DNA of 33,841 bases from an uncultured Erysipelotrichaceae bacterium. GTDB taxonomy: Bacteria; Bacillota_I; Bacilli_A; RF39; UBA660. Position numbers and translations under genes: made by a program. The stretch lies in assembly GCA_902797995.1 (NCBI GenBank), contig CADBUX010000013.1:1-33841 (forward strand). The letters are read 5' to 3'. Each line of letters opens with the position of its first letter. Position 1 is the first letter of the stretch. Under the pieces are notes generated by a model. The model did not search any database, had not been told where the DNA came from, and was given only the letters and a program-made list of their open reading frames with translations. Shown here one piece after another: positions 1 through 33,841 of this stretch.

Positions 1-95
1 CAATTGGCAGACCAAAAAAGCCTCCAAATGGAGGCCGCCAGTAACCGGCCTTATAGGCCTTTACCAAATACCACCTCTTTTAGGGGTGGATTTTT
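1..95 (+). ncRNA. 3' end of an unidentified structured transcript
   Basis: Three consecutive hairpins are visible: gcctcc/ggaggc (20-25 with 30-35, AAAT loop), ggcc/ggcc (47-50 with 56-59), and ccacctc/ggggtgg (71-77 with 83-89) followed by a T-rich run, which is a rho-independent terminator. No open reading frame reaches this point from the left edge, so this is probably the end of a structured RNA or a long 3' UTR. I do not recognise the family. It is cut by the window edge. Confidence 0.35.
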
Positions 96-99
96 ATTT
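71..99 (+). terminator. rho-independent terminator
   Basis: A 7-bp stem (ccacctc with ggggtgg, one G-T pair) with a 5-nt loop is followed by attttta. It ends whatever is transcribed from the left of the window. Confidence 0.6.
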
Positions 100-101
100 A
101 T

Positions 102-134
102 AAAAAAAATACTACCTAAAAGAAGAAGGTAGTA
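102..134 (-). terminator. terminator of the YqfQ-like gene
   Basis: On the minus strand, tactacct (127-134) pairs with aggtagta (110-117) and is followed by a run of T (102-109). It sits just downstream of the stop at 172 and lies back to back with the plus-strand terminator at 71-99. Confidence 0.7.
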
Positions 135-171
135 CAATGCTGTGATTATATTTATGTCTGTTAATCAGGCA

Positions 172-573
172 TTACATAAAGAATGTTGGAGCATTTGATT
201 TTTGATTATTTACTTGCTCACTTTTTTTTGTTTTAGGAGTAGCTTCTGTATTTTCTAAAGTATTATCTTTACTATTTAAACCTTTTACTACTTTAAACAT
301 AGTTCTTGCATTGTTCCAAATAGGTTTAACTTGATAAAATACAGGAATTGCTTGGTTTATGACTCCTAAAGTTTTACTTGCTCCGTTTAGTATTCCAGAA
401 AAAGTTATTTTTGAAGCATTTGCTGCTCCTGCGGTACCTGCGGCTCTGGCACCTCCAAATAAAGAACTGATTCTAGGAAGTGTAGTTTGTGCAGGTATAC
501 CTTGATGTGGCATCATCTGAATTGGTGCTATGTTTCTCATAAATGACGGATTAAAATTGTAACCATTGTTCAT
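172..573 (-). CDS. YqfQ-like (VrrA-type) protein
   Basis: This is a 133-residue protein with a Met/Pro/Gln-rich start, a central Gly/Ala-rich stretch (about residues 40-55) and a segment near residues 76-100 with a Y-x-V-K-P-x-W-N-N motif followed by a basic tail. That layout resembles the small YqfQ family of spore-forming Firmicutes, whose function is not established. No signal peptide or clear membrane helix is seen. The ATG at 573 is preceded by an AGGAGG site. The gene is monocistronic, divergent from pilC and has its own terminator. The family call rests on motif recall and is moderate. Confidence 0.5.
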   Translation of the reverse strand: MNNGYNFNPSFMRNIAPIQMMPHQGIPAQTTLPRISSLFGGARAAGTAGAANASKITFSGILNGASKTLGVINQAIPVFYQVKPIWNNARTMFKVVKGLNSKDNTLENTEATPKTKKSEQVNNQKSNAPTFFM

Positions 574-647
574 AGATTGGACCTCCTAGTATAATTTATG
601 ATGAAATGTTATAAAAAGAGACAAACTTTTAATTTTGTTTTTGAGAA

Positions 648-676
648 TTGACTATATTTTATGAATGGGTTAAAAT
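648..676 (+). promoter_or_regulatory. sigma-A type promoter of the pilC-pilD operon
   Basis: TTGACT (648-653), a 17-nt spacer and TAAAAT (671-676), 26 nt upstream of the pilC start. The spacing is ideal. Confidence 0.55.
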
Positions 677-702
677 ATTATATATAATAGTGGAGGTATG
701 TT

Positions 703-1980
703 ATGAGTAATCAAAGTAATGAAAATAATACTAATAATGTAAATAATGTTAATAAAAGTAATAATAAGCTTAAGAAGACTACTTTTAAATATAAGGTAAC
801 TAATCAAAAAGGAAAGAATATAGTTGGTTATTTAGATGCTTATAATAAGAATGAAGTAATATCTTATTTAGAAAACGAAGGCTTTAAAGTTCTAAAAATA
901 GATAGTCAAAGTTCTGTTTTAAATATGCAAATTGGTAGTAATAAACTTAAATATTCTGAACTTGAATTTATGCTTGCTCAACTTTCCACATATTTAAAAG
1001 CTGGTATTCCTTTGATTGATTCTATAAAAATACTTGAAAAGCAAACTGTTAAACCTGAAAAGAAAAGAATATATTCAAATATTATATATGAATTATCTAA
1101 GGGTGAATCTTTTTCAAGTGCTTTGTCTTTGCAAGGCTCTACATTTCCACTTTTGCTTATAAATATGGTTAGGACTGCAGAACTTACTGGCGATTTAACA
1201 GAGATATTAGATGATATGCGTAGTTATTATGAATCGATGGATAGGACTAGAAAGGAAGCAATTAGTTCAATGATTTATCCTTCGATACTATTTATATTTG
1301 CTATTGCGGTACTAGTATTTATTTTATCTTATGTTATTCCATCCTTTGTAAAATTATTTGAACAACAAAATGCGAAACTTCCTGGTATTACTAAGGTTGT
1401 TTTAGCGATTAGTTCATTTTTAACTTCTAACAAATATATAATAGTGGGAGTTCTTTTAGGAACAGTCCTTTGTTTGGTACTATTATATAAATATGCAAGA
1501 GGATTTAGAAAAGCTGTACAAACTATTGGTATGAAACTTCCTGGATTTGGTAAAATTATGATTTATAGAGAGGTTACTATGTTTACTAAAACGTTTGCTT
1601 CGCTTTTAAGTCACAATGTATTTATAACGGATTCTATGGCTATACTTAGTACAGTCTCAAATAATGAAGTATTTAAAGAAATAATAAATGAGTCTTTATC
1701 TTTGTTATCTAAAGGTGCGAAAATAAGTGATGCTTTTGAAGATAAATGGGCATTTCCTGTTGTTGCTTATGAAATGTTAGTAACTGGTGAAAATACCGGA
1801 AGACTTCCTATGATGATGAAATATGTTGCTGATTATTATGAGAATTTGCATACTAATCTTATTAAAAGAATAAATACTTTTATTGAGCCTCTTTTAATAA
1901 TATTTATTGCTGTTATTGTAGGTATTGTTGTTATTTCTGTAATCATACCGATGTTTGATTTTTATGGAACTGTCTTATAG
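703..1980 (+). CDS. pilC: PilC/GspF-type inner-membrane platform protein
   Basis: This 425-residue protein is the membrane platform of a type IV pilus/type II secretion/competence-pilus machine, where it couples the assembly ATPase to pilin polymerisation. An Asn-rich, likely disordered start (residues 1-25) is followed by a small N-terminal domain and two T2SSF repeats (about 80-210 and 285-410). Hydrophobic segments lie near residues 190-215, 243-265 and 395-420. The second repeat contains the family-typical stretch around FTKTFASLLS. It begins 26 nt after a good promoter, has a GGAGG site, and is followed 8 nt later by its prepilin peptidase. The matching ATPase is encoded far away at 19242-20627. 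Confidence 0.9.
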   Translation: MSNQSNENNTNNVNNVNKSNNKLKKTTFKYKVTNQKGKNIVGYLDAYNKNEVISYLENEGFKVLKIDSQSSVLNMQIGSNKLKYSELEFMLAQLSTYLKAGIPLIDSIKILEKQTVKPEKKRIYSNIIYELSKGESFSSALSLQGSTFPLLLINMVRTAELTGDLTEILDDMRSYYESMDRTRKEAISSMIYPSILFIFAIAVLVFILSYVIPSFVKLFEQQNAKLPGITKVVLAISSFLTSNKYIIVGVLLGTVLCLVLLYKYARGFRKAVQTIGMKLPGFGKIMIYREVTMFTKTFASLLSHNVFITDSMAILSTVSNNEVFKEIINESLSLLSKGAKISDAFEDKWAFPVVAYEMLVTGENTGRLPMMMKYVADYYENLHTNLIKRINTFIEPLLIIFIAVIVGIVVISVIIPMFDFYGTVL

Positions 1981-1988
1981 AGGTAATC

Positions 1989-2756
1989 ATGAATACGTTT
2001 TATATAATATTATTTGTTATAATTGGACTTGTTTTTGGATCATTTTATAATGTAGTGGGAATAAGACTTTGTAAGGGTGAAAGTTTGGTTTTTCCTGGAA
2101 GTCATTGTACAAATTGTAATCATAGACTTGCTTTTTATGAACTTGTTCCTGTTTTTTCTTATATATTTTTAAAGGGTAGATGTAAATCATGTAAACATAA
2201 AATAAGTATTATGTATCCCTTGGTAGAACTTTTTACTGGTATACTTTTTGGTATTAGTTTTTATAAATATGGTTTTAGTTTGGAACTTATTTTATCGCTT
2301 CTTTTGTGTTCTTTATTTATGATAATAGTAATTACAGATTTAAATTATTATATAATTCCTGATAGCATAATAGTGTTTTTTGGATTTCTTATATTTATTT
2401 ATAATATTGTTTCTAAAGGGTTTCTTGCTGCTTGTACTTATGCAGTTTATGGCCTTATTATGTTTTTACTTATGTATTTATTAATGTTATTTGGTAATTT
2501 TGTTTTTAAGAAGGAAAGTCTTGGTGGGGGAGATATAAAATTAATGGGGATTCTTGGTATGATTAATAAACCTTTAATTTCTGTTTTAGGACTTTCTATT
2601 GGATCTTTTGTAGCACTTCCATGTTCTTTATTTTTTCTACTAAAAAATAAAGATAAAATTATTCCTTTTGGACCTTTTATAGTTTTTGGTTTTATTATAG
2701 TTATGTTTTTAGGAATAGATACTAAATCATTAATTAGTTTTTTAGTTAATAATTAG
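1989..2756 (+). CDS. pilD: Prepilin peptidase (A24 family, PilD/ComC)
   Basis: A polytopic aspartic peptidase of 255 residues that removes the short leader of prepilins and usually N-methylates the new end. It shows the N-terminal signature (GLVFGSFYNVV), two CxxC pairs (CTNC and CKSC, about residues 34-68) that form the zinc element of the methylating domain, and both catalytic aspartates: ITDLNYYIIPD and the GGGD motif (LGGGDIKLMGILG). Multiple membrane segments follow. It lies 8 nt behind pilC, so the pair is one transcript ending at the terminator overlapping its stop codon. Likely substrates in the window are the prepilin-like proteins at 20732 and 22263. Confidence 0.93.
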   Translation: MNTFYIILFVIIGLVFGSFYNVVGIRLCKGESLVFPGSHCTNCNHRLAFYELVPVFSYIFLKGRCKSCKHKISIMYPLVELFTGILFGISFYKYGFSLELILSLLLCSLFMIIVITDLNYYIIPDSIIVFFGFLIFIYNIVSKGFLAACTYAVYGLIMFLLMYLLMLFGNFVFKKESLGGGDIKLMGILGMINKPLISVLGLSIGSFVALPCSLFFLLKNKDKIIPFGPFIVFGFIIVMFLGIDTKSLISFLVNN

Positions 2757-2777
2757 AGCTTGTTGCTCTTTTTTTGT
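2755..2777 (+). terminator. terminator of pilC-pilD
   Basis: AGAGC (2755-2759) and GCTCT (2765-2769) form a short stem with a TTGTT loop followed by eight T. The stem overlaps the pilD stop codon. Confidence 0.6.
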
Positions 2778-2808
2778 TGAAAAATTTTGTTAAATTGTAT
2801 AAAGCATA

Positions 2809-2837
2809 TTGACGAACGCACGTTTGTATTATATGAT
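2809..2837 (+). promoter_or_regulatory. promoter with overlapping operator for the ORF6N gene
   Basis: TTGACG (2809-2814), 17-nt spacer, TATGAT (2832-2837). The spacer contains an inverted repeat acgaacg-ca-cgtttgt (2812-2827, one mismatch), which is a likely operator. The arrangement mirrors the toxin-antitoxin promoter at 19121-19149. Confidence 0.5.
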
Positions 2838-2871
2838 ATAATGTATCAAAAAATAAAAGGGGATTTGGTAT

Positions 2872-3780
2872 ATGAATCAAATAGTTTATAATAATATAAA
2901 AATAGAGAATCTTATTTATGAAATAAGAGGAAAACAAGTAATGTTTGATTCTGATTTGGCAATGTTATACCAAACAGAGACTAGGGTAATCAATCAAAAA
3001 GTAAAGCGTAATATTAATAGGTTTCCGGAAGAATTTTGTTTTAAACTTTCAGATAAAGAGTATAAAAACTTGAGGTCACAAAATGTGACCTCAGTACCAA
3101 AATCAAATTATGGAGGTCGTAGGTATAATCCATATGTTTTTACTGAATCTGGTGCTGTTATGCTTTCTGCTATATTAAACACTGATGTTGCTGTAAAAAC
3201 TTGTATAAAGATTATGGATGCTTTTGTTACTATGCGTAGGTATATGTCTGATGAGCTAATAGAACAACGATTTATAAATAATATAGTTATGGAGGATCAT
3301 GAGTTATTAAAGCAAAGTAATAGAGATATAAAATTGTTACAGGAAACTTTAAAAAAGTTTGAAGAGAAGAAAAAGGTAAATGATATATTTTTTACAAATC
3401 AAATATATGATGCTTATTCTAAGATAAAAGATATATTTTATTTAGCAAATAAAGAACTAATAATTATAGATAGCTATGCTGATAAAACAGTACTTGATAT
3501 GATAAAAGATTTAAATGTTAAAGTATTATTAATAACTAAATATAATAATAAATTAAGTAATTTAGATATAGAAAAATATAATAAACAATACTCTAATTTA
3601 AAAGTAATAAGAAATAATGATTTTCATGACAGATATTTTATACTAAATAAACAAGAAGTATATCATTGTGGTACTAGTATAAATTATGCTGGATCAAAAG
3701 TGTTTTCTATAAATATACTTGAAGATATATTTGTTAAAAAGTCTTTAATTAATAAAATAAATATGGTTACTGATAAATAA
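2872..3780 (+). CDS. ORF6N-domain protein with C-terminal PLD-like region
   Basis: A 302-residue protein of the phage-derived ORF6N class. The N-terminal domain (about 10-120) holds the hallmark series: IRGKQVMFDSDLAMLY, KRNINRFPEEFCFKL, LRSQNVTS and the YVFTESGAVMLSA helix. A coiled segment (about 130-165) links it to a C-terminal half (170-300) with FHDRYFIL and YHCGTS motifs, commonly found behind ORF6N and resembling a minimal phospholipase-D/nuclease fold. ORF6N is thought to bind DNA; the cellular role of stand-alone copies is unknown. A perfect inverted repeat lies inside the gene (3071-3093). The gene has its own promoter and overlaps cse60 tail to tail by 14 bases. It is probably horizontally acquired. 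Confidence 0.85.
   Translation: MNQIVYNNIKIENLIYEIRGKQVMFDSDLAMLYQTETRVINQKVKRNINRFPEEFCFKLSDKEYKNLRSQNVTSVPKSNYGGRRYNPYVFTESGAVMLSAILNTDVAVKTCIKIMDAFVTMRRYMSDELIEQRFINNIVMEDHELLKQSNRDIKLLQETLKKFEEKKKVNDIFFTNQIYDAYSKIKDIFYLANKELIIIDSYADKTVLDMIKDLNVKVLLITKYNNKLSNLDIEKYNKQYSNLKVIRNNDFHDRYFILNKQEVYHCGTSINYAGSKVFSINILEDIFVKKSLINKINMVTDK
3071..3093. repeat. perfect inverted repeat inside the ORF6N gene
   Basis: TGAGGTCACA (3071-3080) and TGTGACCTCA (3084-3093) are exact reverse complements separated by AAA. It encodes the LRSQNVTS segment at residues 67-74. Comparable repeats sit at the matching place in the RhuM and KilA-N genes. Confidence 0.9.
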
Positions 3781-3943
3781 TCATGGCACTGAAACAATAT
3801 ATTTGTTCCTCAGAGAAAACAGATGTGCTCACACTATATTTTATATCTATTACTTCTTGATCTTCATCAAGTTCTTCTAAAAAGTCATTCATTGCTTCTT
3901 CAAGGTCTTTTTCATGGGCTTCATCAAATAATTTTACTTTCAT
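3767..3943 (-). CDS. cse60: Cse60-type small sporulation protein
   Basis: This 58-residue acidic protein begins MKVKLFDEAHEKDLEEA, has a central EDQEVIDIKYS stretch and ends QIYCFSAMIIYQ. This closely follows the Cse60 family, found in Bacillus as a small protein made during sporulation under sigma-E control, with unknown biochemical function. The ATG at 3943 is preceded by GGTGAT at good distance. The stop (3767-3769) lies inside the convergent ORF6N gene. The upstream region is shared with lon, which is divergent. It is short enough to be missed by length-filtered gene finding. Confidence 0.8.
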   Translation of the reverse strand: MKVKLFDEAHEKDLEEAMNDFLEELDEDQEVIDIKYSVSTSVFSEEQIYCFSAMIIYQ

Positions 3944-3997
3944 ATAATCACCATTTTAATATTAATTAAAAAAAGTTTAAAAATTTGTAGAATAAAC

Positions 3998-4025
3998 TTG
4001 CTAAATTATTTAAAACATTTATAAT
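3998..4025 (+). promoter_or_regulatory. probable promoter of lon
   Basis: TTGCTA (3998-4003), 16-nt spacer, TATAAT (4020-4025), 34 nt ahead of the lon start, which has a GGAGGAGG ribosome-binding site. I see no CIRCE-like heat-shock operator. Confidence 0.45.
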
Positions 4026-4059
4026 AATGAGATATGTTTTTATTTAAGGAGGAGGAATT

Positions 4060-6411
4060 ATGAATAAGACAAAATTACCTGTTTTAGTACTTAAAAATAT
4101 AATTCTTTTTCCTCATAGTGAAATAAGACTGGAACTTGAAAATGATAAAGATAAGGAGCTTATTTCACTTGCTGATTCTTATTATAATAAACATATTTTA
4201 ATTATTCATCCAAGTAATGAACTTGAAGATTCAATTGATAAAACAAGTTTTCCTAGAATTGGAGTAATTGGTTATATTAATATGAAGATTGATCTTCCTA
4301 ATAATAGAACTAGAATTGTTATACGAGGACTTAATAGAGTAAAAGTTCTTTCTTATGGATTAGAAGATGGGATAAATGTTTCTTTCTTTGAAGATATAAA
4401 AACAAGCGAACTTAGTACTACAGAGCAAATGGCTTATTCTAGGAGTTTAATTAAACAAACAGAATATTATATTGAACACTGTCCTGATGTTAGTAATAGT
4501 ATTTTATCTGATATTTTAGGTGTTAATGATATAGATAAGATTACTGATATTTTAACTATGTTTATACCTGGATCTTATGAAAGAAAGCTAGAGTATTTAA
4601 ATGAAACTAATTCTACAACTAGAGTTATGATGCTACTAGATGATATTAATTTAGAGGTTTCTATTACTGATTTGGAACAAGAAATAGAAGATAAAGTTAC
4701 TTATGAACTTGATAAGACACAAAGAGAATATATTTTGAATGAAAAAATAAAGATAATGAAGGATGAGCTTGGAGAAGGTTATGATAAAGATCATGAGATT
4801 GACACTTTGAAAAACAAGCTTAATAATTCTCACATTCCCCTTTATGTGAAACAAAGACTTGAACTTGAAATAAAAAGATATGAAGCAACACCTGCGATGT
4901 CCTCTGAAATAGGTATGCTTAAGTCTTATATTGATACTTTATTTGCTCTTCCTTGGAATAAATATACTGAAGATAATAGTGATTTATCTTTAGCTAAAGA
5001 AAAACTTGATAAAACCCATTATGGTTTAGTTGAGGTTAAAGAAAGAATAATTGAATATTTAGCTTTAGCTCAAATGACTAAGGGTGTTAATAATCCAATT
5101 ATATGTTTTGTAGGCCCTCCAGGTGTTGGAAAAACTACTTTTGCTAAAAGTATTGCGGATGCAATAGGTAGACGTTATGTTAAAATTTCTGTTGGGGGAG
5201 TTAATGACGAAGCTGAAATAGTAGGACATAGAAGGGCTTATATAGGGTCTAGTCCTGGTAAAATAATAGATGGTATAAAAAGAGCAGGGGTTTCTAATCC
5301 GGTATTTGTTATTGATGAGATTGATAAAATGACTAAGGATATAAAGGGAGACCCAGCATCAGCTTTACTTGAAATTCTAGATAAAGAACAAAATAAATTT
5401 TTTGTAGATCATTATATAGAAGAAGAATTTGATTTATCAAAGGTAATGTTTATACTTACTGCTAATTATATTGATAGAATACCTGAAGAACTTCTTGATA
5501 GATTAGAAGTAATAGAAATATCTAGTTATACTGAATATGAAAAGTTTAATATTTGTAAAAACTATATTATTCCAAATGGTATAAAAGAGTATGGACTTAG
5601 TAACTATAATATAGATTTTACAGATGATGCAATATTTAAGATAATTAGAAATTATACAAAAGAGGCTGGAGTAAGAGAGCTTGAAAGAAAAGTATATTCT
5701 ATTTTTAGAAAACTTATAAAAAAAATAGTAGTAGAGAATCAAGAAACATTAAATATAGTAGATGTTGGTCTTGTTAAAGATCTTTTAGGTAATGAAATAT
5801 ATACTAATACAGTAAACCCTGATAAGGATAATATCGGTATAGTAAATGGTATGAGTTATACAATATATGGTGGAGATATTCTAAAAATAGAAGTTAATTT
5901 CTATGAAGGTGACGGTAAGATTATTACTACTGGTAGTCTTGGGGATGTTTTTGTAGAAAGTACAAAGATTGCTCTTAGTTATATAAAGAGCAATTATAAA
6001 AGATTTGGTATTGATTATGATAAGCTTTTAAAAAGTGATATACATATACATGTTCCAGAAGGTGCTGTTAAAAAGGATGGACCAAGCGCGGGTATAGCTA
6101 TTACTACTGCTATTATTAGTGCTTTTACTAATTTAAAAATAAAAAGTAATATTTCAATGACTGGGGAAATTACTTTAAGAGGAGAAGTGCTTCCTGTTGG
6201 TGGATTAAAAGAGAAAATAATTGGAGCTAAAAAAGCCGGAATAAAGAAAATATTTTTACCACAAGGTAATGAAGAAGAGGTTAATTCTTTTGATAAGGAA
6301 ATTACTTCTGATATAAGATTTATTTATGTTAATAATTATTTACAAGTATTTGATAATATAAAAGAAAAAAGTAAAAATAAAAAACAAGTAAAACATACTA
6401 TTAAAGAGTAG
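4060..6411 (+). CDS. lon: ATP-dependent Lon protease
   Basis: A 783-residue LonA-type cytoplasmic protease that unfolds and degrades misfolded and regulatory proteins. Domains in order: LON substrate-binding domain (about 5-195), coiled segment (200-300), AAA+ module with Walker A GPPGVGKT (352-359) and Walker B VFVIDEIDKM, and the C-terminal serine protease domain with the nucleophile in DGPSAGIA (Ser676) and the lysine in GGLKEK (Lys719), the usual spacing of 43 residues. Length is typical of LonA. It is monocistronic, with a promoter at 3998-4025 and a terminator overlapping its last codons. Confidence 0.97.
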   Translation: MNKTKLPVLVLKNIILFPHSEIRLELENDKDKELISLADSYYNKHILIIHPSNELEDSIDKTSFPRIGVIGYINMKIDLPNNRTRIVIRGLNRVKVLSYGLEDGINVSFFEDIKTSELSTTEQMAYSRSLIKQTEYYIEHCPDVSNSILSDILGVNDIDKITDILTMFIPGSYERKLEYLNETNSTTRVMMLLDDINLEVSITDLEQEIEDKVTYELDKTQREYILNEKIKIMKDELGEGYDKDHEIDTLKNKLNNSHIPLYVKQRLELEIKRYEATPAMSSEIGMLKSYIDTLFALPWNKYTEDNSDLSLAKEKLDKTHYGLVEVKERIIEYLALAQMTKGVNNPIICFVGPPGVGKTTFAKSIADAIGRRYVKISVGGVNDEAEIVGHRRAYIGSSPGKIIDGIKRAGVSNPVFVIDEIDKMTKDIKGDPASALLEILDKEQNKFFVDHYIEEEFDLSKVMFILTANYIDRIPEELLDRLEVIEISSYTEYEKFNICKNYIIPNGIKEYGLSNYNIDFTDDAIFKIIRNYTKEAGVRELERKVYSIFRKLIKKIVVENQETLNIVDVGLVKDLLGNEIYTNTVNPDKDNIGIVNGMSYTIYGGDILKIEVNFYEGDGKIITTGSLGDVFVESTKIALSYIKSNYKRFGIDYDKLLKSDIHIHVPEGAVKKDGPSAGIAITTAIISAFTNLKIKSNISMTGEITLRGEVLPVGGLKEKIIGAKKAGIKKIFLPQGNEEEVNSFDKEITSDIRFIYVNNYLQVFDNIKEKSKNKKQVKHTIKE

Positions 6412-6426
6412 TTTACTTGTTTTTTA
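6382..6426 (+). terminator. terminator of lon
   Basis: AACAAGTAAA at the end of the coding region pairs with TTTACTTGTT around 6412-6421, followed by T residues. The stem straddles the lon stop codon. Confidence 0.6.
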
Positions 6427-6446
6427 CATAATAACTTTATTATATA

Positions 6447-6566
6447 AATAAAAAGCATCTGATAACACAAACCCTGTGTTTTCAGATGCTACACCCAAAT
6501 AAGGATTAGCATTTGACATTCACTTTCAAATGTATCCTTTTTTATTTTATGAAGTTTCCTTCATCT
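6447..6566 (-). ncRNA. candidate small RNA with three hairpins
   Basis: Read on the minus strand, a promoter (6573-6601) is followed by three hairpins. First is ATGAAG-GAAA-CTTCAT (6549-6564), a perfect stem closed by a GNRA-type tetraloop. Second is AAGGAT...CATTTGA/TCAAATG...ATCCTT (6501-6539). Third is AGCATCTGA-a-AACACA with TGTGTT-a-TCAGATGCT (6454-6490), a strong stem followed by TTTTTATTTAT, an excellent terminator. A single-stranded linker holds ATTTGGGTGT. The predicted transcript is about 120 nt and has no convincing open reading frame. I do not recognise a known family. Alternatively the hairpins are only back-to-back terminators. Confidence 0.5.
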
Positions 6567-6572
6567 GTATAC

Positions 6573-6601
6573 ATTGTATCATAAATGTTTGTTTTTTACA
6601 A
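6573..6601 (-). promoter_or_regulatory. promoter of the candidate small RNA
   Basis: On the minus strand, TTGTAA (6596-6601), a 17-nt spacer and TACAAT (6573-6578). The predicted start is near 6566. Confidence 0.5.
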
Positions 6602-6645
6602 GTTATTGTGGTAAACTTATGTAGAACTATTTTTGAGGTGGTTTA

Positions 6646-7482
6646 ATGAAAGAGGTTATTATTGATACTTTGATTGATTCTATTAAATTATTACCATTTT
6701 TATTTATTGCATTTTTATTAATAGAATTATTTGAACATAAGTTTAGTGAAAAGAGTAAGGAAAAACTATCTAATTCAAAAAAAATAGGACCAGTTATTGG
6801 AAGTATATTTGGTATTATTCCGCAATGTGGATTTAGTGTAATGGCTACTAATTTATATGCTACTAGGATTATATCTATAGGAACTTTAATAGCAGTATAT
6901 TTATCTACAAGTGATGAAATGATTCCGATACTAATTGCAGAAAAAGCTCCAGTTAGTTTACTACTTAAAATATTAGCTATTAAACTTGTTGTAGGAATGA
7001 TATGTGGTATTATTATTGATTTAGTTATAAAAAGAAAAGATAAAGAAGATTATCATATATGCGAAGATGATCATTGTCATTGTGACGCGCACTTCTTTAA
7101 AGCTTCAGTTAAACATACTTTTAATATATTTATATTTGTAATGGTTTGCACTTTTATAATAAATTCTATTATGGAATTTGGAGGAAGTGATTTACTTAAT
7201 AAAATATTTTTAAAAGATAATTTATTTGCACCTTTTTTAACAAGTTTAATAGGACTTATTCCTAATTGTGCATCTTCTGTTATACTTACTGAATTATTTC
7301 TAAATAAAGCAATATCTTTTGCATCTTTAATTGCAGGACTTTTAACAGGAGCAGGAATTGGAATACTAGTATTATTTAGAACTAATAAGAATAAAAGAGA
7401 AAATGTTTTTATACTTTTAACGGTATATTTTATTGGGGTAATCTTTGGTATTATTTTAGAAATATTTACAAAAATATTATAG
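6646..7482 (+). CDS. ArsP_2-type putative heavy-metal exporter (membrane permease)
   Basis: A 278-residue polytopic membrane protein. Two halves are related: each has a hydrophobic block with a cysteine motif, IIPQCGFSV (about residue 62) and LIPNCASSV (about residue 206), as in the ArsP_2 (DUF2899) family of putative metal or arsenic exporters. Between the halves is a cytosolic or exposed loop rich in His, Cys and Asp (HICEDDHCHCDAH, about 139-151), a probable metal-binding site. The substrate is unknown; relatives have been annotated as manganese or arsenic transporters. GGTGG precedes the ATG. It is followed by a terminator, so it is likely transcribed alone. Confidence 0.7.
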   Translation: MKEVIIDTLIDSIKLLPFLFIAFLLIELFEHKFSEKSKEKLSNSKKIGPVIGSIFGIIPQCGFSVMATNLYATRIISIGTLIAVYLSTSDEMIPILIAEKAPVSLLLKILAIKLVVGMICGIIIDLVIKRKDKEDYHICEDDHCHCDAHFFKASVKHTFNIFIFVMVCTFIINSIMEFGGSDLLNKIFLKDNLFAPFLTSLIGLIPNCASSVILTELFLNKAISFASLIAGLLTGAGIGILVLFRTNKNKRENVFILLTVYFIGVIFGIILEIFTKIL

Positions 7483-7507
7483 GAAGTTTAAATACTTCTT
7501 TTTTTTT
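7481..7507 (+). terminator. terminator of the ArsP_2-type gene
   Basis: aggaagt (7481-7487) pairs with acttctt (7494-7500) across ttaaat and is followed by a T run. Confidence 0.6.
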
Positions 7508-7508
7508 G

Positions 7509-7537
7509 TTGAAAACCTAAAAACATTATGTTAAAAT
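7509..7537 (+). promoter_or_regulatory. promoter of the TasA-like gene
   Basis: TTGAAA (7509-7514), 17-nt spacer, TAAAAT (7532-7537), 33 nt ahead of the start at 7571. Confidence 0.5.
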
Positions 7538-7570
7538 TATTATAGTATGATACTAGGAAGAGGTATTTCT

Positions 7571-8743
7571 ATGGAAAGACTTAAAAATAAGAGATATGTT
7601 ATTAGTTTATTTGTAACAGTTATAGGACTTATAGCACTTATTTCTGGTACTAGTTATGCTATTTTAAAAGGTAGTACAACTTCTACAAATGAACAAGTTA
7701 TAAAAGCTGGTAGTGTAGAACTTAAATTAACAGAAAATTATGATAGTATTGATAATGGTGTATCTGTAATGAAAGATGTAGATGGACTTTTACAAGAGAC
7801 TGTTTACGAATTTACTGTTACCAACATAGGTAGTGTATCTGCTAAATATGATTTAAAATTATTAAATGAAGCACCAAGTGGACAAACTGCTTTAGATGAT
7901 CAGTATATAAGATTAGGACTTGAAGTAAATGGTCAAGAAATGGGTCCTATGGGATTAAGTAAAGTTAATAATGTAATAGATAGTAATACAATAGCAGAAA
8001 ATGAAGTTATTAGATATAAACTTAGAGTATGGCTTGATAAGTCTAAACAAAGTGAAATAGAAGAAGTACAAAATAACAAAGCATATTTAAGCTTAAAAGT
8101 AGAAGCAGAACAATCAGAGTATGTCCCTAGAGTAGTATATAGGTACGGTACAGATCTTCTACATATCGGTTCTAATATTGAACATAAAACTGGAACTAAA
8201 TGGATTGTAAAAGTAAATGGTGAAGAAAATTCTCAAGTTAATCAATTAGCACAACAGAACTTTGGAACGTATTATTGGGATACTCATCAAGAATGTGCAT
8301 CTGCTATAACTAGTATGGGATATTCTGAAGGTTCTGAGACACCTCTAGGTGTTGTTACGTGTTCAGAAAAAACTGGTGCTTTTGGTAGTATTGATTATAC
8401 AACTGATTATACAACACTAAATAAAACTTATTTTTTAAAGCATATTCTTAATGCAAATGGAAATATAGAAAGTAATGAAGTATGTTTTATAAAAGATAAT
8501 ACTTTATATTGCTTAAAAGGAGAAGTTAAAGAATTAGTTGACAATAAGTATTATAAACAAAATGAATCTTTATTATTAGATGTATTTGGACAGAATAATT
8601 GTACTATTGATGAAACTGGAATAAGATGTTCTGGATCTGGTTTCGAAATTTTCGCTGATGATACTGGTACTATTTTTGTAACCGTTGGTTCTTCTAATTG
8701 TCATCTTACTTATGATTGTTATTCACGTTGTGATAATGATTAG
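7571..8743 (+). CDS. TasA/camelysin-like secreted protein with cysteine-rich C-terminus
   Basis: I place the start at the ATG at 7571 (MERLKNKRYV) because a GGAAGAGG site precedes it; an upstream in-frame ATG at 7547 lies next to the promoter. The 390-residue product has a basic start and a membrane/signal segment (about 8-30, ending GTSYA). A TasA/camelysin-like beta domain follows, with the usual order: short extended strand after the signal, then a KAGSVELKL strand. The C-terminal 100 residues hold paired cysteines (CFIKDNTLYC, NNCTIDE, IRCSGSG, SNCHLTYDCYSRC), which resembles the disulfide-stabilised tail of some Firmicutes prepilins. It shares its N-terminal plan with the giant protein at 30542. 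It is likely exported and surface-exposed; function unknown. Confidence 0.65.
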   Translation: MERLKNKRYVISLFVTVIGLIALISGTSYAILKGSTTSTNEQVIKAGSVELKLTENYDSIDNGVSVMKDVDGLLQETVYEFTVTNIGSVSAKYDLKLLNEAPSGQTALDDQYIRLGLEVNGQEMGPMGLSKVNNVIDSNTIAENEVIRYKLRVWLDKSKQSEIEEVQNNKAYLSLKVEAEQSEYVPRVVYRYGTDLLHIGSNIEHKTGTKWIVKVNGEENSQVNQLAQQNFGTYYWDTHQECASAITSMGYSEGSETPLGVVTCSEKTGAFGSIDYTTDYTTLNKTYFLKHILNANGNIESNEVCFIKDNTLYCLKGEVKELVDNKYYKQNESLLLDVFGQNNCTIDETGIRCSGSGFEIFADDTGTIFVTVGSSNCHLTYDCYSRCDND

Positions 8744-8777
8744 ATTTATATTCAGTAAAAATCTAGTATGTTTATAG

Positions 8778-8799
8778 GCATTCCTTATGGAGTGCTTTT
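8778..8799 (+). terminator. terminator of the TasA-like gene
   Basis: gcattcc (8778-8784) and ggagtgc (8789-8795) form a stem with a TTAT loop followed by TTTT. Confidence 0.6.
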
Positions 8800-8810
8800 A
8801 ATATTACGAT

Positions 8811-8832
8811 TCTTCGAAATTGAATGTGAAAA
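8811..8832 (+). repeat. left terminal inverted repeat
   Basis: It matches 9147-9168 in inverted orientation with two mismatches. The copy also folds internally with the next bases (gtgaaa/tttcac). Confidence 0.6.
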
Positions 8833-9076
8833 GAAAAGTATTTCTTTCACACTTTTTCTATGCCATAGTTTAAATGTGACAATAGAGGTCACAGAAGGAG
8901 GAATGAGTATGATAAATGCTCAAATAATTAAAGAACAAAACTAGAGCTAAATGTGGTTAACGTTGGGAAGGTGAAAAAGAAAGGGAAAATAGTAAAAATT
9001 TTAAAAAAGTAAGTGTAAGTAAAAATCCAAAATCTAAAAAATAGAAAAAGTAAAAATTTTAAAAATTGATGTGAAA

Positions 9077-9124
9077 AACATGAAAAAAGGTATATAAAAG
9101 TCAAATATACCTTTTTTTCATGTT
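9077..9124. terminator. long palindromic bidirectional terminator
   Basis: AACATGAAAAAAGGTATAT (9077-9095) pairs with its complement at 9105-9124 with a single extra base. Runs of A and T flank the GGTATAT core, so it can end transcription in both directions. Confidence 0.6.
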
Positions 9125-9146
9125 ATTACTAATTAAAGCAATAATT

Positions 9147-9168
9147 TTTGCACACTCAATTTCGAAGA
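9147..9168 (-). repeat. right terminal inverted repeat
   Basis: Inverted partner of 8811-8832. It continues outward as GGC on the minus strand (9169-9171). Confidence 0.6.
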
Positions 9169-9254
9169 GCCTTATGTAGTTTTTTTGTTTTTTTTTTAAA
9201 AAAATCTAGGTGTTTTTAATTTTTTTGCTAATTATATGGTAGGAGGTGTTTTGT

Positions 9255-10190
9255 TTGGATAAAATAAAAGAATTAATTATATTTGAAAATCAAAGTGTTA
9301 AACTTGAAGTTAATATGAAAGATGAAACTGTATGGCTTACTCAAAAACAAATGGCTGAATTGTTTAATAAATCTAGAACTAGTATAACTATGCACATAAA
9401 TAATATATTTAGGGAAGGAGAACTGGAAGAAAAAAGCAATGTCAGTTTTATTGACATTGCAAATTCGGATAAGCCAGTAAAAGTATATAGTTTAGATATA
9501 ATAATAAGTGTAGGCTATCGTGTTAAATCTAAAAATGGTATTATCTTTAGAAAATGGGCAAATAGTGTTTTAAAAGATTATCTTTTAAAAGGCTATAGTG
9601 TAAATCAAAAAAGATTAGAACAATTAGAAAAAACAGTTAAATTAATAGATATAACTTCTCGTGCCTATGAAAGACTTGATGGAAATGATGCTAAAGAAAT
9701 AATAAAGGTTATAGACAAGTATTCTAAGGGACTTGATATACTGGATAATTACGATAATAGAAGACTTAATAAGATTACTGGTACTATATCTGATAAAAAG
9801 ATTACTTATGAACTTTGTTTAAGTATAATAAAAGAACTTAAATATAATGAAAATAGTAATATATTTGCTTTAGAAAGAAATTTGGGACTTGCTTCTATTA
9901 TAAATACTATATATCAGACTTTTGATGGGAAGGATGTATATTCTTCAGTAGAAGAAAAAGCTGCTAACTTTTTATATTTAATAGTAAAAAACCATGTATT
10001 TATAGATGGTAATAAAAGAATTGGTGCATGTTTATTTATCTTCTTTCTATCTTTTTATGATATTTTATATAAAGATGATGATTTTGTAATAGATAGTAAA
10101 CTACTTGCAGCGCTTACACTTTTAATTGCAGAATCAAATCCTAGAGAAAAAGAAATTCTTATTAGTTTAACTATGAACTTCTTAGTTTAG
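9255..10190 (+). CDS. RhuM - Doc/Fic fusion protein
   Basis: I place the start at TTG 9255, eight bases after an AGGAGG site (9241-9246); an in-frame GTG at 9246 overlaps that site. The 311-residue product has an N-terminal RhuM domain (about 1-115) with VWLTQKQMAELF, SRTSITMHINNIF and DIIISVGYRVKS motifs. The C-terminal Fic/Doc domain (about 150-311) has the motif HVFIDGNKR (247-255). The Doc-like form, Lys in place of the second Gly of canonical Fic HxFxxGNGR, suggests phosphorylation rather than AMPylation; this is inference. The fusion is known from many bacteria and is probably a toxin or defence-type effector with its own DNA-binding half. No separate antitoxin gene is adjacent. A perfect inverted repeat sits at 9436-9460. 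Confidence 0.85.
   Translation: MDKIKELIIFENQSVKLEVNMKDETVWLTQKQMAELFNKSRTSITMHINNIFREGELEEKSNVSFIDIANSDKPVKVYSLDIIISVGYRVKSKNGIIFRKWANSVLKDYLLKGYSVNQKRLEQLEKTVKLIDITSRAYERLDGNDAKEIIKVIDKYSKGLDILDNYDNRRLNKITGTISDKKITYELCLSIIKELKYNENSNIFALERNLGLASIINTIYQTFDGKDVYSSVEEKAANFLYLIVKNHVFIDGNKRIGACLFIFFLSFYDILYKDDDFVIDSKLLAALTLLIAESNPREKEILISLTMNFLV
9436..9460. repeat. perfect inverted repeat inside the RhuM gene
   Basis: GCAATGTCA (9436-9444) and TGACATTGC (9452-9460) are exact reverse complements separated by 7 nt. It encodes residues 61-69, directly before the conserved SLDIIISVGYRV helix. Confidence 0.9.
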
Positions 10191-10214
10191 TTTTAGATAA
10201 ATACTATAAAAAAC

Positions 10215-10243
10215 TTTAAAAATATCTATTTTTATGGTATTAT
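10215..10243 (+). promoter_or_regulatory. probable promoter of ackA-nrnA-engB
   Basis: TTTAAA (10215-10220), 17-nt spacer, TATTAT (10238-10243), 26 nt before the ackA start. A hairpin-forming ataccataaaaa-like inverted repeat overlaps it. Confidence 0.35.
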
Positions 10244-10269
10244 TAACCTTGTAGAAAGAAGGAATAAGA

Positions 10270-11448
10270 ATGAAAGTAATATCAATTAATGCAGGTAGTT
10301 CAACACTTAAATTTAAAATGTATGAAATGCCTGAAGAAAAAGTTATAGTATCTGGATTATTTGAGCGAATTGGAGCTAAGAAAGGTTCTTATACTATTAA
10401 ATATAATGGTGAAAAGGAAACTAAGGAACTTGTTCTTGAAAACCATGTTGAGGCTTTTAAAAAGCTTGTTAGAGTTTTAATTAATAAAGGTATTGTTAAA
10501 AACTTAAATGAAATTGGAGCAGTTGGACATAGAATAGTTCAAGGTGGATCTTATTTTTCTAAAAGTGAAATTGTTACTGAAGAAGTATATAATCATATAA
10601 AAGAGTTATCTCCACTTGCACCACTTCATAATCCTGCAGCTTTAAATGGTATAGATGCTGCGAAAGAAGTAATACCTAATGCAACACATGTAACTGTATT
10701 TGATACAGCATTCCATCAAACTATGGAGGATGTTAATTATATCTATCCAGTACCTTATGAATGGTATGAAAAATATGGTGTAAGAAGATATGGTGCTCAT
10801 GGAACATCACATATGTATGTTTCACAAAGAATGAATGAAATTCTTGGCAAAGAAGATACAAAACTAATTACTTGTCATATTGGATCTGGTGCTTCAATAA
10901 GTGCTGTAGTAAATGGAAAATGTGTTGATACTTCTATGGGGCTTACTCCAAATGCTGGTATTATGATGGGAACTAGATGTGGTGATATAGATGCTACAAT
11001 AGTACTGTATATGATGAATCAAACTGGTATGACTACTAAGGAAATGGATAAAGCTTTGAATAAAGAATCTGGACTACTTGGAGTATCAGGTTTATCAGAT
11101 GATTCTCGTGATATCGAACAAGGTATAACTGATTTAAATGAAAGAGCTATTCTTGCTCAAAAGATTTATGTAAAAAGAATTGTTGATTTTATAGCTAAAT
11201 ATTACGTTGAAATGGGCGGTTGCGACGGTATAGTGTTTACCGCAGGAGTTGGAGAAAACTCAATTGAAACTAGAAGAAATATTATGGATGCTTTAGAAGT
11301 GCTTGGAGTTAAATGTGATGTAGAAGCCAATAGTATGCGCGGAGAAGAAAAAATGGTTTCAACAAGTGATTCTAAAATACCAGTATATGTAATACCAACA
11401 GATGAAGAATTAATGATTGCAAGAGATACTTATAAATTATCTAAATAG
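10270..11448 (+). CDS. ackA: Acetate kinase
   Basis: This 392-residue cytoplasmic enzyme interconverts acetyl phosphate plus ADP and acetate plus ATP, giving substrate-level ATP in fermentation. Conserved landmarks are all present: INAGSSTLKF (ATP/phosphate site, residues 5-14), GHRIVQGG, the catalytic region VFDTAFHQTM, RYGAHGTSH, GSGASISAV, DTSMGLTPNAGIMMGTRCGD and FTAGVGENS. The RYGxHGTSH motif has Ala where Phe is usual. Length is typical. It heads a three-gene operon with a GAAGGAA site; nrnA starts 15 nt after its stop. Phosphotransacetylase is not in the window. Confidence 0.97.
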   Translation: MKVISINAGSSTLKFKMYEMPEEKVIVSGLFERIGAKKGSYTIKYNGEKETKELVLENHVEAFKKLVRVLINKGIVKNLNEIGAVGHRIVQGGSYFSKSEIVTEEVYNHIKELSPLAPLHNPAALNGIDAAKEVIPNATHVTVFDTAFHQTMEDVNYIYPVPYEWYEKYGVRRYGAHGTSHMYVSQRMNEILGKEDTKLITCHIGSGASISAVVNGKCVDTSMGLTPNAGIMMGTRCGDIDATIVLYMMNQTGMTTKEMDKALNKESGLLGVSGLSDDSRDIEQGITDLNERAILAQKIYVKRIVDFIAKYYVEMGGCDGIVFTAGVGENSIETRRNIMDALEVLGVKCDVEANSMRGEEKMVSTSDSKIPVYVIPTDEELMIARDTYKLSK

Positions 11449-11463
11449 AATAGGAATGATTAT

Positions 11464-12423
11464 ATGTATAATGATATTTTTGAAGCCATAAAATCATATA
11501 ATAATATTGTTATAGCAAGACATGTTGGAGTAGATCCTGATGCTATGGCTAGTCAAATTGCCCTTAAAGATTCAATAAAGTTAACGTTTCCTGAAAAAAA
11601 TGTTTTTGCAATTGGAAATGGTACGGTTAAATTTAATTTTATTGGGCATCTAGATAAGGGAGTAGATTTTGATCAACTAAATGATATTCTTTTGATAGTA
11701 ACAGATACTCCGGATAAAAAAAGAGTAGATATGGAAGAACTTACTCACTATGAAAAGAGTATTAAAATAGATCATCATCCATTTATAGAAAAGTTTTGCA
11801 CTATTGAATATATTAATGATAAAAGATCAAGTGCTTCAGAAATTGTTTATGATTTGATTAAAAATACAGATTTAAAAATAAATAAAGAAATATGTGAAGA
11901 ACTTTTTGCAGGGATAGTAGCAGACACTGGACGTTTTCTATTTAATAACACAACAAATGATACATTTAACGTTGTAAGAGAAATGATTGAAAATTATAAA
12001 ATTGATTTTACTAGAGTTTATAATAATTTATATAAAAGACCTTTATCAGAAGTTAAGTTTTTTGGATTTTTAGCAAATAATATTTTAACAACTAATAATA
12101 GTGTTGGTTATATAAAGGTTAGTAATAGTGATTTGCTTTCTTATGGAGTTGATTCTGCTACACCAGGAAACTTAATTAATGAATTTAGTAATACTGAAGA
12201 ACTTCTTGTTTGGTTAACTGCAACTGAAGATGTTAAAAACAACTTTATACGTGTTTCAGTTCGCTCTAGAGGGCCAGTTATTAATAAGACATTAGAACTT
12301 CATAGTGGTGGAGGTCATGCTTTAGCAAGTGGTGCCAAACTAAAAACCTTTGAAGATGTTGACTTGCTAATAAAAGATTTAGATAATCTTTGCAAAGAAT
12401 ATATAGAAAGTAGTGATAAATAA
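11464..12423 (+). CDS. nrnA: NrnA-like DHH/DHHA1 phosphoesterase
   Basis: A 319-residue DHH-family phosphoesterase. Metal-ligand motifs are visible in order: GVDPDAMASQ (motif I), VTDTPD (motif II), KIDHHP (the DHH signature, about residue 101), ADTGRFLF, and the C-terminal DHHA1 signature GGGHALASGA (about residue 277). Family members degrade short oligoribonucleotides (nanoRNA), pAp and sometimes cyclic dinucleotide products. No membrane or sensor domain precedes the DHH core, so this is the short cytoplasmic NrnA type, not GdpP. Its stop codon overlaps the engB start, indicating translational coupling. Confidence 0.9.
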   Translation: MYNDIFEAIKSYNNIVIARHVGVDPDAMASQIALKDSIKLTFPEKNVFAIGNGTVKFNFIGHLDKGVDFDQLNDILLIVTDTPDKKRVDMEELTHYEKSIKIDHHPFIEKFCTIEYINDKRSSASEIVYDLIKNTDLKINKEICEELFAGIVADTGRFLFNNTTNDTFNVVREMIENYKIDFTRVYNNLYKRPLSEVKFFGFLANNILTTNNSVGYIKVSNSDLLSYGVDSATPGNLINEFSNTEELLVWLTATEDVKNNFIRVSVRSRGPVINKTLELHSGGGHALASGAKLKTFEDVDLLIKDLDNLCKEYIESSDK

Positions 12424-13022
12424 TGAAAATTACAAGTTCTGAGTTTATTATAAGTGCAATGAGAATAAGTCAGTATCCCACTGATAACTTACCAGAGTTT
12501 ATGCTTGTTGGGCGTAGTAACGTTGGAAAAAGTAGTTTTATAAATACCATTACAGGTAACAAAAAGATGGCTAGAGTATCAAATACACCTGGGAAAACGA
12601 GAAATTTAAATTTTTATTTATTAAATAATAGTTTTTATTTAGTAGATGTTCCTGGGTATGGTTATGCTTCAGTTAGTAAAAAAGAACAAAGAAAATTTGG
12701 ACTTATGATTGAAGAATATTTAGAAAATCGTCCAAATCTTGAAAGAACTTTTATGCTTGTTGATTTAAGACATAAACCAAGTGATGATGATGTATTAATG
12801 TATAAATATTTAAAATACTTTAATTTACCTGTAACAGTTGTTGCTACCAAGGCAGATAAAGTAAGTAAAAACAAAAGACAAAAGGCTAAGAGTACAATTG
12901 TAAAAACACTTGAATTAGTGGAGACTGATAATTTAATACTTTTATCTAATACAACAAGGGAAGGTAAAGAAAAAATTCTAAAACAAATTGAAGACCTAAC
13001 TATTGGAGAAGAAACATTATAG
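12423..13022 (+). CDS. engB: EngB/YsxC ribosome-biogenesis GTPase
   Basis: A 199-residue small GTPase needed for 50S subunit maturation in Bacillus. G motifs: GRSNVGKSSF (G1, about 29-38), TPGKTRN (G2), DVPGYGYA (G3), TKADK (G4) and LLSNTT (G5). Length and order are typical of the EngB/YihA family. The start ATG shares its A with the stop of nrnA. In Bacillus the homologue follows lon; here it instead follows ackA-nrnA. The final coding bases form one arm of the terminator. Confidence 0.96.
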   Translation: MKITSSEFIISAMRISQYPTDNLPEFMLVGRSNVGKSSFINTITGNKKMARVSNTPGKTRNLNFYLLNNSFYLVDVPGYGYASVSKKEQRKFGLMIEEYLENRPNLERTFMLVDLRHKPSDDDVLMYKYLKYFNLPVTVVATKADKVSKNKRQKAKSTIVKTLELVETDNLILLSNTTREGKEKILKQIEDLTIGEETL

Positions 13023-13031
13023 GTCTTTTTT
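12991..13031 (+). terminator. terminator of ackA-nrnA-engB
   Basis: AAGACCTA (12991-12998) within the end of engB pairs with TAGGTCTT (13020-13027), followed by T residues. The loop is 21 nt, longer than usual. Confidence 0.5.
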
Positions 13032-13054
13032 CATACAATAAATTGGGTGATTTA

Positions 13055-13492
13055 ATGAAAATTGTTTCTTCAGATGATAAAATTACAATTTATATATATA
13101 GGAATGAGATTATTGATAATATAAATGACTATATGAAGAAACTAATTTTAAAATTAAAGAAAAAATATCATATAGATATATATGGTTTTTATAAAGTAAA
13201 TGTTTATAAAAATAATAAAATTGGTATGATAATTGATCTATTAAAGGAAGATGATATAGACTTTTTTACTGATTTAGTGGATTTAAAAATAAAAGTATAT
13301 GAAGATAGTAATATGTATTTAGAGTTTAATGATTATTTTCTAAGGGAAAAGAAAAATGTTTATATTATAAATAATAATTACTATGTAGATATAAATAAGT
13401 TATCTAAAAAAGAATTATTATCAATGATAGAATTTTGTAAAATTATATATGGAGAAGAGTTAAATAAATTACCTTTAGGTATTAAATCATAG
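13055..13492 (+). CDS. Small protein of unknown function
   Basis: A 145-residue Lys/Ile/Asp/Tyr-rich protein; I do not recognise the family. The start is set at ATG 13055 because GGGTGAT precedes it by a few bases. It has no signal peptide or membrane helix. Predicted structure alternates strands and helices: ITIYIYR, KKKYHIDIYGFYKV, and a late KKELLSMIEF helix. It stands between the engB terminator and its own terminator, just before the spoIIB-like operon. Its coding character (codon use, good ribosome-binding site) fits a real gene. Confidence 0.6.
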   Translation: MKIVSSDDKITIYIYRNEIIDNINDYMKKLILKLKKKYHIDIYGFYKVNVYKNNKIGMIIDLLKEDDIDFFTDLVDLKIKVYEDSNMYLEFNDYFLREKKNVYIINNNYYVDINKLSKKELLSMIEFCKIIYGEELNKLPLGIKS

Positions 13493-13525
13493 AATATACA
13501 AATATATGTATATTCTCATTTTTTT
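13491..13525 (+). terminator. terminator after the unknown gene
   Basis: AGAATATACA (13491-13500) pairs with TGTATATTCT (13507-13516) across AATATA; a T run follows at 13519-13525. Confidence 0.7.
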
Positions 13526-13574
13526 CGACAAATTTTTGTTTTTTTAAAAGATATACTGGTTTTGGTGATTGATT

Positions 13575-14033
13575 ATGAAATATAAATTTTTAATACCTAT
13601 AGCATTTTCTATTGCAATTGGTTTATTTTTTGGGAAAATATTTTTTGATAATTATGATGCTACGTCTTTAACAGTATTTGATGAAAAAGATAAAGTTTAT
13701 ATGTTACAAATTGGGGTATATTCTAGTAAGGAAACTATGGAAAAAAGTTTTAAAGATTATAGTAAACTTTTATATATAAAAAATGATGATGGTTATCATT
13801 TATATGTTGGAGTGACAAAAAGTAGTCAAATTGCTAAAAAGATTAAGGAACATTACGAAAAAAAAGGTAATAGTATATATGTAAAAGAAAATATTATAGA
13901 TAACAAATCATTTTTATCTATTCTTGGAGAATATGACAAAATAATAGATATTACATCAGATAATGATCTTGAAGAAATAGAAAAAATTGTTATTTCAAAT
14001 TACAAGGAGATGGTGTTAGAAAATGAATCTTAA
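13575..14033 (+). CDS. SpoIIB-like membrane protein with SPOR domain
   Basis: A 152-residue protein with an N-terminal membrane anchor (about 5-22) and a SPOR-like domain (about 42-110): a strand MLQIGVYSSKE, a helix, then YHLYVGVTKS and a second helix, ending in YVKEN. SPOR domains bind denuded peptidoglycan glycans at septa. In Bacillus, spoIIB lies directly upstream of radC and mre genes and helps septal wall thinning during engulfment, and the same order is seen here. The ATG at 13575 has a GGTGAT site. It overlaps radC by 11 bases. The SpoIIB call rests on architecture plus synteny. Confidence 0.65.
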   Translation: MKYKFLIPIAFSIAIGLFFGKIFFDNYDATSLTVFDEKDKVYMLQIGVYSSKETMEKSFKDYSKLLYIKNDDGYHLYVGVTKSSQIAKKIKEHYEKKGNSIYVKENIIDNKSFLSILGEYDKIIDITSDNDLEEIEKIVISNYKEMVLENES

Positions 14034-14703
14034 GGAAGTACCAGAGAAAGAACGCCCTAGAGAAAAATTATTAAGATATGGAAGGGAGAATTTATCAGAC
14101 TCTGAACTTTTAGCAATTATTTTAAAAACAGGAACAAAGGATTGTAATGTTAGTGAACTTGCTATAAAAGTAATAAAAGAATTAAATGGTATTGAAAATA
14201 TAAAAGATATAAGTCTTAATAAACTTATTAAGATCAAAGGAATAGGAAAAACTAAAGCTATTGAACTTTTAGTATTATTTGAGCTTGCTAAAAGGATAAA
14301 TAAAAAGAAAGAGAAACCTAGGGTTAAGTATACAAATCCTAAGGTTATATATGAAAATAGCAAGTATCTATTTGAGGGACTTTTGCAAGAACATTTCTAT
14401 TGTTTATATTTGAATACAAAAAAAGAATTAATAGAAAGGAAGTTGTTATTTATGGGAACACTTAATAAAAGTATTGTTCATCCAAGAGAAATATTTAAAG
14501 AAGCATATCGCTTATCTGCGTCTTCAATAGTTTGTCTTCATAATCATCCAAGTGGTGACTTAACTCCAAGTAAAGAAGATATTGTTTTAACAGATTCACT
14601 TGTTAAAATTGGGCAAATAAATGGGATACCTGTAGTAGACCATTTAATTATTTCTGATGATGGGTATTATAGTTTCTATGAAAAAAGTAGGGTGATAAGT
14701 TAA
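14023..14703 (+). CDS. radC: RadC family JAB-domain protein
   Basis: A 226-residue RadC/YsxA protein. The N-terminal part (about 1-90) contains a helix-hairpin-helix (LIKIKGIGKTKA). The C-terminal JAB/MPN-type metal domain (about 100-226) has the HNHPSGDLTPSKED motif and a downstream DHLIIS, so zinc ligands are intact. Despite the name, involvement in DNA repair is not supported; the activity is unknown. Start overlaps spoIIB-like, and the stop is shared with the mreC start. Confidence 0.95.
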   Translation: MNLKEVPEKERPREKLLRYGRENLSDSELLAIILKTGTKDCNVSELAIKVIKELNGIENIKDISLNKLIKIKGIGKTKAIELLVLFELAKRINKKKEKPRVKYTNPKVIYENSKYLFEGLLQEHFYCLYLNTKKELIERKLLFMGTLNKSIVHPREIFKEAYRLSASSIVCLHNHPSGDLTPSKEDIVLTDSLVKIGQINGIPVVDHLIISDDGYYSFYEKSRVIS

Positions 14704-15497
14704 TGAGAATAGTGCATTGGTATTACAAGTTTTTAATAGTCTTTATTATATTTTTTAGTATGTTTTTTCTTCTTAATAGAAATATATCTAGTGTTGTAAA
14801 CAAATCCAATTATAAAAACTATATGAGTTTTATAAGCACTTCGTTTTCTTATATTGATAAATATAATGTTTTTAAATATAAGAAGATAGTAAAAAGAAAT
14901 GAACAATTAGAAAAAGAATTATTAATGAAGAATACAATAGATAATGAGAAAACTAATTTAAGTGAAGAAATAAAAGTGTTAAAGGAAACTATGAAACTAA
15001 AAAATACGTATTCAAATTATGATTTGGTATATGCAAAAACTGTAATTAGAAATAAAATGTATTGGTATAGTACTATTACTATAGATAAAGGAATAAATGA
15101 TGGAGTAGAAGAAGGTTTTGCAGTTGTAAGTAAAGATGGTTTAATTGGAATAGTAAAAAGTGTTACTAAAGATTATAGTACCGTTAAACTAATAACAAAT
15201 AGTGATAGAGAAAATAAGATTTCTACTATGGTTAAGTCTTTAGATAAAACAAAAATTGGACTTATTGAGGGTTACAATTATCCTTATATAAAGGTGAGTT
15301 TAACTACGGATGAAAATGGTATAAAAATAGGTGATATTCTAACAACATCAGGACTTGGTAATTTACCTAAAGGTATTTATATTGGAAAAATACAAAAAAT
15401 AGAAAAAGATAATTATAACTTAGGAACAATTTTATATGTAGAGCCAAATCAAGATATGAATAATATTAACTATGTAGCGGTACTAAAAAACAAATGA
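14703..15497 (+). CDS. mreC: Rod-shape protein MreC
   Basis: A 264-residue bitopic membrane protein of the elongasome. It has an N-terminal helix (about 8-27), a coiled coil (about 62-98) and the extracellular beta-barrel part with the family signatures DKGINDGVEEGFAV and GLIGIV, then TTSGLGNLPKGIYIG. It organises MreB/MreD and the PBP2-type synthase. It ends with TGA inside ATGA, overlapping mreD by four bases, which also shows that TGA is a stop in this genome. mreB, normally upstream, is missing from the locus. Confidence 0.93.
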   Translation: MRIVHWYYKFLIVFIIFFSMFFLLNRNISSVVNKSNYKNYMSFISTSFSYIDKYNVFKYKKIVKRNEQLEKELLMKNTIDNEKTNLSEEIKVLKETMKLKNTYSNYDLVYAKTVIRNKMYWYSTITIDKGINDGVEEGFAVVSKDGLIGIVKSVTKDYSTVKLITNSDRENKISTMVKSLDKTKIGLIEGYNYPYIKVSLTTDENGIKIGDILTTSGLGNLPKGIYIGKIQKIEKDNYNLGTILYVEPNQDMNNINYVAVLKNK

Positions 15498-16021
15498 TTT
15501 ATTATTTTATAACTATTATTTTAGACTTTTTATTTAGTGCATTCATATCCTCTACATATCAAGACATTAATATATTTTTTCCAGTAATTTTGATAAGTTC
15601 ATTACCAGTAATTTATATTCTATTAAAAAATAAAAAACTATTTTTTATATTAATGGCAATAACAGGAATAATTTATGATACTCTTTTTAGTGATATTTTT
15701 TTAATAAACAGTTATTTTTTTATTTTATATGGTTTATTTATAAATAACTACTATAAAAAATATGATCCTAAAGTGTTAAATATACTAATAATATCAATAT
15801 TAGGTATTGTTTTTTATGATGTATTTATATTCTTTATACTAATATTTATAAAGTATTCAAATTTTGAAATAGATGATCTTTACTATAAGATAATGAGATC
15901 TATTTTAATTAATATTATTTATGTATTATTATCAATAATAATATTAAAAAGTCGAATATTTGGGCATAAAAAAAGAAGTAAAAGAGGTTTAAAAAGACAT
16001 TTGCTTCATAATATTTTCTAG
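15494..16021 (+). CDS. mreD: Rod-shape protein MreD
   Basis: A 175-residue, almost entirely hydrophobic protein with about five membrane helices and a basic C-terminal tail. Size, topology, position after mreC and coupled ATGA overlap identify MreD. Sequence alone is weakly conserved in this family, so the call depends on context. The short spacing to the next gene (8 nt) continues the operon. Confidence 0.85.
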   Translation: MIYYFITIILDFLFSAFISSTYQDINIFFPVILISSLPVIYILLKNKKLFFILMAITGIIYDTLFSDIFLINSYFFILYGLFINNYYKKYDPKVLNILIISILGIVFYDVFIFFILIFIKYSNFEIDDLYYKIMRSILINIIYVLLSIIILKSRIFGHKKRSKRGLKRHLLHNIF

Positions 16022-16029
16022 GTGATAAT

Positions 16030-16632
16030 ATGGAATATAAATCTGTAGCTAAGTATCTAAATAGAAAAAGTGGTAATAAAAGAGAAGATAAACATAGTTT
16101 TATATATGGTTTTTTAACTAAAATAGCAATTTGCATAATTTTAGTTTTAGGATCTTTAGTATTTTTAAAATATGATAAAAATAATAAACAGATTGTTTAT
16201 AAATGTTTATACAAAAATAATATAAGTTTTGCTACAGTTAATAACTGGTATAAAAAGCATTTTGGTGATATAACTCCATTTCAGGATTTAGTAAAAGATA
16301 ATACAAAGTTAGTTTTTAATGATAATTTAGAATATAAAGAAGCTAATATTTATAAAGATGGGGTTAAGTTAACAGTTGAAAAAAATTACTTAGTACCAAC
16401 ACTTGAAAGTGGTATTGTTGTTTTTATTGGAGATAAGGATGGTTATGGTAAAACAATTATAATTGAACAAACTGATGGAGTAGATGTTTGGTATGGAAAT
16501 GTAGATAACGTAAATGTAAGTCTTTATGATTATGTATCAAAAGGGGAATTCTTAGCAGAAGCAAATGAGAAGCTTTATATGGTATTTCAAAAAAACGGGA
16601 AGTATTTAAAATATACAGACTATCTTAAATAA
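16030..16632 (+). CDS. spoIVFA: SpoIVFA-like protein with degenerate M23/LytM domain
   Basis: A 200-residue protein: basic cytoplasmic start, one membrane helix (about 36-52), and a C-terminal LytM-like beta domain (about 118-195) with VPTLESGIVVFIGDKDGYGKTIIIEQ. The HxH zinc motif of active M23 peptidases is absent (YMVF stands in its place), so it should be catalytically dead. That fits SpoIVFA, which holds and regulates the intramembrane protease SpoIVFB. It is immediately followed by SpoIVFB, as in Bacillus. Confidence 0.75.
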   Translation: MEYKSVAKYLNRKSGNKREDKHSFIYGFLTKIAICIILVLGSLVFLKYDKNNKQIVYKCLYKNNISFATVNNWYKKHFGDITPFQDLVKDNTKLVFNDNLEYKEANIYKDGVKLTVEKNYLVPTLESGIVVFIGDKDGYGKTIIIEQTDGVDVWYGNVDNVNVSLYDYVSKGEFLAEANEKLYMVFQKNGKYLKYTDYLK

Positions 16633-16633
16633 A

Positions 16634-17371
16634 ATATATATTCATCCTTTTACTTATATTTTGATTTTTTTGTCAATAGTAACAGGGATGTTTAAAGAAT
16701 TCTCTATGGTGCTTTTAATTATAATAGTACATGAACTAGGGCATCTAACTATGGCTCATCATTATAAATGGAATTTTGATAAGATAGCAATTTATCCTTT
16801 TGGAGGATGCTGTAAGTTTGATGAAAAAGTTAACAGGAGTCTTAAAGAAGAACTAATGATTTTATTATCTGGGCCCCTTTTTCAAGTAGGGTTATTCTTT
16901 ATTATTAGTATTTTTCAAGCGAATGGATTAATGACATTTAGAAATTTTACAATATTTAAAACTTATCATTATACACTTCTTATTTTTAATCTATTACCAA
17001 TATATCCTTTAGATGGAGGAAGAATACTAAATATAGTAATAAATTATATAATGCCTTATAAAAAGGGTAATAAACTAGTAGTAATAATATCTTTTTTAAT
17101 TATAGTAATTATGATGTTTTTTTATAGGAATTTAAATTTTACACTTATGGGTATATTATTAACAAGTGAACTGTTTTTATATTTTAAAAGACAGGACTAT
17201 TTATATAATAGAATGTTACTTGAAAGATATATGGATAGATTTTGTTTTAAAAGATTAAAAACAATAAATAATAAAGATTCTATGTATAAAGAAAGAAGAC
17301 ATATAATTCTATTTAATAATAAATATATAACAGAAAGAGAATATCTAAAAGAAAGATTTAGGGTGAAATAA
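16634..17371 (+). CDS. spoIVFB: SpoIVFB-type intramembrane metalloprotease (M50)
   Basis: A site-2-protease family membrane enzyme; in Bacillus it activates pro-sigma-K. The zinc motif HELGH and the second motif NLLPIYPLDGGR are intact, with several membrane helices and a cytoplasmic tail (about 170 onward). The first conventional start codon is TTG 16661, but the frame is open upstream and encodes KIYIHPFTYIL, matching the IHP-type first helix of the family, while nothing resembles a ribosome-binding site before 16661. I therefore give an approximate start near ATA 16634, right after the stop of spoIVFA at 16632. The true start codon is uncertain and may be non-standard. The stop overlaps the next start. 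Confidence 0.8.
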   Translation: MYIHPFTYILIFLSIVTGMFKEFSMVLLIIIVHELGHLTMAHHYKWNFDKIAIYPFGGCCKFDEKVNRSLKEELMILLSGPLFQVGLFFIISIFQANGLMTFRNFTIFKTYHYTLLIFNLLPIYPLDGGRILNIVINYIMPYKKGNKLVVIISFLIIVIMMFFYRNLNFTLMGILLTSELFLYFKRQDYLYNRMLLERYMDRFCFKRLKTINNKDSMYKERRHIILFNNKYITEREYLKERFRVK

Positions 17372-18558
17372 TGAAAAAACTAATAATCTTTTTTATGATT
17401 GTTTTAATAATGATTCTATATATAGGTTGTACTCCAAAAGATGAATCTAAGGTGCAAGAAGTAAGTAAAGAAATAAAAAATCAACAAGCTTTAGAAGAAA
17501 GGGGGGTATTTATATCATATATAGATTATGGTGTTTTAAATGGAAAAAATAAACGAGAAATGGAAAGCATAATAACAAAAATGATAGATAATATAAGTGA
17601 TTTTGGCCTTAATTCTGTGATACTTCAAACGAGTCCTTTTAGTGATTCTATATATCCTTCGAAAATATATAAAACATCACATGTAGTAGTTAAAAAAGAA
17701 GGTGATGAACTACCTTTAGATATTTTGAAGTTTTTTATAGATAAAGCTAAAGAAAAAAATATAGATGTCTATGCTTGGGTTAATCCTTATAGAATAAGGA
17801 ACGAAAACAATATAGAGATATTAAATAAAGAAGCATATTATTATAAATGGTTAGATACAAGTAATATAGAAATAAGTAAAAAGGGGATATTTTTAAATCC
17901 TGCTTCACAAGAGGTTTTAGATTACATTACAAAGGGGCTTGAAGAGCTATGTAATAATTATGACATAAAAGGTGTTATATATGATGACTATTATTATCCG
18001 AGCGAAACAATCGATCTTAAAGATTATGAAAAAACAGATAAAAGAATAAGTTTAAAAGAGTATAGAATAAATAATATAAATAAATTAATAGAACAAAGTT
18101 ATAATACTATAAAAAAGGTTAATAAAAATATTAAATTTGGATTATCTCCTGCGGGTAATATAGAAAATAATTTAGATAAAGAGTATTTGGATATAAAAAA
18201 TATATTAAAAAGTAATAAAATAGATATGATAATACCTCAGTTGTATTATGGTTTTAATAATACATCAAAGCCCTATATAAAGACATTAGGGGAATGGAGT
18301 AATATAAATGAAAACAATCTTGATTTGTATGTTGCATTATCATTATATAAATCTGGTAATATAGATAAATGGGCTGGGCAAGGACAAAATGAATGGTTAG
18401 AAAACGATGATATTATAAAGAAACAAGTGCTAGTAGCAAGAAATGAAAACAATTATAAAGGATTTTATATATTTAGATATGATAATTTGTTTAATAATAT
18501 TAGCAATGAAAAGCTAAATGCAGAAGTAGATAATTTAAAAAGTATAATTGATAGGTAA
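17371..18558 (+). CDS. GHL10-family lipoprotein (YngK/DigH-like)
   Basis: A 395-residue exported lipoprotein: signal segment (1-18) with lipobox YIGC (Cys20), then a GHL10 (DUF187) TIM-barrel. Recognisable family stretches are RGVFISYIDYG, GLNSVILQTSPFSDSIYPS, IDVYAWVNPYRI, LNPASQEVLDYI, DIKGVIYDDYYYP, FGLSPAGNI and DMIIPQLYYGF. E. coli DigH of this family cleaves denuded peptidoglycan glycans, so a wall-glycan hydrolase role beside a SPOR-domain protein and SpoIVF is reasonable, but this is inference. It is the last gene of the operon, coupled to spoIVFB by a TAATG overlap. Confidence 0.85.
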   Translation: MKKLIIFFMIVLIMILYIGCTPKDESKVQEVSKEIKNQQALEERGVFISYIDYGVLNGKNKREMESIITKMIDNISDFGLNSVILQTSPFSDSIYPSKIYKTSHVVVKKEGDELPLDILKFFIDKAKEKNIDVYAWVNPYRIRNENNIEILNKEAYYYKWLDTSNIEISKKGIFLNPASQEVLDYITKGLEELCNNYDIKGVIYDDYYYPSETIDLKDYEKTDKRISLKEYRINNINKLIEQSYNTIKKVNKNIKFGLSPAGNIENNLDKEYLDIKNILKSNKIDMIIPQLYYGFNNTSKPYIKTLGEWSNINENNLDLYVALSLYKSGNIDKWAGQGQNEWLENDDIIKKQVLVARNENNYKGFYIFRYDNLFNNISNEKLNAEVDNLKSIIDR

Positions 18559-18600
18559 TAAAAAATGGTCTTATTATTTAACTTTATCATAATGAGACCA
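18559..18600 (-). terminator. terminator of the toxin-antitoxin operon
   Basis: On the minus strand TGGTCTCATTA pairs with TAATAAGACCA (18590-18600 with 18566-18576), followed by TTTTTT. The stem includes the toxin stop codon. Confidence 0.65.
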
Positions 18601-18849
18601 CATTCTAACAATAAATATTTCTTTGGTATCTTCGTAAACTTTATAAACTAATCTATGTTGCAAACTTATTCTTCTTAAAAATAATCCTTCTAAATTTCCT
18701 CTTAATCTTTCATATGTAGGTGGAGTTTGGTATGGATTATTACTTATCATATCTAAAAGATTTTTGGTTTTTTCTTCCAGTCCTGCTTGTTTTAATAATT
18801 TTTTATCTTTATCTGCTAATTTTGAAAAAATGATTTTATATTCTACCAT
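18574..18849 (-). CDS. yoeB: YoeB/Txe-type ribosome-dependent mRNA endonuclease toxin
   Basis: A 91-residue RelE-superfamily toxin of the YoeB/Txe branch. It has the typical sequence from the NPYQTPP turn to YERLRGNLEGLFLRRI, HRLVYKV and the C-terminal SHYD. Expected catalytic residues are present: Glu47, Arg59/60, Arg66, His86 and Tyr87. It cleaves mRNA in the ribosomal A site. It overlaps the upstream antitoxin gene by 7 bases and is therefore translationally coupled. Nothing suggests inactivation. Confidence 0.92.
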   Translation of the reverse strand: MVEYKIIFSKLADKDKKLLKQAGLEEKTKNLLDMISNNPYQTPPTYERLRGNLEGLFLRRISLQHRLVYKVYEDTKEIFIVRMWSHYDKVK

Positions 18850-19097
18850 TTTTCACCTTGTTTATAAATGCTACACTTGTTTTTGTCTTCTTTTAAAGCG
18901 GCTTTTACTGAGTCAACATAGCCTGGAATTGAATTTAAATAAATAGTTTCTTCTATATCACGCCAGTCAGATCCTGATATTAAAACAGCATCGTCTCCTT
19001 TACTATTAACAATATTAATCGGATTAAAACCTTTATTTACATCGGAGATTAATTGAAAAAGATTTTGTCTTGCGTTAGTTATATTTACTATTTCCAT
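18843..19097 (-). CDS. yefM: YefM/Phd-family antitoxin
   Basis: An 84-residue antitoxin. The N-terminal Phd/YefM DNA-binding fold shows MEIVNITNARQNLFQLISDVN, PINIVNSKGDDAVLISGSDW and EETIYLNSIPG; the acidic/basic tail (about 60-84) would wrap the YoeB toxin. It autoregulates the operon through the palindrome at 19127-19146, by analogy with E. coli YefM-YoeB. A GGTGAAA site precedes the ATG. Confidence 0.92.
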   Translation of the reverse strand: MEIVNITNARQNLFQLISDVNKGFNPINIVNSKGDDAVLISGSDWRDIEETIYLNSIPGYVDSVKAALKEDKNKCSIYKQGEKW

Positions 19098-19120
19098 GTT
19101 TTTTCACCTCACTTGTGCAC

Positions 19121-19149
19121 ATTATAACGTACTTTCAAGCGTACGTCAA
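19121..19149 (-). promoter_or_regulatory. promoter and operator of yefM-yoeB
   Basis: On the minus strand: TTGACG (19144-19149), 17-nt spacer, TATAAT (19121-19126), a near-perfect sigma-A promoter. The spacer is bracketed by acgtac/gtacgt (19127-19132 and 19141-19146), an exact inverted repeat with 8-nt centre that overlaps the -35 edge. A second small palindrome gtgcac (19115-19120) sits at the likely start point. Confidence 0.75.
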
Positions 19150-19180
19150 GTCTTTCTATTAATATTTTATACAAATTATT

Positions 19181-19200
19181 AACAATAATGCATTATTGTT
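19181..19200. repeat. 20-bp perfect palindrome
   Basis: AACAATAATG followed directly by its exact reverse complement CATTATTGTT. It lies between the TA promoter and the pilB terminator, with no T run, so it is not a terminator. Possible protein-binding site. Confidence 0.6.
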
Positions 19201-19216
19201 GTTAATTCTGTACTAA

Positions 19217-19238
19217 AAAAAGTAGATATCTACTTTTT
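19217..19238. terminator. palindromic terminator downstream of the pilus ATPase gene
   Basis: AAAAAGTAGAT followed by ATCTACTTTTT, an exact palindrome with A and T flanks, three bases after the stop of the minus-strand ATPase gene. Confidence 0.5.
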
Positions 19239-19241
19239 AAT

Positions 19242-20627
19242 TTATTGTTCTTGTTCTTCAAAACTATTTACTCTTAAAGAATTAAATATATTATCATCAA
19301 ACAAATTTATTTCTTCTTCGTTATTTTGTAATGGTTCTATGATTCTATTTTGTCTTTTAGGAAATGATCTTTTTAGTGGACTTGTTTCTATATTTTGTTT
19401 TTCTTTGACATTTTCTTGTACTATTCTTTCAGATATATCGTCATATTCGTCATAGTCTACTAAACGTAATACTTCTTTTAAATCTGTTATTCCTTGTAAT
19501 ACTTTAATTAGTCCATCTTGAAGTAATGTTTTTACATCTTTTTTATAAATTAAATTTCTTAATTGTTCTCTTTTGACATTGTTATTAATAGCATCTTTTA
19601 TCTCATCGTTTATCATAAGCACTTCTTGAAGAGCAATTCTTCCTGTATAACCATTGTGACAATGCTCGCATCTTCCGGCTTCATAAATTGTATTTATATC
19701 TATACCAAGTACTTTTTTAAATAATGTTTTTTCTGTTTCGTTAGCAGGTCTTACTATTCTACATTTTGGACATAATCTTTTAGCAAGTGTTTGTGAAATG
19801 ATTCCTTTTAAAGATGAAGATAATAAATATCTTTCTACATCCATATCTATTAATCTTTCAATTGTTGTAAGAGAATTATTAGTATGAAGGGTAGACAATA
19901 CTAAGTGTCCTGTAATTGAGGCACGTACTGCGATTTTGGCAGTTTCACTATCACGAATTTCTCCGATTAATATTATATTAGGATCTTGTCTTAATATTGA
20001 ACGAAGTACTGCAGAGAAAGTTAATCCTATTTCTTGATTAACTTGAACTTGATTTAATCCTTCGATACTCATTTCTACTGGATCTTCCACGGTTATTATG
20101 TTAGTTTCTGGTTTATTTAGTTTTTGAAGCATTGAATAAACTGTAGTAGATTTACCTGAACCAGTAGTACCTGTTACTAAAATAATTCCATTTGGACTTT
20201 TTAACATTTCTATGATTTTTTTATAATTATCTTCAGTAAAGCCTAAATATTCAAGACCTTGAAGACTCATTGAGTAATCTAGAATTCTTATTACTACTTT
20301 TTCTCCAAAGCTTGTTGGCATACTAGAGACACGAAGATCTAAATCTTTACCTTCGATAACACTTTTAATGGCTCCATCTTGAGGTAATCTTGATTCAGTG
20401 ATGTTCATACCTGCGAGAAGCTTAATTCTAGTGATTAGATTTCTTTTGTATTTATTATCAATTAAAGCATAATCTCTAAGCTCTCCATCAATTCTAATTC
20501 TAATTTTTAAATATTTTTCAGCAGGATCAAAATGAATATCGCTGGCATTTCTTATAACTGAATCAATTATTATATCGTTTACAATATTAACTATAGGTGT
20601 AGTAGTAAAATTAAATTCTCGCATCAT
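19242..20627 (-). CDS. pilB: PilB/GspE-type pilus assembly ATPase
   Basis: A 461-residue secretion/pilus extension ATPase. A short N-terminal segment leads straight into the T2SSE core: DIHFDP, RIKLLAGMNITESRLPQDG, Walker A GTTGSGKST (about 150-158), Asp box VEDPVE, Walker B ILIGEIRDSETA, His box STLHTNN, and the zinc knuckle CPKC...CEHC (about 287-319). The N-terminal MshEN-type domain of classic PilB/GspE is missing. About 80 C-terminal residues form a charged, low-complexity tail. It supplies ATP for pilin assembly on the PilC platform (703-1980). It is divergent from the prepilin genes with 104 bp between. Confidence 0.94.
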   Translation of the reverse strand: MMREFNFTTTPIVNIVNDIIIDSVIRNASDIHFDPAEKYLKIRIRIDGELRDYALIDNKYKRNLITRIKLLAGMNITESRLPQDGAIKSVIEGKDLDLRVSSMPTSFGEKVVIRILDYSMSLQGLEYLGFTEDNYKKIIEMLKSPNGIILVTGTTGSGKSTTVYSMLQKLNKPETNIITVEDPVEMSIEGLNQVQVNQEIGLTFSAVLRSILRQDPNIILIGEIRDSETAKIAVRASITGHLVLSTLHTNNSLTTIERLIDMDVERYLLSSSLKGIISQTLAKRLCPKCRIVRPANETEKTLFKKVLGIDINTIYEAGRCEHCHNGYTGRIALQEVLMINDEIKDAINNNVKREQLRNLIYKKDVKTLLQDGLIKVLQGITDLKEVLRLVDYDEYDDISERIVQENVKEKQNIETSPLKRSFPKRQNRIIEPLQNNEEEINLFDDNIFNSLRVNSFEEQEQ

Positions 20628-20731
20628 AATTATTTCCCCTTTTTAAAAGTTTTATTAAAACTCTAGCATTTATTCTTTAATTATTATATAATAGTTTTTG
20701 AAAATAGGCAAGTAGGAGGATAGGTGATTTT

Positions 20732-22276
20732 ATGAAAAAAAGAATTACTAATACTAAAGCTTTTGCTATGGCAGAACTTTTAGTGGTTTCTGTAATAATT
20801 CTTATACTTTTTTCAGTTTTGTTCTCTAATTATTTGCCTTTAGTTGCACAATATGAAAACAGAATTAATTATAATGACGTTACTGCAGAGTATGCATCGT
20901 TTTATGTAAGAAAAATATATAAGGATGCTATGGATGATATTGATATTAAAAATCAGATAGATGAAAAAATTAAAAATGGTTACTATACTGTTTATTCTTC
21001 TACTTATAATATTAAAGATTTTTCTTTTTTAAACAATTATCGTTTTTTAGAAGATATAATTTCAGAATATAGTATTGATGAAATAGTGATAACTACTAAT
21101 GATTTATCTAGTATAAAAGAAAAATATGAAAGAAATAAACCATTATATAATTACATAAATTATTTACCTAAAACTGCTAATAATGATGATATGGAAAGAT
21201 ATAGAATAATTCTTAGAACTGCTTCTTTTGGTTATGCTGAAACAGAGATTTTAACAGATTCTAAGACACCTTTAAAATGTTTTAAAACAAATGGTAGTGT
21301 TATAACTGATTATTTATGTGGCAAAAATAATGCAAATGGAATGGATACTATTACTGATGTTGTTATTCCAAGTACTATTAATGGTAATACTATAACTACA
21401 ATTGGAGAAAAAGCGTTTTTTGAAAAAGGTATTATAAGTGTTGAAGTACCACAAAGTGTTAAAGTAATAGAAAAATCTGCTTTTGAGAATAATTCTATTT
21501 CCTCTTTTGATTATAATAAAAATGGACTAGGGCTTAAAATAATTAATGATTTTGCTTTTAAAAATAATGATTTAAAAACGATTTCATTATTAGGAGATAT
21601 AGAATATGGACAAGGAGTATTTACTAATAATTATAAACTTAGAAAGATAGATTTTAGAAGTGATGAGAATAATAGTATTAAAAAAATAAATGATTCTATG
21701 TTTTCTTTAGATAAAGTAGGAGATAAGGCTATAGATCTTGTTATTCCAAAATCTATCGAAGAAATAGGTAATAATGCTTTTTATAATATTAAATTAAATA
21801 GTTTAGTTTTTGAAGATGATAGCAATTTAAAAAAAGTTGGGGACTTTGCTTTTTACTTAAGTGAAGATGTAAATAGTCTTAATAATTGTACTTTGGTTAT
21901 CCCTAGTGCTACTACTACAATTGGGAAAGAATCCTTTAAAAATCAGTCATTTAGTGAACTTGAATTTAAAAATAATAGTCCTATAACTATTGGAGAAAGG
22001 GCTTTCGATGGGAATAGGTTATCTAAAGTATTGTTTTCAGAAAATATATCCGAAGGATTAAACATATTTGGGGATTCTAAACTAGGAAATAAAGAAGGAG
22101 AATTATTTGTTAGGACTAGTAATATGAATGTTAACAATTTATTTGTTTCTGTAAACTGGTGTTTAATCTTATATGGAAATGAATGTAGTGGTAATCAGTT
22201 TAACGATACTACATATAGGTATTCATATAAAGAAATAAATAAATATATATCCTATAAAGGAGATGATACTTATTAA
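20732..22276 (+). CDS. Prepilin-like protein fused to BspA-type leucine-rich repeats
   Basis: A 514-residue protein. The N-terminus has the type III prepilin signal: basic leader ending KA, then FAMAELLVVSVIILIL, giving cleavage before Phe11 and the conserved Glu at mature position 5 (Ala instead of Gly at -1). The pilin-like helix (to about 60) is followed by a mixed domain, then LRR_5/BspA repeats from about residue 205 to 470 (units like VVIPSTINGNTITTIGEKAF, VEVPQSVKVIEKSAF, VIPKSIEEIGNNAF). BspA repeats are common in surface adhesins. The joint architecture suggests a pilus-tip or minor pseudopilin adhesin. AGGAGG and GGTGAT sites precede the ATG. Overlaps the next gene by 14 bases. Confidence 0.8.
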   Translation: MKKRITNTKAFAMAELLVVSVIILILFSVLFSNYLPLVAQYENRINYNDVTAEYASFYVRKIYKDAMDDIDIKNQIDEKIKNGYYTVYSSTYNIKDFSFLNNYRFLEDIISEYSIDEIVITTNDLSSIKEKYERNKPLYNYINYLPKTANNDDMERYRIILRTASFGYAETEILTDSKTPLKCFKTNGSVITDYLCGKNNANGMDTITDVVIPSTINGNTITTIGEKAFFEKGIISVEVPQSVKVIEKSAFENNSISSFDYNKNGLGLKIINDFAFKNNDLKTISLLGDIEYGQGVFTNNYKLRKIDFRSDENNSIKKINDSMFSLDKVGDKAIDLVIPKSIEEIGNNAFYNIKLNSLVFEDDSNLKKVGDFAFYLSEDVNSLNNCTLVIPSATTTIGKESFKNQSFSELEFKNNSPITIGERAFDGNRLSKVLFSENISEGLNIFGDSKLGNKEGELFVRTSNMNVNNLFVSVNWCLILYGNECSGNQFNDTTYRYSYKEINKYISYKGDDTY

Positions 22277-22913
22277 TAAAGAATATCTTAATAATAAAGG
22301 TATGACTTTAATAGAACTTCTTGTTTGTTTTACTCTTCTTATAATTATTAGTTTAGGGATTTTTAACTTAATACTTGAAGTAAGAAAAGATTTGGATGAT
22401 AAACAAATAATTAAAGATTATACTGAGCATTCTAATAATCTTAATAATAAGATTCATTATGATTTAATTAAAAATAAGCCTTTTGTGATTACTTATAAAG
22501 AAAGTGTTAATGATACGTGGATTTGTAAGTATAGTAATAATACTTTATGTAATGTAGAGGGTGACTTTTTTTCTGTTAGTAATGGTAGTCTTAATAAGAT
22601 GAGTCCTTCTTTAGAAAAACTTTGCAGTGTTTATCCATGTGCTATTTATGGTTATATTGATAAGAATAATAGTATAAGTTTTAAAACAATTGCTATTAAC
22701 GAAGGAGAAGAAATTAATAATACTAATATATATGGTATTAAATATGATGGTGTTTATGAAAGTATTCCAAATGAAAAGTATATTAATTTTAACAAAGATA
22801 AAACAAAAATAGAAATAGATGATAAGGGATTTTTTGTTATTAACTTTTCATTTAATATCAAGGGCAATGATAAAGATTATGGTTTTAAAATTGCTTATCC
22901 ATTTATAAAATAA
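22263..22913 (+). CDS. Prepilin-like protein (minor pilin/pseudopilin)
   Basis: A 216-residue protein with a textbook prepilin leader: NNKG, cleavage, then MTLIELLVCFTLLIIISLGIF, with Glu at mature position 5. The rest is an Asn/Lys-rich globular part with four cysteines (CKYSNNTLC, CSVYPC) that could make two disulfides. The start ATG at 22263 overlaps the previous coding sequence, with an AGGAG-like site upstream (22257-22262), so both are translated from one message. It converges on ylbJ with an 11-bp overlap. Confidence 0.85.
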   Translation: MILINKEYLNNKGMTLIELLVCFTLLIIISLGIFNLILEVRKDLDDKQIIKDYTEHSNNLNNKIHYDLIKNKPFVITYKESVNDTWICKYSNNTLCNVEGDFFSVSNGSLNKMSPSLEKLCSVYPCAIYGYIDKNNSISFKTIAINEGEEINNTNIYGIKYDGVYESIPNEKYINFNKDKTKIEIDDKGFFVINFSFNIKGNDKDYGFKIAYPFIK

Positions 22914-23850
22914 TATAGATTATTATGGAACTTATTATTCCGTGCATGATTCTTGCTATTAGAAAGGGTAAATATTTTACCTTTTTTTTCTCTAAAATAT
23001 TCATTATTTGAGAGTGGACTGATAGTCCTCCGAAAGATAAGAAAAAGCCTGAAATTACTAATTTTATTTTTAAATTTATATTCATTATGGATAAATATTT
23101 TAAACCTGTTGTCATTTCTAATATACCTGTAATTAATACTTGATAAAGATTATGGGGATTTTTGAATATTAAGTTAATTAATATTAGAAAAAAAGTAACT
23201 ATTCCAAAAATACTCGTTAATATTTCTAATGAAGAGTTTATACTTTTAAAAAATATTTTAAATATATTTTCACTATTTATTTTATTGTTTAGTTTTTTTA
23301 ATTCATCAATTTTTTTATTTTCTTTTATTATATACTTTTGTTTATTATAATTTCTAAATATTAAACCTATAATAATATTACCTGTTATGTGAGCTGTAAT
23401 CAGAATTATTCCTATTTTTGTGCTTTTATAAAAAATATTGCCTACAGTATTTAATATAAATAAGGGATTAGAAAAGAATGTAAACATTAGTATTTTTTCA
23501 GCATCTTGTTCATTTATAATTCTTTTATCTAATAAATCACTTATATATTTAGCACTACTAGGAAAACCTGTAATCATGCTCATGAAAAAAACAAATGATG
23601 CTGATCCTTTGGTTTTGAATAGTTTACTTGTTATTCCTTGAAAAAAAGATCCTAAAATGTTTGGTATACCTAGTTCTACTAAAACAGAAGATATTATAAA
23701 CATCGGAAATAATGAAGGAAAAATATTTTTAATAAAGAGATTACAACTAAATGTGATAATTTCAGTTAATGAACTAGATTTTATAAAGATATTAATAATT
23801 AAAATAGCAATTGTTAATAAAACTAAACTCGAGTATAACTTTTTTTTCAT
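22903..23850 (-). CDS. ylbJ: YlbJ-like sporulation integral membrane protein
   Basis: A 315-residue polytopic membrane protein with about eight helices and two Gate-like motifs. Family features: FPSLFPMFIISSVLVELG, FVFFMSMITGFPSSAKYI and FSNPLFILNTVG in the first half, and a mirrored GLSVHSQI stretch in the second (FLSFGGLSVHSQIM). YlbJ is widely conserved in spore formers and required for proper spore coats or cortex in Bacillus; its transport role is inferred. AGGTGAAAT precedes the ATG. It is divergent from ylbL, only 43 bp away. Confidence 0.85.
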   Translation of the reverse strand: MKKKLYSSLVLLTIAILIINIFIKSSSLTEIITFSCNLFIKNIFPSLFPMFIISSVLVELGIPNILGSFFQGITSKLFKTKGSASFVFFMSMITGFPSSAKYISDLLDKRIINEQDAEKILMFTFFSNPLFILNTVGNIFYKSTKIGIILITAHITGNIIIGLIFRNYNKQKYIIKENKKIDELKKLNNKINSENIFKIFFKSINSSLEILTSIFGIVTFFLILINLIFKNPHNLYQVLITGILEMTTGLKYLSIMNINLKIKLVISGFFLSFGGLSVHSQIMNILEKKKVKYLPFLIARIMHGIISSIIIYIIL

Positions 23851-23893
23851 ATTTCACCTAAATTCCTGTTATAATTATATTGGAGAGATTTTT

Positions 23894-24916
23894 ATGATAG
23901 AAGAAAAAAAGACAAGATTTAGTAAAATAAAAAACAGAATTATAACTTTTTTTAAAAATCCTAGAGAAGTTATTTCTTTCTTTTTACCAATAATCGTTGC
24001 AGTTATTATGCTTATTCCGCTTCCATATTATGTAAAGTTAGGAGGAGGGACAATCAAACTTAATAATAAAATTGTGGTAAATGAAAAAGGTGAAAATGGA
24101 TATTTTGGAGCACTTTATGTTAGAGAATCTAAAGCAAATGTTATGACTTATTTACTTACTTATATTGTTCCTTCATTTGATAGAGAAAAAATAGAAAATG
24201 TTACTGTAAATGAAGAAGATACTACTAATTATAATTATCGTGAAAAGCTTTATTTTACTTCTTCGACCCAAGCTGCAACGAAAGTTGCTTTTGAAAAGGC
24301 TGGAAAAGAAGTGAAGGTATCATCTTCAAGATTTATTGTTATTTATATAGATAAAGATTCTAAGACTGAGCTTAAAGTTGGGGATGAGATTATAAAAATA
24401 AATGGTACTAACGTTTCTGATTATGATGGAATGCTTTCTTTGATTAATGAATCATTAGATAGTGTTAATATTATTGTTAAGAGAAATGGAAAGAGTGTAA
24501 ATACTGTTAACCATTTTATGAAAATAGATGGGGAAAAGAAACTTGGTATTGTTATTTCAAATGAAATAAAATATTCTAGTAATCCAAAAGTTAAATTAAA
24601 GTTTAATGGTAGAGAAGCAGGACCTTCGGGAGGACTTATGATTGCTCTATCTATATATGATAAATTAGTTAAAGAGGATATTACTGGTGGTAAAATTGTT
24701 GTAGGTACTGGTACTATTGACGTGGATGGCAATGTTGGAGAAATCGGGGGAATAAAATATAAATTAATGGCTGCTAAAAGAAAAAAAGCTGATATTGTTT
24801 TCGTACCTTTTGCTAATTATCCTGAAGCTAAAAGTATTAGTGTAAAAAAAGAATATAAGTTTAAACTTGTACCTGTTAAGACTTTTGATGATGCTGTAAA
24901 TTATTTGAAAAAATAG
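23894..24916 (+). CDS. ylbL: YlbL-like PDZ and Lon-type serine protease
   Basis: The start is the ATG at 23894 after GGAGAGA; the frame stays open further upstream but that stretch is antisense to ylbJ. The 340-residue product has a cytoplasmic start, one membrane helix (about 26-44), a PDZ domain (about 145-215, with LKVGDEIIKINGTNV) and a Lon-type proteolytic domain (about 225-340) with GPSGGLMIAL (Ser) and GGIKYKLMAAKR (Lys) motifs. YlbL cleaves the cell-division inhibitor YneA in Bacillus; SepM is the streptococcal relative. In Bacillus ylbJ, ylbK and ylbL are close neighbours. Confidence 0.9.
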   Translation: MIEEKKTRFSKIKNRIITFFKNPREVISFFLPIIVAVIMLIPLPYYVKLGGGTIKLNNKIVVNEKGENGYFGALYVRESKANVMTYLLTYIVPSFDREKIENVTVNEEDTTNYNYREKLYFTSSTQAATKVAFEKAGKEVKVSSSRFIVIYIDKDSKTELKVGDEIIKINGTNVSDYDGMLSLINESLDSVNIIVKRNGKSVNTVNHFMKIDGEKKLGIVISNEIKYSSNPKVKLKFNGREAGPSGGLMIALSIYDKLVKEDITGGKIVVGTGTIDVDGNVGEIGGIKYKLMAAKRKKADIVFVPFANYPEAKSISVKKEYKFKLVPVKTFDDAVNYLKK

Positions 24917-24953
24917 AAAAAGTATGAAATGAATATATTGAGATTTGATAATG

Positions 24954-24980
24954 CAAGTAATAGTATTTACTTGTATTTTT
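24954..24980 (+). terminator. terminator of ylbL
   Basis: CAAGTAA (24954-24960) and TTACTTG (24967-24973) form a 7-bp stem followed by TATTTTTG. It overlaps the -35 of the murC promoter. Confidence 0.55.
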
Positions 24981-24999
24981 GTTTATAAAACTATATAAT
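24971..24999 (+). promoter_or_regulatory. promoter of murC
   Basis: TTGTAT (24971-24976), 17-nt spacer, TATAAT (24994-24999), 24 nt upstream of the start codon. Confidence 0.6.
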
Positions 25000-25023
25000 T
25001 ATAGTGTATTAAGGAGTGATATT

Positions 25024-26322
25024 ATGAAATATTTTTTTGCAGGTATTGAAGGGTCTGGTATGGCATCACTTGCTTCAATGCTTCATGATTCTGGAAATTT
25101 TGTTATAGGGTGTGATGATGCTAAGACTTATTCTTTTACTATGGTAGAACTTAATAAAAGGAATATTCCTGTTTATAAAGATGCTGAAAAGTTAGAAAGT
25201 GATATGATTTTTGTATATACCGGAGCTCTTTCTAAAGAGCATTACGCAATAAAAAAAGCAAAAGAACTTGGTTGTGAGATGTACGAATATTATGAAATGG
25301 TCGGTAAACTTACTCGTAAGTATGACACTATTTGTATAAGTGGTACTCATGGAAAAACTACTACAACTGCAATGCTTTCACATGTGCTTGAAAGTACTAT
25401 TGGTACTAATTATTTAATTGGAGATGGTACTGGTTATGTGAATAAAAATTCTAATAATTTTGTAGTTGAATCATGTGAGTTTAGGAGACATTTTTTAAAC
25501 TATACTCCAAAATATGCTGTTATTACGAATATCTTTTTAGACCATGTTGATTACTATAAAGACATTGATGATGTTATATCTGCTTTTCAAGAATTTGTAA
25601 ATAACACTAAAGAGAAAGTAATTGCTTGTGGTGATAATGAAAATGTTAGAAAGCTAAAAAGTGATAAAATAGTTTACTATGGATTTGATGAAAGTAATGA
25701 TGTACACGGGGTTATTAAAGAATTAAGAGAAGACGGAAGTAATTTTGATGTTTATATAGATGGAGAATTATTCGGTAATTTTAATATAAATATTTTTGGG
25801 GAACATATGATACTTAATGCGCTTGCATGTATATATGTTTCGTATTTAGAAGGTATTTCTAAAGAAGATATTACTAAATATTTAAATGATTTTCATGGTG
25901 CTAAAAGAAGATTTAGTGAAGAAAAAATTAAAGATGTAATTTTAGTAGATGACTATGCACATCATCCAAATGAGGTTGCAACAGTACTTAAAACTGCAAG
26001 ACAAAAATATCCAGATAAGGAACTTGTTCCTGTGCTTATTCCTTATACTATATCTAGAACAGAAGCTTTTTATAAAGAATTTGCGGATGTTTTAAAGACT
26101 GCTGATAAAGTTTATGTTACTGATATAGAACCTGCTCGTGAAAATCCTAAAGATTATCCTGGTGTTACATCAGATTTAATTATTAATGAAATACCTGGTG
26201 CAGAACATATTTCAGCAGATGAGATAAGTAAATTGTATAAACATAAAAATGCCGTTATACCTTTTATGGGATGTAAAGATCCAACATGGCTTATAGATGC
26301 TTATAAAAAGGGGTTAGAATAA
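25024..26322 (+). CDS. murC: UDP-N-acetylmuramate--L-alanine ligase
   Basis: This 432-residue cytoplasmic Mur ligase adds L-Ala to UDP-MurNAc with ATP. Start at ATG 25024, behind AAGGAGTGAT; an upstream in-frame ATG would overlap the promoter. Motifs: N-terminal Rossmann GIEGSGMASLA (7-17), ATP site SGTHGKTTTTAM, VVESCEF, ITNIFLDHVDYY, and the C-terminal DDYAHHPNEV. Length matches Bacillus MurC. The stop overlaps the next start. The window has no other mur genes. Confidence 0.94.
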   Translation: MKYFFAGIEGSGMASLASMLHDSGNFVIGCDDAKTYSFTMVELNKRNIPVYKDAEKLESDMIFVYTGALSKEHYAIKKAKELGCEMYEYYEMVGKLTRKYDTICISGTHGKTTTTAMLSHVLESTIGTNYLIGDGTGYVNKNSNNFVVESCEFRRHFLNYTPKYAVITNIFLDHVDYYKDIDDVISAFQEFVNNTKEKVIACGDNENVRKLKSDKIVYYGFDESNDVHGVIKELREDGSNFDVYIDGELFGNFNINIFGEHMILNALACIYVSYLEGISKEDITKYLNDFHGAKRRFSEEKIKDVILVDDYAHHPNEVATVLKTARQKYPDKELVPVLIPYTISRTEAFYKEFADVLKTADKVYVTDIEPARENPKDYPGVTSDLIINEIPGAEHISADEISKLYKHKNAVIPFMGCKDPTWLIDAYKKGLE

Positions 26323-26852
26323 TGAAAATGTTAAATTTAGTAGTTGGTCCAATGGAGACTAATTGCTATATTTTATACGAAGACTCTAAATGCTTGATTA
26401 TTGATCCTGGTGATGAAGAAAATAGTATAATTAAAAAAATAGATAAATTAAAACTTACACCAGTTGCAATACTTCTTACTCATAATCATTTTGATCATAC
26501 TATGTGTGCAAATAATTTAAGTTCTTTATATAAAATTCCTATTTATGATCATAAAAATTTATTTGAAGGCCTTAAAAAAATTGAACCATTTAGGCTTGAA
26601 GTTATTTATACTCCTGGTCATTCTAATACTTGTTTAACTTATTATTTTAAAGATTATGATATGATGTTTGTAGGAGATTTCATATTTAAAGAAAGCATTG
26701 GTAGAGTTGATCTTCCTGGGGGTAATTATAGAGATATGATTGCTTCACTTAATAAAATAAAAACATATGACGATAATATTATTCTTTATCCAGGTCATGG
26801 TGATAGTACTACAATTGGTTATGAAAAGAAGTATAATAATTATTTAAAATAG
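26322..26852 (+). CDS. YqgX-like metallo-beta-lactamase-fold hydrolase
   Basis: A 176-residue MBL-fold protein of the glyoxalase II-like YqgX/YcbL group. The zinc motif is THNHFDHT (about residues 51-58), followed by TPGHSNTC, FVGDFIF and PGHGD, all ligand-bearing positions intact. The short length lacks the C-terminal substrate domain of true glyoxalase II, so the substrate is uncertain. Translationally coupled to murC (TAATG). Confidence 0.88.
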   Translation: MKMLNLVVGPMETNCYILYEDSKCLIIDPGDEENSIIKKIDKLKLTPVAILLTHNHFDHTMCANNLSSLYKIPIYDHKNLFEGLKKIEPFRLEVIYTPGHSNTCLTYYFKDYDMMFVGDFIFKESIGRVDLPGGNYRDMIASLNKIKTYDDNIILYPGHGDSTTIGYEKKYNNYLK

Positions 26853-26860
26853 TATAATTC

Positions 26861-26882
26861 AAGTACCGAGAGGTACTTTTTT
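26861..26882 (+). terminator. terminator of murC-yqgX
   Basis: AAGTACC (26861-26867), GAGA loop, GGTACTT (26872-26878), then T residues. Confidence 0.8.
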
Positions 26883-26915
26883 AACGTCAAGCTTTTTAAA
26901 ATTTAAAAATATCAA

Positions 26916-26945
26916 TTGACAATAAACTTATTTTTAATATATTAT
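26916..26945 (+). promoter_or_regulatory. promoter of the transglutaminase/L,D-transpeptidase gene
   Basis: Consensus TTGACA (26916-26921), 18-nt spacer, TATTAT (26940-26945). Confidence 0.6.
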
Positions 26946-26977
26946 AAATTTGGAATATAAATAAAGGAGTTGAGAAA

Positions 26978-28786
26978 ATGTCTAAGTTGAGGATTAACCG
27001 TATAATTGTAACTTCTTTATTATTAGTATTGACTTTTATCTTTACAGAAGTAAATGCATTAAATTATGATACTTTAGATTCTAGAATTTATCAAAATAAT
27101 AGTATTATCAATATTTCTAATAAAATGGATTCTATAACTAGAGAAAGATTTAAAGATAAGTATTTAACTGATATTGGAGAACTCTCTTATAAAGGATTAA
27201 CTGTTAATCAATATAAAGAAATAGAGAATTTTGCTAATAATACTTTAGAAGCAAATAGTAATATTTCTGATGAACAAAAATTAGAGAAGTTTTATAACTT
27301 TATAGTAGATAAATTTTACTATTATTCTACACCTGAAAAAATAGGTACTTTATCAAGTAATAAAAAATATGATAATCCATACTATTTATTGACTGAAGAA
27401 TATAATAAATATGGAAAGATAAGAGCAAGAAATAATGGATATGTTTCTATGTTACTTGCTTTAGTTAGAACTCAAGGTATTCCATCACGCATAGTAGGCG
27501 GATATTATAACGAAGAAGCTAGAAATGAAGATATTATATGGGGTGCTGATGTTAAAACTGGTGCTGTTAATCATATTTGGGTACAAGTTTATGTAGATGG
27601 AAAATGGATTATGCTTGATCCTGTTGCTGATTCATATAATACTTATGATGATGCTACGGAAGAGTATCACAATTCTTCTGAAGAACATGTGTTAACTTAT
27701 TTTAATCCTGATGTTAGTACATTATCTAAGACACATATTACTTTTGCTACATATTCTGGAATTAAGAACTATAAATATGTTGCTAATCGATCAGAAAGAA
27801 GTAAATTATTGTCATTTTTAAATTATAAATATAATGGTGTTACTAACGGAAAAAGAATAAACTCTTTATATGATACTAGTAATTCTAATAGTTGGTTTAG
27901 TTCTTCAGATTCTTCCTCTAGGGTAAACAATTCAGGATATGTTACAGATATTTATTGGCCTTCTTGGAAATCATTAAAAGGAAATCTTTATTTAAATGGT
28001 TTTAGTAAGCTTAATTGTTTATCTGTTAGAAATAACAAAATTCAAGGTTTAAGTTTGACGGGGGCTCCTTTATTAAAGACGGTAAACGTTAGTGATAATA
28101 GTATAAAAAAAGTAGTAGTAAAAGGAAGTAAAAAGTTAGAGTTTTTAAAAACAACAGGAAATCCTTCGACTTATATTGATTATAATTTTAAAAATGCAGC
28201 AAGACGTGCTGTAGTAAAGGCTGACAGTGGGGGAACTGTAGCAGTTAGATATACTAAATCAAATGGTAAATATTATCATACTTTAATGGCAAAGGCTAAT
28301 TCTGGATATAGATTTCAAGGTTGGTATCGTGGTAATACTCTTGTTTCTAAATCTGCAACCTATAAATTTAAAAATTCTAGGTCATTTACATATACTGCTA
28401 AGTTTATAAAGAAAAATACTAAAACATATATAAAAGTTTCCATCTCAAGACAAAAATTATGGTATTATAAAAAAGGAAGATTAAAATATAGTTCTAATGT
28501 AGTAACGGGATTGCGTAATGAACATGATACTCCAAGAGGTACTTTTACAATTCAAGGAAAAATGAGGAAGGTTTATTTAATTGGCGAAGATTATAAAACT
28601 TATGTTAATTATTGGATGCCTTTTAATGGACCATATGGGCTTCATGATGCTACGTGGAGAAGTTATTTTGGAGGTACTATTTATAAATATAATGGTTCAC
28701 ATGGATGTGTAAATCTTCCATATAAGACCGCTAAATATTTATATAATCATGTTCCGGTAGGAACAGTAGTTAAGATAGTAAAATAG
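26978..28786 (+). CDS. Secreted transglutaminase-fold/L,D-transpeptidase fusion
   Basis: A 602-residue exported protein. Signal peptide (1-28, ending VNA). A transglutaminase-core fold (about 85-220) has the family spine LALVRTQGIPSRIVGGY, NHIWVQVYVDGKW and MLDPVAD, but the position of the nucleophilic Cys is Asn152; His199 and Asp214 remain. An LRR-like stretch follows (about 325-405: LYLNGFSKLNCLSVRNNKI and similar), then an InlB/Flg_new-like repeat (about 410-480, GYRFQGWY). The YkuD L,D-transpeptidase domain (about 485-602) is intact with LHDATWR and SHGCVN (Cys577), so it should cross-link peptidoglycan. AAAGGAG precedes the ATG. Monocistronic. Confidence 0.88.
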   Translation: MSKLRINRIIVTSLLLVLTFIFTEVNALNYDTLDSRIYQNNSIINISNKMDSITRERFKDKYLTDIGELSYKGLTVNQYKEIENFANNTLEANSNISDEQKLEKFYNFIVDKFYYYSTPEKIGTLSSNKKYDNPYYLLTEEYNKYGKIRARNNGYVSMLLALVRTQGIPSRIVGGYYNEEARNEDIIWGADVKTGAVNHIWVQVYVDGKWIMLDPVADSYNTYDDATEEYHNSSEEHVLTYFNPDVSTLSKTHITFATYSGIKNYKYVANRSERSKLLSFLNYKYNGVTNGKRINSLYDTSNSNSWFSSSDSSSRVNNSGYVTDIYWPSWKSLKGNLYLNGFSKLNCLSVRNNKIQGLSLTGAPLLKTVNVSDNSIKKVVVKGSKKLEFLKTTGNPSTYIDYNFKNAARRAVVKADSGGTVAVRYTKSNGKYYHTLMAKANSGYRFQGWYRGNTLVSKSATYKFKNSRSFTYTAKFIKKNTKTYIKVSISRQKLWYYKKGRLKYSSNVVTGLRNEHDTPRGTFTIQGKMRKVYLIGEDYKTYVNYWMPFNGPYGLHDATWRSYFGGTIYKYNGSHGCVNLPYKTAKYLYNHVPVGTVVKIVK

Positions 28787-28817
28787 CAAAAGTTATTAAT
28801 AATTTTTGCTATTTTTT
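28782..28817 (+). terminator. terminator of the L,D-transpeptidase gene
   Basis: AATAGCAAAA (28782-28791) pairs with TTTTGCTATT (28804-28813), followed by TTTT. Overlaps the stop codon. Confidence 0.75.
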
Positions 28818-28916
28818 GTCTTATAGGAAAGTTTTCTATTCATATTAAAATTACATTGCTATAGGTTTACAATGGTGTCTAACTTTAATAATGTGTTGCT
28901 CTATTATTGCTTGTAT

Positions 28917-29786
28917 TTATTTCATTGAAATTAAATTATTATCTTTGTTATTCAAACCATTAATTCCTATTATATTCTTATCATTTATCAATATTTCAAG
29001 TTCTTTTTTTGCAATATTATTGAGTTTAATTAATCTTTCACTTTGATTTACATTATTATCAATCATATTTGCATTTAAAATTTCTAAATTACTTAATACA
29101 ACTAGATGTAAAATATCGGCGTAATCCCTAATGTTCCCTTTTAAATTAGGATTATTATCTTTCCATTCTTTAGCTGTCATACCAAATAAAGCTACATTAA
29201 GAACATCAGCTTCATTTGAATAAATAAATTGTTTTTGTTTTTCAGTTAATTTTGGAACTATACAATTTTTTATACTATCTGTATGAATTCTATAATTTGT
29301 CTTAGATAGGCTTCTTCTAACAGACCATTCTATTTTTTGTTGATAACTTTCATTATATTTTAGTCTTTTAAACTCTTTAATTAAATATAATTTAAATAAA
29401 TTATCAATCCATGAAGCAAATTCTAAGGCAATATCGGAATGAGCAAAAGTTCCTATGCTATATTTACCTTTACTATATGTCATTCCAATAGCATTTACTT
29501 CTGTACACCATCTGCTTGGTGTCATCGTAAAAGACCTTTTAGGCGCTTCAACTTTAATTCGGCTGAATTCAGCCGAATTAAAATTTTCATTACTTAATTT
29601 TTCCCATAATCCTAAAAATTCTATGGTATCATAATTGCTTAACCATTTTTTTATTACATCTGATGGATTGGCTGGATTTTTATATCTTGCTAAATCGGTT
29701 AATGAAATATAATCTTCGTCGCCAATTCTCGTCACTCTAATATCATTTTCATTTACATTCATAATTGCTGTAATTTTTTCATTCAT
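28917..29786 (-). CDS. KilA-N domain protein
   Basis: The ATG at 29786 (MNEKITAI) is chosen because an AGGAG site precedes it; an upstream ATG at 29804 overlaps that site. The 289-residue product has an N-terminal KilA-N DNA-binding domain (about 14-150) with DYISLTDLARYKNP, IKKWLSNYDTIEFLGLWE, NFNSAEF, WCTEVNAIGM, GKYSIGTFAHSDIALEFASW and a KLYLIKEFKRLK helix. The C-terminal half (150-289) is helical, with an LTEKQKQFIYSNEADVLNVALFGMTAKEW segment type common behind KilA-N. KilA-N proteins are phage and large-DNA-virus derived; the role of chromosomal copies is unclear. A 30-bp perfect palindrome lies at 29553-29582. Probably co-transcribed with the XRE gene and the pseudogene upstream. Confidence 0.85.
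   Translation of the reverse strand: MNEKITAIMNVNENDIRVTRIGDEDYISLTDLARYKNPANPSDVIKKWLSNYDTIEFLGLWEKLSNENFNSAEFSRIKVEAPKRSFTMTPSRWCTEVNAIGMTYSKGKYSIGTFAHSDIALEFASWIDNLFKLYLIKEFKRLKYNESYQQKIEWSVRRSLSKTNYRIHTDSIKNCIVPKLTEKQKQFIYSNEADVLNVALFGMTAKEWKDNNPNLKGNIRDYADILHLVVLSNLEILNANMIDNNVNQSERLIKLNNIAKKELEILINDKNIIGINGLNNKDNNLISMK
29553..29582. repeat. 30-bp perfect palindrome inside the KilA-N gene
   Basis: TTTAATTCGGCTGAA (29553-29567) is followed without spacer by its exact reverse complement (29568-29582). It encodes roughly residues 69-78 (FNSAEFSRIK), about 205 nt from the start codon. Its GC-richer core stands out from the AT-rich surroundings. Confidence 0.95.
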
Positions 29787-29836
29787 AACTATTTCTCCTC
29801 TCATTTTTTATAAATCTATTATTTCTAGGTTTTATG

Positions 29837-30155
29837 TCATTGTGTACAAAACACTTCAGCTTTTGGACTAGGTATTATTTCTATTAATCTAAATGTTGCT
29901 TTAGTATCTAAAGTATCTGTGTTTCTCATTTTGCCATCTTGTGCTTTCATTTTCAACTGGTGAGTGTTACTAATTGTTTTGTTTTTAAGCATTTCCAGTA
30001 ATTTCTTGATTTTTGATAATTTGAATCAGTTAAAGCGCTAATAACATCTATTAACTGAAGTAGTATTATCCTTTTTCATTATCCAATATACTTCTTATTT
30101 CATTTCCTTCGAAAAGGTTTGATATCGTTTGTATTTTGTCTTTATTTTTGTTCAA
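29837..30155 (-). pseudogene. decayed BRO-like/antirepressor-type gene
   Basis: On the minus strand an AAGGAGG site precedes TTG 30155. The frame then reads NKNKDKIQTISNLFEGNEIRSILD and stops; a shifted frame gives IDVISALTDSNYQKSRNYWKCLK and stops; another shift gives QLKMKAQDGKMRNTD and FRLIEIIPSPKAEVF and stops. Together they follow the N-terminal domain of the phage antirepressor/BRO-like family (VxxALTDS, RxYW, LKMxAxDGKxRxTD, FRLIQSIPSPKAEPF) with at least two frameshifts and loss of the C-terminus. It overlaps the end of the XRE gene by 14 bases, so it was once its operon partner. This fills the gap between 29787 and 30141. Confidence 0.75.
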
Positions 30156-30399
30156 TATTTTCCTCCTTTATTTTAGTAATTGATAACGTATATCCAAATG
30201 GTTCTAGAATTTTTATTAAAGTATTTATTTGTGGGTGCTTTTTTCTAGTTTCAATTACTGCAATTATTTCTCTTATAGTATTTGAAGCTTCTCCCATTTC
30301 TTTTTGAGTTAAACCTAATTCGTTCCTAAGTTTAATAAAATCACATATTAAGTTATATTCTAAGTCAACTATTTGTTTTTCTTCTTTTATTGTATTCAT
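30142..30399 (-). CDS. XRE-family HTH regulator
   Basis: An 85-residue Cro/C1-type helix-turn-helix protein (HTH about 19-72: LRNELGLTQKEMG, then INTLIKILEPFGYTLSI). The length and C-terminal strand resemble HigA/antitoxin-type regulators, but no toxin gene flanks it. GAGGTGATAT precedes the ATG. It heads the minus-strand cluster XRE, BRO-like pseudogene, KilA-N gene, and probably represses its own promoter through the operator at 30438-30455. Confidence 0.8.
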   Translation of the reverse strand: MNTIKEEKQIVDLEYNLICDFIKLRNELGLTQKEMGEASNTIREIIAVIETRKKHPQINTLIKILEPFGYTLSITKIKEENIEQK

Positions 30400-30417
30400 T
30401 TATATCACCTCTTGTTT

Positions 30418-30446
30418 AATATACTAGATTATTATGCAGTAGTCAA
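30418..30446 (-). promoter_or_regulatory. promoter of the XRE - KilA-N cluster
   Basis: On the minus strand TTGACT (30441-30446), 17-nt spacer, TATATT (30418-30423). Confidence 0.6.
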
Positions 30447-30455
30447 TAGACTACT
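30438..30455. promoter_or_regulatory. operator-like inverted repeat over the -35
   Basis: agtagtc (30438-30444) and gactact (30449-30455) are exact reverse complements with a 4-nt centre and cover the -35 box, as expected for autorepression by the XRE protein. Confidence 0.55.
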
Positions 30456-30485
30456 TAAAAAATATATAAAAATTGTCAAAATTGC

Positions 30486-30514
30486 TTGAAATAAATATAA
30501 ATAAAATATATAAT
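30486..30514 (+). promoter_or_regulatory. promoter of the giant surface-protein gene
   Basis: TTGAAA (30486-30491), 17-nt spacer, TATAAT (30509-30514), 27 nt before the GTG start. Confidence 0.6.
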
Positions 30515-30541
30515 TAAGTTATATGGTAAAGTGGTGATTTT

Positions 30542-33500
30542 GTGGATAGAGAAGTAAAAAGAAAACTAAAGATAACGATTTTTGGAATACTGGGAATGAT
30601 ATCACTAATAGTAGGGATATCTTTTGCAGTGTTTTCAGTAAATTTAACAGGAAGACAAACACAAAGTATAAATACAGGATGTTTAAAAATAGAAATGAGT
30701 GATAATGGAGCATTAAGTCTTAATGATGCATATCCAATTACTGATGATGAAGGACTTGCTAGTGATCCTTATACATATACAATAGAGAATACGTGCACGG
30801 TAGATGCTTTTTATGAAGCGACACTTAATGTAATGAGTGGTTCTAATACAAGTAATTTATCTAAAGTAAAAGTGGCTTTAGATGGTGACTCTTATTTAAA
30901 ACCAACAATTGAAAGTAGTTTACCTTTAGGAACTCTTTTAGAAGAAGAAGCTAATGTAATACAAACATATAAATTAGATGAAGGATTCTTAAGAGTGGGT
31001 GAGAGAAAAACATTTAATCTAAGAATATGGATAGATTATGATGTTGAAGAAATAAGCGGAAAAATAGAGAATAAAGTAATAATAAATTCAGAAGCAAGAA
31101 ATAATAATACACTTGTATATAACACAAATAGTGCTGCATATTTTTCGGGAAATAAGCAAACACTTTTGAAAAACAATAATTATAAACAAGTAGCAAGTAC
31201 AAGTGGTATAGTAGAAGCAAAAGATGGAAATAACACTAAATATTTTTATAGAGGTAATCCAAGTAATAGTATATCGTTTGGATCATATAACGTAGATAGT
31301 AATGGACATAGTGCAGGAGAAGCTATGACGTGGAAGATACTTAGTACAAATAATGATGGAAGTATAAATTTGATACTTGAAGATTCCATAGGAAATAGTA
31401 CATATGAAAATGTAAATAACTTGCTTACAAGTTTTTATAACACACACCTGCAAGATGAAGAAAGTTATATCAAAACGGATAGTACTTTCTGTAAGGAAGG
31501 TGCAACAAGTGGTGAATATTTAGCTAAGTTAAGAGCAGAAAACAATAATCCAAGTAGTAAATGTAATGGAAATAGTGTATTTACAAAGATAGGGCTTCCA
31601 ACAGTAGATGAGTTAATGTATGCAGGAGGAGTTCTTGATACAAAAAATCAAAACTTTTATTTATATAACGGAGGAAGTTTTTTAACAGGAACAAGTGCAA
31701 GTGGAAGTACAGTATATGCATCAAATGTTAATAAATCAATTGAAGAAGTAAGTGCAAGTACATCAGTTGGAGTAAGACCAGTTATAACGGTAAAAGCTGA
31801 TACGATGCTTTCAGGAGCTGGTACAGATGCTAGTCCATATTATGTAACTGGTAAATATTCAAGTCCACATACAGCAAGTACAGATAATGTAAAACCAGTT
31901 ATAACATATGCAAGAGTAGACGAAAAATGGAGTAAAACTAATAAAACAATAGAAATAAGTGCAAAAGATAATGTGGCAATTGAAGGATACCTGGTTAAGA
32001 ATAATAGTTCAGCACCAAGTGCAAATGATAGTGGATGGGAAATAACAACAAGTACAAAATATACAACAGTAAATACATATGATAATGGAACATATTATGT
32101 GTTTGCAAAAGATGCTGCTGGTAATGTTTCTTTAGGAGAGAAAGTAGTAATTGGAAGAGTTGATAAGACAGCACCAACATGCAGTATAAGAGTTAATAGT
32201 AATCCTGATAATACTTTATATAAAACACTTACAATATTATCAGATGATACTAATATAGACTTAAAAGGATATAGCTGGGATGACGACGAAGATATAACAA
32301 CATCAACAAGAAAAATTGGAGCAAATGGAATATATAAAGCATATTTAACAGATCTTGCGGGAAATAAAGGTAACTGTAGTGTTACAGTAACAAGTGTAAC
32401 AGAGTTCTATACAGTAATATATAATGCAAATGGTGGAGTAGGAGAAGATGTAGAAGATGCAGTAGCAGTAGGGCAGGATTATACACTTATAAAAAATAAA
32501 TTCACAAGAATAGGATATGGATTTGTAGGATGGAGTACAAATTCTAATGCAACAACAGCAACCTATACTGATAAACAAGAAGTAAGAGATTTAACTACAT
32601 CTGGAAACACGGTAACTTTATATGCGATATGGGATGCAACTGCACTTGAATTTGAAGATAAAGAAATGAACAAAACATATAGTACAAGTGCTGAGACCGC
32701 TAGTATAACACCTGCAAGTAATGGTAGTGGAACTTATACATACATAGAAAAGAGTGAAAAGAATGCATCAGGAACAAGTACAAATTATATAAGTATAAGT
32801 GGTACAACAATTAATATAGCGGCTAATACCCCTGCGGGAGTATATACATATGTTATAACAGCAAAAGATAGTGTAACTAATGTTACAAAAGATGCAACAT
32901 ATACGATAACTATAGGAAAAGCTAACAGTAGCTTATCACTTAATCCTACAAGTGGAACATTAACATATGGGACAAATGGAACAGCAACAATAACAAAAAC
33001 TGGAGATGGAACGTTATCTTGTGTAAGTAGTGATACAACAGTAGCAACATGTTCTATCTCTGGTACCACTCTTACAATAGTTCCAAAAGCTAATGCAGCA
33101 GATGGTAAAACTGCTACAATAACAGTAAAACTTGGGGCAGGCGATAATTATAAAGCAGCCACAGATGTTACATATACAGCTACAGTAAATAGAAAAACAC
33201 TTACTTGTCCGAGTGCGCCAACTGATAAAACATATAATGGAGAAGAACAATTAAGCGGAATAACATGTCCAACAGGTTCAACTGCTGGAGGAACACAAAA
33301 GGCAACAAATGCTTCTACAACAGCATATAGTCAAACATGTACAGCAAATAGTGGATATAAATTTGCTAGTAGTTGTTCGGTAAATTGGAAGATAAATAAA
33401 AAAGCTGTAACGATAACAGCAAAGGATCAAACAGTAAATTATGGAACAGCAATAAGTAAAACAGTAAATGATATAACATCAAGTGGTTTAGTAACAGGAC

Positions 33501-33841
33501 ATTCAGTAAGTGCAATAACGCTTGCACAAAGTACAACTGCAGTAACTACAACAGGAAAGATAACAGCGAGTGCTGCAACAATAAAAGATGGATCAAGTAA
33601 CACAGTAACAGATAATTATTCAATAACATATGCGCAAGGGGATTTAACAATTGAAAAAGTGCCAGCAACATGTCCAACAACATTTACAGCATATAGTGGT
33701 ACATATGATGGAAGTAGTCACACAATTTCGGCTTCAGGACATAGTGGAGGAACACTGCAATATAGAACAAGTACAACAGGAACATGGTCAAATACAAAAC
33801 CAAGCGCGACAAATGTATCTGATTCAAAAACAGTGTATGTA
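30542..33841 (+). CDS. Giant modular surface protein, 3' end beyond window
   Basis: The frame is open from GTG 30542 (behind GGTGAT) to the window edge: 1,100 codons without a stop. Modules: signal/anchor helix (about 9-30, ending GISFAVFS); TasA/camelysin-like domain (about 30-190, SINTGCLKIEM) sharing its plan with the protein at 7571; a DUF6273-like module (about 205-430: GSYNVDS, AMTWKIL, GLPTVDELMYAGG, VGVRPVITVK); an Ig-like module (about 450-545, KDAAGNVS); a Listeria-Bacteroides/Flg_new repeat (about 622-700, YNANGGVGE and GYGFVGWS); then Ig/MBG-type repeats from 700 on (AVTITAKDQTVNYG). Thr/Ser/Asn/Ala-rich. Probably a cell-surface adhesin. The coding strand is notably A-rich and T-poor relative to neighbours. 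Confidence 0.88.
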   Translation, partial: MDREVKRKLKITIFGILGMISLIVGISFAVFSVNLTGRQTQSINTGCLKIEMSDNGALSLNDAYPITDDEGLASDPYTYTIENTCTVDAFYEATLNVMSGSNTSNLSKVKVALDGDSYLKPTIESSLPLGTLLEEEANVIQTYKLDEGFLRVGERKTFNLRIWIDYDVEEISGKIENKVIINSEARNNNTLVYNTNSAAYFSGNKQTLLKNNNYKQVASTSGIVEAKDGNNTKYFYRGNPSNSISFGSYNVDSNGHSAGEAMTWKILSTNNDGSINLILEDSIGNSTYENVNNLLTSFYNTHLQDEESYIKTDSTFCKEGATSGEYLAKLRAENNNPSSKCNGNSVFTKIGLPTVDELMYAGGVLDTKNQNFYLYNGGSFLTGTSASGSTVYASNVNKSIEEVSASTSVGVRPVITVKADTMLSGAGTDASPYYVTGKYSSPHTASTDNVKPVITYARVDEKWSKTNKTIEISAKDNVAIEGYLVKNNSSAPSANDSGWEITTSTKYTTVNTYDNGTYYVFAKDAAGNVSLGEKVVIGRVDKTAPTCSIRVNSNPDNTLYKTLTILSDDTNIDLKGYSWDDDEDITTSTRKIGANGIYKAYLTDLAGNKGNCSVTVTSVTEFYTVIYNANGGVGEDVEDAVAVGQDYTLIKNKFTRIGYGFVGWSTNSNATTATYTDKQEVRDLTTSGNTVTLYAIWDATALEFEDKEMNKTYSTSAETASITPASNGSGTYTYIEKSEKNASGTSTNYISISGTTINIAANTPAGVYTYVITAKDSVTNVTKDATYTITIGKANSSLSLNPTSGTLTYGTNGTATITKTGDGTLSCVSSDTTVATCSISGTTLTIVPKANAADGKTATITVKLGAGDNYKAATDVTYTATVNRKTLTCPSAPTDKTYNGEEQLSGITCPTGSTAGGTQKATNASTTAYSQTCTANSGYKFASSCSVNWKINKKAVTITAKDQTVNYGTAISKTVNDITSSGLVTGHSVSAITLAQSTTAVTTTGKITASAATIKDGSSNTVTDNYSITYAQGDLTIEKVPATCPTTFTAYSGTYDGSSHTISASGHSGGTLQYRTSTTGTWSNTKPSATNVSDSKTVYV

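Follow-up and report, generated by a model that had tools for sequence, protein, structure and literature searches.

A predicted minus-strand RNA between lon and a putative exporter gene

What is the small RNA predicted on the minus strand between lon and a putative exporter gene, and does it have a function there? The site lies within a 33,841-nucleotide stretch of DNA, called the window throughout, from an uncultured Erysipelotrichaceae bacterium. Comparison with related genomes indicates that the RNA is very probably the antitoxin in a type I toxin-antitoxin family found widely across the taxonomic family of uncultured Bacilli to which the organism belongs. The features of the locus are listed below by position.

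4060..6411, plus strand: lon, neighbouring gene with its own terminator at about 6382-6426
6417..6428, plus strand: left copy of the direct repeat TTGTTTTTTACA, at the end of the lon terminator
6429..6451, plus strand: apparent remnant of a toxin ORF, last codons ..ITLLYK and stop codon TAA (6449-6451), without start codon, ribosome site or promoter
6447..6566, minus strand: predicted antitoxin RNA of about 120 nt, with promoter, terminator, fold z = -4.5 and a match to the family model
6450..6489, minus strand: hairpin 3 (6489-6455) and U-run (6454-6450), predicted antitoxin terminator, with compensatory pair changes
about 6490..6502, minus strand: unpaired linker TTATTTGGGTGT, which differs from copy to copy
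6503..6537, minus strand: hairpin 2, whose plus-strand reading probably terminates the toxin mRNA in intact copies
6534..6548, minus strand: A-rich leader, the best-conserved part of the RNA family
6549..6564, minus strand: hairpin 1, ATGAAG-GAAA-CTTCAT (tetraloop), GAAG/CTTC vs CAAG/CTTG among copies
6573..6578, minus strand: -10 element TACAAT, extended by TG (TATGATACAAT), with a 17-nt spacer to the -35
6589..6600, plus strand: right copy of the direct repeat TTGTTTTTTACA, by position in the -35 region of the exporter gene
6596..6601, minus strand: -35 element TTGTAA, within flank sequence common to a same-genus genome that lacks the RNA
6646..7482, plus strand: membrane permease or putative exporter gene, neighbouring gene

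The preliminary description had proposed a promoter with 17-nt spacing, a tetraloop hairpin, a second hairpin, a linker and a terminator on the minus strand, and all of these elements were located there. The separate terminator it had given to lon was also found, and lon does not overlap the RNA. Two features of the site had been missed: hairpin 2, with the T-run beside it (6536-6545), resembles a plus-strand terminator too, and the tail of a toxin ORF lies at 6429-6451.

The minus strand of the site folds at -40.2 kcal/mol, compared to -24.0 ± 3.6 kcal/mol for 200 shuffled sequences (z = -4.5). Promoter matches of the quality seen here are not significant alone in A+T-rich DNA (14 seen vs 7.0 expected in 1 kb). 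The antitoxin promoter is credible because the same promoter is kept in more than 150 copies, rather than from match quality alone, and TATGnTAnnAT is conserved at the -10 across the alignment of copies (A1). An Rfam search at gathering and permissive thresholds returned just chance-level partial matches (tails of RsaJ and Srn266), far under the gathering scores. A short peptide encoded in the A-rich AAAAAAGGA leader was also considered and was dropped after inspection of the alignment.

The RNA belongs to a multicopy family

Searching at the DNA level turned up several similar sites within this genome and many in its relatives, whose genomes are mostly draft metagenome assemblies. Common to most copies are the promoter, the hairpin T[GC]AAG-GAAA-CTT[GC], the leader ATAAAATAAAAAAGG and then two more variable hairpins. 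A covariance model (R1) was built from 36 copies; the window RNA scores 94.4 bits against it (E 1e-15), a value to be read with the window copy being itself in the training set. R1 matched 9 copies in the genome of the window (E <= 0.01); within the same taxonomic family it had matches in 101 of the 145 genomes, at most 25 in any one of them. Beyond that taxonomic family, there was 1 match in the 198 genomes of the class that were searched. Tandem copies are frequent, as on contigs G024:C15 and G029:C16.

Hairpin 3 carries compensatory changes at two pairs, A-U to C-G in 13 sequences and C-G to A-U in 9 sequences. Hairpin 2 has a few compensatory changes. Hairpin 1 shows a GC/CG swap, seen in the alignment and in a loose automatic search that at times chose another stem. 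In intact copies both strands would be transcribed, and so the changes in the three hairpins could reflect constraint on either strand. The promoter, leader hairpin and both large hairpins, conserved family-wide and with compensatory changes, thus support the proposal of a minus-strand small RNA about 120 nt long; a lack of such conservation in related genomes had been named as grounds for abandoning the proposal. What had gone unrecognised is that the RNA would act as the antitoxin in a type I toxin-antitoxin locus that here lacks its toxin half. The guess of an isolated small RNA is thereby replaced by a large type I toxin-antitoxin family of small-genome uncultured Bacilli, apparently not described before. 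A literature search, for which most subscription journals were out of reach, found no description of the RNA family.

A phage origin was considered and rejected, since two exact leader patterns retrieved no IMG/VR contig, in a search that diverged copies would escape. On the 5' side of the antitoxin -35, many copies (L006, L008, L014, L018 and L019 among them) have a variable inverted repeat, for example AACGACTTGTCAAAAAGTCGTTTTT, which ends in a T-run and overlaps the -35. This could be a terminator that insulates the antitoxin promoter.

A short hydrophobic ORF faces the RNA

In most copies, the stop codon of a short ORF on the opposite strand falls just past the terminator of the RNA. The 157 distinct copies with enough flanking sequence were scanned for ORFs of 18-46 codons that were hydrophobic and preceded by a Shine-Dalgarno (SD) sequence, using thresholds that were fixed once and later relaxed for counting losses. 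A convergent ORF of this kind was present in 121 of the 157 copies, compared to 3 of 157 in the same-strand control, and its typical length was about 25-30 codons. The peptide groups include MTKREFSQFIIILLLFLVVIILLLK, MKKKDLLISFLILIIILLIVSLMILSIKK and MKTKTFIIKVLKLIAIILFLLIIMIVVIKK. Six representative peptides matched no family in Pfam and NCBIfam, Fst included, so the label "toxin" is drawn from layout, size and hydrophobicity, together with the asymmetry of loss described below.

In the MTKRE group (36 distinct ORFs), pN was 0.107 and pS 0.45 (pN/pS 0.24), and third positions vary most, a pattern indicating that the peptide is under purifying selection. The 5' UTR of this group places the ribosome site within a potential stem, CTTTC...GAAAGGTGG. 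One locus (L104; G034:C5:9500-10700) joins an MTKRE-group peptide to a 5' UTR from another group (GGGAATATCAGTTG...), and this mix suggests recombination between subtypes.

Overlap, pairing and asymmetric loss suggest a toxin-antitoxin pair

In intact copies, the predicted toxin mRNA and antitoxin RNA converge and would overlap over hairpins 2 and 3. Hairpin 3 and its U-run would terminate the antitoxin, while hairpin 2 and the T-run of the opposite strand would terminate the toxin mRNA; the complement of the leader forms the U-tract of the toxin terminator. Because the overlap spans two hairpins, perfect pairing is predicted between the antitoxin and the 3' portion of the toxin mRNA. Cognate cofolds of intact copies in the genome of the window gave -89 to -113 kcal/mol. 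Against just the 5' UTR of the toxin, the antitoxin paired no better than shuffled sequences, so the strong pairing belongs to the 3' part. By analogy with txpA/RatA and bsrG/SR4, the duplex would be degraded by RNase III, which is plausible since the genome encodes this enzyme, and production of a membrane peptide of 25-30 residues would be stopped. We infer that the RNAs are transcribed, that the peptide is toxic and that the RNase III step takes place.

An independent toxin-side model (R2) was made for the MTKRE group and gave 40 matches above 47 bits in 14 genomes. All 39 testable toxin loci face the antitoxin RNA, and the 40th is cut by a contig end. The converse does not hold: under the relaxed scan, 31 of the 157 antitoxins have no toxin-like ORF, and thus about a fifth (roughly 20 percent) of the antitoxins of the family lack an intact toxin. 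This slightly overcounts the losses because at least one of the 31 (L174) has a toxin-like ORF barely under the hydrophobicity cut-off. Several of the 31 have a toxin interrupted by a frameshift or a stop codon, and about 18, as counted by eye, lack the 5' part. Antitoxins without a toxin thus appear to be tolerated and no toxin without an antitoxin was seen, as expected for a toxin-antitoxin pair.

The toxin mRNA may also pair with itself. The 5' end paired with its own 3' end at -32.9, compared to -22.1 for mismatched loci. These values come from the 69 loci that a strict transcript-start pattern retained, few of them from the toxin group of the window, and some transcript starts are wrong, with at least one (L044) placed too far upstream.

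The window copy appears to have lost its toxin

By sequence, the window copy is an orphan antitoxin: its toxin gene has lost the promoter, the 5' UTR and the first two thirds, and so only the antidote seems to have been kept. The remnant ..ITLLYK matches the ends ..FILITLLYK and ..FIVITLLYK of two intact copies of the same genome (C26 and C10, respectively). The insert is flanked on both sides by the 12-nt direct repeat TTGTTTTTTACA, and the lon-exporter gap of a same-genus genome (G001) is an empty site with one copy only, TTGTTTTTTG. By position, this single copy could be the tail of the lon terminator and the exporter -35 at once. Reading the repeat as a target duplication is tentative because TTGTTTTTTACA is low in complexity. 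No copy of the RNA was found in the lon-exporter gap of same-genus G001, G003, G004 and L078, and a same-locus origin within the genus was rejected on that basis.

The genome also contains a second orphan antitoxin (C19) and a copy that has collapsed between repeats (C5). Intact, decayed and orphan loci occur together in multi-copy genomes, which therefore lend themselves to direct tests of how type I systems cross-talk and in what order they decay. In a same-genus relative (L078/L200), the lon-exporter gap is occupied by a truncated gene fragment together with a MITE-like hairpin whose ends are TATATCAAAAGAACTGG, so this gap looks prone to insertion.

The window RNA was also paired in silico with the toxin mRNAs of other copies. 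It gave -50.9 and -56.0 kcal/mol with those of C26 and C10, respectively, while shuffled sequences had a mean of about -4 and a minimum of -12, and it gave -2.3 with the unrelated C27 subtype. The cross-pairing is about half the cognate strength (about -106), as a thermodynamic estimate for isolated RNAs. Given the strong predicted pairing with the C26 and C10 mRNAs, the orphan could silence related toxins in trans; this cross-neutralisation, too, we infer from the folding model.

Other explanations for the RNA

The position of the RNA between lon and the exporter gene, where its -35 region and that of the exporter gene adjoin back to back, could suggest an independent regulator of one of these genes that has nothing to do with toxins. 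This is very improbable, given that the RNA does not overlap the lon transcript, that its relatives occupy many unrelated chromosomal places and that it is missing from the same gap in same-genus genomes. Hairpins with T-runs on both strands, in many copies, would also be seen if the element were a bidirectional terminator or a MITE-like spacer repeat with no RNA function and with accidental ORFs. Purifying selection on the peptide, the ribosome sites and two independent conserved promoters make that scarcely credible.

Within the toxin-antitoxin reading, the window RNA would today be either a relic with no role or a partial silencer of the paralogous C26 and C10 toxin mRNAs in trans. We give an even chance to its being a plain relic, a toxin-antitoxin fragment between lon and the exporter gene that never functioned there or no longer does. 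The truncated toxin, the repeat TTGTTTTTTACA at both sides with its single copy at the empty site, and a -35 element that falls in flank sequence fit this explanation, whereas the -10, hairpins and terminator are free of breaking mutations. The RNA is also 82-85 percent identical to its nearest relatives, and a copy from another genus (85 percent) is no more distant than the paralogues within its own genome (82-83 percent), which speaks against a relic. The orphan may be a relic that has not yet decayed. It is possible, though rather unlikely, that it has been kept by selection as a trans-acting anti-addiction RNA, which would dampen the paralogous toxins when they leak or are induced by stress. 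The promoter, three hairpins and terminator are all intact despite the missing toxin, the predicted pairing is strong with C26 and C10 and absent with C27, and further orphans exist (C19 and the about 18 5'-deleted loci among 157 copies). Nevertheless, three same-genus genomes have no copy at the equivalent place, an RNA gene of 120 nt could persist by chance, and the cognate antitoxins are already there with pairing twice as strong. A more general proposal, and a doubtful one, is that solitary antitoxins form a genome-level immunity layer, persisting after the loss of their own toxin and silencing paralogous and partly SOS-controlled toxins in trans. If true, this would account for the frequency of antitoxins that lack a toxin.

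Comparison with known type I systems

Judged by sequence, the family has the general attributes of type I systems: a hydrophobic toxin ORF, which is missing at the window copy, an antisense RNA with its own promoter and terminator, which is intact in the window copy, and complementarity of the antitoxin to the toxin mRNA. The par locus of pAD1 (Fst/RNA II) and the Fst family of Firmicutes have convergent promoters, a short hydrophobic toxin, a small antitoxin RNA, overlap at the terminator hairpins, repeats that link the 5' UTR of the toxin to the region of the terminator, and a ribosome site in a stem (PMC7472228). The new family shares the convergent promoters, short hydrophobic ORF, small RNA and terminator-hairpin overlap, as well as the 5' UTR-terminator repeats and the ribosome site in a stem. 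It differs in that the PxxxG motif is absent from the peptides read, which have no Pfam match, and in being chromosomal with up to 25 copies per genome. In place of the one shared bidirectional terminator of par, the two RNAs appear to use separate terminator hairpins, which lie side by side and have a T-run on one strand each.

In the txpA/RatA and bsrG/SR4 systems of B. subtilis, the two genes converge and the antitoxin runs antisense to the toxin mRNA at its 3' end; the toxins are longer and prophage-borne. The new family is likewise convergent, and its antitoxin also covers the 3' region of the toxin transcript, but it has shorter peptides and yielded no IMG/VR contig with the two exact leader patterns.

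Toxin promoters and a possible SOS link

By sequence, the toxin genes have a promoter of their own: the -35 TTG was conserved at 92/85/80 percent in 116 loci aligned on the TATAAT-like -10. An AAC-N4-GTT dyad was present in 35 of these 116 toxin promoters, compared to 0.27 expected. The lexA gene of the genome is preceded by a similar dyad, AAACATTTGTTT, and because of this resemblance some of the toxins look SOS-controlled. The tisB/IstR-1 pair of E. coli is an SOS-controlled type I system in which IstR-1 is divergently encoded. The dyad at part of the toxin promoters is a likeness to tisB/IstR-1 and ties the family to SOS-controlled membrane peptides, while the convergent layout and the lack of a toxin promoter at the window copy are differences.

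In the genome of the window, five loci (L031, L032, L033, L035 and L036) have TTACCAA-like motifs 5' of the toxin promoters, paired at a distance of about 10 bp in either direct or inverted orientation. These motifs take the place of the LexA-like dyad of relatives and possibly belong to a different regulator. Elsewhere in the window, a LexA-box-like dyad, CGAACGCACGTTTG, lies at 2813-2826, about 45 bp 5' of an ORF at 2872-3780; it is one of just two palindromic sites in the genome with at most one mismatch from CGAACNNNNGTTCG.
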